Made by a program: the position numbers and the translations under genes. A DNA stretch of 55,058 nucleotides. Source: Beijerinckiaceae bacterium. Its GTDB lineage: Bacteria; Pseudomonadota; Alphaproteobacteria; Rhizobiales; Beijerinckiaceae. The DNA lies in NCBI GenBank assembly GCA_947452005.1, contig CANGBC010000013.1, positions 1 through 55,058 on the forward strand, written 5' to 3'. The notes below the pieces were generated by a model, which searched no databases, had not been told where the DNA came from, and was given only the letters and a program-made list of their open reading frames with translations. This document shows positions 1 to 55,058 of this stretch, in pieces (position 1 is the stretch's first letter; the number at the start of each line of letters is the position of its first letter).

Positions 1-977
1 CGAACCATTGCTCAGCGTGCCAGTCTGCACATTGGCAAAGCCGTTGGTGATATCGCTGGCCGTCAGCGTATAGGTCGTACCAAGCTGAGTACCTGTGCCT
101 GTTCCGTTATAAAGCTGGACCGTGTCACCGGCGACTGCATTTGTGCCGGTCAAGGACACTTTCACAGTCAGGTCCGTGTCATCCGTCGTGGCACCATCCG
201 CCACAGCACCTTTTACAGAGCCCACATCATCTGTGACGCTGGTGATAGACGGATTATTTGGTGCGGTCTGATCGACGATCGCCGTCGAGCTGGCTGAAGC
301 GCCACTCTGGTTACCCGCCTTGTCGGTGACACGAGCGGTGATCGCATAAGACGAGCCGTTGCTGAGCGTGCCGGTCTGCACATTGGCGAAGCCGTTGGTA
401 ATATCGCTGGCCGTCAGCGTATAGGTCGCACCAAGCTGAGTGCCTGTGCCTGTTCCATTGTACAGCTGGACCGTGTCACCAGCCACAGCGCCAGTGTTCG
501 CCAGCGAGACTTTCACAGTGAGGTCTGTGTCATCGGTGGTGGCACCATCCGCAACAGCGCCCTTCACAGAGCCCACATCATCGGTGACGCTGGTGATCGT
601 CGGATTACCCGGCCCATCCGTATCAATCGTGACACTTTTGCTCCCCGAGGCCTGGCTCTGATTGCCAGCCTGGTCCGTCACGCGCGCGGTGATTGTATAG
701 GTCGTGCCGTTGATCAGCGTGCCGGTCTGAAGATTGATCCAACCATTGGTGATATCCGCATTGGTCAGCGTATAGCTGGTGCCAAGTGGCGTCCCTGTGC
801 CTGTGCCATTGTAGAGTGTGACCACATCACCCGCGACCGCGCCCGTGCCCGACAGCGACACTTTCACCGTCAGATCCGTGTCATTGGTGAAACCATTGTT
901 GGCAACAATGCCCTGAACAGGGTCGACATTATCCGTCACGGAAGTGATCGAGGGCGCAATGGGGGCTTTGGTGTCGA
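1..977 (-). repeat. 351-bp (117-residue) tandem repeats in the giant surface protein
   Basis: The string CCGTTGGTGATATCGCTGGC recurs, with small changes, at 41, 392 and 743, an exact 351-bp period. Units run about 977-627, 626-276 and 275-1, the last cut by the window edge. The two copies nearest the edge are much more alike than the third, which suggests recent duplication or gene conversion. Each unit encodes one Ig-like domain of the type DxAPxxPxITSVTDxVxxxxG...ITARVTDxAGNQS. More copies may lie beyond the window. Confidence 0.93.
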
Positions 978-3900
978 TCGCCAGCGACAGAGCCGAGGAT
1001 GGCCCCACGCCGGAATTGCCCGCCAGATCTGTGAACGATCCGCTCAAGGAAATATTCGCCGCGCCTTCAAAACCAGCCGTGGGCGTGAATGTCGCCGTAT
1101 AGACATTGGTCGTGCCCACACGTGCGAAATTACTCAAGGTACCATTGGTCGCGGTCAGATCAGACGCATCGAACCCGCTCACAGCTTCTGACATTGTGAA
1201 TGTGATCGTTGCCGTTTCGCCGACCATCAGGGCGGTTTTGGACGCTTCGATCGACAACGAGGGGGCCGCCGTATCCACCAACAGACTGGCCACATCGGCT
1301 AAAGCTACATGGTCGAGGATGGCATTATTTCCGGAGGCTGCGACAATCGTTGCGCCATTCAGCTCCAGCTTGTTCTCGTTAATGCTGATGCCATTGGGAT
1401 CCGTATCATCGGCCGCAATCGTGTAGGTGAAGGTGAGGCTCGTGCCGCTGCTGGTGGCAGGCGCGTAAGTGGCATAACGCGTGATTCCGCCAATATTCAG
1501 CGCGACACGGGGCGTTCCCGTAACAGTGACTGCTTGCGTGAAATTGGCGGTGACGGTGACAACATCACCCGCATTGAGAAGATTATTTTGTGCACCGGTG
1601 GCAGAGATCGAAATATCAGATACGCGTGGTGTAGATTCAACGATAAAAACCTTGGCTTGAATGGTCGATCCCGTATTTGTCCAAGGAACGCTGGTATTTC
1701 CCGCCAAATCCGTCTGGCGCACCTTGATCATTCCCTCGGTATAAGTCCCGTCAGCAATCGTGAAGGACTTGTCGGAAGACGTCACCTCGGTCCAATTCGT
1801 ACCCCCATTGATACTGAATTCTACCTTGGCGCTAGATTCATAGACGCGCGGCTTGAAGAGACTTGTGTAATATTTGCGCCCAGAGGCCGTATCGTTTGGT
1901 GCTGAGCCATCCACCGTATCGATAAATGTATAGGCAGGCACCGTCGTATCAATTTTTATTGTCGCGCTATTTGACGTGCTGGCCTCACTTCCATTGGTGC
2001 CCGTTTGCTTGACGACGATTTTTCCAGCCGCATATTCGCCTTCAGGCAAATTGAAAAACGTCACCGTACTCGCAAGATTTGCCGCACTCCAAGTGATTCC
2101 ACCATCGACAGACCACGACCATGTCGAGCCAGCCGCAATGCCGCTCACATTAACCTTGGTGTCTTTGGTAATTCCGTCGCTGGGAAACGAACCCGTATCG
2201 CTGTTCAAAGCAAAGCTCGGTGCACTGACTGTCGACGTATCAACAATCATCGTGACCGCACCCGTGGCAGCAGATTCTGCACCAGCCAGGTTCACATATT
2301 TGGCCGTATAGCTGTGGGTGCCGGCGATCACGCCGGTCAGCTGCACCGACCAGGTTGGCGTTGTCCCGGACGTATCCACAGTGGCCGTCCCGACTTTTAT
2401 CGTCCCCTCGTAAATATTAATTCTGCCTGCACCCGCAGCGGTCCCGACCAGCAGCGGCGACGTATCATCGGTTGTGGTGCCCGAGAGAGACGGGGTGGCG
2501 ACACTCGAGGTCACAGTGCCTGCGTCATCAACAAATCCACGGAAAGTCGGAACCGTAGGTGTGCTGGTGTCGACTGTTAAATTCCCATAAACGTTATTGA
2601 GACGAGAGCTTGGTGCCATCGCCATAAAAGACAAATTAATTATACCACTTCCTATATTTGCTGTTGGCGTAAATTTCCAAGTGCGCAGGCCGACACCCGC
2701 GCTATTCTCGGCACCATATGTGTAGGTACCTGCAATTTGCGATCCATTTTTCGAGGGCAGCAATAAAGTTGAATAATTATCTACGGTCCCAACAATGGAA
2801 GGCTTTGGATCATTCGTTGGTGTATCAAATGATGAAGGAGCTGCTTCTGACGATGTGACAGGAGCAACAGAATCAACATATCCCGTGAGGGTCAAAACTG
2901 GGTTCGTTGTTTGAATTTTAATAAATCCGCCGGTCGCGTTCACTTGAGTGACCGTCACATTTCCGGCAGCATCCGTTGACCGCAGATAGAAATCTGCACC
3001 GGCAACTGTTTGGTCAGCAAGATGAAACTGCCCATAGACCGTAGTATTTGTCCCGACTGTCCTGCTAACAGGGACATTTGTCCACACTGCATTCGCACCA
3101 GCTGTGTAATTTAACGTATATTCCAGTTTGGTAGTGGCTTCGAAACCAAACTCAACATCACCGTTCGCCCCGATCCCGCTGCTGGTCAGAAAATAATTAT
3201 ATGTCGTTGTGCTCCCGGTTGCTATTCGGCTTGTCCAAGGGCTAGTTACGCCCGAGATCACTGGCGCAATATTGTCAACCGTATAAGCCTCGTTATTCGT
3301 CCCCGTCGGTAAAGTGGGATCCAGAGCATTGTCGACGAGATCGGTCACATTCTGGGTCGGCGTTTCAGCCAAGGCGAGACCGATTGATCCGTTATAGCTG
3401 GCCAGAGTTGTCTTGCCGGTCTTGTCTGTCAGCGTGACCAGATAGGTCTTGCCCGATGTGTCTCCCGGAAATGCCACCACAGTGATGGCAATATTGGCGG
3501 CTTGTGCTGCTGTTGGGCCCACCAGAACAAAGTCCGTCGCATCCACATTTTTGACACCCTCAGAGAAGGTTGCCTTGAATGTCAGCGTATCGGCATTGGT
3601 GGGTGCGTTCAGCGGATTCCCGCTGGCATCTGTGCGGGCGAAGGAGACCAGTGTCGGAGCGACCGCATCGAGCGTGAAGGCCAGCGACAATTTCATATTG
3701 GCCGTATTGGCGGCCGTGGCAACATTCCCAGACGCATCTTGCCAGGAATTTGCAGAGGGCTTGAGCGCCAACTTATATTGGCCATCGGCGAGTGTCGCGC
3801 CTGTCTTCCGCGCAACCGTGAATTTATAGACGGTGCCCGTGGTGGATCCGGTCGGATTGGTTGCATCCGCCGTCACGGTAAAACTCGCCGTGACGTCAAC

Positions 3901-6900
3901 ATTGTTGGCGTCGAGGACGGCAAAATCATCCTTGTCCAAGCCTGACACGGGCTCAAGGAAATTGATCGTCGCAACAGTTGATCCGGCAGTGGTTGCCGCA
4001 TTGCCCAGAACCGATTTATCCAGCGACATCTTGAAAGATGACGCATCCGGATCGCCCAGTCCCACCGCATCGGAGCGAAAGTAAGCGGTCTTGACCATGG
4101 CATTGCCAGCATTTGCCGCGCCAGCATCTACGCCCGTGACTTGTCCGAAATCATAATCCAGCCCAACATAACCGGAGCCATTTACATAGCTCATAGTGAC
4201 GTCTACCCAAAATTTACCTGCACCATCACTCTGCAGTGCACTCACAGATTGAATGCGTGGTGCGACTGTCAATTCGCCCGTCAGCGGCTTAAAGGAAGAT
4301 ATGCCAAGGCCCGACACCTGTTCCGAAAAATTCACCCGGAATGTCGCTGTCGTATCGCTTGCTCCAACAGTCACATTGGTGCGCGTGATCGCTCTCACCG
4401 TCGGCCCGTCTAACAGCGTGATGAAACCATCTTTCAGGCCGCCCTCGCCAACCGTCAAACCGCTAAAGGTCACTTTGCCGCCTGTCAGAACGACGTCAGA
4501 GTTGGATGTGCCGATCACGGTCCAAGCATCCGTCTCATTGGCGCGCCATGCGAGGCTCATGCCCTGACGGCCGCTGAATTTCGCTTGGTATGCCTCGTAA
4601 GATTCTTGCGCCTGTGAAGCCAGAGAGGCCACATCAAAAGACAGATCAACCTTGCCGCCAGAATTCCCTCCCCGCACATCCACCGCCCAGAAACGGTCAA
4701 AGCGTGTGATGCCAGGATTAACTGTGTCAGGTATCGTCGTAGCGCCAAACGCCGATCCTGCACCATTATTGCCAAACATGATGCTGGCATCACCGGTCAG
4801 AAATGAAATGTCTGAAATCACAAGACCGCCATTGGCCGAGATCGATTTCCTTGAAGTGTCAGAGGAAAGACTCACAATGCCGCCCATATCATTGTTGAAA
4901 CGGCTTTGCGCGGACGCGATCTCAGCTGCAGTGGCCCCGCTGCGCGTATTCACCACAAACAGATCGCTGACATTTAACCCCAGCGGTAACTCGTATTCCT
5001 GCGCTTCGGCATTGGTGAGGATGGCGGCCTCCGCAGCAGTCAGAGACCGCGTGTAGCCGATAATGCTCCCCATCTGGCCAGAAAAGCGCGCGCCTATGCT
5101 GCCAATGCTGAACAAATAATCCTGATTTCTGTTTTGCCCGTTATAGGCCACACCATCCGCATAAATTTTGGGTGTTGTCGCAACTGTCGTTCCAGCCGCT
5201 GCTCCCGATACAATTCCCGTCATCCAAACCGGCAGCATCCCGGCCAAAGACGCCGCGGAATTATAATAATTGAGAGTGGTTGCGGAGGTCAGACCGGTGC
5301 TGAAGGCAAGGCCAAATCCAGTATCTGTACGATAAAAACCTGTGTTGGAGGCGCTCAATCCAGTCGTTAAAGCATTGAACGGTGTCGTTGTATTGCCCGG
5401 TTGATTGATCACGTCAGTGCCATCAGGGACGGACTGTTGCCCGACATAAACCAGCGAGCTTGCCTTAAAGACTGAGGGTAGTGACAGAAAATCGGCGATT
5501 GTCGGATCGATCGAATAAGTAACGCTCGCGCCTGCACTGGTCACAGTTCGCTTGCTGGTGAAAAGCAGATAAAGCGGTTTGTTCGTCGCATCCCTCACCA
5601 GAATGGGCTGATTATCAGAATTGGACTGAGTAGCATCCAGCCCATTGCCGCTCAGATCATTCAGACTACTGACCTTACCGGTGCTGTCATTCGCCGTGAC
5701 TCCGCCGGTGACCTTTGGATCATACCACAGGCTCAGGCCATCCTGCCCAATTCCGCCCGGAGTCCACGCGCCTGTCAGATAGACACGAACCGGCGCATCC
5801 ATCGAATAGGAGAGACTATTTCCATCCGTTGCTGACGCTTTGATGCTCTTCAGGCCGGTTCCGAGATCGGCGCTGGGAATCGCAAAGGACCAAAGACCAT
5901 TATCGCGCACAGTCACCGAATAGGTTTTCCTGACGGCCGATCCTGGTGTCTCAACCAGTTGACCGCTTGGATCTCGCGACAAGGCAATATCTGTAAAATC
6001 AACATCGACAGAAATGGTAGATCCCGCAGCTTTTTTTCCCACTCCCGTCAGTGACAGACCGTCAACAAGCGTTGTGCCTGTCAAATTATTATTCTGCACA
6101 GGGCCGAGACGATCAGCCACGGTGAAAGTGGGTGCTTGACGATCAAGAATAAAACTGAACAAAGCCGGGTCAGACGCCAAGGTCTTGGTCACAACACCAT
6201 TCTCAACGACGTCCTTTCCCAAGGAAAGTTTGACGCTATATGTTCCATCTAACAGATTAAGGGACACGCCCCTCTCAACTTCTGGGATCGTGAAAGAAAA
6301 CTTACCTGTTTGAGGATCGACAGTGAGACGTCCTGTCCCCGTCGTCTCTGTCGTAATTCTTTGCCTGGTTGCCAGCCAATTACTGGTTCCATCCTCGTTG
6401 CGACGGATCAATTCATAATTAACAAACATTCCATCCTGGTAGCCAGTTGCAGTGACTGTAACAGTGGCGTCGTCGGTGATAAATGACTTTGACACATCGG
6501 TGGAGGTGCGCGGAGTCCCGGCATCATCCGCATAGCCCACGGACACCGGAGTCCCCAGCATGAGCACGTGCTGCGTGAGGGTCGCAGACGACTTCACGGT
6601 TGGCGCAGACGATTTGACTACAGTCCCGTTGCCTTCCAGAAAATTGCCGGCCCCGTCCATCACATAATAAGAATAGGTAACTGTCTCATCAATGATGCCG
6701 CCATTGTCCTGGACATCCGGCATTGAGTAGAATGTCACACCCGAAGCGGAATATGCGTTGCCCAAAGTAGCGCTAATCTGTCTGAAGGTGCCCGTGAGCA
6801 CCGCGCCCGTCGCACGATCGACACGTGCCTGATAGAGCCTCCAATCAAGCGCACTCGTGCCTTTCTGCAGGATAGCGTCTTTCTGGGCTTGCGTGAGTGT

Positions 6901-8187
6901 GAATGCGATGATGTTCGATCTTGATCCGGTCTCATAAGTGACAACTGGATTGACAGGAATCCTGTCTCGGCTCAATTGGTCTGAAGTGGCCATAGGCGGG
7001 GCAGTGGTGATGCTGACATTGATGATCACTGTCGAATTGGCGTCGCTCCCGGGCGACTCGGTCTGCCCGCTCACAGTCTGACGGAACTGCAATTTATACT
7101 GTCCGTCGCTCAGGGATGTGACCTTGTTGGCAACACTGGCGTCCGCCGCCAAAAAAGTTCCAACAGTAACCCCGAAGGAACCAGTTGCCCCAGCTCTCTG
7201 GGAGCCTGCCAGGCGCCATTCGGCGACTCCATTATTCATCACCTCCACATAAACACGGACAGTCGCATTGGCTGTCGCAGTCCCGCCAAATCCGGGTGTT
7301 GAATCATTCGTCCAATTGGCATTGGTGTTGGTGACACCACGGATCAAAGTGCCGCCGTTGACGGTAACCGGCTGCTGATCATCAGTCATATTGACCGGAG
7401 CAATATCCGGCGATTGTGCCAGCTCATAATTGTAATTGTCCGGTGCAATTGCTTTCGCTTCAATCGTGCCTGTTGTCTTTTCCAGCGTCCAATCTGCGCC
7501 ATGATCCGTGAGCCCCACTGCATCGCTGGAGGCGGCGACATCGGCACCACTTTCAGCGGCCAGCACTTTGATCAGCTCATCGCCCTTCGCCGTCTTGGCG
7601 ACATCGCAGCCATAGAGGAGAATATCGGCGCCATGCGCCAGCGCTGATTGCCAGCTCTTGATCTCGGCCTCATGCGCTTTCACCGCGTCCACGCCGATCC
7701 AGTCTTTACCCAGCTCAAATGAGCCATCGGTGCCGTGGCCGACAATATGAACAGCGCTTACATCATGCAGGCTGCTCAATGTTTGCGTGATTTTGGCAAA
7801 GCCATCGTCTTGCGCATCGACAATGACAACACGGCGCGAGTCACCAGCCGTCTTTTTGAACGCATCAATATCGGCCACGCGGCTATCGATGAAAACAACC
7901 TCTACCGGCGTTGGCGCAGGCTGCGCCGGAGGGACAGCTGCCTCGGCAATGGTCCTGGCAAGTTCGGCCGCAGCATCGGCCGTTGATTTGTCGGTTGACC
8001 CCGTCTTGCCCGCATCTGACGCATCGGAAGCCTGTTTGGCTGCATCAGTTGCAACCGCAAGACCCGCGCCGTCGAAGACCATGCGCGGTTCCAGCGCGAT
8101 CAACTCTCCTGCGAGGGGATCACGACGCAAACCCAAAGCACGAATGGCAATTTCTTCGCGAGACAAAGGCGCAAATGGCTTGTTCAT
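1..8187 (-). CDS. Giant surface/adhesin-like protein (LEPR motif, DUF4347, Ig-like and LamG-like domains), C-terminus outside window
   Basis: One reading frame stays open for 2729 codons from an ATG at 8187 to the window edge, so the C-terminus is missing. Residues 32-41 read LEPRMVFDGA, the LEPR-type motif near the N-terminus of giant repetitive surface proteins. Residues about 95-250 match the DUF4347 type, with runs such as HIVGHGTDGSFELG and ILLYGCDVA. Several Ig-like domains follow. Residues about 817-1065 resemble a concanavalin/LamG-like lectin domain (WYDP, then LNDLSGNGLDATQ). More Ig-like domains of the VDTxAP...DxAGN type follow, ending in 117-residue tandem repeats. No classical signal peptide is seen. 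By family knowledge such proteins leave by type I secretion through C-terminal signals, which cannot be seen here. Role inferred: adhesion or biofilm matrix. No strong Shine-Dalgarno sequence precedes the ATG, so the exact start is less certain than the gene. Confidence 0.9.
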   Translation of the reverse strand, partial: MNKPFAPLSREEIAIRALGLRRDPLAGELIALEPRMVFDGAGLAVATDAAKQASDASDAGKTGSTDKSTADAAAELARTIAEAAVPPAQPAPTPVEVVFIDSRVADIDAFKKTAGDSRRVVIVDAQDDGFAKITQTLSSLHDVSAVHIVGHGTDGSFELGKDWIGVDAVKAHEAEIKSWQSALAHGADILLYGCDVAKTAKGDELIKVLAAESGADVAASSDAVGLTDHGADWTLEKTTGTIEAKAIAPDNYNYELAQSPDIAPVNMTDDQQPVTVNGGTLIRGVTNTNANWTNDSTPGFGGTATANATVRVYVEVMNNGVAEWRLAGSQRAGATGSFGVTVGTFLAADASVANKVTSLSDGQYKLQFRQTVSGQTESPGSDANSTVIINVSITTAPPMATSDQLSRDRIPVNPVVTYETGSRSNIIAFTLTQAQKDAILQKGTSALDWRLYQARVDRATGAVLTGTFRQISATLGNAYSASGVTFYSMPDVQDNGGIIDETVTYSYYVMDGAGNFLEGNGTVVKSSAPTVKSSATLTQHVLMLGTPVSVGYADDAGTPRTSTDVSKSFITDDATVTVTATGYQDGMFVNYELIRRNEDGTSNWLATRQRITTETTGTGRLTVDPQTGKFSFTIPEVERGVSLNLLDGTYSVKLSLGKDVVENGVVTKTLASDPALFSFILDRQAPTFTVADRLGPVQNNNLTGTTLVDGLSLTGVGKKAAGSTISVDVDFTDIALSRDPSGQLVETPGSAVRKTYSVTVRDNGLWSFAIPSADLGTGLKSIKASATDGNSLSYSMDAPVRVYLTGAWTPGGIGQDGLSLWYDPKVTGGVTANDSTGKVSSLNDLSGNGLDATQSNSDNQPILVRDATNKPLYLLFTSKRTVTSAGASVTYSIDPTIADFLSLPSVFKASSLVYVGQQSVPDGTDVINQPGNTTTPFNALTTGLSASNTGFYRTDTGFGLAFSTGLTSATTLNYYNSAASLAGMLPVWMTGIVSGAAAGTTVATTPKIYADGVAYNGQNRNQDYLFSIGSIGARFSGQMGSIIGYTRSLTAAEAAILTNAEAQEYELPLGLNVSDLFVVNTRSGATAAEIASAQSRFNNDMGGIVSLSSDTSRKSISANGGLVISDISFLTGDASIMFGNNGAGSAFGATTIPDTVNPGITRFDRFWAVDVRGGNSGGKVDLSFDVASLASQAQESYEAYQAKFSGRQGMSLAWRANETDAWTVIGTSNSDVVLTGGKVTFSGLTVGEGGLKDGFITLLDGPTVRAITRTNVTVGASDTTATFRVNFSEQVSGLGISSFKPLTGELTVAPRIQSVSALQSDGAGKFWVDVTMSYVNGSGYVGLDYDFGQVTGVDAGAANAGNAMVKTAYFRSDAVGLGDPDASSFKMSLDKSVLGNAATTAGSTVATINFLEPVSGLDKDDFAVLDANNVDVTASFTVTADATNPTGSTTGTVYKFTVARKTGATLADGQYKLALKPSANSWQDASGNVATAANTANMKLSLAFTLDAVAPTLVSFARTDASGNPLNAPTNADTLTFKATFSEGVKNVDATDFVLVGPTAAQAANIAITVVAFPGDTSGKTYLVTLTDKTGKTTLASYNGSIGLALAETPTQNVTDLVDNALDPTLPTGTNNEAYTVDNIAPVISGVTSPWTSRIATGSTTTYNYFLTSSGIGANGDVEFGFEATTKLEYTLNYTAGANAVWTNVPVSRTVGTNTTVYGQFHLADQTVAGADFYLRSTDAAGNVTVTQVNATGGFIKIQTTNPVLTLTGYVDSVAPVTSSEAAPSSFDTPTNDPKPSIVGTVDNYSTLLLPSKNGSQIAGTYTYGAENSAGVGLRTWKFTPTANIGSGIINLSFMAMAPSSRLNNVYGNLTVDTSTPTVPTFRGFVDDAGTVTSSVATPSLSGTTTDDTSPLLVGTAAGAGRINIYEGTIKVGTATVDTSGTTPTWSVQLTGVIAGTHSYTAKYVNLAGAESAATGAVTMIVDTSTVSAPSFALNSDTGSFPSDGITKDTKVNVSGIAAGSTWSWSVDGGITWSAANLASTVTFFNLPEGEYAAGKIVVKQTGTNGSEASTSNSATIKIDTTVPAYTFIDTVDGSAPNDTASGRKYYTSLFKPRVYESSAKVEFSINGGTNWTEVTSSDKSFTIADGTYTEGMIKVRQTDLAGNTSVPWTNTGSTIQAKVFIVESTPRVSDISISATGAQNNLLNAGDVVTVTANFTQAVTVTGTPRVALNIGGITRYATYAPATSSGTSLTFTYTIAADDTDPNGISINENKLELNGATIVAASGNNAILDHVALADVASLLVDTAAPSLSIEASKTALMVGETATITFTMSEAVSGFDASDLTATNGTLSNFARVGTTNVYTATFTPTAGFEGAANISLSGSFTDLAGNSGVGPSSALSLAIDTKAPIAPSITSVTDNVDPVQGIVANNGFTNDTDLTVKVSLSGTGAVAGDVVTLYNGTGTGTPLGTSYTLTNADITNGWINLQTGTLINGTTYTITARVTDQAGNQSQASGSKSVTIDTDGPGNPTITSVTDDVGSVKGAVADGATTDDTDLTVKVSLANTGAVAGDTVQLYNGTGTGTQLGATYTLTASDITNGFANVQTGTLSNGSSYAITARVTDKAGNQSGASASSTAIVDQTAPNNPSITSVTDDVGSVKGAVADGATTDDTDLTVKVSLTGTNAVAGDTVQLYNGTGTGTQLGTTYTLTASDITNGFANVQTGTLSNGS

Positions 8188-8342
8188 GGCAATGACCGAG
8201 GCTGTAAATGGAATTTGGAAAAATAAACGAGGAGCTGACGCAACGGCTTATGTTAACAAAGGCATAACATAGCACGGCAAAGCCCGAGGTCCACCCACGA
8301 CAGGCGCCAACATGGCCGTAACGTAAAAATTAATGGTGAGTC

Positions 8343-8358
8343 TCAACCTACAGGTTGA
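8343..8358 (-). terminator. Weak hairpin after dnaE
   Basis: A perfect inverted repeat (TCAACCT, two bases, AGGTTGA) sits just beyond the dnaE stop codon. On the minus strand a short T run follows only about 14 bases later, so it is at best a weak intrinsic terminator. The rest of 8188-8342 is the upstream region of the giant surface-protein gene, where no convincing promoter was recognised. Confidence 0.3.
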
Positions 8359-8363
8359 ATAAA

Positions 8364-11300
8364 CTAAACATGCTCAACCGAGACGACGCCCGGAATGGCC
8401 TTGATCGCACCCGCCATTTGCGAGGTGACCTGGTAGCGACCGGGCAGTTTAACCTCAACTTCGCCGCGCTCTTTGTCGAGCATCAGGACGAAGGAAATCT
8501 CGCCCTCGCCGCGCGCGCCAAGGCGTGCCGAGAGTGAGGGCAGCGGGCTTTCATCGCGCAAGAAAATCCGCAGCCCCTTTTGCACACGTTGGGCAGCGAC
8601 CTCTAAGGCCTCCACCGAGACAATGCGCGCGCGCACGTCTTCGCCCTCAACATTGGCCTGCAATCCCACCAGCACAACCGCGCCTTTTTCGAGCAGGTCG
8701 CGATATTGGTTGAGGCCCTCCTGAAACATGATGGCCTCATATTGCCCGGTCTGATCCGACAAGGTGACAATGCCCATCTTGTTGCCAGACTTGGTGCGCC
8801 GCTCTGTGCGATCGAGAACAGCGGCGGCCAGACGCGCGGCTGTCGCGCCCTTCTTCACGGCTCGAGAAAATTCAGCCCAGCGTTCGACGCGCAGTTTTTC
8901 CATCACATTCTGATAATCATCGAGCGGATGGCCTGATAGGAAGAACCCGACCGCGTCAAATTCGCGCCGCAGCCGCTCGGCGGCGGGCCAGGACGGCACT
9001 TTGGGAACAACAATTTTTTCGGGCTCGGCCATGGCGCCACCAAACAGCGAGTCCTGCCCCCCTGCTCGCTCGGATTGTGTGCGATTGGCAATCGCCAGCA
9101 CCATCTCGAGCGCTGCAAAGGCACGCGCGCGATCAGGCTCCAATTCATCGAAAGCCCCTGCCGCGCAGAGCGATTCCAGCACGCGTTTGTTGACATCACG
9201 CGGGTTGATGCGGGCGGCAAAATCGCCCAGATCACGAAACGGCTTGGTTCCGCGTGTCTCGACAATGGCCGACGCCTGCCCCTCGCCCACGCCCTTCACC
9301 GCTGACAGCGCGTAGCGGATGATCAGCGTGCCGTCTTCCGTTTCATGCACGTCGAAATCAACGCCCGACGAGCGCAAGGACGGCGGCTCAACGCGAATGC
9401 CCAGACGGCGCGCTTCATTGCGGAATTCCGAGAGCTTGTCGGTATTGCCTTTGTCGAGCGTCATCGAGGCGGCGATAAATTCGACCGGATAATTGGCTTT
9501 GAACCAGCCTGTTTGATAGGCGATCAAGGCATAAGCGGCGGCGTGCGATTTGTTGAAACCGTAATCGGCAAATTTCGCCAACAGGTCGAAGATCTCATCG
9601 GACTTTTGCTTGGTGATGCCATTGGCGGTCGCGCCATTGACGAAGCGCTCGCGCTGCGCGTCCATCTCAGACTTGATCTTCTTGCCCATGGCGCGGCGCA
9701 GAAGATCGGCTTCGCCCAGCGAATAGCCCGACATGATCTGCGCGATCTGCATCACCTGCTCTTGGTAGATGATGACGCCGCAGGTTTCTTTCAGCACAGG
9801 CTCGATGAGCGGGTGAATATAATCAGCCTCAATCTCGCCGTGCTTCACCGCGCAATAGGTGGGGATATTGGCCATCGGGCCCGGGCGATAGAGCGCCACA
9901 AGCGCGATAATATCTTCCAGTCGGTCAGCGCGCATTTCTGCCAGCGCCTTGCGCATGCCAGCCGATTCCACCTGGAACACACCAATCGTTTCGCCGCGCC
10001 CCAGCATTTCATAGGTTTTCTTGTCATCCAGCGGAATGGCGCTGATGTCGACGTCAATGCCACGCTTCTTCAGCAACTCGACCGTGGTCGACAGCGTTGT
10101 GAGCGTCTTCAATCCCAGAAAGTCGAATTTGACGAGGCCCGCAGGCTCAACCCATTTCATATTAAACTGGGTGGCGGGCATATCCGATTTCGGATCGCGA
10201 TAGATGGGCACCAATTCATCAAGCGGGCGATCACCGATGACGATACCGGCCGCATGCGTTGAAGCGTTGGAATAAAGCCCTTCCAGCGTCTCGGCGATTT
10301 TGAGCATCTGGCCAACGCGCGGATCAGCCTCGGCCGCTTCGCGCAGGCGTGGTTCGGATTCAATCGCCTGTTTCAGCGATACAGGTGCAGCTGGATTTTG
10401 CGGCACGAGTTTGGCGAGCTTGTCGACTTGGCCCAATGGCATTTCGAGCACGCGCCCGACATTGCGCATCACGCCGCGTGCGAGAAACGAACCGAACGTG
10501 ATGATCTGCGCCACACGATCCGCGCCATAGCGCTGGCGCACATAGCGGATGACCTCTTCACGTCGCGTCTGGCAGAAGTCGATATCAAAGTCGGGCATCG
10601 ACACGCGTTCTGGATTGAGAAAGCGTTCGAACAGCAGGCCAAAGCGCAACGGATCAAGATCCGTGATGGTGAGCGCATAAGCGACCAGCGAGCCTGCACC
10701 CGAGCCACGGCCCGGCCCCACTGGAATGCCCTGCTGCTTGGCCCATTTGATAAAATCGGCCACGATCAGAAAGTAGCCGGGGAATTTCATGCGCGTGATG
10801 ATGGACAGCTCGAATTCGAGCCGCTCTTCGTAATCGCTGATCGCCAGATTGGGCGCAGCGCCATGCTTGTCGAGCCGCGCCTTGAGACCCTCGCGCGCCT
10901 GACGGGCGAGTTCTTTTTCTTCGGCCAATTCATCGCTTGCCGCATCGGCCGCCACGCCACCTGTGGTGAAGCGCGGCAGAATGGGGTTGCGGGTCAGCGG
11001 ACGATAGGAACAGCGCAGCGCAATGGCCACACTATTGTCGGTGGCTTCAGGAATATCGGCAAACAGCTCGATCATCTCGGCGCGCGTCTTGAAGCGATGT
11101 TCGCGCGTCAGCCGGCGACGATCTCCCGCTGACACAAGCGTGCTGTCGGAGATGCACAGCAGCGCATCATGGGCTTCATAATCAGAGCGCGCCGGGAAAT
11201 AAGGCTCGTTGCTGGCCACCAGCGGCAGAGCCATATCATAGGCCATGTCGATGAGATGGGGCTCAACAGAGCGCTCTTCATCTGTATCGTGGCGCTGCAA

Positions 11301-11852
11301 TTCGACATAAAGCCGCGTGTCGAAAAAGGGGCACAGGGCCTCCAGTCGGGCGCGGGCCACTTCGGGGCGGTTCATGCGCAGCACGCGATCAATGGGCCCA
11401 GATGGGCCACCTGTCAGCACGATGATGCCGGCTGCATGTTTTTGCACGAGCGCCAGCGGCACATGGGGCAGATCGCCAGCCTCCGGATCAAGCCAGGCTT
11501 TTGAGCTGAGCTTCATCAGGTTCAGATAGCCCTGCTCATTTTGCGCGATGAGAACAAGCGGCGCGCGTCCGACGCCATGAATATCAGCGCCGCGAGCGCC
11601 AAGCGTGGCGGCATCCCCAAAGTCGACCGTCAGGTGAATGCCGATGATTGGCTGGATGCCGTCCTTCGACATTTTCTCGGAAAACTCGAGCGCGCCGAAC
11701 AGATTGTTGGTGTCGGTGATGGCGAGCGCAGGCTGATTGTCGGCGGCGGCCAGTTTGCCAAGCTTGGCAATGGTCAGCGCGCCCTCACGCAGCGAGAAGG
11801 ACGTGTGGACGTGGAGATGGACAAAACCGACGTCTTTGATCACACGATTCAA
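8364..11852 (-). CDS. dnaE: DNA polymerase III subunit alpha
   Basis: This is the catalytic subunit of the replicative polymerase, 1162 residues, the normal DnaE1 length. An N-terminal PHP domain begins with the HLHVH motif (His12, His14). The polymerase active site is PDFDIDF at 420-426, with two of the catalytic aspartates at 423 and 425. The C-terminal part contains the usual HhH and OB-fold regions. The start is TTG at 11852, supported by GGGAG nine bases upstream. It lies downstream of the SOS-controlled small ORF on the same strand, separated by a 9-bp palindrome. A possible one-mismatch LexA site upstream is listed as rejected. It is the general replicative type rather than the mutagenesis type DnaE2, judged from the intact PHP motif and the absence of imuA/imuB next to it. 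Confidence 0.97.
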   Translation of the reverse strand: MNRVIKDVGFVHLHVHTSFSLREGALTIAKLGKLAAADNQPALAITDTNNLFGALEFSEKMSKDGIQPIIGIHLTVDFGDAATLGARGADIHGVGRAPLVLIAQNEQGYLNLMKLSSKAWLDPEAGDLPHVPLALVQKHAAGIIVLTGGPSGPIDRVLRMNRPEVARARLEALCPFFDTRLYVELQRHDTDEERSVEPHLIDMAYDMALPLVASNEPYFPARSDYEAHDALLCISDSTLVSAGDRRRLTREHRFKTRAEMIELFADIPEATDNSVAIALRCSYRPLTRNPILPRFTTGGVAADAASDELAEEKELARQAREGLKARLDKHGAAPNLAISDYEERLEFELSIITRMKFPGYFLIVADFIKWAKQQGIPVGPGRGSGAGSLVAYALTITDLDPLRFGLLFERFLNPERVSMPDFDIDFCQTRREEVIRYVRQRYGADRVAQIITFGSFLARGVMRNVGRVLEMPLGQVDKLAKLVPQNPAAPVSLKQAIESEPRLREAAEADPRVGQMLKIAETLEGLYSNASTHAAGIVIGDRPLDELVPIYRDPKSDMPATQFNMKWVEPAGLVKFDFLGLKTLTTLSTTVELLKKRGIDVDISAIPLDDKKTYEMLGRGETIGVFQVESAGMRKALAEMRADRLEDIIALVALYRPGPMANIPTYCAVKHGEIEADYIHPLIEPVLKETCGVIIYQEQVMQIAQIMSGYSLGEADLLRRAMGKKIKSEMDAQRERFVNGATANGITKQKSDEIFDLLAKFADYGFNKSHAAAYALIAYQTGWFKANYPVEFIAASMTLDKGNTDKLSEFRNEARRLGIRVEPPSLRSSGVDFDVHETEDGTLIIRYALSAVKGVGEGQASAIVETRGTKPFRDLGDFAARINPRDVNKRVLESLCAAGAFDELEPDRARAFAALEMVLAIANRTQSERAGGQDSLFGGAMAEPEKIVVPKVPSWPAAERLRREFDAVGFFLSGHPLDDYQNVMEKLRVERWAEFSRAVKKGATAARLAAAVLDRTERRTKSGNKMGIVTLSDQTGQYEAIMFQEGLNQYRDLLEKGAVVLVGLQANVEGEDVRARIVSVEALEVAAQRVQKGLRIFLRDESPLPSLSARLGARGEGEISFVLMLDKERGEVEVKLPGRYQVTSQMAGAIKAIPGVVSVEHV

Positions 11853-11939
11853 GGCCAGAAGCTCCCGTTAGGACGGCCCTTTATCGGCCAATCGAACGGG
11901 AGGTGAAAGCGCCATGGTAGAACCGTCAACAGTCCATGA

Positions 11940-11960
11940 CCCTCTCCCTATGGGAGAGGG
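11940..11960. repeat. Palindrome, family B (CCCTCTCCC-TAT-GGGAGAGGG)
   Basis: A perfect 9-bp inverted repeat with a 3-base loop lies between the small SOS ORF and dnaE. The same core recurs in the larger family B elements at 47148 and 54728. There is no T run on either side, so it is not a typical terminator, though the RNA hairpin could protect or attenuate the small-ORF transcript. Confidence 0.75.
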
Positions 11961-11965
11961 TAAAC

Positions 11966-12085
11966 TCAGACCGGCATGCCGCCCGTCATAGCATTGGCAA
12001 ACATGATGATGGCAGCCAGAAAGGCAGCAGCGGCCAGACCCTCGGCAATGTCCTCAGCGATGTTCTTCACGGCGACAGGAAACAT
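11966..12085 (-). CDS. Small SOS-controlled membrane protein (39 residues, predicted)
   Basis: The ATG at 12085 is preceded by GGAGG at ideal spacing (GGAGGttgttATG), and the frame ends in TGA at 11966. The product has an amphipathic N-terminus (residues 1-16, with K7, E11, D12, E15) followed by one hydrophobic segment at about 17-33 (LAAAAFLAAIIMFANAM), so one inner-membrane helix is expected. Its own promoter lies 26 bases upstream and carries a LexA box in the spacer. No family is recognised by sequence. The combination recalls SidA of Caulobacter, a tiny SOS-induced membrane inhibitor of cell division, but that is an analogy from size, topology and regulation, not homology. Alternatives are a toxin-like peptide or a membrane-stress peptide. 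Confidence 0.75.
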   Translation of the reverse strand: MFPVAVKNIAEDIAEGLAAAAFLAAIIMFANAMTGGMPV

Positions 12086-12110
12086 AACAACCTCCATCAG
12101 TCAGGATGAG

Positions 12111-12139
12111 AGTATGTTCTTGTTTTGTTCTAATGTCAA
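12111..12139 (-). promoter_or_regulatory. Sigma-70-type promoter with LexA (SOS) box in the spacer
   Basis: On the minus strand a perfect -35 TTGACA (12139-12134) is followed by a 17-bp spacer and a -10 CATACT (12116-12111). The spacer contains GAAC-AAAACAA-GAAC (12130-12116), which is the alphaproteobacterial SOS box GTTC-N7-GTTC read on the other strand. LexA bound here would cover the region between the -35 and -10 elements and block RNA polymerase. The only gene directly downstream is the 39-residue ORF. Confidence 0.85.
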
Positions 12140-12172
12140 CTGCGCGACAAAAAGACACCCAAACCGCTGTTT

Positions 12173-12883
12173 CTAAACCTCTTCCGCCACAAACCGGCGC
12201 CAGCCCTCGGCGCGCAGCCGGCAGGCCGGGCATGAGCCGCAGCCCCGGCCCCAATCAAACTGGCCGGTCCGGTCGCCCATGTAGCAAGAATGCGTTTCCT
12301 CGCGCACAAGCGTCAGGAAATCCTCGCCGCCCAGCTCGCGCGCCAGCGCAAAGGTCTGCGCCTTGTCGATCCACATCAGCGGAGTTTCCAGAACAAAGCG
12401 GCGCTCCAGCCCGAGGTTCAGCGCCACCTGCATCGCCTTGATCGTGTCGTCCCGGCAATCGGGATAGCCCGAATAATCCGTCTCGCAGACACCCGTCACA
12501 ATGTGTTTCAAGCCCCGCCGATAGGCATAGGCAGCGGCAAAGGCGAGGAAGATCAGATTGCGGCCGGGCACGAATGTATTGGGCAAGCCATCGGCGCCCA
12601 TTTTCATTTCGACGTCCCGGGTCAATGCCGTGTTGGACAGCGTCCCAATCGCCTCGACCGGCACCACGACATCATCACCCAGCCTGCCCGCCCATTCCGG
12701 AAAGCGCGCACGGATCGAAGCAAGAACGTCAAGGCGGCATTGCATTTCAATCTTGTGGCGCTGGCCATAATCGAAGCCGATGGTCTCGACACGGTCGTAG
12801 CGTTCAAGCGCCCAGGCCAGACAGGTGGTTGAATCCTGACCACCCGAGAACAGAACAAGCGCCCCGCCGGATACCTGCACCAT
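12173..12883 (-). CDS. queC: 7-cyano-7-deazaguanine synthase
   Basis: QueC converts 7-carboxy-7-deazaguanine to preQ0 with ATP and ammonia, in queuosine biosynthesis in the cytoplasm. The PP-loop ATP motif SGGQDS is at residues 13-18. Four cysteines near the C-terminus (200, 215, 218, 221, in GCGSCPAC) form the expected zinc site. The length, 236 residues, is normal. The ATG lies five bases after the lolD stop, with GGAG upstream inside lolD, so it is the third gene of the lolE-lolD-queC operon. tgt and queA, later steps of the same pathway, lie in the same window on the same strand. Confidence 0.96.
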
Positions 12884-12888
12884 GTGCC

Positions 12889-13581
12889 CTACTCCAGCTC
12901 GACGATCTTGCCGTCACGCAAAGTGACACGCCGATCCATGCGCCGCGCGAGCTCCATATTATGGGTCGCGATCAAGGCTGCGAGGCCTGAATAGCGCACG
13001 AGATCAGCGAGTGCGCCGAACACATGGTCGGCGGTGCGCGGGTCAAGATTGCCGGTCGGCTCATCTGCCAGAAGAATGCGCGGCCCATTGGCCACCGCGC
13101 GCGCAATGGCGACGCGCTGTTGCTCGCCACCTGACAATTCACCGGGGCGATGCTGTTCGCGTGCGCCCAAACCCAGATAGTTCAAAAGCTCGCTGGCGCG
13201 CTCACGCGCGACCTTTTTGGTCAGGCCGCGGATCATCTGCGGCAGCATGACATTTTCGCTCGCCGTAAATTCGGGCAGCAGGTGATGGAATTGATAGACA
13301 AAGCCAATATCGAGACGCCGCAATGTGGTGCGCGCTTCATCATCAAGATGGCTCGTCGGATCGCGCCCGATGAACACTTCGCCGGCATCGGGTTTTTCCA
13401 GAAGACCTGCAATATGCAGCAGCGTCGACTTGCCAGCCCCCGAGGGCGCAATCATCGCCACGGATTGGCCGGGCCAGATGGCCAGCTCCGCGCCACGCAA
13501 AATAGCCAGCTCATTATCGCCCTGCTTGTAGCGGCGCTCGACGTTGCGAATGAAAAGGGCGGGATCACTCATGTCACTCAC
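12889..13581 (-). CDS. lolD: Lipoprotein-releasing ABC transporter, ATPase LolD
   Basis: This is the ATPase of the LolCDE machine, which extracts outer-membrane lipoproteins from the inner membrane and hands them to LolA. The 230-residue protein shows Walker A (PSGAGKST), the ABC signature ([14 protein letters not shown]) and Walker B ([12 protein letters not shown]). The ATG at 13581 overlaps the stop of the upstream permease gene by four bases (ATGA), implying translational coupling. MacB-type exporters share the fold; the paired LolC/E permease decides the assignment. Confidence 0.95.
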
Positions 13582-14858
13582 TCGTAACGCAAGGCATCCA
13601 CCGGATCGAGCTTGGCAGCCCGACGCGATGGGAAAATGGTAGCGAGCACAGAGAGTGTGAGCGAGAGCAACACCACCGTGACCACATCCGACATCTGCAC
13701 GACCGATGGCAAACGGCTGAGCAGATAAAAGGTCGGGTCAAAAATGTTCATGCCAAGCAGGCGATTGAGAAACTGGCGGATCGCTTCAAGATTATGCGCA
13801 ACCACAAGGCCCAGCAGAAAACCTGCCAGCGTGCCCGAAATACCAATCGCTGCACCCGTGATCAGAAAGACGCGCTGAATGGCGCCGCGTGTTGCGCCCA
13901 TCGTGCGCAGGATCGCAATGTCGCGGCTCTTGTCTTTCACCAGCATGGTGAGGCCCGAGATGATATTGAGAGCAGCCACCAGAACGATCAGCGTGAGAAT
14001 AAAGAACATCACTGTGCGTTCGATTTTCAACGCATCGAAGAAACTTTTGTTGCGCTGGCGCCAATCCGTCATGATCATCGGGCGCTGGACAGCACGATCG
14101 AGGATGGGGCGAATTTCATCCATACGCTCGGGTTGATCAACAAAAGCCTCAATCACCGAGGCCTCGCCCTCCTTGTTGAAGAAGGCCTGCGCTTCTTCGA
14201 GCGGCATATAGACAAACAGCCCATCAAATTCAGTCACGCCAATCTGGAAGATGGCGACAACGGGATAGGCCTTCATGCGCGGCGCCACACCAAAGGGCGT
14301 GGCAGCTCCCTTGGCCGTGAGAATGGTAATTGTGTCGCCAATACGCAGCGAGAGCGTCTCAGCCATTTTCTGGCCAATCGCGACGCCACCCACCGAGTCA
14401 AAGGAGTCCAGTGTGCCGAGCCGCACATTGTTTGAAATGCCCGGCAGTCGTTTGATATCAGCTTCGCGAATGCCGCGCACAAGCGCGCCCGTTTGCTGAT
14501 AGGGAGACGACACGCCGGCCGCACTCTCGACCATGGGCAGCACCAAAGTGACACCCTTCACTTTGCGCAACCGCTCTGTGACCTCATCATAATCATCAAG
14601 CGGGCGCTCGACGCCTTGCAAAAAGACATGGCCATTGATGCCGATGATCTTGTTCATCAGCTCAATGTGAAAGCCGTTCATCACCGACATGACAACGATG
14701 AGCGTCGCGACACCCAGCATGATGCCCGCGAAGGAAAACCCGGCAATGACCGAGACAAACCCCTGAGCACGCCGCGCCCGCAAATAGCGCAGCGCAATCA
14801 TCCATTCAAAAGGCGAAAAAGCCTTGGCGCCGGTGGGCTCGATCATGACGCCACCCAT
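13578..14858 (-). CDS. lolE: Lipoprotein-releasing ABC transporter, permease LolC/LolE
   Basis: A permease of the LolC/E family, 426 residues: an N-terminal transmembrane helix (about 35-62, ending VVMSVMNGF), a large periplasmic domain, then three C-terminal helices (about 282-310, 325-360, 385-410). Only one permease gene precedes lolD, so the transporter is probably a homodimer of this protein, as in many alphaproteobacteria. An alternative ATG four codons downstream (14846) is possible because neither start has a strong ribosome binding site. Upstream lies a large family B palindrome. Confidence 0.94.
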
Positions 14859-14883
14859 CCAAAGACGCGCAATGCGAGCAGTC

Positions 14884-15029
14884 CCCCTACCCCTTGTGGG
14901 GAGGGGTTAGGGGTGGGGGTCGCGCAATCTTTCAAATCTGTCATGGCAAACCAAAAGTGAGAAATATGTCGCGACCCCCACCCCGCTCTGCTGCGCAGAG
15001 TCGCCCTCCCCACAAGGGGGAGGGAGAAA
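14884..15029. repeat. Large GC-rich palindromic element, family B
   Basis: The stretch between lolE and proS contains CCCCCTACCCCTTGTGGGGA near one end and CTCCCCACAAGGGGGAGGG at the other, with GGGGGTCGCG and CGCGACCCCC facing each other in between. It can fold into one long imperfect hairpin with smaller nested hairpins. It looks like an interspersed palindrome of the kind scattered through many alphaproteobacterial genomes. No open frame or promoter is recognised in it. Confidence 0.8.
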
Positions 15030-15074
15030 GAGCGCTTCACTACGCGCAGAGTGAGTGCTGCATGCTCCAAACAA

Positions 15075-16406
15075 TCAGTCCTTCTTCGCCGTGAATTTGT
15101 TCATCGCTTCATCCAGCGACAACATCTCCCGCGCGCTCGTGCGGCGGTCCTTCACTTCGACCTGTCCATCGGCCAGAGCCTTGGGACCAACGATGACCTG
15201 CTTGGGCAAGCCGATCAAATCCATGGTCGCAAATTTTGCGCCCGGACGATCATCGCGATCATCATACAGTACATCGAGACCGGCGTTGGTGAAGGCCTCA
15301 TAGAGCTTGGTGCAAGCCGCATCGGTGGCCGCATCGCCTACTTTCAGATTGGCGAGACCCAGATCAAACGGTGCGACGGCGTCAGGCCAGATGATCCCGT
15401 TCTCGTCATGGTTGGCTTCGATCAAGGCCGCCACCAGACGCGAGGGGCCAATGCCATAGGAGCCCATCTGCACAGCGACCTGCTGTCCATCGGGTCCATT
15501 CACCACAGCATTCATGGGCTCGGAATATTTCGTGCCGAAATTGAAGATATGGCCAACTTCAATCCCACGCGCGGACACGCGATCGGCTTCCGGCATGGCT
15601 TCATAAGCGGCCGCATCATGCATCTCGGAGGTGGCTGCATATTTCGCGGTCCAGCTATCGAACACACCCTGCATGGCGTCGCGGCTGTCAAAGTCGATGT
15701 TTTGGGCCGGCGCGTCCAGCTCAAGGAAATCCTTATGGCAAAACACTTCGCTCTCACCCGTTGAAGCGAGAATGATGAACTCGTGGCTAAGATTGCCACC
15801 GATCGGGCCGGTGTCAGCCCGCATCGGGATGGCCTTCAAACCCATGCGCGCAAAGGTGCGCAGATAGGCCGTGAACATTTTATTGTAAGAATGGCGCGCG
15901 CTGGCGGCATCCAGATCGAAGGAATAGGCATCCTTCATCAGAAATTCGCGTGAGCGCATGACACCGAAACGCGGGCGCACTTCATCGCGGAACTTCCACT
16001 GAATGTGATAGAGATTGAGCGGCAGATCTTTGTACGAGCGCACATAGCCGCGAAAGATCTCGGTGATCATTTCTTCATTGGTCGGGCCAAACAGCATGTC
16101 ACGCTCATGGCGATCCTTGATGCGCAACATTTCCTTGCCGTAATCATCATAACGACCGGACTCGCGCCACAGATCGGCCGACTGGATGACCGGCATCAGC
16201 AATTCAATCGCGCCCGCGCGATTCTGCTCTTCGCGGATAATCGCGTTGATCTTGTTCAGCACTTTCAGGCCGAGCGGCAGCCAGGCATAAATGCCCGCGG
16301 CTTCCTGACGGACCATGCCCGCACGCAGCATCAGGCGATGCGAGACGATTTCCGCCTCTTTGGGCGTTTCGCGCAGGATGGGCAGAAAGAAACGAGACAG
16401 GCGCAT
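15075..16406 (-). CDS. proS: Proline--tRNA ligase (short type, no editing insertion)
   Basis: This class II synthetase charges tRNA-Pro in the cytoplasm. It has the short form (443 residues) common in alphaproteobacteria, without the roughly 180-residue INS editing domain between motifs 2 and 3. Recognisable segments are [19 protein letters not shown] at the start, the motif 2 region ([20 protein letters not shown]) and the motif 3 region ([16 protein letters not shown]). The ATG at 16406 is chosen because family members begin MRLSRFFLP; a GTG ten codons upstream (16436) is possible but adds unconserved residues. Without INS, removal of Ala-tRNA-Pro would depend on a separate protein not seen here. 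Confidence 0.95.
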
Positions 16407-16894
16407 TTGAAGGTCCGGACAAGAGGAAAGAATCACACGGCGACGGGGTGAGACCGCAGCCTAGCGGCTAACAATCGCAAACGCTTTCAAAAGACAAGCG
16501 AGCCCGGCCCGGCTCCGCTGAAGACAGCGCTGTTCCCGCCGGTCCCAGTGAAAAATCCAACGACCTGCCAGTACCTTAAGTAACTGAAAGGGAGGCGCTT
16601 TGGAACTTTTCACACACCCCGTGACAAGGTCAAAATCCTCGGATACAGTCCCCCCGCTAATCCGTAAGGAGGCATCCTTAGGGCTTACCCCCTCAGGTGT
16701 GCTGCAGTCCAAGTCGCGGGAGGAACCTTTTCTGGTGCGATCATAGGCGGACAAGAGCTGCCATGGTTCGTGAACCACCAACAGGTGGTCATAAGAAGAC
16801 CGGAAAAGGGCGAGACAAGGAGCCTAAAAAGCAAGGCATCGACCTCGGAGGGGTTGATCCTTGCTTTTGTTTTTTTAAGGCCCAGTTGATCAGC
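16407..16894. other. 488-base region without a convincing gene; possible small RNA or leader
   Basis: No protein family is recognised. Read on the plus strand it holds a perfect hairpin TAAGGA-GGCA-TCCTTA near 16662-16677. A second stem pairs CCTTTTCTGG (about 16726) with CCGGAAAAGG (about 16799); between its arms are the small hairpins GGTTC-GT-GAACC and CCACC-AACA-GGTGG. A very strong terminator follows at 16826-16876. Two short frames are possible: TTG 16600-16746 (48 codons, GGAGG upstream) and ATG 16763 (Lys-rich, running into the terminator). No clear promoter was found. It may encode a stable RNA ending at the terminator, or be a leader remnant. Confidence 0.45.
16826..16876. terminator. 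Strong bidirectional intrinsic terminator
   Basis: AAAAGCAAGG (16827-16836) pairs with CCTTGCTTTT (16859-16868). Continuing inward, ATCGACCTC pairs with GGGGTTGAT with two G-U pairs, leaving a 3-base loop: about 19 bp of stem. TTTTGTTTTTTT follows on the plus strand and TTTTT on the minus strand. It can end the minus-strand DoxX/OpgC transcript and any plus-strand RNA from 16407-16825. Confidence 0.9.
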
Positions 16895-17335
16895 TCAGAT
16901 TTTGAAAAGCGGACCAAATCCGAAGCGCTGAAGCACTATGTTGGCCAGAGCCCCCAGATAGTCACGCCGAAAGGCGACAACAATACCAGCGACGACGAAT
17001 GTGAAGCAGGCTTCTTTGAACAATTGACCACCATCCCCGTAGGGATCAACGCCCAAAGGCGTGAAAAGGTGGAACATGATCGCACCTGCCATAATGCCCA
17101 TAGCGAACAAGGCGCCCAAACCCTGTGTGACTGGGACAAGAACCAAAATGCCGGCAGCAATCTCCAAACTGGCAACGAAGAGCCGGAACGGCTGCTCAGG
17201 AATGCCGGACCAATCTGACAACCGCTCAAAAACCAGCGTTGGCCCCGTCAGCTTGAACTGCTCATACCAGAAGAATTCAAAAGCAATCCAAAGGGCACCC
17301 AGCCAAGCTAATAGATTTTTCAAAGTCACAGGCAT
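16895..17335 (-). CDS. DoxX-like small membrane protein
   Basis: The protein has 146 residues and about four hydrophobic segments (roughly 7-22, 51-69, 74-93 and 110-128), the layout of the DoxX/DoxD-like family of inner-membrane proteins. Segments such as LEIAAGILVLVP and GAIMFHLFTPLG fit that family. The exact biochemical role of such proteins is unsettled; some are tied to redox or sulfur metabolism. The ATG at 17335 is chosen because GGAG lies seven bases upstream; a longer frame from 17431 would overlap the preceding gene and add unconserved residues. It follows the OpgC-like gene by 19 bases and is probably co-transcribed with it, ending at the strong terminator. Confidence 0.8.
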   Translation of the reverse strand: MPVTLKNLLAWLGALWIAFEFFWYEQFKLTGPTLVFERLSDWSGIPEQPFRLFVASLEIAAGILVLVPVTQGLGALFAMGIMAGAIMFHLFTPLGVDPYGDGGQLFKEACFTFVVAGIVVAFRRDYLGALANIVLQRFGFGPLFKI

Positions 17336-17354
17336 TTTGCGCTCCTTCAAAACC

Positions 17355-18530
17355 TCATTGTTTTGCCGCACCGTCAGAGTCCGCCATGTCTCGTTTCCCG
17401 TTGGATTTGGACTGCGGCTCACGTTTGACAAAATTCATCACGACAGCCGTGACGAGCAAAACAGAAAAACCAAACACATTGACGCCGAGGGTGACAAACG
17501 CACCCGTCCCGGCAAACTGAAGAATGAAACCACCTAATTCGGCTGCAATGATACTCATGACAAAAGTAGCCAGAGATTGCTGGCCTATCAGCACAATAGG
17601 TGCACCAAAACCGCGATCAAGCCGATCTGAAAAAGGATCGATCCACCCCAAAACAAGATAGGCTAAGCACAGAAAATGCAAGAGCCGCACTGGCGACAGA
17701 TTGGTTTTGGCATCTTCTGGCACAAGGATCGCCTGAATATCGCGCAGACCCGGTATGGCGTTGACCAAAGGCTGAAAAGAAAAAACGACCCCAAGCAACA
17801 ACACCAGAACGCACAGAGCAACCATAGACCTTTGGCGCCGCGCAGGACGGACCAATCTCTTCAACCCAAAACTATAGCCCAGCATGAAACAAAACTGCCA
17901 AGCGAAGGGATTGAGAAACCATCCATCTTCAGTCCATGGATTGCCAGAAAAATTCAGGCCCATCACATGAACCCAGCCCCACAGACTTGCAGAAGCAAGC
18001 ACAGGCAAATGGCGATACAGCCGCCCAAGTGCTTCCATCACCGGCAGCAGCGCCAGGATCACAATATACATGGGCAGGATATCGAGAAACTCAGGCAGCC
18101 AGGACAATTGCACCAAAGCAATCAGCGCGACCAAACCATGATCCATCAGCGGGACAAAGCGTTGAACTGCAACTGGACCGACGAAAGCCTGAGCATGATA
18201 GGCCAAGGTTGCAGAGGTCAAGACCAGACACATTTGTACCCAGTAGATCTGCCATATCCGACGAAGCACTTTCGCGCTTGCAAGCAACCAACCACGTGTC
18301 TGGAACACGCGTCCAAACGCACCCGCACTCGCGCAGCCTGAGCAGAAGACAAATAATTCCGTCCCCGAAGAAAAGCCGAAACGGGCTGGAATCCAGTCGT
18401 TCCAGCTATTGCCGGGCGTGTGCGCAATGAAGATGATCAACATGGTCATGCCACGAAAAAAATCGAGGCGCTGATCGCGAGGGCTACGCGGAACAACAAC
18501 CGCCGCCCCCTTAGAAGGGGAATTTGACAC
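17355..18530 (-). CDS. OpgC-domain membrane protein
   Basis: A polytopic membrane protein (391 residues) of the OpgC type. It begins with the typical RDQRLDFFRGMTMLIIFIAH segment and has about ten hydrophobic helices. OpgC in other bacteria transfers succinyl groups to osmoregulated periplasmic glucans, and the wider acyltransferase superfamily modifies envelope sugars. No opgG or opgH is visible in the window, so the substrate is inferred only by family. The chosen start is GTG at 18530 (VSNSPSKG, with GGA upstream). A longer frame from 18635 would overlap tgt by 77 bases. It lies 28 bases after tgt. Confidence 0.85.
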   Translation of the reverse strand: MSNSPSKGAAVVVPRSPRDQRLDFFRGMTMLIIFIAHTPGNSWNDWIPARFGFSSGTELFVFCSGCASAGAFGRVFQTRGWLLASAKVLRRIWQIYWVQMCLVLTSATLAYHAQAFVGPVAVQRFVPLMDHGLVALIALVQLSWLPEFLDILPMYIVILALLPVMEALGRLYRHLPVLASASLWGWVHVMGLNFSGNPWTEDGWFLNPFAWQFCFMLGYSFGLKRLVRPARRQRSMVALCVLVLLLGVVFSFQPLVNAIPGLRDIQAILVPEDAKTNLSPVRLLHFLCLAYLVLGWIDPFSDRLDRGFGAPIVLIGQQSLATFVMSIIAAELGGFILQFAGTGAFVTLGVNVFGFSVLLVTAVVMNFVKREPQSKSNGKRDMADSDGAAKQ

Positions 18531-18558
18531 TGCAAATATTCCTAAAAAAATAAATCGA

Positions 18559-19686
18559 TCAATTATCTCCGCGTTGCCAAGATTCTTTGACCGACAATTT
18601 GAAATCCCCAAAACGACCTTCCGCAATGGCCGCACGCATGCCAGCCATCAGATCCTGATAATAGGCCAGATTAACCCAGGTCAGCAGCATCATGCCCAAA
18701 ATCTCGCCCGAGCGGACGAGGTGGTGCAGATAAGCGCGTGAATAATCGCGCGCCGCAGGGCAAGTGCTATCTGCATCCAGAGGGCGCGGATCGCTCGCGT
18801 GTTTGGCATTGCGCAGATTGATTTTACCAAAGCGCGAATAGGCCAGCCCATGACGACCCGCACGCGTCGGCATGACGCAGTCAAACATGTCGACACCGCG
18901 CGACACGGATTCAATCAGATCGTCAGGTGTCCCCACACCCATCAAATAGCGTGGCTTGTTTTGGGGGAGATGCGGCTCAACGACATCGATCATGGCCAGC
19001 ATCACATCTTGCGGTTCGCCGACCGCAAGACCGCCAATGGCCAAGCCTCCGAAATCCATATCAGCAAGCGCCTTGGCGCTCTCAATGCGCAGCGCTGGCA
19101 CAGCGCCACCCTGCACAATGCCAAAGGTCGTCTGGCCCGGTTTTCCCGCAAACGCCTTGCGGGAGCGCTCCGCCCAACGCAGCGACAGACGCATGGCGCG
19201 TTCCGCTTCTCCATCGGAACATGGCAGTTTCACGCATTCATCAAATTGCATCTGGATGTCGGAACCCAGCAGCGCCTGAATTTCCATCGACCGCTCAGGC
19301 GTCAGCACGTGGCGCGCGCCATCAATGTGGGATTGAAAGGTGACGCCGTTCTCATCAAGCTTGCGCAGCTTCGACAAGGACATGACCTGAAAGCCGCCGC
19401 TGTCGGTCAAAATCGGGTGCGGCCAATTCATGAATTTATGCAGGCCGCCCAGCTCCGCCACCCGCTCCGCGCTTGGGCGCAGCATCAGGTGATAGGTATT
19501 GCCCAGCACAACATCCGCACCAAGCGCGCGCACCTGATCGGTATACATGGCCTTGACGGTCGCCGCTGTTCCCACCGGCATGAAGGCCGGCGTGCGAATG
19601 TCACCGCGCGGCATGGAGATCGCACCAGTGCGCGCAGCGCCATCACGCGCATGAACAGCGAAAGAAAATTTGTCGGTCAGGGTCAC
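18559..19686 (-). CDS. tgt: Queuine tRNA-ribosyltransferase (bacterial Tgt) with degenerate zinc site
   Basis: Tgt swaps guanine 34 of GUN-anticodon tRNAs for preQ1. At 375 residues the length is normal. The general-acid segment [11 protein letters not shown] (Asp95) and the nucleophile segment [11 protein letters not shown] (Asp269) are intact. The zinc site is not: where family members have C-x-C-x2-C and a distant His, this protein has Ser307, Cys309, Ala312 and Val338 (DSTCPAAR and LLTWVNL). Only one of four ligands remains, confirmed by reading the codons. The rest is well conserved, so the enzyme is probably active with a zinc-free fold. The start is GTG at 19686, which is usable but weakly supported. 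It lies downstream of queA and a small unknown gene. Confidence 0.96.
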
Positions 19687-19788
19687 AATCAGCTCATCAT
19701 CAGGTTCGCCACAGCGAGAATTGCAATGGCGGAGATCAAAGTAATTCAGTCTTGCATATAAGCGCGAAACTGAAGCGCTGCAATCAGC

Positions 19789-20103
19789 TCACGCCTTGCT
19801 GCCGGGCATGGCAATTTTCACGATTTTGTAGATTCCTTCATCGCCCTGGCCGAAATCGATCCGAAACGTCGTGCCGACCCGCATGACGACCTGGCGCAGA
19901 TCACAGTTCCAAAAGACGCCTGTGCCGAAATCAATCCGGCCAGATTCCTCCAGCACGAATGGGCGACGCGCCCCGTCATAATCGATGCAGCCGAATGCGA
20001 GGCTCGGACCGGTCACCTGCCCGTCCTCGATTGCGACGTCCACGGCGAAGGGGCTCTCCAGACTGTCGTCCACCCAGCGGGCAATCACACGCGCCATACT
20101 CAT
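19789..20103 (-). CDS. Small unknown protein coupled to queA
   Basis: A 104-residue protein of no recognised family. It has no signal peptide or membrane helix and alternates short hydrophobic and charged stretches, as in a small beta-rich protein. Three cysteine or tryptophan-bearing spots ([18 protein letters not shown]) stand out. Its ATG overlaps the queA stop as ATGA, so it is very probably translated by coupling to queA, with tgt following about 100 bases later. The position between queA and tgt suggests a link to queuosine or simply co-transcription. A second Met at residue 3 (20097) is an alternative start. Confidence 0.75.
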
Positions 20104-21185
20104 CGCGCGACGCGCTCCAGCAGGCAGGCGTCACCATAGGAATAGAAGCGATAGTTGTGCGCAATGGCATGCGCATAGGCGGCACGCATGCGCTCAAGCC
20201 CGCAAAATGCCGAGACCAGCATGAACAGGGTTGAACGTGGCAGATGAAAATTGGTGAGCAACACATCAACCGCTTTGAAGCGATAACCCGGCGTGATGAA
20301 GATCGCCGTGTCGCCTGCAAAAGCCTCAACCACCCCGGCATCATTTGTGGCTGTCTCAAGAATGCGCAAAGACGTTGTGCCCGTCGCCACAATCCGCCCG
20401 CCATTGGCGCGCGCCTCATTCAAGACTTGCGCAACGTCGGGCGAGATCGTGCCATATTCGGCATGCATGCGATGGTCTTGCGTATCGTCGGCTTTGACGG
20501 GCAGAAATGTCCCCGCCCCCACATGCAAAGTCACGCGCACAATTTTAATGCCGCGTGCCTCAAGCCGCGCAACAAGCTCGGGCGTATAATGCAAACCCGC
20601 TGTGGGTGCAGCCACGGCTCCCGGCTCATTGGCAAAAAGTGTCTGGTAATCAGCGCTATCTTTGGAATCCTCAGGGCGCTTTCCCGCGATATAGGGCGGC
20701 AGCGGCATATGGCCAAGGCGCATGATCGCATCATCGAGGGCTGGTCCTGAGAGCGAAAAATCGAGAAGGATTTCTCCCCCCTCCCCTTTCTCAGCGACAT
20801 CGGCATGCAATTGCCCCAGAAGACACGCCGCGTTTTCATCCGCAGATCCGAAAGAAATGCGCTCGCCCTCTTTCAGCTTTTTGGCTGGGCGCACAAAAGC
20901 CCGCCAGCGGCAATCGCTCTCGCGCTTGTGCAACATGACTTCCATCCGCGCCACCGCCTCGCCACGACGGCGTGTGCCGTCAAGGCGTGCCGGGATCACG
21001 CGCGTATCATTGACAACAAGAACATCGCCGGGCTTCAAAACATCCGGCAGGTCGCGCACATGACGATCAACAAAGTCCGCGTCACCTGCGGGGATGTGCA
21101 ACAGACGCGCGCTGTCACGCGGCTCTGCCGGGCGCAAAGCGATGCACTCATCTGGCAGATCGAAATCGAAGAGATCGACTTTCAA
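20100..21185 (-). CDS. queA: S-adenosylmethionine:tRNA ribosyltransferase-isomerase
   Basis: QueA moves the ribosyl part of S-adenosylmethionine onto preQ1 in tRNA, making epoxyqueuosine, the step after Tgt. The 361-residue length is normal. Conserved runs include [19 protein letters not shown] at the N-terminus, [24 protein letters not shown] and [13 protein letters not shown]. The start is TTG at 21185, supported by GAGG seven bases upstream; it is the only good start near the conserved N-terminus. The gene ends in an ATGA overlap with the next gene. Confidence 0.96.
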
Positions 21186-21221
21186 GGCAAAACCTCGTCA
21201 TGGCGAGCGCGGGAGCACATT

Positions 21222-22634
21222 TCAAACAAAACGCGTCTCCATATCATCAACCAGCTGGCGAATGAGACCACCCAGATCACCAGAGGTGAGCACAAGCACA
21301 ACGTCACCCGAGGCCAATGCGCCAGTGATGTCTGAAACATTCCGCAGATTATCTTTGCTCAAGCGGGATACTTTGCAGCCCGTGGCCGCCACACGCTGCG
21401 CAATCTCATCATAGCTGACCTGATCATGGCTCTCAGCCCCGTGATCAGGTGGCGCGGAAATAAAAATCTCATCCGCGCCGGCAAAGACATCATCATACCA
21501 GTGGATGGTCGACCGATTGCGCCACGAAAATGTATGCGGCTCGAAAATCACTTTCATCCGACGCCCGGGGAAATGCAAAGCAATGGCATCAATCGCTGCG
21601 CGCGCCTTGTCCCGTGACGAACCAAAGCCTTCATAAACGGGGATGGCCGAATGCGTCGACAATTTATCCATGCGGCGCACGACACCCAGAAAGGACGCAA
21701 AGCCTTTTTGCAAGTCGGCAACACTGACGAGCGCAAGCTCCAACAGCATGGCGGCAGCACCTGCCATATTCTGCAAATTATGCGCGCCAAGCTGGGAGGT
21801 TTCAAAGCGCCCCAATTCCTTGCCGCGCGCAACAAGCGTGAAGCGGCTCACCTCGCCATAGACAATATTGCTCAAGTGGTAATCAGCAGAGGTATCGACA
21901 AGCGCATAGGTCACCACCGGGCAGGCTGCAGCATTTGCCACATGCATGGCGTGCGACTCGTCTTTGCACACAACCAGCAGCCCATCCTTGGGCATGCGAG
22001 AAACCAACTCCTGGAAGGGCTTTTCATAATCAGCTTGGGTCGGAAAAATATTGACGTGATCATGAACAGCCGCCGTCATCAGCACGTAGCGCGCGTCATA
22101 ATGCAAAAACTTTGCGCGGGGGTCTGTGTTGCTCGAGGGGTATTCATCACCCTCAATCACAAATTCCGCCGCTGTGCCAAGCGTTGAATTGCGCCCCAAA
22201 TTTTTGGGTACTGCGCCAACGAAATAACCCGGATCACGGCCCGCTTCCGCCAAAGCCCATGTCAGCAAACTCGCGCTTGTCGATTTGCCATAAGACCCAA
22301 CCACCACGAGCGAGCGGCGCTCGCGTGCAATGCCGGCCAACACATCCGGATAAGAGGTGATCGGCTTGCCGCTCGCATAAGCGGCCGCCACTTCTTTATT
22401 CTCCATCGTCAGCTTGGCATGTTTGCCAATGACAATCAGATCTGCAGAGGCTGGAAGATTGAAGGCCGCATGGGGCGTTTGAACTTTAATGCCAAAGCGC
22501 GGCAGCAATTCGGAGGCTGGCGGATAAAAGCCCTCATCCGAGCCGGTCACTTCAAAACCTTGCTGGCGCATCAACAGAGCGGTCGCGCTCATGCCAATGC
22601 CGGCAATGCCGATGAAATGGACGTGACGGGTCAT
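21222..22634 (-). CDS. mpl: Mpl-like Mur ligase (murein-peptide recycling)
   Basis: A Mur ligase of the Mpl type, 470 residues. Mpl joins recycled L-Ala-D-Glu-meso-DAP tripeptide to UDP-MurNAc in the cytoplasm. Visible parts: N-terminal nucleotide-binding fold HFIGIAGIGMSATALLM; GSDEGFYPPASELL, matching the SD...YPP signature of Mpl; ATP loop GSYGKST (the usual form is GTHGKTT); EGDEYPSS and HDHVNIFPT of the central domain; and C-terminal FEPHTFSWRN. The altered P-loop keeps Gly, Lys and Ser. ATG 22634 is chosen because GGAG lies eight bases upstream; a longer frame from 22676 lacks support. MurC is the main alternative, but the YPP and EGDEYPSS signatures favour Mpl. Confidence 0.83.
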   Translation of the reverse strand: MTRHVHFIGIAGIGMSATALLMRQQGFEVTGSDEGFYPPASELLPRFGIKVQTPHAAFNLPASADLIVIGKHAKLTMENKEVAAAYASGKPITSYPDVLAGIARERRSLVVVGSYGKSTSASLLTWALAEAGRDPGYFVGAVPKNLGRNSTLGTAAEFVIEGDEYPSSNTDPRAKFLHYDARYVLMTAAVHDHVNIFPTQADYEKPFQELVSRMPKDGLLVVCKDESHAMHVANAAACPVVTYALVDTSADYHLSNIVYGEVSRFTLVARGKELGRFETSQLGAHNLQNMAGAAAMLLELALVSVADLQKGFASFLGVVRRMDKLSTHSAIPVYEGFGSSRDKARAAIDAIALHFPGRRMKVIFEPHTFSWRNRSTIHWYDDVFAGADEIFISAPPDHGAESHDQVSYDEIAQRVAATGCKVSRLSKDNLRNVSDITGALASGDVVLVLTSGDLGGLIRQLVDDMETRFV

Positions 22635-22718
22635 GCAAACACTCCGGCCCTTTGATTCTGAGCCGGAGAATAGCACGGGCGGGACGCCTGTTTCAGCCTT
22701 CCCGCCCGGAGTTTATGA

Positions 22719-23174
22719 TCAGGCGATGGTTGCCTTGATGATCTTGTCAGGATCCTGCACGGGCTCGCCGCGCTTGATCTTGTCGACATTGTCCATGCCT
22801 TCGATCACTTCACCCCAAACCGTATATTGGCGGTTCAAAAAGCCAACATCCGTGAAGCAGATGAAGAATTGCGAATTGGCCGAATCCGGGTTCGACGAAC
22901 GCGCCATGGACACGGTACCGCGACCGTGATGGGCATTGTTGAATTCGGCCTTGAGGTTCGGGTATTTCGAACCACCTGTGCCAGTCCCCTTGGGGCAGCC
23001 AGTCTGCGCCATGAAATCATCGATCACGCGATGAAACACGATGCCATCATAAAAGCCCTCTGCAACAAGGCGCTTGATGTGCTCGCAATGATTGGGCGCG
23101 AGATCCGGACGCATCTTGATTTTGACATTGCCTTGCGTGGTTTCGAGCGTGAGGATCTGATCGGCTTCGGACAT
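22719..23174 (-). CDS. ppiB: Peptidylprolyl isomerase, cyclophilin type (cytoplasmic)
   Basis: A 151-residue single-domain cyclophilin without signal peptide. Catalytic and binding residues appear in FHRVIDDFMAQTG (the Arg and Phe of the active site) and SANSQFFICF; CsA-type cyclophilins share these. It speeds cis-trans isomerisation of X-Pro bonds in the cytoplasm. The ATG at 23174 is chosen because GGAG lies six bases upstream; the Met four codons earlier has no such site. It pairs with the exported paralogue next door, from which a palindromic repeat separates it. Confidence 0.93.
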   Translation of the reverse strand: MSEADQILTLETTQGNVKIKMRPDLAPNHCEHIKRLVAEGFYDGIVFHRVIDDFMAQTGCPKGTGTGGSKYPNLKAEFNNAHHGRGTVSMARSSNPDSANSQFFICFTDVGFLNRQYTVWGEVIEGMDNVDKIKRGEPVQDPDKIIKATIA

Positions 23175-23200
23175 TTTGTTCTCCATTGAAAATATGAATT

Positions 23201-23286
23201 GTCATTGCGAGGCAAGCGAAGCAATCCAGAAGCAACATAGGAACTTTCTGGATGGCCGCGTCGGCCTTTGGCGTCCTCACAATGAC
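23201..23286. repeat. Interspersed palindrome, family A
   Basis: The element starts GTCATTGCGAGG and ends CCTCACAATGAC, with GAAGCAATCCAGAA and TTCTGGATGGCC facing each other inside: an imperfect 86-bp palindrome. Related copies lie at 32412-32502, 44506-44545 and 54895 to the window end. It sits in the short gap between the two cyclophilin genes, where its RNA hairpin may change the ratio of the two products. Confidence 0.85.
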
Positions 23287-23299
23287 GCAGGGTGTGCGG

Positions 23300-23833
23300 T
23301 TACTCGGCCAAGCTCATCTTGATGATCTTGTCGGGATTGGACGGCGGCTCGCCGCGCTTGATCTTGTCGACAAGATCCATGCCGCTGATCACTTCGCCAA
23401 ACACCGTATATTGCCCGTTGAGGAACGACGCCTCGCGGAAGCAGATAAAGAATTGCGAATTGGCGCTATTGGGCTGCGACGAGCGCGCCATGCCAAGCGT
23501 GCCACGCTTGAAAGGTGCTGATGAAAATTCCGCCGGAATATTACCAAGCTTGGAGCCGCCCATGCCGGTGCCCGTTGGGTCACCAGTCTGTGCCATAAAA
23601 CCTTCAATCACGCGATGGAACACAATGCCATCGTAGAAGCCCTGCTTGGTGAGCGTCTTGATCTGTTCGACATGTTTGGGGGCCAGATCAGGGCGCAATT
23701 GGATCGTGACGCGACCATCTTTCAGATCGAGATAGAGAGTGTTCTTCTTGTCTGGCTGCGCTTGCGCCAGAGCCTCGCCGGCCAAAGCCGCCACAGGCAG
23801 GCCAAGCACGAGCGAACGTCGATCGATCGTCAT
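23300..23833 (-). CDS. Peptidylprolyl isomerase, cyclophilin type (exported)
   Basis: A 177-residue cyclophilin with an N-terminal export signal: the first 25 residues contain DRRSLVLGLPVAALAGEALA and a likely cleavage after ALA. The RR-S-L-V-L pattern also resembles a Tat signal. The mature part has the cyclophilin core (FHRVIEGFMAQTG, SANSQFFICF) and is clearly a paralogue of the cytoplasmic neighbour. It probably helps folding of periplasmic or outer-membrane proteins. GGAG lies seven bases before the ATG. It follows coaD by 20 bases. Confidence 0.93.
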   Translation of the reverse strand: MTIDRRSLVLGLPVAALAGEALAQAQPDKKNTLYLDLKDGRVTIQLRPDLAPKHVEQIKTLTKQGFYDGIVFHRVIEGFMAQTGDPTGTGMGGSKLGNIPAEFSSAPFKRGTLGMARSSQPNSANSQFFICFREASFLNGQYTVFGEVISGMDLVDKIKRGEPPSNPDKIIKMSLAE

Positions 23834-23853
23834 GTCAAAACTCCAAAGAAAAT

Positions 23854-24339
23854 TCAGGATTTGAATTTGTCGCGCAAAGCCTGCGCCACATGGGATGGGA
23901 CAAAGGCAGACACGTCACCCTTCATCATCGCAATCTGGCGCACGAGGGTGGCCGTGATATGGCGCACCGCCGGGCTAGCAGGCAGGAAAATGGTCCGCAC
24001 GGCTGGCGCCATTGTGCCGTTCATGCCAGCCATCTGCATTTCATAATCGAAATCTGTGCTGTCACGCAGACCCCGCAAAATGACATTGGCTCCGACCTTT
24101 TGTGCGGCTTCAACAGCCAAGCCATCAAAAGTCACAAAATCAACCGCCACGCCCATGTCACGCATCGCTGCGCCAATAAACGTCTCGCGCTCGGCAACCG
24201 AAAACATCGGTGCCTTGCCCGGATGCGTGCCAATGCCCACGACAATCTTGTCGCAAAAGCCAGTGGCTGCGCGCAGCACATCAAGATGACCGTTGGTCAA
24301 CGGATCAAAGGAGCCGGTATAAAAGCCGATACACGCCAT
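23854..24339 (-). CDS. coaD: Phosphopantetheine adenylyltransferase
   Basis: CoaD makes dephospho-CoA from 4'-phosphopantetheine and ATP, the fourth step of CoA synthesis. The 161-residue protein starts with the signature [18 protein letters not shown], holding the nucleotidyltransferase motif (T/H)xGH in NGHLD, and has the second conserved region [16 protein letters not shown]. The ATG at 24339 (MACIGFY) is chosen over GTG 24351 because GGAG lies at a suitable distance and family members start close to GFYTGSFDP. Confidence 0.96.
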
Positions 24340-24374
24340 GTGTCGTCCCACTCCTGGCTGACGCCAAATTCGGA

Positions 24375-27113
24375 TCAGCTTTCGGCTGACCCATTGGCCT
24401 CTTCGCCCTCGTCACCTTCATCTTCACCGATACGCTCGACTGACACGACACGTTCCTCTGCATCAGTGCGGAAGACGATGACGCCCTGCGTCGCGCGACC
24501 CGCAATGCGAATGTCTTCGACCGGGCAGCGGATCAGCTGGCCACCATCGGTGACAAGCATGATCTGGTCATTGTGCAGAACCGGGAAGGACGCAACAAGA
24601 TCACCATTGCGCGGCGTGACCGCCATAGCTGTGATGCCTTTGCCGCCACGCCCCGTGACACGATATTCGTAAGACGAGGTGCGCTTGCCGTAACCATTGA
24701 TGCTCAGGGTGAGGATGGTTTCCTCATGCAGCGACAATTCGACGTAGCGCTCCTGCGAAATCGAAATGGCGTCTGTGGCCTCTTCAGCATCAGCCACTTC
24801 AAGCGTCTCTTCGACACCCGTTTCGCCCTGCATGGCGCGGCGCATTTTGAGATAGGCCGCACGTTCAGCCGGATTGGCGTCAATGTGGCGCAGAATGGCG
24901 AGCGAAATCACGCTATCACCATCGGCCAGATTAATGCCGCGCACGCCCATGGAATCGCGCCCCTTGAACACGCGCACTTCACCAACGGCAAAGCGAATGC
25001 ACTGACCGCGCGCTGTCGTCAGCAACACATCATTGGCTTCCGAGCAAATCTGCACGTCAACAATGCCCTCGCCCTCATCGAGCTTCATGGCAATCTTGCC
25101 CGCGCGATTCACCTGCGTGAAGTCAGACAATTTATTGCGGCGAACCGTGCCGCGCGTTGTGGCGAACACGACATCCATGTTCTCCCAAGCTGCCTCATCC
25201 TCCGGCAGGGGCATGATGGTGGTGATGCGCTCACCCTGTTCGAGTGGCAACATATTGACGAGCGCCTTGCCGCGCGCTTGCGGGGCGGCGAGTGGCAGAC
25301 GCCAGACTTTTTCTTTGTAGACCTTTCCGCGTGAGGAGAAGAAGAGCACGGGCTGATGCGTACTGGCCACAAACAGACGTGCGACGAAATCTTCGTCACG
25401 TGTCTGCATGCCCGAGCGACCCTTGCCGCCACGGCGCTGCGCGCGATAGGTGGAGAGCGGCACGCGCTTGATATAGCCAGCATGCGACACGGTGATCACC
25501 ATGTCTTCGCGCTGGATCAGATCTTCATCATCGAAATCAGCATCGCTCTCGCCAATCTCAGTGCGGCGTGGCGTGGCAAAGGCATTGCGCACAGCGGTGA
25601 TTTCTTCGCGGATGATCGTGAACACGCGATCACGCGAACGCAGAATGTCGAGATAGTCAGCAATCTCGATCGCAAGTCTGTTCAAGGCATCGGCAATTTC
25701 ATCGCGACCCAGCGCTGTCAGACGCTGCAGGCGCAGATCAAGAATGGCGCGCGCCTGTGCTTCGGACAGGCGATAAGACCCATCCTCATGCAAGGCGTGA
25801 CGCGGATCAGCGATCAACAGGATCAATGGGGCCATATCGCGCGCAGGCCAATCGCGCGCCATCAAGGCTTCGCGTGCGGTGGCAGCATCAGGCGATGTGC
25901 GGATCAGGCGAATGACTTCGTCAATATTGGCCACCGCAATGGCAAGACCGACCTGCACATGCGCGGTATCACGCGCCTTGTTGAGCAGATATTTGGTGCG
26001 CCGTGTCACCACTTCTTCGCGGAAATCGATGAAGGCAGTCAAAAAGTCACGCAGATTGAGCATGACCGGGCGACCACCATTCAGCGCAATCATGTTGCAG
26101 CCGAAAGACGATTGCATCGCGGTGAAGCGATAGAGCTGGTTGAGCACAACATCAGCAACCGCATCGCGCTTCAGCTCGATGACCATGCGCATGCCGTCGC
26201 GATCCGATTCATCGCGCAGATCTGAAATGCCTTCAATCTTCTTGTCGCGCACCAGTTCAGCGATGCGCTCAATCAAAGTCGCCTTGTTCACCTGATAAGG
26301 AATCTCGGTGACGATGATTGCATCACGATCTTTGCGAACCTGTTCAATGCGCGTTTTCGCGCGCGTCACAACAGAGCCGCGACCTGTCAAATAGGCTTGG
26401 CGAATGCCGCTGCGACCCAAAATGATGCCGCCGGTCGGATAATCGGGACCCGGAATAATCGCCATCAGATCTTCGACAGAAATGTCGGGGCGCTCCATCA
26501 TAGCGAGCACGCCGTCGATCACTTCGCCCAGATTATGGGGCGGAATATTGGTGGCCATGCCGACCGCAATGCCACCCGCACCATTGACGAGCAGATTGGG
26601 ATAGCGCGCGGGCAAAACCGCCGGTTCGCTTTCCTTGCCATCGTAATTGGGATGGAAATCAACCGTGTCTTCCTCGATGTCTTCGAGCAAAGGCATGGCG
26701 GCTTTGGTGAGGCGCGATTCCGTATAGCGCATGGCCGCGGCCGGATCGCCGTCAACCGAACCGAAATTGCCCTGACCATCGACCAGCTGCACGCGCAAGG
26801 AGAAAGGCTGCGCCATTCGCACGAGCGAGTCATAGATCGCGCTATCGCCGTGGGGGTGATATTTACCCATCACGTCGCCAACGATACGCGCTGACTTCAC
26901 ATAGGACTTGTCGGGCGTGTAGCCGTTTTCATACATCGAATAGAGAATACGCCGATGCACGGGCTTCAAACCGTCGCGCACATCAGGAAGCGCGCGGCTG
27001 ACGATCACGCTCATCGCGTAATCGAGATAGCTACGCTTCATCTCATCGGTGATGGAAACCGGGCGGATATCGGAACCCGATTTGCCCGCTTGGTCGTCTT
27101 TTTCGTCAGCCAA
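24375..27113 (-). CDS. gyrA: DNA gyrase subunit A
   Basis: The DNA-cleaving subunit of gyrase, about 912 residues from the chosen start. The catalytic tyrosine is Tyr130 in AAAMRYTE. The quinolone-determining region reads [13 protein letters not shown] with Ser91 and Asp95 at the sites equivalent to E. coli 83 and 87, the drug-sensitive form. The GyrA box (QRRGGKG) begins the C-terminal beta-pinwheel and the tail is acidic. No ATG fits the N-terminus. TTG 27113 (LADEKDDQ) is chosen because AGGGA lies upstream and family members begin close to ADEK...SDIRPVSI; another TTG at 27209 extends the frame but has no ribosome binding site. 27114-27365 is the divergent promoter region. Confidence 0.96.
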
Positions 27114-27365
27114 AAATTCAGTCCCTAAATGGGTTTCAAGAATCGTGCTTCTGTCTACCCGATTCCGCCCTTCGAAGCCAGTTTTGAACGGCTGGGATAA
27201 CCCGGCCAAAGGCTTGTAGATTCAGTCGATTATGATCGTGCGACGTGATCCCGCGCTAGAGAGGGACAATCCCCTGACAAAAGCTGGTGACATTAGCCAC
27301 AAATCGAACTTGCATGACCCCTGCCGCGCTCTAGCATGACCTCGTTTTGTGCAGGAATTTCCAAA

Positions 27366-28235
27366 ATGATTTTCAGCTCACCGCGCCATCCGGCCCCCAT
27401 TTCTCTGGCTCTGTTCTTTGCCTGTGCGGGCCCCGCACAAGCGGCCATTCGGGAAAAAATTGTGAAGCTCCCCGTCCGTGTCGCGGGGCCAGATGGCGCC
27501 CCCTATTCCCAGGAAATCACTCTGACCATGGTCTATGACGATGCCCGGAAGAAAAGCCCCTTCCTGGTGCTCAATCACGGCCGCTCTGGTGATCCACAGG
27601 AGCGCAGGAATTACGGGCGCGCCGTTTTCAAAATGCAGTCTCGTTATTTTGTCGAACGGGGTTTCGCAGTCTTTATGCCAACGCGCATCGGATATGGTGT
27701 GTCTGAGGGCCCGGATCTTGAAAATTCTGGCCCCTGTTCAAGCAAGGATTACCCGACGGCAAACTCTGCCGCGATCGCGCAAATCAGTGCGGCCATTCGT
27801 TATGCGAAATCACAGCCAGAAGTTGATGGGTCACGCGGCGTTATTTTGGGGCAATCGGTCGGCGGCTTTACGACGATCGGGACGGCTGCCGAAAACATCC
27901 CCGGCGTGAAAGTCGCCATCAATTTTGCCGGTGGAGCTGGTGGCGATCCAAAAGGTCGTCCCTGGAATCCCTGCCAGCCGGAACGCATTGCCCAAACCTA
28001 CGCAAGCTATGGTGCGAAAGCGAAGGTTCAGACGCTCTGGCTCTATTCAGCCAATGACGCCTATTGGGGTCCAGAGCATCCCAAAAAATGGGTTGCTGCC
28101 TATACAGAACGTGGGGGGAAAGCTGAATTCGTCCCGCTCCCGGCCTATGGCTCGGACGGGCATGCCACGTTCGCTAAAAATCAAACCGTCTGGCAACCAC
28201 CTGTCGAGGCCTTTTTAAAAAAGAACGGCTTCTGA
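27366..28235 (+). CDS. Exported alpha/beta hydrolase (dienelactone hydrolase-like)
   Basis: A secreted alpha/beta-fold hydrolase of 289 residues. From the chosen ATG the first 25 or so residues form a signal peptide (PAPISLALFFACAGPAQA). The nucleophile elbow is GQSVGG, with the acid in SANDAYWGPEH and the histidine in SDGHATF, giving a full Ser-Asp-His triad. FLVLNHGRSG supplies the oxyanion segment. The substrate is unknown. GGA lies nine bases upstream of ATG 27366; the ATG ten codons earlier (27336) lacks a site and would spoil the signal peptide. It is divergent from gyrA and convergent with the next gene. Confidence 0.85.
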   Translation: MIFSSPRHPAPISLALFFACAGPAQAAIREKIVKLPVRVAGPDGAPYSQEITLTMVYDDARKKSPFLVLNHGRSGDPQERRNYGRAVFKMQSRYFVERGFAVFMPTRIGYGVSEGPDLENSGPCSSKDYPTANSAAIAQISAAIRYAKSQPEVDGSRGVILGQSVGGFTTIGTAAENIPGVKVAINFAGGAGGDPKGRPWNPCQPERIAQTYASYGAKAKVQTLWLYSANDAYWGPEHPKKWVAAYTERGGKAEFVPLPAYGSDGHATFAKNQTVWQPPVEAFLKKNGF

Positions 28236-28248
28236 CAAAAGTGCGCCT

Positions 28249-28560
28249 TCAGCCCTTGAGGTGACGCAACAGGCGCGTCAGAAGGCCGACCATTTGCGTG
28301 GTCGAGGCTGCGGGCTCTGCCACAAGTGCCTCATGGCGCGCGGGGGCTGGCCGGCCATCGCGGGCAGCGCGCACGGCGTCGAGATCCACCACTTCGGCGG
28401 GGGGAAACAGAAAAGCGAACTCTTCCAAAACGCGCGGGTAACCCGGGCGCAAATAGCCGACGCTTTGCGCCCGCACGCGGCGCAAAGCCTCGTTCATGCG
28501 CCCGCGCGCGTGGAAGAGCGGCTTGAAATCAGCCGGGCGAGGATCAGAACGGAATGTCAT
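28249..28560 (-). CDS. Small unknown protein overlapping ssb
   Basis: A 103-residue frame starting at ATG 28560, inside the last codons of ssb (17-base overlap). The product is rich in Arg and Ala with conserved-looking runs such as SVGYLRPGYPRVLEEFAFLF, and ends in a basic LLTRLLRHLKG helix. No family is recognised and no membrane segment is evident. The overlap suggests expression by coupling with ssb and thus a link to the same SOS-controlled transcript. A second Met (MNEALRRVRA) is an alternative start. A longer frame upstream is only the shadow of ssb. Confidence 0.55.
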   Translation of the reverse strand: MTFRSDPRPADFKPLFHARGRMNEALRRVRAQSVGYLRPGYPRVLEEFAFLFPPAEVVDLDAVRAARDGRPAPARHEALVAEPAASTTQMVGLLTRLLRHLKG

Positions 28561-29041
28561 CGTCGATCGCTGCTGAAGTGCGGCCAGCACCCGCGGGAGC
28601 CGGACGTGTATCGCTGCCACTCGAACGGGGCATGCTCTGGCGTTCGCCACCGCCGCCGCCCGCAAAGCTGTCACCGCCTTGGGCACCGCCACGGCTATCC
28701 AGCAAGGTCAGTTCACCGCGATAGCGCTGCAGCACGACATCGGTCGCCTTGCGCTGATTGCCTTCCTTATCCGTATATTCACGTGTCTGGAGCTGGCCTT
28801 CGAGATAAATCTTGGTGCCCTTCTTCACATATTGCTCGGCAATCTTGCCAAGCTGTTCGTTGAAGATCGTGACATTGTGCCACTCAGTCTTTTCCTTGCG
28901 CTCGCCCGACGCCTTGTCGCGCCAGGTTTCCGAGGTCGCCACGGAAAAGCTGACAATGGCATCGCCATTGGTGGTGCGGCGCACTTCCGGGTCGCGCCCG
29001 ACATTGCCGATGAGGATGACTTTGTTGACGCTGCCCGACAT
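28544..29041 (-). CDS. ssb: Single-stranded DNA-binding protein
   Basis: SSB coats single-stranded DNA in replication, repair and recombination. The 165-residue protein has an N-terminal OB fold (NKVILIGNVGRDPEVRRT, WHNVTIFNEQLGKIAEQYVK), a Gly-rich linker and the acidic tail DDDIPF that docks partner proteins. ATG 29041 (MSGSVNK) is chosen because GGAGA lies upstream; the frame extends to 29173 only by unconserved residues. It is divergent from uvrA, with a LexA box between them. Confidence 0.97.
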   Translation of the reverse strand: MSGSVNKVILIGNVGRDPEVRRTTNGDAIVSFSVATSETWRDKASGERKEKTEWHNVTIFNEQLGKIAEQYVKKGTKIYLEGQLQTREYTDKEGNQRKATDVVLQRYRGELTLLDSRGGAQGGDSFAGGGGGERQSMPRSSGSDTRPAPAGAGRTSAAIDDDIPF

Positions 29042-29438
29042 GAGGCTCTCCTGAAACTGTAAAGCGCCGGACCACAGACCCGCACGCACAAGCCGACTCG
29101 CTGGTCGCCCTGAATTCCCGCACACAGTAAACGCGCGCCCTGCCCAAAGCGCCCCAACGAAGAGGCGAAACAAGGGCTGTCCACAGCGCGGATGTGAGCG
29201 GAATCAGACCAAACCGAATCTGTTCACTATTTGTTCCTAACATGGAGCCCTGATCGCCGCAAGCGCCCGCCGCCGCCAGCGTGACGATTTGCACCGGGGA
29301 CGCGCATCCGGCCCCGGTCGCAATCCTCTGCCCGACGGGCTATTTCAAGGGCGAAAGCGGGAAACCGCAACGGCGCCTGGACCGTAAGACACATGACCGC
29401 GCGCGTGATCCGCGCGCCCACATCAGAAGCAAGAGCCA
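29042..29438. other. Divergent ssb/uvrA control region
   Basis: This 397-base gap holds one clear SOS box (29222-29236), about 180 bases from the ssb start and 200 from the uvrA start. The two 5' leaders are therefore long. No convincing -35/-10 pair was found around the box, and no short gene is supported. The uvrA-side leader is GC-rich with many short inverted repeats. Confidence 0.7.
29222..29236. promoter_or_regulatory. LexA (SOS) box between ssb and uvrA
   Basis: The sequence is GTTC-ACTATTT-GTTC, an exact match to the alphaproteobacterial LexA consensus GTTC-N7-GTTC. The location between divergent ssb and uvrA mirrors the shared SOS control of this pair in E. coli, so DNA damage is expected to raise one or both genes. 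Confidence 0.9.
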
Positions 29439-32402
29439 ATGGCCCGCAAAGCAACAACCAGCAAGACAACGACCAAAGAGACGATCCGCTCCGCTGATGC
29501 CCTGTTCGATGATCGGGTGATTTCGGTGCGTGGGGCGCGTGAGCACAATCTCAAAAATGTCGATCTAACCATTCCGCGTGACAAGCTGGTGGTCTTCACC
29601 GGCCTGTCAGGCTCTGGAAAATCCTCGCTCGCCTTTGACACGATCTATGCCGAAGGTCAGCGCCGCTATGTGGAATCTCTGTCCGCCTATGCGCGCCAGT
29701 TTCTGGAAATGATGCAAAAGCCAGACGTCGACCAGATCGACGGCCTGTCGCCCGCCATTTCGATTGAACAAAAAACAACCTCAAAAAATCCGCGTTCGAC
29801 GGTCGGCACAGTCACCGAGATTCACGATTACATGCGCCTGCTCTGGGCGCGCGTCGGCATTCCCTATTCGCCCGCCACCGGCCTGCCGATTGAAAGCCAA
29901 ACTGTCAGCCAGATGGTGGACCGCGTCGTCGCGCTGCCGGAAAAGACACGCCTGTTCTTGCTGGCCCCTGCCGTGCGCGGGCGCAAAGGCGAATATCGCA
30001 AGGAAATCGCCGATTATATGAAGCGTGGTTTTCAGCGCCTCAAGATTGACGGCACCTATTATGAAATCGGCGACGTTCCCGCACTCGACAAGAAGCTGAA
30101 GCACGATATTGACGTTGTCGTCGACCGCATCGTGGTGCGTGGCGATATTGCCGCGCGCTTGGCCGACAGTTTCGAAACGGCGCTAGAACTGGCTGATGGC
30201 ATTGCCATTGCCGAATATGCGGATGAAAAAGAAAAAGACGGCAGCCCCAAGCGCATCGTCTTCTCGTCCAAATTCGCCTGCCCCGTTTCAGGCTTCACTA
30301 TTTCCGAAATCGAGCCGCGCCTTTTCTCGTTCAACAATCCGTTTGGCGCCTGCCCCACCTGTTCGGGCCTTGGTGCCGAACAGACGGTTGATCCTGATCT
30401 GATCGTGCCTGACCCTGCCCTCACTCTGCGAAAAGGTGCGATTGCGCCTTGGGCGAAATCATCCTCGCCCTATTACACACAGACGCTGGAATCACTCGCC
30501 AAGCATTTCAAATTCCGTCTCGACACGCCGTTTGAAAAACTGCCACAAAAAGCCCAGGACGCCATTCTCTACGGAACCGACGAGCAGAAGATACGCTTCC
30601 AATATGACGACGGCATGCGTGCCTATGAAGTGTCCAAACCTTTTGAAGGTGTCGTCAATAATCTCGAGCGCCGCTATCTGGAGACAGAGAGCGAATGGGC
30701 GCGTGAAGAAATCAGCCGCTTCATGTCAGCCACGCCCTGCAAGGCCTGCAAAGGCTATCGCCTGAAGCCGGAGGCGCTCGCCGTCAAAATTGCCGACAAG
30801 CATGTTGGCCACGCCTCCGAAATGTCGGTGCGCGATGCGGCATATTGGTTTGAGACGCTGCCCAAATCGCTCGACAAGAAGCGCAATGAAATTGCCGGAC
30901 GCATTTTGAAGGAAATTCGTGACCGTCTGAATTTTCTGGTCGATGTGGGCCTTGATTATCTCACTCTGGCGCGCGCCTCTGGCACTTTGTCGGGCGGCGA
31001 AAGCCAGCGCATTCGCTTGGCTTCGCAAATTGGCTCAGGCCTGACGGGTGTTCTCTACGTGCTGGACGAGCCCTCCATCGGCCTGCACCAGCGCGACAAT
31101 GCGCGCCTGCTGGAAACCCTGCGCCGTCTGCGCGACCTCGGCAATACGGTCATCGTGGTCGAGCATGATGAAGATGCGATCATGACCGCCGATTATGTCG
31201 TCGATGTCGGCCCTGGTGCGGGTATTCATGGCGGCAAGATTGTCTCGCAAGGCAAGCCGCATGAAATCATGGCCGATGTGAATTCATTGACCGGCGATTA
31301 TCTGACCGGGCGTAAATCAGTGGACGTGCCGCGCGCACGCCGCAAGGCAACACCGGGGCGCAAGCTCAAATTGGTCGGCGCCAAAGGCAATAATCTGAAA
31401 AATGTCACGACCGAAATTCCGCTGGGCCTTTTCACCTGCATCACCGGCGTCTCGGGCGGTGGCAAGTCAACGCTGGTCATTGATACGCTCTACAAAGCGG
31501 TTGCGCGCAAGCTCAATGGCGCGCTGGAACATGCTGCCCAGCATGATCGCCTTGAAGGGTTGGAGCATCTCGACAAGGTGATCGACATTGATCAATCGCC
31601 CATCGGGCGCACACCGCGCTCCAATCCGGCAACTTACACCGGCGCTTTCACGCCGATCCGCGAATGGTTTGCAGGCCTGCCCGAAGCCAAGGCGCGCGGC
31701 TATGCGCCGGGACGCTTCTCCTTCAACGTGAAGGGCGGACGCTGCGAAGCCTGTCAGGGCGACGGCGTGATCAAGATCGAAATGCACTTCCTGCCCGACG
31801 TCTATGTCACCTGCGATGTGTGCAAGGGCCGACGCTATGACCGCGAAACGCTGGAAGTGAAATATCGCGACCATTCGATTGCCGATGTGCTCGACATGAC
31901 GGTGGAAGAAGCGCGTGACCTATTCAAGGCTGTGCCGACCATTCGCGAGAAAATGGTCACACTGGCACGCGTCGGCTTGGGCTATATCAAGGTTGGCCAG
32001 CAAGCGACCACGCTGTCAGGCGGCGAAGCCCAGCGCGTGAAATTGTCGAAAGAATTGTCGCGCCGCTCCACCGGCCGCACGCTCTATATTCTCGACGAGC
32101 CGACCACTGGCCTGCATTTTCACGATGTGAAAAAGCTGCTCGAAGTGCTGCATGAGCTGGTCGACCAAGGCAACAGCGTCGTGGTCATCGAGCACAATCT
32201 CGAAGTCATCAAGACGGCTGACTGGATCATCGACATGGGTCCAGAGGGCGGCGATGGCGGCGGTGAGATTGTTGCCCAAGGCACGCCCGAAGACATCATC
32301 CGCCAGAAGCGCTCGCATACGGGCCGCTTCCTGAAAGAAGTGTTGGCGCGCCGTCCAATCGTGGAAGAAAAGCCGAAAGCGAAAAAAGCTGCGGCGGAGT
32401 GA
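29439..32402 (+). CDS. uvrA: Excinuclease ABC subunit A
   Basis: UvrA finds bulky DNA lesions and loads UvrB in nucleotide excision repair. The 987-residue protein has two ABC ATPase modules: Walker [10 protein letters not shown] and GVSGGGKST, signatures [12 protein letters not shown] and [12 protein letters not shown], Walker [12 protein letters not shown] and [11 protein letters not shown]. Zinc-finger cysteines are present (CPVSGF...CPTC, CEAC...CDVC). A Lys/Ala-rich tail ends the protein. The start is ATG with only a weak ribosome site. An SOS box lies upstream. Confidence 0.98.
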
Positions 32403-32411
32403 CGACACGCT

Positions 32412-32502
32412 CGTCACTGCGAGGAGCGGAGCGACGCGGCAATCCATGGCGCCACTTGTCTAGAATGGCGCCGTGGATTGCTTCGCTTCGCTCGCAATGA
32501 CG
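32412..32502. repeat. Interspersed palindrome, family A, between convergent genes
   Basis: This copy is a nearly perfect 91-bp palindrome: CGTCACTGCGAGGAGCGGAG at one end, CTTCGCTCGCAATGACG at the other, with GGCAATCCATGGCGCCA and TGGCGCCGTGGATTGC flanking an 11-base loop. It fills the gap between the stops of uvrA and prfB, which converge, and may act as a bidirectional block to read-through. There is no long T run. Confidence 0.9.
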
Positions 32503-32512
32503 AGAAAAGCCG

Positions 32513-33644
32513 TCAGTCCACATCCTCGACATGTGTCGGGCCACCACCCTCAACGCGTTGCGCGAGTGCGGCTTCCATGAATTCATCGAGGTCGCCATCC
32601 AGCACTTCATCAGGCGTGCCGGACACAACGCCCGTGCGCAGATCCTTCACCATCTGATAGGGCTGCAGCACATAAGAGCGGATCTGGTGACCCCAGCCGA
32701 TATCGGTCTTGGAAGCCGCCTGCGCATTGGCTTCCGCCTCGCGGATTTCAATCTCGCGCTCATAGAGACGCGCGCGCAGCATGTTCCAGGCGGTCGCGCG
32801 GTTTTTATGCTGCGAGCGTTCGCCCTGACAGGCCACCACAATGCCGGTGGGAATATGCGTGATGCGCACAGCGGAATCGGTCGTGTTGACGTGCTGACCA
32901 CCCGCGCCTGACGAGCGATAGGTATCAATGCGGCAATCGCTTTCGTTCACATCGATTTCAATCTTGTCGTCGATCACCGGATAGACCCAGACCGATGCAA
33001 AGCTCGTGTGGCGACGCGCATTGGAATCGAAAGGCGAAATGCGCACGAGGCGGTGCACGCCCGATTCCGTCTTCATCCAGCCATGGGCATTATGTCCCTT
33101 GATGTGGATGGTCGCGGATTTGATACCGGCTTCGTCGCCTGATGTTTCTTCGATGATCTCAACTTTGAACTTCTGGCGTTCCGCCCAGCGCACATACATG
33201 CGCAGCAACATGCGCGCCCAGTCGCAGCTTTCCGTGCCGCCAGCGCCCGAATGAACTTCGACATAGGTGTCGTTGGCATCAACTTCGCCCGAGAGCAACG
33301 CCTCGATATGGCGGCGCTCCGCCTCGGTCTTGAGACCTTTCAGCGCGGCAATGCCTTCCTGTTCGGTGGCTTCATCGGCTTCCATCTCGCCCAGCTCGAC
33401 CAGCGTGATGGCGTCCTCAAGCTCGCGCTCAAAGCGCGACAGCGAGTTCAGGCGCTCCTCCAGATCGGTGCGTTCGCGCATGATCTTCTGCGCGGCATCG
33501 GCATCATTCCAGAGGGCGGGGTCTTCGACCCGTGCGTTCAGTTCCGCGAGGCGGCGTGTTGCAGCATCGACGTCAAAGATGCCTCCTCAGCAGTCCCACG
33601 GACTGCTTGATCTGTTCGACGAGTGCTTCGGCCTCGGCGCGCAT
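32513..33644 (-). CDS. prfB: Peptide chain release factor 2, with programmed +1 frameshift
   Basis: RF2 ends translation at UGA and UAA. The first frame (ATG 33644, 23 codons: MRAEAEALVEQIKQSVGLLR then RHL) stops at an in-frame TGA. A +1 shift at CTT-TGA-C moves ribosomes to the main frame (LDVDAATRRLAELNAR and on), for 376 residues in total. The main part has RF2 features: SGAGGTESCDWA, the GGQ motif in SSGAGGQHVNTTDSAV, and the UGA-reading SPF motif in ISPFDS. Treating only the internal ATG frame from 33481 as the gene would lose the N-terminal domain. It is followed by a family A palindrome. Confidence 0.96.
33573..33587 (-). promoter_or_regulatory. RF2 programmed frameshift site
   Basis: On the minus strand AGGAGG (33587-33582) is followed by CAT, then CTT (33578-33576) and TGA (33575-33573), then C. 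An internal Shine-Dalgarno three bases before the slippery CTT with a UGA-C stop is the classic RF2 signal: low RF2 slows termination at UGA and favours the +1 shift, giving autoregulation. Confidence 0.95.
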
Positions 33645-33722
33645 GGTGTCATGACTTTCGTGAAATGCGGGCAAGCCCGCCGGAAACAGAATCTTGGCGA
33701 GAAACTAGAGGCCTTCAGCGGA

Positions 33723-36113
33723 TCAGTAAAGTCCGCCCGTGCCTGTGCCAATCGACTGCTCGCCCATGGGCTCGCCGCCCACCAGCGCGAAATTGTCCGG
33801 CGGTGCAGTACCGGGCTTGAAAGCTTCCATAATCGTGCCGCCCCCAGACGAGCGCATGCCCGTCTTGGCATCGACACTGATCAGCTTGATTCCCGGCGGC
33901 ACACGGAACGGCACATCGGGCTTGTCCTTCAGCGCCGTCATCATGAAGTCGCGGAAGATCGGCGCAGCATATTGCCCAGCGGTCGCCGATGAGCCCAGAG
34001 AGCGCGGGCGGTCATAGCCCATATAAACGCCGACCGTCAGATTGGCCGAGAAGCCCACAAACCAGACGTCCTTAGCTTCATTGGTCGTGCCTGTCTTGCC
34101 CGCCAGATGTTTGCCGACCTGGCGCACCACCTGCGCGGTGCCACGTTGCACAACGCCTTCCATCATTGACACGATCTGATAGGCGCTGAGCGGATCAATG
34201 ACCTGCTCGCGAGCGTCGATGAGACGCGGCTCATTCTGATTGGCCCAACGGCCCGGATCGCAACCCTGACAATCGCGCTGGTCGTGACGATAGATCGTCT
34301 TGCCGAAACGGTCCTGAATGCGGTCGATCAAAGTCGGCTGAATGCGTTTGCCGCCATTGGCGAGCATCGAATAGGCGCCGACCATGCGCATCACAGTTGT
34401 TTCGCCCGCGCCCAACGACATTGAGGGAACGGGAAGCATATTGTCATAGACGCCAAAGCGCTTGGCATATTCAGCCACCAGCGGCAGGCCGACATCGCGG
34501 CCCAAACGCACCGACATCAGATTTTTGGAATGTTCAATGCCATAGCGCAACGTGCGCGGACCACCCGACTTGCCGTCATAATTTTCAGGACGCCAGATGC
34601 CAACGCCCGGGCCCAGATCGATTTCAATCGGCGCATCCATCACGATGGAGGACGGCGTGTATCCATTGTCGAGCGCGGTCGCATAGACAATCGGTTTGAA
34701 CGAGGAGCCGGGCTGGCGCAGAGCCTGCGTGGCGCGGTTGAATTCGGACTGGTCAAACGAGAAACCGCCAACCATCGCAAACACGCGACCTGTATAAGGA
34801 TCCATCGCAACAATGGCGCCGGAAATATCGGGGATCTGGCGCAGGCGATATTGGCCGGCCTTGCCTTCAACCGGCTCGACATAAATCACATCGCCCGATT
34901 GCAGCGCCTGACGCATTGGCTTGCGCGTCCATTTCACGCCATCAGCCGGGATTGTTCCCGTCACGCGCTCGCGATTGATTTCGCCGGAGCGTTCTTTGAC
35001 GGGCTGCAAACCGACGCGTGCGGATGAATCACTCACGTCCAGAACAACGGCCAGCCGCCAGGGCGACACGTCGCCGAGCACGGGAATTTCAGCAAGCGCC
35101 GGGCCCCAATCGCCAGACACATCGACCGAGCGCATGGCGCCACGAAAGCCGCGTGCTTCATCATAGCGCACCAGTCCATCGACCAGCGCCTTGCGTGCCC
35201 ACAGCTGCATTTTGGGATCCAGTGTGGCGCGCACCGACAGGCCGCCTTCATAGAGTTTCTTTTCGCCATAGCGGTCGAGCAATTCGCGACGCACTTCTTC
35301 GGCGAAATAACCGGCTGCATAAGAATTGGGTGAGAGCACGCGCGGATTGACGCCCAGCGGTTCCGTCTTGGCCTTCTCGCCTTCCGCACTGGTGATCGCG
35401 CCGTCTGCCGTCATGCGATCAATCACATAATTGCGGCGCGCAATCGCAGCATCGCGATAGCGGAAGGGATGATAATTATTGGGGCCTTTGGGCAGAGCGG
35501 CGAGGTAAGCAGCCTCTGAGAGCGTCAGCTCTTGGGCGGCCTTGCCGTAATAATTCAGCGCCGCAGCCGCAATGCCGTAATTGCCGAGCCCCAGATAAAT
35601 CTCGTTCAGATAAAGTTCGAGAATACGCTCTTTGGAATAGGCCGCTTCAATGCGGAACGAGAGCAAAGCTTCGCGGATCTTGCGCTCGAAGGAGCGCTCA
35701 TTGCCGAGCAAGAAGTTTTTGGCGACCTGCTGCGTGATGGTGGAGGCGCCCTGCACGCGCTTGGAGCCTTGCAGCATGATCACGACAGCGCGCGCGATGC
35801 CTTCGGGATCAATGCCATTGTGCGAATAGAAATTCTTGTCTTCGGCCGAGATGAAAGCCTGTTTCACCATCGGTGGAATGGCGGACGAGGGCAGATAGAG
35901 GCGGCGCTCGCGCGCATATTCGGCGATCAGCGAACCATCGCCCGCATGCACGCGCGTCATCACCGGCGGCTCGTAATTTTGCAGCTGCGTATAATCGGGC
36001 AGATCCTGCTGGAAGTGCCAGACAAGCCCCGCCGTCACGGCAGAGCCGAGCACAAACAGGATCGCGCCTGTGGCAAATGCAAAGCCGAAGAAACGCGCTA
36101 TCAGCCGTATCAC
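33723..36113 (-). CDS. mrcA: Penicillin-binding protein 1A (bifunctional)
   Basis: A class A PBP of 796 residues, which polymerises and cross-links peptidoglycan in the periplasm. One N-terminal membrane anchor lies at about 10-32. The glycosyltransferase domain has the catalytic Glu91 in AEDKNFYSHNG and the segment GASTITQQVAKNFLL. An OB-like insertion precedes the transpeptidase, whose motifs are SSFK (Ser470, Lys473), SKN (529-531) and KTGT (673-676). Start GTG 36113 with AGGG upstream. It lies between amiC and prfB on the same strand, a common alphaproteobacterial order. Confidence 0.97.
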   Translation of the reverse strand: MIRLIARFFGFAFATGAILFVLGSAVTAGLVWHFQQDLPDYTQLQNYEPPVMTRVHAGDGSLIAEYARERRLYLPSSAIPPMVKQAFISAEDKNFYSHNGIDPEGIARAVVIMLQGSKRVQGASTITQQVAKNFLLGNERSFERKIREALLSFRIEAAYSKERILELYLNEIYLGLGNYGIAAAALNYYGKAAQELTLSEAAYLAALPKGPNNYHPFRYRDAAIARRNYVIDRMTADGAITSAEGEKAKTEPLGVNPRVLSPNSYAAGYFAEEVRRELLDRYGEKKLYEGGLSVRATLDPKMQLWARKALVDGLVRYDEARGFRGAMRSVDVSGDWGPALAEIPVLGDVSPWRLAVVLDVSDSSARVGLQPVKERSGEINRERVTGTIPADGVKWTRKPMRQALQSGDVIYVEPVEGKAGQYRLRQIPDISGAIVAMDPYTGRVFAMVGGFSFDQSEFNRATQALRQPGSSFKPIVYATALDNGYTPSSIVMDAPIEIDLGPGVGIWRPENYDGKSGGPRTLRYGIEHSKNLMSVRLGRDVGLPLVAEYAKRFGVYDNMLPVPSMSLGAGETTVMRMVGAYSMLANGGKRIQPTLIDRIQDRFGKTIYRHDQRDCQGCDPGRWANQNEPRLIDAREQVIDPLSAYQIVSMMEGVVQRGTAQVVRQVGKHLAGKTGTTNEAKDVWFVGFSANLTVGVYMGYDRPRSLGSSATAGQYAAPIFRDFMMTALKDKPDVPFRVPPGIKLISVDAKTGMRSSGGGTIMEAFKPGTAPPDNFALVGGEPMGEQSIGTGTGGLY

Positions 36114-36226
36114 GTGAAAACCCTTGTCTGCCCGGCGGCCATCCCAATCATCAGGGGCCAGCCTTGCGCATGATTTGTGGTCTTAATGGGGCGCGCTGCC
36201 CCCGGCAATGGCCGAGGCGACGAAGC

Positions 36227-37495
36227 TCACTTGTTGTCCGCTTTGCCTGTGGCCGCGCTACCCGCCCGATTGGTGAAAAAACTGTCGACGGCCCGGGTCG
36301 TGGCCTCAGCCGCCTTGCCCCGCCATTCGGGTCGGATCAGGGCAGCTGTGTCGCGGGCGTTGGACAGATAGCCCAGCTCCAGCAGGACGGAGGGCACGTC
36401 AGGGGCCTTCAGCACCCGAAAACCCGCCGAGCGATGCGGGTTCTTGTTCACCGGTCCCGCCTCGCCCCAATAATTGACCAGAGTCTTAGCAAAAGTATGG
36501 GACCAGGCCCGGGTCTCGCGGCGCGTCAGGTCGAAGAGAATGTCGGAGACATCGCCCGCATCATCACTGCCCTCGAGCCCGGCCACGCTGTCGGCGAGAT
36601 TTTCCTTCTCCGCCAGCCGCGCCGCTTCGCGGTCCGAGGCCTTGTCCGAGACCGTGTAAAAGGTCGCACCCGAAACGCCCTGCGGATCGGAGAGAATGTC
36701 GGCGTGGATCGAGATGAACAGGTCGGCTGAGACATCGCGAGCAATCTTCACGCGCTGGGCCAGCGGCACAAAGACATCCCCACTGCGGGTCATGACCACT
36801 TTATAGCGCCCCGTCTTCTCAAGCTGTGTGCGCAAGGTCCGGGCGAAGTCGAAGACAATGTCTTTCTCCTGCACAGAGGAAGAGGCCTGAGCCCCCACAT
36901 CAATGCCGCCATGTCCGGGATCGATCACAATCACCGGCAAGGCGGCTGAGCCATCGCGCGGCTTGGCGGGTCCGCGCGGGGCGTCTGCCAGAATATCGCG
37001 GGCAATGGCCTCTTGGGACGCGCGCTTCACCGCCGCCGCAAAGGCGGCCTGATCGGCCTCCCGCATTTCGATGATCAGCTCATAGCCGCCGGTGGCGGGG
37101 ATGGCATGGGTTGCCAGAACGACAGCCGGGCGCCCCAGATCAATGACGAGCCGCGACTTGCCCGGGGCGAACTGGCCATAGCGATAGGAGGCCACAACTT
37201 TGGGCACCGGCTTCTTGCCGCGCGCCACGGGCTGGGCCAATCCAGCGTCACTTGGGAGCTGGAAGGACACTTCCGGCATGTCGACAATCACCCGGTCGGG
37301 CGACGACATGACATAGGCCTCCGCATCCACCCGGGCAGAAAGTGCGAAAATCAGACGCGTGACAGGCCCATCCTGCTCGATTCTGGCCGCGCGGGCCACG
37401 GGCTGGGCATGGGCCGCGCTGGCACAAACCAGCCACAGCGCCCCGGCGACCAGCGCAAGCCACTGAGAATAAGATGATTTTAGACGCTGGGACAC
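36227..37495 (-). CDS. amiC: N-acetylmuramoyl-L-alanine amidase (AMIN + Amidase_3)
   Basis: A periplasmic zinc amidase of 422 residues that cleaves septal peptidoglycan. The N-terminus is a signal peptide (WLVCASAAHA). An AMIN domain (about 35-145) targets the septum. The catalytic Amidase_3 domain holds zinc ligands in DPGHGGID, VQEKD and SIHAD, and the catalytic Glu in LLELGYLSN. The start GTG 37495 fits the signal peptide. It is divergent from rne and probably transcribed with mrcA. Confidence 0.94.
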   Translation of the reverse strand: MSQRLKSSYSQWLALVAGALWLVCASAAHAQPVARAARIEQDGPVTRLIFALSARVDAEAYVMSSPDRVIVDMPEVSFQLPSDAGLAQPVARGKKPVPKVVASYRYGQFAPGKSRLVIDLGRPAVVLATHAIPATGGYELIIEMREADQAAFAAAVKRASQEAIARDILADAPRGPAKPRDGSAALPVIVIDPGHGGIDVGAQASSSVQEKDIVFDFARTLRTQLEKTGRYKVVMTRSGDVFVPLAQRVKIARDVSADLFISIHADILSDPQGVSGATFYTVSDKASDREAARLAEKENLADSVAGLEGSDDAGDVSDILFDLTRRETRAWSHTFAKTLVNYWGEAGPVNKNPHRSAGFRVLKAPDVPSVLLELGYLSNARDTAALIRPEWRGKAAEATTRAVDSFFTNRAGSAATGKADNK

Positions 37496-38182
37496 GGGCG
37501 GATCCGACCTCTAGGCCGGAATCATGCCGGCTAGGGCCATCTATAATCGCAAATGGTTGAGCTTTTCAGCCCCCGCGTGGCGGAAATCCGTCTCGGCACC
37601 CGGAGCGGGTCCAAAACATAAGCCCACGCGCGCCTTGCCAAACCGCCAGATGTACCGCTATGAAGGTCTTGTCCATTTTCCGGGACAGGTTAGCGCCCCG
37701 AAACGGGCGCCCCCGCGACGGCCCTGGTGCCCCGCCATCCCCGCCATCCCTTCCCAAGGGTTTTTGCGTTCGGACAAGGCGACGCCAATGACCGCGTTGA
37801 GACCCGGAAGCGGGATGCCCGGCCACTTACGGCCGATCATTTAAGGTATTGAAGCAAATGGTCCGTTCCGAACGGGATCATATGACGGCCCAGGGTCGAG
37901 TTTCCGGACTTGAGATGTTTCTCGAGGCCGCTTCCCGCGCCGCATCGTCCATTTTGTCTTCCTTGCGTGCAGACCATCTGCGGGCCTTGTTCGGCCCGAT
38001 TTCCCTCATTCACGGTGCCGCCCTCGCCCTGCTCACACGAGCTGGTGCAGCGGAACCGGTCTATCTTTCTCAAACATATGTCGCGTCCCTGCCCTTGCCG
38101 GGATCGTCGTCCGTCTCCGCGCTCACGCGCGCTCGCACCCGACGTGTCTCTCCAAGGCCGGACGTGAGGACAAGAGTCTCAC
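37496..38182. other. Long amiC/rne intergenic region, likely rne leader
   Basis: 687 bases without a supported gene; possible frames show no recognisable product. Features: a short terminator-like hairpin CCCTT-CCC-AAGGG followed by TTTTT (37748-37765), and a perfect inverted repeat CCGTTC-C-GAACGG (37863-37875) close to ATCATATGA. RNase E genes commonly have long, structured 5' leaders through which the enzyme limits its own mRNA; this region could do that, but no specific element was identified. Confidence 0.5.
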
Positions 38183-40885
38183 ATGGCCAACAAAATGCTG
38201 ATCGACGCCAGCCACCCGGAAGAAACCCGGGTGGTGGTACTGCGTGGTAACCGCGTCGAAGAATTTGATTTCGAGGCGGCCAACAAGAAGCCGCTGCGGG
38301 GAAATATCTATCTGGCAAAAGTGACGCGGGTCGAACCCTCTTTGCAAGCTGCCTTCGTGGAATATGGCGGCAATCGCCATGGCTTCCTCGCCTTCTCGGA
38401 AATCCACCCGGATTATTATCAGATCCCGGTCGCTGATCGCCTGGCTCTTCTTGAAGAAGAAGCACGCTCGCATCGCGACGAGGACGAAGACGACAATCGC
38501 CAGCGCCGCTCATCACGCCGCCGCCGCCCTGAAAAGCGCGCGCGTCCCGATGACAGCGTGTCTGAACAGGCTGAAGGCGAACATGCCGATCATGCTGACG
38601 GTGAAAACGGCGATGTGATCGAAGGTGAAATCGTCGCCCGCGACGATCATGATGCGCCTGCGCCTGACGCCGCACAGGACAACACACATCACGACGAGCA
38701 CCGTGAGCATCATCACGAAGTGCTGGCCGTTGACCCCGACGTCACGGTGGAAGCCGACGACGACCAGCCGCGTGCTGAGGGTGAAACGCAGGCGCGCGAG
38801 CGCTCGGATGAAGACGAAGACGATCACGGCGAAGAAGACGAAGAACAGCATGTCGAGCACATTGGCGGCGACGCCATGGAAGAAGTGCCCAACCGCTACC
38901 AGCGCCTGCGCCGCCAGTATAAAATCCAGGAAGTGATCAAGCGCCGTCAGGTGCTGCTCGTCCAGGTCGTGAAAGAAGAGCGCGGCAACAAGGGTGCAGC
39001 GCTGACCACCTATCTGTCGCTGGCCGGTCGCTATTCGGTGCTCATGCCCAACACGGCACGTGGTGGTGGCATTTCGCGCAAGATCACGGATGCTGCCGAC
39101 CGCAAGCGTCTGAAGTCCATCGCTCAGGAACTCGAAGTGCCCGAGGGCATGGGCGTGATCCTGCGCACGGCGGGTGCCTCGCGCACCAAGCAGGAAGTGC
39201 GTCGCGACTTTGAATATCTGCTGCGCATGTGGGAAACCGTACGCGAGCTGACGCTGAAATCCTCGGCCCCTTGCCTCGTCTATGAGGAAGGTTCGCTGAT
39301 CAAGCGCGCGATCCGCGACCTCTACAACAAAGACATCGACGATGTGACGGTCTCGGGCGAAGAAGGCTTCCGCGAGGCACGCGAATTCATGCGCCTGCTG
39401 ATGCCAAGCCACGCCAAGAATGTGCAATTGTGGCGCGAGCCGCAGGCGCTCTTTGCCAAAGCTGGCGCGGAAGCGCAGCTCGATGCCATGTTCTCCAACA
39501 ATGTTACGCTGAAGTCGGGTGGCTATATTGTCATCAACCAGACTGAAGCGCTGGTCGCCATTGACGTGAACTCGGGTCGCTCGACCCGCGAACATAATAT
39601 CGAAGACACGGCCTTGCGCACCAATTTGGAAGCGGCTGATGAAGTCGCCCGCCAATTGCGTCTGCGCGATCTGGCCGGCCTCATCGTGGTCGATTTCATC
39701 GACATGGAAGAAGGCCGCAACAATCGTGCGGTTGAGCGGCGCATCAAGGATGCGCTGAAGAATGATCGCGCCCGCATTCAGGTCGGCCGCATCTCGCATT
39801 TCGGCCTGCTCGAAATGTCGCGCCAGCGCATTCGCACCGGCGTTCTGGAAGGCTCGACGATCATCTGCCAGCATTGCGCAGGCTCTGGCAATGTGCGCGC
39901 CACCTCGTCCATCTCGCTGCATGTCATGCGCGTCTTGGAAGATGCGCTGGTCAAGAATGCGATGCATAATATCATCGTGCGCACGCGCTCTTATGTGGCG
40001 CTGTATATTCTCAACCAGAAGCGCGCTCATCTGCGCGCGCTGGAAGAGCGCTTTGGTGTGCAGATCACGGTGGAAGCCGATGATACGCTGACCGGCACGA
40101 CCTATCATGCGCTGGAGCGCGGCGATCTCGCTTCACCGCCCATTTCCTACGAAAAGAAGGAACTGGTCCGCGTCGATTCCATCCCCATGTCCGATGAGGA
40201 ATTTGAGGACGAGGTCGAGGACGACGAAGACGACACAGAAGGCGAAACCGAAGCCCGCACCGAAACAGAAGGTCGTGGCGATGGTGAAACCGCTGACGAG
40301 CGCGGCAAGCGCCGCCGTCGTCGTCGCCGTCGTGGACGCGGTGACCGTTCAACCATTGATCCCGATGCACCGCAGCCTTCTGACGATGGCCTGCATGTCA
40401 TGGCCGAAATCGGCGGTGATATTACGCGCCGCGCCGATGATGGTGATGGCGAAGTCGACACGGCTGAAGCCGAAGGTTTTGATGCCGAAGCACAGGGTGA
40501 AGGCGATCCGATGCGCCGCCGTCGTCGCTCGCGCCGTGGTGGTCGCAACCGCCGCCGTGATGGCACGGAACGCCGCGATGGTGACGCGCCGCGTGAACAT
40601 GCTGACGCGCATGTGAGCGAAGCAGCTGCACCGGTCGCAGCGCCTGCTGCTGAAGCGCCTGTCGCACCAGCCTGGGATTGGGCACCGATTGCGGCCTCTG
40701 CACCGAGCCAAGACAACAAGCCTGCCGAGGTGAAAGCCTCCATGCCGGTGGAACATGCAGCTGAGCCCGCACGCCATGACGAGCAGGCCTCAGTGCCGCG
40801 CGCCGAGCCTTTGCCGGAGGCCCCTGTTGGCCCCAAGCGCTCAGGCTGGTGGAGCCGCGCCAAACAGACGTTTGGTGGCACCTAA
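38183..40885 (+). CDS. rne: Ribonuclease E
   Basis: The main endonuclease of mRNA decay and rRNA processing, 900 residues. The N-terminal half is the catalytic core: an S1 domain (NIYLAKVTRVEPSLQAAFVE), the catalytic Asp in VAIDVNSGRST and VDFIDME, and the zinc link CQHCAGSG. The S1 domain is split by an acidic, His-rich insertion (about 96-235). The C-terminal half is disordered, with Arg-rich stretches (RRRRRRRGRG) likely binding RNA. The end reads SGWWSRAKQTFGGT; GWW (888-890) matches the PNPase-docking motif known from Caulobacter RNase E. A strong terminator follows. Confidence 0.96.
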   Translation: MANKMLIDASHPEETRVVVLRGNRVEEFDFEAANKKPLRGNIYLAKVTRVEPSLQAAFVEYGGNRHGFLAFSEIHPDYYQIPVADRLALLEEEARSHRDEDEDDNRQRRSSRRRRPEKRARPDDSVSEQAEGEHADHADGENGDVIEGEIVARDDHDAPAPDAAQDNTHHDEHREHHHEVLAVDPDVTVEADDDQPRAEGETQARERSDEDEDDHGEEDEEQHVEHIGGDAMEEVPNRYQRLRRQYKIQEVIKRRQVLLVQVVKEERGNKGAALTTYLSLAGRYSVLMPNTARGGGISRKITDAADRKRLKSIAQELEVPEGMGVILRTAGASRTKQEVRRDFEYLLRMWETVRELTLKSSAPCLVYEEGSLIKRAIRDLYNKDIDDVTVSGEEGFREAREFMRLLMPSHAKNVQLWREPQALFAKAGAEAQLDAMFSNNVTLKSGGYIVINQTEALVAIDVNSGRSTREHNIEDTALRTNLEAADEVARQLRLRDLAGLIVVDFIDMEEGRNNRAVERRIKDALKNDRARIQVGRISHFGLLEMSRQRIRTGVLEGSTIICQHCAGSGNVRATSSISLHVMRVLEDALVKNAMHNIIVRTRSYVALYILNQKRAHLRALEERFGVQITVEADDTLTGTTYHALERGDLASPPISYEKKELVRVDSIPMSDEEFEDEVEDDEDDTEGETEARTETEGRGDGETADERGKRRRRRRRRGRGDRSTIDPDAPQPSDDGLHVMAEIGGDITRRADDGDGEVDTAEAEGFDAEAQGEGDPMRRRRRSRRGGRNRRRDGTERRDGDAPREHADAHVSEAAAPVAAPAAEAPVAPAWDWAPIAASAPSQDNKPAEVKASMPVEHAAEPARHDEQASVPRAEPLPEAPVGPKRSGWWSRAKQTFGGT

Positions 40886-40895
40886 AAAAACAAAA

Positions 40896-40921
40896 GGCCC
40901 GCTTCATGCGGGCCTTTTTTT
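40896..40921 (+). terminator. Intrinsic terminator of rne
   Basis: GGCCCGC-TTCAT-GCGGGCC followed by seven T. Upstream is an A run, so it may also end the convergent aminotransferase transcript on the minus strand. Confidence 0.95.
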
Positions 40922-40927
40922 CGCGCC

Positions 40928-42103
40928 TCAGCGATTGGTCTTTGGCAGCCATTCGCTCATGCGTCGCACACCCTCGACAATATCGGCTTCACGCCCAGCA
41001 AAAGACAGGCGCATGTAATGCGCGCCGCGCTCGCGATCAAAATCGAGACCCGGGGTCGCGGCCACACCTGCTTCGTTCAGCATGCGCTTGCAAAATGCAC
41101 TCGCATCATCTGTCAGATGGCTGATGTCGACATAGACATAAAATGCGCCATCGACGGGATGAAATTTTCCCAATCCGATCCTTGGCAAATGTTCCATCAG
41201 ATAAGCGCGACTGCGCCCATAGGATTGTTTGGTCGCCTCCAGCTCATCGCGTGCGTCAAACACCGCCTCGGCTGCGATCTGACTGAGATAGGGCACAGAA
41301 ATCGCCATGGATTGCTGCAGACGCTCAACCGAGCGCACGAGCGTTTCGGGCAGCACAAGCCAGCCGATGCGCCAGCCCGTCATGCAGAAATATTTCGAGA
41401 ACGAATTGACGATGATCGCCGAGTCGGAAAATGCCAGCGCCGTTTGCGCGGGCGCGTCATAGGTTAGTCCGTGATAAATTTCATCCGAGATGAAGGCGAT
41501 GCCCAGACGATCACAGGTCTCGCAAATCTCGCGCAATGTGTCGGGCGACATCATCGTGCCGGTCGGATTGGCCGGGCTCATCAGCAAAATGCCGTCGAGT
41601 TTTTCTTGAGCGTGCGCCGCCTCGATCATCTGCGCTGTGACGACATGGCGGGTCGAGGAATCGGTTGCGATGGTCACACAGGTGATGCCAAGCGCTTCCA
41701 GAATATTGCGATAGGCAGGATAGCCCGGTGCGGCAATGGCCACGCGCGCGCCAGCATCAAACAGCGCCAGAAAGCTCAGAAGAAAGCCCGGCGACGACCC
41801 CGTGGTCACCGCGATGCGCGCCGCTGGCACATCAACGCCATAGGTCTCCCGGTAAAAATCGGCGATGCGCTGGCGCAAGCTTGGCAGTCCGAGCGCTTGC
41901 GTATAGCCGACGCGCCCCTGCGCCAACGCATGCTGCGCGGCCTTGCGGGCAGCCTCTGGCACGGGTGCGCCGGGTTCGCCGACTTCCATATGAATGACGC
42001 TGCCGCCAGCTTTCTCGCGTTCTGTGGCCGCGCTCATCACATCCATGGCGATGAACGGGGCGATGCGCGAGCGCAAAGAGGGTGTGACCGGGTGAGAACT
42101 CAT
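40928..42103 (-). CDS. Class I/II pyridoxal-phosphate aminotransferase
   Basis: A 391-residue fold type I aminotransferase. The PLP lysine lies in NSFSKYFCMTGWRIGW, the Asp that holds the pyridine nitrogen in ISDEIYHGL, and the substrate carboxylate Arg in the YMRLSFAG segment. MSPANPTGT holds the usual Asn. The family includes aspartate and aromatic or branched-chain aminotransferases; the specificity cannot be told. No pathway gene is adjacent. It is convergent with rne and its start region is divergent from the M48 protease gene. Confidence 0.9.
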   Translation of the reverse strand: MSSHPVTPSLRSRIAPFIAMDVMSAATEREKAGGSVIHMEVGEPGAPVPEAARKAAQHALAQGRVGYTQALGLPSLRQRIADFYRETYGVDVPAARIAVTTGSSPGFLLSFLALFDAGARVAIAAPGYPAYRNILEALGITCVTIATDSSTRHVVTAQMIEAAHAQEKLDGILLMSPANPTGTMMSPDTLREICETCDRLGIAFISDEIYHGLTYDAPAQTALAFSDSAIIVNSFSKYFCMTGWRIGWLVLPETLVRSVERLQQSMAISVPYLSQIAAEAVFDARDELEATKQSYGRSRAYLMEHLPRIGLGKFHPVDGAFYVYVDISHLTDDASAFCKRMLNEAGVAATPGLDFDRERGAHYMRLSFAGREADIVEGVRRMSEWLPKTNR

Positions 42104-42206
42104 CTGCTGAAAGCCAATTCAGGTTCCGTCCCTGCCCCGCTCGCGCCATAATAGCCACGTTGAGATCAGGGGCGGATGATTCCGCTTGCGACGGAAACCA
42201 AGATTC

Positions 42207-43643
42207 ATGACCGCGAGCCCGACCCATATGCCAGCCCACGCCTCGAGCCCTAGCAGGCTCGCGCGCCGTGCGCCAGTGCGTCGCGCGTTTGGGTTCTGTG
42301 CGGCCCTTCTGGCGGCACTGCCAAGCCTGCCAGCGTCCGCCCAGCAAAGGCCCAACATCATTCGCGATGCCGAGATCGAACAATTGATGCGCGAATATAC
42401 TGCGCCGATTTTTCGCGCGGCAAAAATCAATACGGGTGCGACGCGGATTTTTCTGATTGGCGATCGCTCCTTCAATGCATTCGTGGCCAATGGGCAAAAG
42501 ATCTTCATCAATGTCGGCGCCCTGATGGAATCCAAGACGCCCAACGAAATCATTGGCGTTCTGGCGCATGAGAGCGGCCATATTGCGGGTGGTCATCTGT
42601 CGCGTCAGCGTCAGGAACTGGCGCGCGCGCAAATTCTGATGGTGGCTGGCATGCTGATGGGTGCGGGCGCTGTGGTGGCTACCGCGCGCTCGGGCCCTTA
42701 TGGTCGTGTGGGCTCGGATGGCGTGGGCACGATGGGTGCGCTGCTCGGCCCCGCTGAAATGGTGCGCCGCTCGCTGCTCGCCTATCAGCGCGGCGAAGAA
42801 CAGGCGGCTGATCGTGCGGCGGTGAATTATCTCTCTGCGACCGGCCAATCCGGACAGGGACTGCTCACCACGCTCGAGCGTTTTCAGAATGACGCCTTGT
42901 TCAAAACCTCGCAGCTTGATCCCTATACATTGTCGCATCCACTGCCCAATGATCGCATTTCAAGCCTGCAGGCGGCGGTCAAAGCAGCCCCCGCATTTTC
43001 CTCCAAAGACGCGCCCGCCATCCAGGCGCGCCACGATCTGATGCGCGCCAAATTGTTTGGCTTTGTGGCACCAGCCACTGAAGTCGCGCGCCGCTATCCG
43101 GTCTCCGACAATTCCCTGCCAGCGCGATATGCCCGCGCGATATCGGCCTATAAAGTCGGGAAGCTGGATGTCGCCCTGGCACAAGTGGATGCACTGATCG
43201 CAGCCCAGCCCGGCAATCCCTATTTCCAGGAGTTCAAGGGCCAAGCCCTGATGGAGAGCGGGCGGGCCGCCCAATCCCTGCCCTATCTGCGCCGGGCGCT
43301 GGGCCTCACCCCGGACGCCATGCCGATCAAAGTGCTGCTAGGCCATGCCTTGATCGGCACAGGCAGTGCCGCTGACGCCAAAGAGGCGACGGCGCTCCTC
43401 ATGCAGGTGGTGCAGCGTGAGGATGATTACGCCGAGGCCTGGGGCTTTCTGGCCATGGCCTATGAGCGGCGCGGCGATACGCCCAATGCCCAGCTGGCCT
43501 CCGCCCAAGCGCTCTTCTTGCAAGGCAATATGGTGGCCGCCCGGACCCAGGCGGATCGCGCGCAAAAACAATTTGCTCGCGGCTCTCCGGGCTGGCTCAA
43601 AGCCGACGATATTTTGAATTATCGTCCCCCCACATTCGACTGA
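42207..43643 (+). CDS. Periplasmic M48 metalloprotease with TPR region (BepA-like)
   Basis: A 478-residue exported protein: signal peptide ending in LPASAQQ, then an M48 zinc protease with HESGH in LAHESGHIAGGH and the third ligand Glu in RGEEQAADRAA, then C-terminal TPR-like helices (about 310-460). BepA of E. coli, with the same design, checks outer-membrane protein LptD assembly and degrades failures; the same role is inferred. ATG 42207 is chosen; an upstream TTG (42186) and a downstream ATG (42228) are alternatives, none with a strong ribosome site. Confidence 0.88.
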   Translation: MTASPTHMPAHASSPSRLARRAPVRRAFGFCAALLAALPSLPASAQQRPNIIRDAEIEQLMREYTAPIFRAAKINTGATRIFLIGDRSFNAFVANGQKIFINVGALMESKTPNEIIGVLAHESGHIAGGHLSRQRQELARAQILMVAGMLMGAGAVVATARSGPYGRVGSDGVGTMGALLGPAEMVRRSLLAYQRGEEQAADRAAVNYLSATGQSGQGLLTTLERFQNDALFKTSQLDPYTLSHPLPNDRISSLQAAVKAAPAFSSKDAPAIQARHDLMRAKLFGFVAPATEVARRYPVSDNSLPARYARAISAYKVGKLDVALAQVDALIAAQPGNPYFQEFKGQALMESGRAAQSLPYLRRALGLTPDAMPIKVLLGHALIGTGSAADAKEATALLMQVVQREDDYAEAWGFLAMAYERRGDTPNAQLASAQALFLQGNMVAARTQADRAQKQFARGSPGWLKADDILNYRPPTFD

Positions 43644-43708
43644 GCGGGCGCGCCGCGCTAAGTCTGTCCAAAGATCATAGTGAGCCGCCCCCGGCTTAGG
43701 AGAGCCCC

Positions 43709-44476
43709 ATGTTGTTCATCGCCCGCTGTGCTGCCGCCCTTGGTCTGGGAGCTGCCCTCCTGATCGGACCGGCCATGGCACAGGATTTTTCCGCCCCGCA
43801 GAAAAAGCAGATCGAAGAGATCGTGCGCGACTATCTCCTGTCCAATCCGGAGATCCTGCGTGATGCCTATGCGGCGCTCGAAACCAAACAGGCGCGCGCC
43901 GAAGCCGAACAGCGCGCGGATGCGCTGAAGACCTATAAAGACCTGCTGACGAAATCGCCCTATCAGGCCAATGTCGGCAATCCCAAAGGGAAGGTCACGC
44001 TGGTCGAATTCTTCGATTACAATTGCGGCTATTGCAAACAGGCCCTCCCCGACCTCCAGCGCTTGATGAAGGAAGATGGAGATGTGCTTGTTGTCCTGAA
44101 AGATTTTCCGGTTCTGGGACCAGGGTCCGTGGAGGCGGCGCAAGTTGCCATTGCGGTCAAGAAACAGCTGCAGGGCGAGAAATTCTGGGCCTTTCACGTG
44201 AAGCTTCTGGGCACGCGCGGCCAGGTCGGCAAGGCGCAGGCGCTGGCGGCAGCGCGTGACAGCGGCGTCGATATGGACCGGCTCGCCAAGGATATGGACG
44301 GGCCAGAGGTCCAAGCCACCCTGCAGGAAAGCGCCAAACTGGCCGATGCGCTGAACCTGACCGGCACGCCGACCTATGTCGTGGGCGATGAGGTCGTGGT
44401 GGGTGCGGTTGGCTACGGGCAGATCAAGAGCAAGCTGGATAATGTCCGCAAATGCGGCAAGGCGGTTTGTGGGTAG
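43709..44476 (+). CDS. DsbA-family thiol oxidoreductase (ScsC-like)
   Basis: A periplasmic disulfide protein, 255 residues. A signal peptide (GAALLIGPAMAQ) is followed by an N-terminal helical segment (QKKQIEEIVRDYLLSNPEIL) as in ScsC-type proteins, where it drives oligomerisation. The thioredoxin domain has the active site FFDYNCGYCKQ (CGYC) and cis-Pro loop TGTPTYVV. The protein ends CGKAVCG, adding a possible second disulfide. The role, oxidase or isomerase, is uncertain. The ATG has AGGAG upstream, and the gene follows the M48 protease by 65 bases, likely as one operon. Confidence 0.9.
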   Translation: MLFIARCAAALGLGAALLIGPAMAQDFSAPQKKQIEEIVRDYLLSNPEILRDAYAALETKQARAEAEQRADALKTYKDLLTKSPYQANVGNPKGKVTLVEFFDYNCGYCKQALPDLQRLMKEDGDVLVVLKDFPVLGPGSVEAAQVAIAVKKQLQGEKFWAFHVKLLGTRGQVGKAQALAAARDSGVDMDRLAKDMDGPEVQATLQESAKLADALNLTGTPTYVVGDEVVVGAVGYGQIKSKLDNVRKCGKAVCG

Positions 44477-44700
44477 GCTCCGCCAACAGGGGAAGCCTGC
44501 GCCACTGGATTGCCGCGTCGGGCTAAAGCCCTCCTCGCAATGACGAGCCCCCAAGAGCCCGGTCGGGCCTGTGGGAGTCCCTGTTATGACGGGGGAACAG
44601 GCTTCCATCAGCCCGTTAACCGGTTTAAGAGACTCCCCTCCTAAAGAGGGGCTCACGCTTTGAGTCTCCCCCTCCCCATGGCGCCCGATTGGTCCTCGTG
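44477..44700. repeat. Intergenic region with half family A palindrome and nested hairpin
   Basis: 44506-44545 (TGGATTGCCGCGTCGGGCTA and on to TCGCAATGACG) is the right half of a family A element. Further right, CCCCTC-CTAAA-GAGGGG (44635-44651) is nested between AGACTC (44629) and GAGTCT (44662), giving a two-level stem. No T run follows directly. No gene is seen; the region separates dsbA-like from aroQ. Confidence 0.7.
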
Positions 44701-45144
44701 ATGCATACTGTCCATGTCCTCAATGGTCCGAACCTGAACCTGCTGGGTTCTCGCGAACCTGCGACCTATGGTACGGTGACGCTGGCTGACATTGAAGCGC
44801 GTCTGCAGGCGCGTTGCGATGGGCTTGGCCTGAAGCTTGTCTTTCGCCAGTCGAACCATGAAGGCGAGCTGGTGACATGGGTACAGGAAGCGGGACGCGC
44901 GAGCGAGCCTGTGATCCTCAATGCGGGCGCTTACACGCACACATCCATCGCGCTGCATGATGCCATTCGTGGCGCAGCCGCGCATGTGATTGAAGTCCAT
45001 CTGTCGAACGTGCATGCGCGCGAAGACTTTCGTCATCAGTCGATGATTTCCGCTGTCGCCGCCGGGGTGATCCTCGGCTTTGGCGCTCTTTCCTATGATC
45101 TCGCACTTGATGCGCTGATCACCCAATCCAAAAGCAAGAGCTAA
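44701..45144 (+). CDS. aroQ: 3-dehydroquinate dehydratase, type II
   Basis: AroQ converts 3-dehydroquinate to 3-dehydroshikimate in the shikimate pathway. The 147-residue protein shows the whole signature of the type II dodecamer: VLNGPNLNLLGSREP, FRQSNHEGELV (active-site loop), LNAGAYTHTS (substrate Asn) and VHLSNVHARE (His). ATG 44701 places the conserved NGPNLN at the usual distance; the TTG four codons earlier is unlikely. The gene leads accB by six bases, the common alphaproteobacterial order aroQ-accB-accC. Confidence 0.97.
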   Translation: MHTVHVLNGPNLNLLGSREPATYGTVTLADIEARLQARCDGLGLKLVFRQSNHEGELVTWVQEAGRASEPVILNAGAYTHTSIALHDAIRGAAAHVIEVHLSNVHAREDFRHQSMISAVAAGVILGFGALSYDLALDALITQSKSKS

Positions 45145-45150
45145 ACCTCC

Positions 45151-45759
45151 ATGAAGAAGCCCGTGAAAAAGACCAAGGCTCCGGCAAAAGCCAAAAAGGC
45201 TGTCGCTAAGACTGTTGCCAAGCCTGCAGCAAAGCCTGCAGCAAAGCCTGCAGCAAAGCCTGCAGCAGCAAAGCCCGCGAAGAAAGGCCCGATTGGCGGC
45301 TTTGATCCGGCTTTGATCGAGATGGTGGCCGAGATCGTGTCGCGTCTGGATCTGTCAGAAGTGGAAGTGGAACGCGGCGGCATGCGCGTGCGTGTGGCAC
45401 GTCAGCTGAGCTCTGGTCATTCGATCAGCATGGCGCCTGCCCATCACGCGCCCGCCGCTGTGATCGCGCCCCCGCCTGTGGCTGCTGCGGCCCCCGCACC
45501 AGTGGCAGCACCTGCCGCCGATCATTCGGGCGCTGTGAAGTCGCCGATGGTGGGCACGGCTTATTTCCGTCCTAGCCCCGACGCCAAGCCCTTCATTGAA
45601 GTGGGCTCCAAGGTCAAGGAAGGCCAGAAACTGCTCCTCATCGAAGCGATGAAGACATTTAACGAGATCGTCGCCCCGCGTGGTGGCACGGTTACCGCGA
45701 TCCTCGTCGAAGACGGCGAGCCGGTCGAATATGGCCAGTCCATGCTGGTCATCGAATAA
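45151..45759 (+). CDS. accB: Biotin carboxyl carrier protein of acetyl-CoA carboxylase
   Basis: AccB carries the carboxyl group from AccC to the carboxyltransferase, in fatty-acid synthesis. The biotin domain is at the C-terminus, with the biotinylated Lys168 in [12 protein letters not shown]. Residues 1-47 are an unusual Lys/Ala/Pro extension ([15 protein letters not shown], then PAAK units), histone H1-like, encoded partly by 12-bp tandem repeats. The conserved part begins near residue 48 ([17 protein letters not shown]). An Ala/Pro linker joins the two. No other start codon lies between the ATG and the conserved part, so the extension appears real. Confidence 0.95.
45222..45272 (+). repeat. 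12-bp tandem repeats in accB (PAAK units)
   Basis: GCCTGCAGCAAA is repeated head to tail at 45222, 45234 and 45246, followed by a variant with an extra GCA at 45258. The units encode PAAK. Near-identical copies point to slippage expansion, so the number may vary between strains. Confidence 0.95.
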
Positions 45760-45785
45760 GGGCAACGGCTTCAGAAAGAACAGAC

Positions 45786-47141
45786 ATGTTCGACAAGATC
45801 CTCATTGCCAATCGCGGCGAAATCGCGCTGCGCATTCTGCGCGCAGCAAAAGAACTCGGCATTGCAACAGTTGCCGTTCATTCCACCGCTGATGCGGAAG
45901 CCATGCATGTGAAGCTGGCGGATGAGAGCGTGTGCATCGGCCCGCCCGCTGCGCGCGACAGTTATCTCAACATTCCAGCGCTTCTCTCGGCCTGCGAAAT
46001 CACCGGCGCGGATGCGATCCATCCGGGCTATGGCTTTCTGTCCGAAAATGCGCGCTTTGCCGAAATTCTGGCCGAGCACAACATTGGCTTCATCGGTCCC
46101 AAGGCGGAACATATCCGCATCATGGGCGACAAGATCGAAGCCAAGCGCACAGCCCTCGCGCTCGGCATCCCTTGCGTGCCAGGCTCAGAAGGCGGCATCG
46201 ACAGTGACGAGCAGGCGATCCGCGTTGGCCGCGAAATCGGCTTTCCAGTTCTCGTGAAAGCAGCCGCAGGTGGTGGTGGTCGCGGCATGAAAGTCGCGCG
46301 CACCGAAGCTGATCTGCTGAACGCGCTCCATACAGCCAAGCAGGAAGCCAAAGCCGCTTTTGGTGATGACGCTGTCTATCTCGAAAAATATCTCGAGAAA
46401 CCGCGCCATATCGAAATCCAGATTTTGGGTGACGGCAAAGGCAATGCCATTCACTTGGGCGAACGCGATTGCTCATTGCAGCGCCGTCATCAAAAAGTGC
46501 TGGAAGAAAGCCCCTCGCCCGCGCTCAACGCTGAACAGCGTGCCGAGATCGGCGAGATCTGTGCGGCAGCCATGCGCAAGCTGCAATATTCTGGCGCCGG
46601 CACGATCGAGTTTCTCTATGAAGACGGGCGTTTCTATTTCATCGAGATGAACACGCGCATTCAGGTCGAGCATCCGGTGACAGAAATGATCACCGGCATT
46701 GATCTGGTGAACGAGCAAATCCGCATTGCGGCTGGTTCGCCTTTGTCGATCCGTCAGGAAGATGTGCGCTTTGAAGGCGCGGCGATTGAATGCCGCGTCA
46801 ATGCAGAGCATCCCGCCACCTTCCGTCCCTCGCCGGGCAAGATCGCCTATTACCACCCCCCGGGTGGCTTGGGTGTGCGCGTCGATTCAGCGGTCTATCA
46901 GGGCTACACGATCCCGCCCAATTATGACTCGCTGGTTGGCAAGCTGATCGTGCATGGCCGCAACCGCACCGAAGCCTTGATGCGCCTGCGCCGTGCGCTC
47001 GATGAGTTCATCGTCGATGGCATCGACACAACCCTGCCGCTGTTTCGCACGCTGGTGCGCAACGGCGATGTGCAAAATGGCGACTATGACATTCATTGGC
47101 TGGAAAAGTTCCTGGCCAAGGGTGGCATGGACGGCGAATAG
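45786..47141 (+). CDS. accC: Biotin carboxylase of acetyl-CoA carboxylase
   Basis: AccC carboxylates the biotin on AccB using ATP and bicarbonate. The 451-residue protein has the full ATP-grasp fold: [20 protein letters not shown] at the start, the Gly-rich loop [13 protein letters not shown], the [13 protein letters not shown] region and the catalytic [16 protein letters not shown]. It follows accB by 26 bases and is clearly in the same operon. A family B palindrome after its stop may end the operon. Confidence 0.98.
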
Positions 47142-47147
47142 GCCAAT

Positions 47148-47275
47148 CCCCCTCTCCCATATGCGGGAGAGGGTGTCATGCGCAGCATGACGGGTGAGGG
47201 AGAGTGCGGTTGCCCCGCCCTCATCCGGTTGCCTCCGGCAACCACCGTCTCCCGCCAGCGGGAGAAGGGTTGACG
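47148..47275. repeat. Interspersed palindromic element, family B
   Basis: The stretch contains CCCTCTCCC-ATATGC-GGGAGAGGG, then GTCATGCGCAGCATGAC, then CGGTTGCCTCCGGCAACC and CTCCCGCCAGCGGGAG: four hairpins in a row. The order and sequences resemble the element at 54728-54849, including the GCATGCGCAGC core. It fills the accC-aat gap. Confidence 0.85.
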
Positions 47276-47304
47276 CCGCCCCGTCTCCACCCCACCTTCC
47301 CCCC

Positions 47305-47985
47305 ATGACCACGCCACTTCCCCATGACGAGCGACCTGCGGAGATTACGCCGCAGATTTTGTTGCGCGCCTATGCGATTGGCATGTTTCCCATGTCGGAA
47401 GGCGCTGACGATCCGTCGGTCTTTTGGGTCGATCCGGAAATGCGCGGGATTTTTCCGCTCGACAAAATGATCATCTCGAAAAGCTTGGCCAAAGCGATCC
47501 GCGCCGATCGCTTTGAAGTGCGCGTCGATGATGATTTTGATGCGGTGATCGATTCATGCGCCGCCGATGCACCCGACCGCCACAATACGTGGATCAATCA
47601 GCGCATTCGCAAACTCTATCGCGACCTGTTTGATTTCGGCTTCGTCCATACGGTCGAAACTTTTCTCGATGGCGAGCGCGTGGGCGGACTCTATGGCGTG
47701 AAAATCGGTGGTGCGTTTTTTGGTGAAAGCATGTTTCACCGCGCCACCGATGCATCAAAGGTTGCGCTGATGCATCTTGTTGCGCGGCTGCGCGCGGGCG
47801 GTTTTCGCCTGCTCGACACACAATTTGTCACGCCACATCTGATGACGCTGGGTGCCATCGAAGTGCCGCGCGACGCCTATCATGTGATGCTGGATGATGC
47901 GATTGGACGCAGTGCGGATTTCTTTGTCTGGCCGAAAGGCGAGCGCGTCGAAGGACAGCGCATTCTCGACATTCTCAAAGACTAG
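47305..47985 (+). CDS. aat: Leucyl/phenylalanyl-tRNA--protein transferase
   Basis: Aat adds Leu or Phe from tRNA to proteins with N-terminal Arg or Lys, marking them for ClpAP (N-degron pathway). The 226-residue protein has the typical runs LLRAYAIGMFPMSE, WVDPEMRGIFPLD, and GGLYGVKIGGAFFGESMF, and the Gln-Phe-Val-Thr-Pro-His strand LDTQFVTPH. ATG 47305 is chosen; an upstream frame runs through the palindromic element and is not conserved. The stop shares the palindrome CTAG with the convergent DUF2155 gene. Confidence 0.96.
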   Translation: MTTPLPHDERPAEITPQILLRAYAIGMFPMSEGADDPSVFWVDPEMRGIFPLDKMIISKSLAKAIRADRFEVRVDDDFDAVIDSCAADAPDRHNTWINQRIRKLYRDLFDFGFVHTVETFLDGERVGGLYGVKIGGAFFGESMFHRATDASKVALMHLVARLRAGGFRLLDTQFVTPHLMTLGAIEVPRDAYHVMLDDAIGRSADFFVWPKGERVEGQRILDILKD

Positions 47986-48707
47986 CGGCCGCCTGGAATA
48001 TTTCCCGGTGGCAAGGCAATTGGTGCTTCGCGCGCTGTGGGCAGACGCGCAGGTGCGTTTTGTGGCTGTGGCGCAAGCGGTTGTGCGGAGCTGGGTGCTT
48101 CGATCACCGGCAAAGCCGGAAGTGCTGAGGCTGGCGGCGTGGCTGGTCCGCGCAAGCCTGGAGGGGCGCCCACTTCGATGGCATTGCCCAGTGGCGCAAC
48201 AGCGCCAGGAATGGTCGGCGCGGCTTGGCGCGCAGGCTGCTGGCGCTGGGCCGGTGTGCGCTCTGCGGGTGGTGCGCTATCACGCAAATCAGCCGTTTCA
48301 GGCGGCGTCACGATAATATCTTTGCCGCCACGACAATCGGTGAGCCAAGCGTCATAGACAGGATGCTCAATCGCATGCAGGCCCGGGCTTGCCGCAAACA
48401 TCCAGCCCGAAAAAATGCGTTTCATCGCACTGGCGGCGGGCACTTCATCAACTTCGACAAAGCTGGTGGTTTGCGGCGCTTCCGTGGGCGGGCGCGTGTA
48501 GCAGACGCGTGGCGTGATCTGGATCGTGCCAAATTGCACGGTCTCGTCAATCGCCACATCGAATGTGATGATGCGCCCGGTGATCTTGTCGAGACCAGCA
48601 AAGACGGCGGTCGGATGTTTGATCTTGTCAGCCTGCGCAGCACCAAGCCCGCCAGCGAAAGCCACAGCGACGAGAACGAGGCGCAAGAGTGAAGATGCTT
48701 TGATCAT
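47982..48707 (-). CDS. DUF2155 domain protein, exported
   Basis: A 241-residue protein with a signal peptide (LRLVLVAVAFAGGLGAAQA) followed by a DUF2155 domain (about 28-130: AVFAGLDKITGRIITFDVAI, then FSGWMFAASPGLHAIEHPVYDAWLTDC). The domain's Cys residues (in VCYTRP and LTDCRG) may pair. The C-terminal 110 residues are a low-complexity Pro/Ala/Gln tail. Function unknown; in alphaproteobacteria it is often next to genes for complex I and aat, as here. It is convergent with aat and preceded by the NDUFA12 gene. Confidence 0.88.
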   Translation of the reverse strand: MIKASSLLRLVLVAVAFAGGLGAAQADKIKHPTAVFAGLDKITGRIITFDVAIDETVQFGTIQITPRVCYTRPPTEAPQTTSFVEVDEVPAASAMKRIFSGWMFAASPGLHAIEHPVYDAWLTDCRGGKDIIVTPPETADLRDSAPPAERTPAQRQQPARQAAPTIPGAVAPLGNAIEVGAPPGLRGPATPPASALPALPVIEAPSSAQPLAPQPQNAPARLPTAREAPIALPPGNIPGGR

Positions 48708-48764
48708 GCTCGGATTGTCATGCGGGCCAGATGAGGCGGAAACATGGCTCCGCTAAGGACAGGC

Positions 48765-49175
48765 TTATTGGCCAGGCGTCCAGGCCTGGTAATCGCCTGT
48801 GGCTGAGGGACGCTGGCCGGAGGCCAGTGTCGAGCCCGCGGGACGATAGGCATTGGCCGTGCCGGTCTGGTTCGCCTCAAACGGCAATTCCCATTCACGG
48901 GGCTCATAATCTTCCTGCGAGGGCGGTGTGTCGACCGTATAGCGCAGCCAGCCATACCAGCCAGTTGGGACTGCCGAGCCATCCGTCACGCCGCTATAGA
49001 TCACCCAGCGGCGCACATAGCCCAGCGCCGGGTCCACGGCCGCATTCTTGGTCTGGTAGTAGAGATTGCCAAACTCATCCTGGCCGACGAGCTCGCCATT
49101 GCGCCAGGTGTGGAAACGCGTGTTGAGCGTCTGCCCATTCCACCAGGTCAAAAGCTGTAGGAGCCAGTTCGGCAT
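48765..49175 (-). CDS. NADH:ubiquinone oxidoreductase subunit NDUFA12-like
   Basis: A 136-residue protein of the NDUFA12 (B17.2) type, an accessory subunit of complex I shared by alphaproteobacteria and mitochondria. Typical runs are LLTWWNGQTLNTRFHTW, GQDEFGNLYYQ, RRWVIYSG and VPTGWYGWLRYTVDTPP. It sits on the matrix/cytoplasm side of the complex and helps assembly or stability. ATG 49175 is chosen because GGGGA lies upstream and family members start close to the WW; the frame extends far upstream without conservation. Confidence 0.94.
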   Translation of the reverse strand: MPNWLLQLLTWWNGQTLNTRFHTWRNGELVGQDEFGNLYYQTKNAAVDPALGYVRRWVIYSGVTDGSAVPTGWYGWLRYTVDTPPSQEDYEPREWELPFEANQTGTANAYRPAGSTLASGQRPSATGDYQAWTPGQ

Positions 49176-49864
49176 GAGAATCCCCGTCGCGCGATCACTT
49201 CGCGGGGCGGAATATGGCCCGCGCACCCTGCCCTGTCCAGCCGGACCCGCCAAAAAACGGCCATCGATTCGTAGGGGGCCGCTAGAGACCAGCCAAGACA
49301 CTCGAATCAAGGCCGATTCGAGCTTGCGCCAAGGGAAACCGAGCGAAAACAAGGCACCAATTGGACGCCTTTGCGCCTGCCCCAAAGGACCGCCGCGCGC
49401 AACTGGCCACAAGTTTTGCCCCTCCGATAGCGGGCCTATGTGTCTCCAAAAGCTCGCTTATCACATGCTGCCAACAGGCCAGCCGCCCGGGTCTCGGGCG
49501 AAATCGCTATAGTTAACAAGGGTTTGCAGAGTGGGCGGGGAAACCATCCCCAATCTCCACAGGCAGCACAACATCTAGTCTTTTCATCAAATCGAAACAC
49601 AAGACCTTGACGAGAGCGCCATCTCGGTTCACTTTGACTTCATCGCTGATTGCCGCTTGCAACGCGCCGGAAACGGCTGTGCGCCAGGGGGGTAAAAAGG
49701 AAGGCAGAAGCGCCCCCAACGAGGCGCGCTGCCTTTGAGTGTTCCGGCCGTTTCACAAGAGCGGACGGCCAGTTTTGTCATTGAAAAGTGTTTTGGGAAT
49801 CAGGGCTGCCGACCGCGGCCCCGCGGGGACGAGTGACCCCGTGTGACTGACAGGGAAGACGTGA
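49176..49864. other. Long region upstream of nrdJ
   Basis: 689 bases between divergent NDUFA12 and nrdJ. No gene is supported. Seen: a perfect inverted repeat CTCGAATC-AAGGCC-GATTCGAG at 49301-49322, and GC-rich hairpins near 49820-49845 (CCGCGGCCCCGCGGGG). No cobalamin riboswitch box (GCCACTG context) and no recognisable NrdR repeat were found. A promoter for nrdJ is presumably present but was not identified. Confidence 0.6.
49301..49322. repeat. Perfect 8-bp inverted repeat upstream of NDUFA12/nrdJ
   Basis: CTCGAATC, six bases, GATTCGAG. It contains GATTC (CcrM-type GANTC) sites on both arms. No T run follows, so an operator or protein-binding site is as likely as a terminator. Confidence 0.6.
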
Positions 49865-52800
49865 ATGCGCATTGAGCGGCGATATACCAAGGCTGGCCAG
49901 GGTCCTTACGCGGGCATTGAATTCCGCAAAGGCAAGAGCGAGATCCGCAATCCGGATGGCTCGGTCGTCTTCTCACAAGACAATATTGACGTGCCCGCGA
50001 CCTGGAGCCAAGTGGCGACAGACGTCATCGCCCAGAAATACTTCCGCAAGGCCGGCGTGCCGGCCCGCCTGAAGAAGGTGGAAGAGAACGATGTGCCGTC
50101 CTTCCTCTGGCGTTCGGTCGCTGATGAAGCCGACCTCGAAAAGCTGCCCAAGGAAGAGCGCTACGGCTCGGAAAAAACCGCCACAGACGTGTTCCATCGT
50201 CTGGCCGGCGCTTGGACCTATTGGGGTTGGAAGGGCAAGTATTTCAATTCCGAAGACGATGCGCTCGCCTTCTATGAAGAACTCTGCTCGATGCTCGCGC
50301 GCCAGATTGCTGCGCCGAATTCGCCGCAATGGTTCAACACCGGCCTGCATTGGGCCTATGGTATTGATGGTCCGGGCCAGGGCCATTTCTATGTCGACTA
50401 CAAGACCGGCAAGCTGACCGCGTCGAAGTCGTCCTACGAACATCCCCAGCCGCACGCTTGCTTCATTCAGTCGGTCGCTGACGATCTCGTCAACGAAGGC
50501 GGCATTATGGATCTGTGGGTGCGTGAAGCGCGCCTCTTCAAGTATGGCTCGGGCACCGGCTCGAACTTCTCCAAGCTGCGCGGCGAAAGCGAAAAGCTGT
50601 CGGGCGGTGGCAAGTCATCTGGCCTGATGTCCTTCCTCAAGATCGGCGACCGCGCGGCGGGCGCGATCAAGTCGGGCGGCACCACGCGTCGTGCGGCCAA
50701 GATGGTTGTGGTTGATGCCGACCATCCAGATATCGAATCCTACATCGACTGGAAGGTGAAGGAAGAAGAGAAGGTCGCCTCGCTCGTTGCAGGTTCCAAA
50801 ATCGTCAAGAAGCACATGAAGGCCATTCTCAAGGCCGCCGTGAATTGCGAAGGCGATGGCGATGATTGCTACAACCCGGAAAAGAATCCGGCTCTGAAAA
50901 AGGCGATCAAGCTCGCACGCCGCGATGCGGTTCCAGACAGCTATATCAAGCGCGTCTTGCAATTCGCCAAGCAGGGCTACACGGACATCCAGTTCGACAC
51001 CTATGACACCGACTGGGATTCAGAAGCCTATCTGACGGTGGCTGGCCAGAACTCGAACAATTCGGTGCGTGTCACCGATGACTTCCTGCGCGCCGTTGAA
51101 ACGGACGCCGACTGGAACCTGATGCGCCGCACCGACGGCAAGGTTCACAAGACGCTGAAGGCCCGCGATCTGTGGGAAAAGATTGGCTTCGCCGCTTGGG
51201 CGTCGGCCGATCCCGGCCTGCAGTACGACACGACCATCAACGACTGGCACACCTGCCCGGAATCTGGCCGCATCAATGCGTCCAATCCGTGCTCGGAATA
51301 TATGTTCCTCGACGATACGGCCTGCAATCTTGCCTCGCTCAATCTGCTGACCTTCCGCGATCCCAAGACGGGTGAATTCGACATTGTCGCTTACGAACAT
51401 GCTGTTCGTTTGTGGACGGTTGTGCTCGAAATCTCGGTGCTGATGGCGCAGTTCCCGTCCAAGGAAATCGCACAGCTCTCGTACGAGTACCGCACGCTGG
51501 GTCTGGGCTATGCCAACGTTGGCGGCCTGCTCATGTCGTCTGGCTTCAGCTATGATTCCGATGAAGGCCGCGCGATCTGCGGCGCTCTGTCGGCGATCAT
51601 GACAGGCGTGTGCTACGCAACCTCGGCTGAAATGGCCAAGGAACATGGTGCTTTCCCCGGCCACAAGCCGAACAAGGACCATATGCTGCGCGTCATCCGC
51701 AATCATCGCCGCGCCGCGCATGCGCTGTCGGATGGCTATGAAAAGCTCTCCATCGCGCCGGTGCCGCTGGATCATGCCACGCTCAATGGCATGAAGCAGA
51801 ATGGCAAGCTGTTCGTGGAACGCGCCAAGCATGCCTGGGATCAGGCTTTGGCTTTGGGTGAAAAGCACGGCTATCGCAATGCGCAGGTTTCGGTCGTTGC
51901 CCCAACCGGCACGATTGGTCTGGTCATGGATTGCGACACGACCGGCATTGAGCCTGACTTCGCGCTGGTGAAATTCAAGAAGCTCGCGGGCGGTGGTTAT
52001 TTCAAGATCATCAACCGCGCGGTTCCTGAAGCCCTGCGTGCGCTTGGCTATAGCGAAGCACAGCTGGCGGAAATCGAAGCTTTCGCCGTGGGTCATGCCT
52101 CGCTGCGTCAGTCGCCGGGCATCAACCATTCAACGCTGCGCGCCAAGGGCTTTACCGACGCGAAGCTCGAAGAGCTTGAGAAGACGCTGGCCAGCGCCTT
52201 CGACATCAAGTTCGTCTTCAACAAATGGTCGCTGGGTGCAGACTTCCTGACAGGCGCTTTGAAAGTGCCAGCCGAGAAGCTCGACGATCCGTCGTTCGAA
52301 CTGCTGCCGTTCCTGGGCTACACCAAGTCCGAGATCGAAATGGCCAACACGCATGTGTGTGGCGCGATGACGCTGGAAGGCGCACCGCACCTCAAGGTGG
52401 AACATTATGCGGTCTTCGATTGCGCCAATCCGTGCGGTCGCACGGGCAAGCGTTATCTGTCGGTGGATAGCCACATTCGCATGATGGCTGCCGCTCAGCC
52501 CTTCATCACGGGTGCGATCTCCAAGACGATCAACATGCCCAATGATGCGACGGTTGAGGATTGCAAGGAGGCTTATGTTCTCTCCTGGCGTCTCGCACTG
52601 AAGGCCAATGCGCTCTATCGCGATGGCTCGAAGCTTTCGCAGCCACTCAACTCGCAGCTCATCTCCGATGACGAAGATGAAGATGACGATACGATGGAAG
52701 CGCTGGCTGCCATGCCTGTGGCAGCACGCGCATCGGCGGTCGCTGAAAAGATTGTCGAGCGCATTGTGGAACGTGTGGAGCGCACGCGCGAGCGTGAGCG

Positions 52801-53560
52801 TCTGCCTGATCGCCGCAAGGGTTACACCCAGAAGGCGGTTGTGGGTGGCCACAAGGTCTATCTGCGCACCGGCGAATATCAGGATGGTCGCATCGGCGAG
52901 ATCTTCATCGACATGCACAAGGAAGGCGCTGCCTTCCGCTCGTTGATGAATAATTTTGCCATCGCCATCTCGGTCGGCCTGCAGTATGGCGTGCCGCTCG
53001 AAGAATATGTCGATGCTTTCACCTTCACCCGCTTCGAGCCAGCTGGCTTCGTGCAGGGCAATGACGCGATCAAGAATGCGACGTCGATCCTCGACTATGT
53101 GTTCCGTGAACTCGCCATTTCCTACCTCGGCCGCAACGATCTGGCCCATGTCGACCCCTCCGACATCGGCTCGACCGCCATCGGCAAGGGCGAAGACCAG
53201 GGTCGCGCGCCCAACACCAGCTCGCAGCAATTGGTCTCGCGCGGTTTCATCCGCTCGAAGACTGACAAGCTGATGGTTGTCCATGGCGGCGCCGAAGGCC
53301 TTGCCACGGTTGGCGCAACGGCCTTGAAGAGCGAAGTGTCTTACCGCGAGGAAATCGCGGTGACCACGGAACTCGACACGCTCGACTGGCAGGCACCATC
53401 TGCAAAGGCGACCGGCCCATCGGTGGCCGACAAGCGCGCGGAAGCGCGCATGAAGGGTTATGTCGGCGAAAGCTGCCCGGAATGCGCCAACTTCACGCTG
53501 GTGCGCAACGGCACCTGCCTGAAGTGCGACACCTGCGGCTCGACAACGGGCTGCTCGTGA
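49865..53560 (+). CDS. nrdJ: Vitamin B12-dependent (class II) ribonucleotide reductase
   Basis: NrdJ reduces ribonucleotides to deoxyribonucleotides using adenosylcobalamin. At 1231 residues it is the long alphaproteobacterial form. Landmarks: [14 protein letters not shown] and [20 protein letters not shown] in the N-terminal part; the catalytic loop [20 protein letters not shown] (thiyl Cys and Glu); [20 protein letters not shown] for the phosphate site. An acidic linker ([13 protein letters not shown]) and a charged coil ([14 protein letters not shown]) precede a C-terminal Cys-rich TSCPD-type tail (CPECANF...[14 protein letters not shown]) that probably recycles the active-site disulfide. 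No nrdAB is seen here. Confidence 0.97.
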
Positions 53561-53587
53561 TTTGAGCGGTCTCAAAAATTATAGTCA

Positions 53588-53615
53588 GCCCGGCGGAAAC
53601 GCCGGGCTTTTTTTT
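53588..53615 (+). terminator. Intrinsic terminator of nrdJ
   Basis: GCCCGGC-GGAAAC-GCCGGGC followed by eight T. It lies 27 bases after the nrdJ stop and separates it cleanly from the next gene, whose start is only 13 bases further. Confidence 0.96.
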
Positions 53616-53628
53616 AGGAAATTTCACG

Positions 53629-54696
53629 ATGATAAATTTTGATTCAATGAACGAAACAGATGTGCGCGAAGTGATCGTCCGACCGCTTCTAAACCGCCTC
53701 GGTTACGAGTATGGGACGAAAGCTCATATTCGAACCGAGGTCCATTTAACTTACGACCGAGCCTTCCTCGGCAGGAAGAACAAGGCGAAAGATCCTCGCC
53801 TCATGGGCAGAGCCGACTACATTTGCGATGCCGTATCCTTTGGAAGATGGATCGTTGAAGTAAAATCGCCTCAAAACCCACTCACGCACGATGACGTGGA
53901 GCAAGCACACACATATGCTGCTCATCCTCAGGTAGCAGCAATATATTTTCTGCTGACCAATGGAAAGGAATTCTCACTTTACATAACAGGCCAACTTGAA
54001 GCACCATTGTTGTCGTGGCGCTACGCCGAAACAGAGTCTAAATTTTTAAATCTCCTAAACATCTTAGGTTATGATGCGATTTGCCGAACAAAATCCCGCT
54101 TGTTACACGATACTCAAAAGCCCCTGGGGAAAGGTTTGAAATCTAATCATAAGATTATCGGTGGCGAGGTAGTATACGGACCGCATGTATCAAATCATCC
54201 ACTATTCAAGACAGACGTGATGAACGGAATGGTCGGCGGCATCACTGGTGTGGCAGTTGATCGCGATAAGGATGGGAGACTATGCGCCGAAGTTAGCGTC
54301 CGCAGTCCCTACCAACAACTCTCGTCGTTGAATGCGTTAGCCGGAATAAAAAACTTCAAATTCTTCTGTGCCGACGAGTTCATCTCCGATGATCCAGACG
54401 CTCCATCGATCTTCCAAAATACGATATCTGCCAAGCTTGAACCTGGCATAAAGGCTAGCCTATTTCCGGGAATGGAAATCCCACTGCCATTTGGTTTCGA
54501 CGTTAAGGCCTATACAGAAGCAACCGGATTCGTTCAGGAAAATGAATTTCGTGGGGTCGCAGCTTTTGACTTTGACTATACAATTATAAAAGGAGAGCCG
54601 ACGGGTGACCCGCGTCTGGATTTATTAGGCAGTCAAATTGGAAATAAATTGCACATAGACGGGTCCGCCGAATTTCGAATTCTAATTGACAATTAG
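53629..54696 (+). CDS. Orphan HsdR-N-type nuclease-domain protein
   Basis: A 355-residue protein whose first 120 residues match the N-terminal nuclease domain of type I restriction R subunits: VREVIVRPLLNRLGY, GRADY (Asp63), WIVEVKSP (Glu77, Lys79) and the QxxxY motif in EQAHTY (Gln92, Tyr96). All PD-(D/E)xK residues are present. The remaining 235 residues are unrecognised, look beta-rich, and replace the helicase of true HsdR. No hsdM, hsdS or helicase is beside it. The gene looks AT-richer than its neighbours with different codon use, and lies between a terminator and palindromic elements, suggesting transfer. It may be a defence nuclease, a fragment-type regulator, or part of a system continuing elsewhere. 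Confidence 0.8.
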   Translation: MINFDSMNETDVREVIVRPLLNRLGYEYGTKAHIRTEVHLTYDRAFLGRKNKAKDPRLMGRADYICDAVSFGRWIVEVKSPQNPLTHDDVEQAHTYAAHPQVAAIYFLLTNGKEFSLYITGQLEAPLLSWRYAETESKFLNLLNILGYDAICRTKSRLLHDTQKPLGKGLKSNHKIIGGEVVYGPHVSNHPLFKTDVMNGMVGGITGVAVDRDKDGRLCAEVSVRSPYQQLSSLNALAGIKNFKFFCADEFISDDPDAPSIFQNTISAKLEPGIKASLFPGMEIPLPFGFDVKAYTEATGFVQENEFRGVAAFDFDYTIIKGEPTGDPRLDLLGSQIGNKLHIDGSAEFRILIDN

Positions 54697-55058
54697 ACGT
54701 GAACCCAAACACGTTCGCTCTTTCATTCTCCTAGAGGGAGAAGGTGGTAATGCAGTGGCCGGTTGAGGGGTTACCCTCTAGCCGCATGAAGCTTCAACCC
54801 TCACCCCGCTGCATGCGCAGCGACCCTCTCCCTCTGGGAGAGGGTACCTCCTCAGTCGCTCGCAATGACGAAGGAGGAGCAACCCGCCAGCCTCGTCATT
54901 GCGAGGAGCGTAGCGACGAAGCAATCCATGGCGGTGCTCTCAATCCTGCAAGACGCGACCATGGATTGCCACGTCGGCCTGACGGCCTCCTCGCAATGAC
55001 GAAGGAGAAGCGACCCGCCAGCCTCGACATTGCGAGGAGCGTAGCGACGAAGCAATCC
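54697..55058. repeat. Cluster of palindromic elements (family B then family A) at window end
   Basis: 362 bases with no gene. 54728-54849 is a family B element (TTCTCCTAGAGGGAGAA, then CGCTGCATGCGCAGCG, then CCCTCTCCCTCTGGGAGAGGG). A half family A end (TCGCTCGCAATGACGAAGGA) follows, then a full family A element from about 54895 to 55001 (CGTCATTGCGAGGAGCGTAG to CTCGCAATGACG), and the start of another at 55025 that runs off the window. The two A copies share the spacer GAAGGAG-AGC-ACCCGCCAGCCTCG. Confidence 0.85.

Follow-up and report, generated by a model that had tools for sequence, protein, structure and literature searches.

A LexA-box membrane peptide encoded before dnaE in Beijerinckiaceae, a probable divergent relative of the Caulobacter division inhibitor SidA

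The 55,058-nucleotide stretch of Beijerinckiaceae DNA analysed here (the window) holds, directly before dnaE, a 39-codon reading frame for a putative single-helix membrane peptide, placed behind a promoter whose spacer carries an exact LexA-type box. In our judgement this frame is probably a divergent orthologue of SidA that would halt septation during DNA damage. The explanation is carried by the anatomy of promoter and operator, purifying selection on the frame, recurrence of the unit across the class, synteny with sidA, and a transitive sequence link to SidA.

Reading the minus strand confirms the arrangement that had been proposed from the sequence alone, namely TTGACA, a 17-nt spacer and CATACT enclosing an exact SOS box, followed by a 39-codon single-helix frame between queC and dnaE (Table 1). 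One distance needs correcting: the 26 bases that had been counted to the ribosome site lead from the -10 hexamer to the ATG. The promoter hexamers make 10 of 12 matches, and no other promoter-like site was found between 11700 and 12400, where shuffled sequences average 0.1. The frame starts with the ATG at 12085, runs for 39 codons down to 11969 and ends with the stop codon at 11966-11968, giving the peptide MFPVAVKNIAEDIAEGLAAAAFLAAIIMFANAMTGGMPV. An alternative ATG at 12097 would yield 43 residues, but it overlaps the ribosome site. The product has a single strongly hydrophobic segment, with a hydropathy of 2.19 over 17 residues. Three traits of the broad SidA-like group proposed here can be recognised: by sequence match, a LexA box in the promoter; a place directly upstream of dnaE and in the same direction; and, behind a ribosome site, a short predicted product with a single hydrophobic helix, its length falling within the 26-47 residues of the peptide set.

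Table 1. Coordinates of the peptide unit, its neighbours and a second LexA-type box in the window
Feature	Position	Strand	Evidence or remark
-35 hexamer TTGACA	12134..12139	-	motif match; common to 6/6 aligned close genomes
LexA (SOS) box GTTCTTGTTTTGTTC / GAACAAAACAAGAAC, exact GTTCN7GTTC	12116..12130	.	within promoter spacer
-10 hexamer CATACT	12111..12116	-	one base common to LexA box
Ribosome-binding site TGGAGG	12091..12096	-	same in 6/6 aligned close genomes
39-aa SidA-like membrane peptide, one predicted helix	11966..12085 (stop included)	-	synonymous-dominated change; profile match
10-bp perfect hairpin, RNA ACCCUCUCCC-AUA-GGGAGAGGGU	11939..11961	-	directly after peptide stop, no T tract
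dnaE, DNA polymerase III alpha, TTG start, downstream neighbour	8364..11852	-	NF004226 above cut-off
queC, upstream neighbour	12173..12883	-	TIGR00364 above cut-off
LolD-type ABC ATPase	12889..13581	-	best model TIGR02211, 245 bits, below 308-bit cut-off
Second LexA-type box GTTCACTATTTGTTC	29222..29236	.	between divergent ssb (-) and uvrA (+)

Taken by itself, the box pattern is weak evidence, since the window holds three exact LexA-type boxes against 1.35 expected and the whole assembly (2.03 Mb, 58% complete) holds 26, whereas the reversed pattern, taken as a control, occurs 84 times. The frame is accepted as a gene because its coding sequence is conserved through synonymous-dominated change, and not because of the box alone. 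Six aligned close genomes have GAACAAAACA(A/G)GAACAT, TTGACA and the ribosome site in common, and the flanking DNA farther from these elements is more variable. Over about 29 synonymous and 91 non-synonymous sites, the comparison with five same-genus relatives gives synonymous/non-synonymous differences of 14/0 (G096, peptide identical), 16/1 (G181), 14.5/2.5 (G067), 9.5/2.5 (G185) and 22.3/16.7 (G191). Judged by these substitution patterns, the reading frame is under purifying selection. Conservation in related genomes had been suggested as a check, and the -35 hexamer, the box and the frame are all kept in five close relatives. With box and frame both conserved, the sequence-only reading of a dedicated, putatively LexA-controlled membrane peptide is strongly supported.

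The unit recurs throughout the genus. Of 51 genomes searched, 42 yielded the dnaE start, and 30 of these loci, the window included, were read. The peptide stands before dnaE in 27 of them, behind an exact box in 20 cases, a box with 7/8 bases in four and one with 6/8 in three; in two of the three remaining loci it lies apart from dnaE.

Across the Alphaproteobacteria we used a class-wide draw (385 genomes, 361 with a dnaE match, of which the 89 best-scoring loci were read) and a named set (80 genomes found with a CtrA query, 50 hand-chosen, with dnaE found in 48). Among loci with at least 450 nt of upstream sequence, an exact GAACN7GAAC lies in the 500 nt before dnaE in 72/161 and the opposite orientation, GTTCN7GTTC, in 17/161. 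In a control interval 1000-1500 nt upstream, which is largely coding DNA, the counts are 0/155 and 1/155, respectively, and inside dnaE either orientation is found in 1/85. A ribosome site, an ATG and a predicted membrane frame of 24-60 residues follow the box in 69/72 loci, against 3/1440 shuffles and 0/72 reverse complements, these figures coming from criteria set after examples had been seen and from loci that are phylogenetically non-independent. Exact box and membrane frame occur together in 26/89 class loci, and are absent as a pair from the other 63/89. In the named set, the peptide stands before dnaE behind an exact box in 29/48 genomes (reversed in one, L239) and behind a box with 7/8 bases in 9/48, six of which are labelled Caulobacter; the unit is apart from dnaE in 2/48, there is no clear peptide in 6/48 (both Hyphomicrobium included), and 2/48 are doubtful. 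The unit is present in Bradyrhizobium, Afipia, Rhodopseudomonas, Tardiphaga, Microvirga and Methylobacterium, and also in Devosia, Aurantimonas, Hoeflea, Phenylobacterium and Brevundimonas. Between the peptide and dnaE lie roughly 25 to 450 nt, depending on the locus.

Searches with the peptide alone lead back to the same boxes. A class-wide profile of 40 peptides, blind to the DNA, matches in 37/385 genomes at E <= 0.01. For 27 of the 30 matches inspected an exact LexA box lies directly upstream, and for another a box with 7/8 bases; nine further matches were left out, and many of the matched genomes had supplied members of the profile. Five of the matched genomes (G196, G429, G360, G274 and G388) were previously unseen, and each has an exact box. 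An earlier class-wide search, made with the window-genus profile A1, was discarded: its matches at E <= 0.1, in 32/385 genomes, were mostly chance matches in long frames, although they included the window's own genome and two others judged real. The peptide starts in L265, L270 and L271 were picked by alignment, and in L026 a frame behind a box inside lolD was replaced by the peptide behind that locus's own 7-of-8 box. Two loci with exact boxes were dropped from the peptide set: in L251 (Pleomorphomonas) the following frame has an unclear start, and in L282 (Brevundimonas SSC2) it reads on. They are possibly decayed or misread copies.

Paired boxes are seen at several loci. Boxes in the same orientation, 18 nt apart, occur in Caulobacteraceae (L273, L281, L275, L277, L279, L280 and L265), those of Caulobacter having 7/8 bases each. 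In Bradyrhizobium-type loci (L238, L240, L243, L244 and L246) the distance is again 18 nt, with the second box reversed, and in Microvirga (L241 and L247) it is 21 nt. Such spacing may be relevant to LexA binding.

Caulobacter hibisci and the Caulobacter strains D5, BK020 and AP07 encode a 29-residue peptide before dnaE, preceded by two boxes of 7/8 bases each, 18 nt apart. The NCBIfam model for the cell division inhibitor SidA, NF033228, scores the hibisci/D5 peptide at 72.4 bits and that of BK020 at 71.6, against a cut-off of 35. On the far side of the peptide, in antisense, these four strains carry an inosine-uridine nucleoside hydrolase gene (identified by a Pfam test of the hibisci protein); three further Caulobacter-labelled genomes have a different far-side gene. 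In the published records sidA is given as CCNA_02004 (PMC10769358), CCNA_02005 as an inosine-uridine nucleoside hydrolase (PMC3667746) and dnaE as CC1926 (PMC1839093), and from the numbering we infer that dnaE is CCNA_02003. Thus the NF033228 match of hibisci/D5 and BK020 and the hydrolase neighbour, agreeing with the published loci, identify SidA as the peptide encoded upstream of dnaE in Caulobacter.

Compared directly, the window peptide and SidA do not meet. NF033228 gives no match to the window peptide up to E = 10. The model matches 6/40 peptides of set A3, and exceeds its cut-off in 1/385 class genomes and in one of 14 control genomes, seven of which give a match of any kind, Caulobacter vibrioides included. 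With a profile built from Caulobacteraceae only, the window peptide does not stand out from shuffled versions of itself (p = 0.36), and 8/24 window-genus peptides reach p < 0.01; in the reverse test, the window-genus profile gives this level for only 2/13 Caulobacteraceae peptides. The two ends are joined by a bridging profile from which both Caulobacteraceae and the window genus had been left out. With it, 24/24 distinct window-genus peptides beat all 1000 of their shuffles, the window peptide scoring 14.6 bits against 9.3 for the best of its 1000 shuffles, and so do 12/13 distinct Caulobacteraceae peptides. The sequence link between the window peptide and SidA is therefore transitive, via intermediates from the rest of the class. 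An alignment of 32 peptides is nearly gapless, and no column in it reaches 90% conservation. An acidic residue recurs near the start of the helix (E7 for Caulobacter, D12 for the window peptide), with a Phe ten positions on.

SidA had been invoked earlier as an analogy, with no claim of homology. The direct comparison is negative, but the same place before dnaE and the intermediates that link the sequences suggest that the analogy is most likely true homology. Because the NF033228 score test failed, the window peptide is kept out of the curated SidA equivalog, and is best described as a putative divergent SidA-like orthologue. Among the papers listed in our literature search we recognised none describing SidA beyond the Caulobacter lineage, though the founding paper (10.1101/gad.2038911) may mention relatives.

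SidA is described as an SOS-induced division inhibitor acting on FtsW/FtsN (PMC4211646, PMC13396833), and low-confidence models place it at FtsW TM7 (PMC13396833). Damage induction and division arrest are predicted for the window peptide because they are known for SidA, whose mechanism is likely to have been carried over by homology; LexA binding, membrane topology and an FtsW/FtsN target would be shared on the same grounds. Upon DNA damage, RecA would trigger the self-cleavage of LexA, releasing the LexA-box promoter. A short transcript would then be made and translated into the 39-residue peptide, which would insert into the inner membrane as a single helix and keep the assembled septal wall synthase (FtsW/FtsI/FtsN) inactive until the damage is repaired.

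The target of such a helix could have changed during divergence. Growth from the pole is found in many Hyphomicrobiales, and this, along with the N-terminal extension of the window peptide and its lack of direct similarity to SidA, leaves room for a SidA homologue that would stop growth or division in the SOS response through another target (a divisome protein, the elongasome or the polar-growth machinery). We consider this unlikely, as the transmembrane core, with its acidic residue and the Phe ten positions on, aligns with SidA almost gaplessly. Less probable still is an SOS membrane toxin of the TisB/DinQ type, which would depolarise the membrane and bring about dormancy. LexA control, shortness and a single hydrophobic helix would suit it, and DinQ of E. 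coli is reported as an SOS-regulated single-helix toxic peptide (PMC3567139). Against a toxin stand the homology to the division inhibitor SidA, by position and, via intermediates, by profile, the acidic residue that recurs at the helix start, and a ribosome site that lies near the promoter with no long leader.

The surroundings of the unit bear on a third possibility, that the frame is a leader peptide or promoter unit serving the SOS induction of dnaE. The conserved linkage to dnaE would favour this, as would the fact that no terminator was found in the window. The stretch that forms the hairpin after the peptide stop folds at -24.2 kcal/mol (z -2.56); at this position relatives L008 and L012 have T runs after the stop codon, which argue against a dnaE leader, and L010 and L011 are without the hairpin region. 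Also at odds with a leader are the variable spacing to dnaE and the selection acting on the peptide sequence itself. The unit also exists apart from dnaE. The relocation search covered 13 genomes lacking a clear peptide at dnaE or with a dnaE locus previously unread. An exact box and peptide with no dnaE in the following 1.5 kb were found in Mesorhizobium (where the boxes overlap), Brevundimonas bacteroides, G119 and G168, and in G174 the peptide follows a 7-of-8 box at a distance of about 4 kb from dnaE. Mesorhizobium, G119 and G174 have kept lolD ahead of the unit, so that in these it was dnaE, and not the peptide, that was separated; this retention at three separated units also supports orthology. 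There were no matches in either Hyphomicrobium genome or in Oryzicola, and only weaker ones with no convincing box in Methylobacterium bullatum, a Methylocystaceae bin, a Hyphomonadaceae bin, Pleomorphomonas and G165. Ten weak matches were checked for nearby boxes: nine have none, and the tenth has a 7-of-8 box 6 nt off, on the other strand. Given the box-peptide units apart from dnaE, the leader reading is rejected as very improbable. A chance frame behind a chance box, a pattern which by itself does arise by chance, is practically excluded by the conservation of box, frame and place across the class.

Several features of the locus are recorded in their own right. Upstream of the peptide unit, many other loci usually have lolD; in the window and several same-genus loci queC separates the LolD-type gene from the peptide, and in other loci lolD adjoins directly. 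The inverted repeat CCCTCTCCC-NNN-GGGAGAGGG within the hairpin (11940-11960) occurs again at 54824-54844, although by chance no copy would be expected; it may represent a dispersed repeat or a terminator stem. Searched against Rfam, the window gave no match. Of the other boxes, one lies between ssb and uvrA, a classical SOS pair. The third exact box of the window, GTTCAGATAAAGTTC at 35604-35618, is inside long frames on both strands and is probably a chance occurrence. On another contig, boxes with an A+T-rich spacer stand before a ComM-like gene (PF13541; G000:C5:65815, L297) and between apparent rmuC and peptide deformylase genes, named by eye (G000:C5:16933, L296). The box type fits known SOS targets, as judged from the ssb/uvrA box and that of the ComM-like gene. 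LexA was not found in the 58%-complete source assembly, and is present in 33/41 genomes of the genus.

With a divergent SidA orthologue as the preferred reading, a wider scenario can be proposed, for and against which we see the chances as evenly balanced. SidA would then be no peculiarity of Caulobacter but the diverged end of a checkpoint ancestral to the Alphaproteobacteria, in which a LexA-sidA unit stood between lolD and the gene for the replicative polymerase. Rhizobial, Bradyrhizobium-type, methylotroph and Caulobacter lineages would have inherited this unit, and in other lineages it would have disappeared or become separated from dnaE, its linkage to dnaE possibly coupling polymerase supply to a division brake. 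As far as the papers searched show, it is undescribed how Alphaproteobacteria beyond the Caulobacter lineage, among them Bradyrhizobium, Rhodopseudomonas, Mesorhizobium and Methylobacterium, arrest division upon DNA damage. For these lineages the peptide is a candidate division-arrest gene at a predictable address, one whose shortness makes it easily overlooked in annotation. The series of peptides should also allow mapping of the residues by which a helix of about 30 residues would switch off FtsW.

Among known systems, TisB of E. coli is an SOS-controlled single-helix peptide, and the toxicity of DinQ and TisB consists of membrane depolarisation. DinQ resembles the window peptide in being SOS-controlled and single-helix, and differs as a toxic peptide under antisense RNA control (PMC3567139). 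YneA of Bacillus, SosA of Staphylococcus and ChiZ of Mycobacterium are presented as damage-induced small membrane inhibitors of late division, ChiZ differing by its LysM domain (PMC13396833), and yneA, chiZ and sidA have been termed unrelated genes (PMC4211646). DidA of Caulobacter (CCNA_03212) is described as a single-helix division inhibitor of the same septal complex, but it has 71 residues, is SOS-independent and binds FtsN. The closest likeness is to SidA of Caulobacter crescentus (CCNA_02004; NF033228). As judged from Caulobacter relatives, SidA has the same place directly before dnaE, LexA-type boxes in the promoter region, a ribosome site, a length of some 30 residues, a single hydrophobic helix, and an alignable core that includes the acidic residue and the Phe ten positions on. 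The window peptide differs in having 39 residues where SidA has 29, in failing NF033228 and lacking the FVWM motif, and in being preceded by one exact box where four Caulobacter strains have two 7-of-8 boxes, 18 nt apart.
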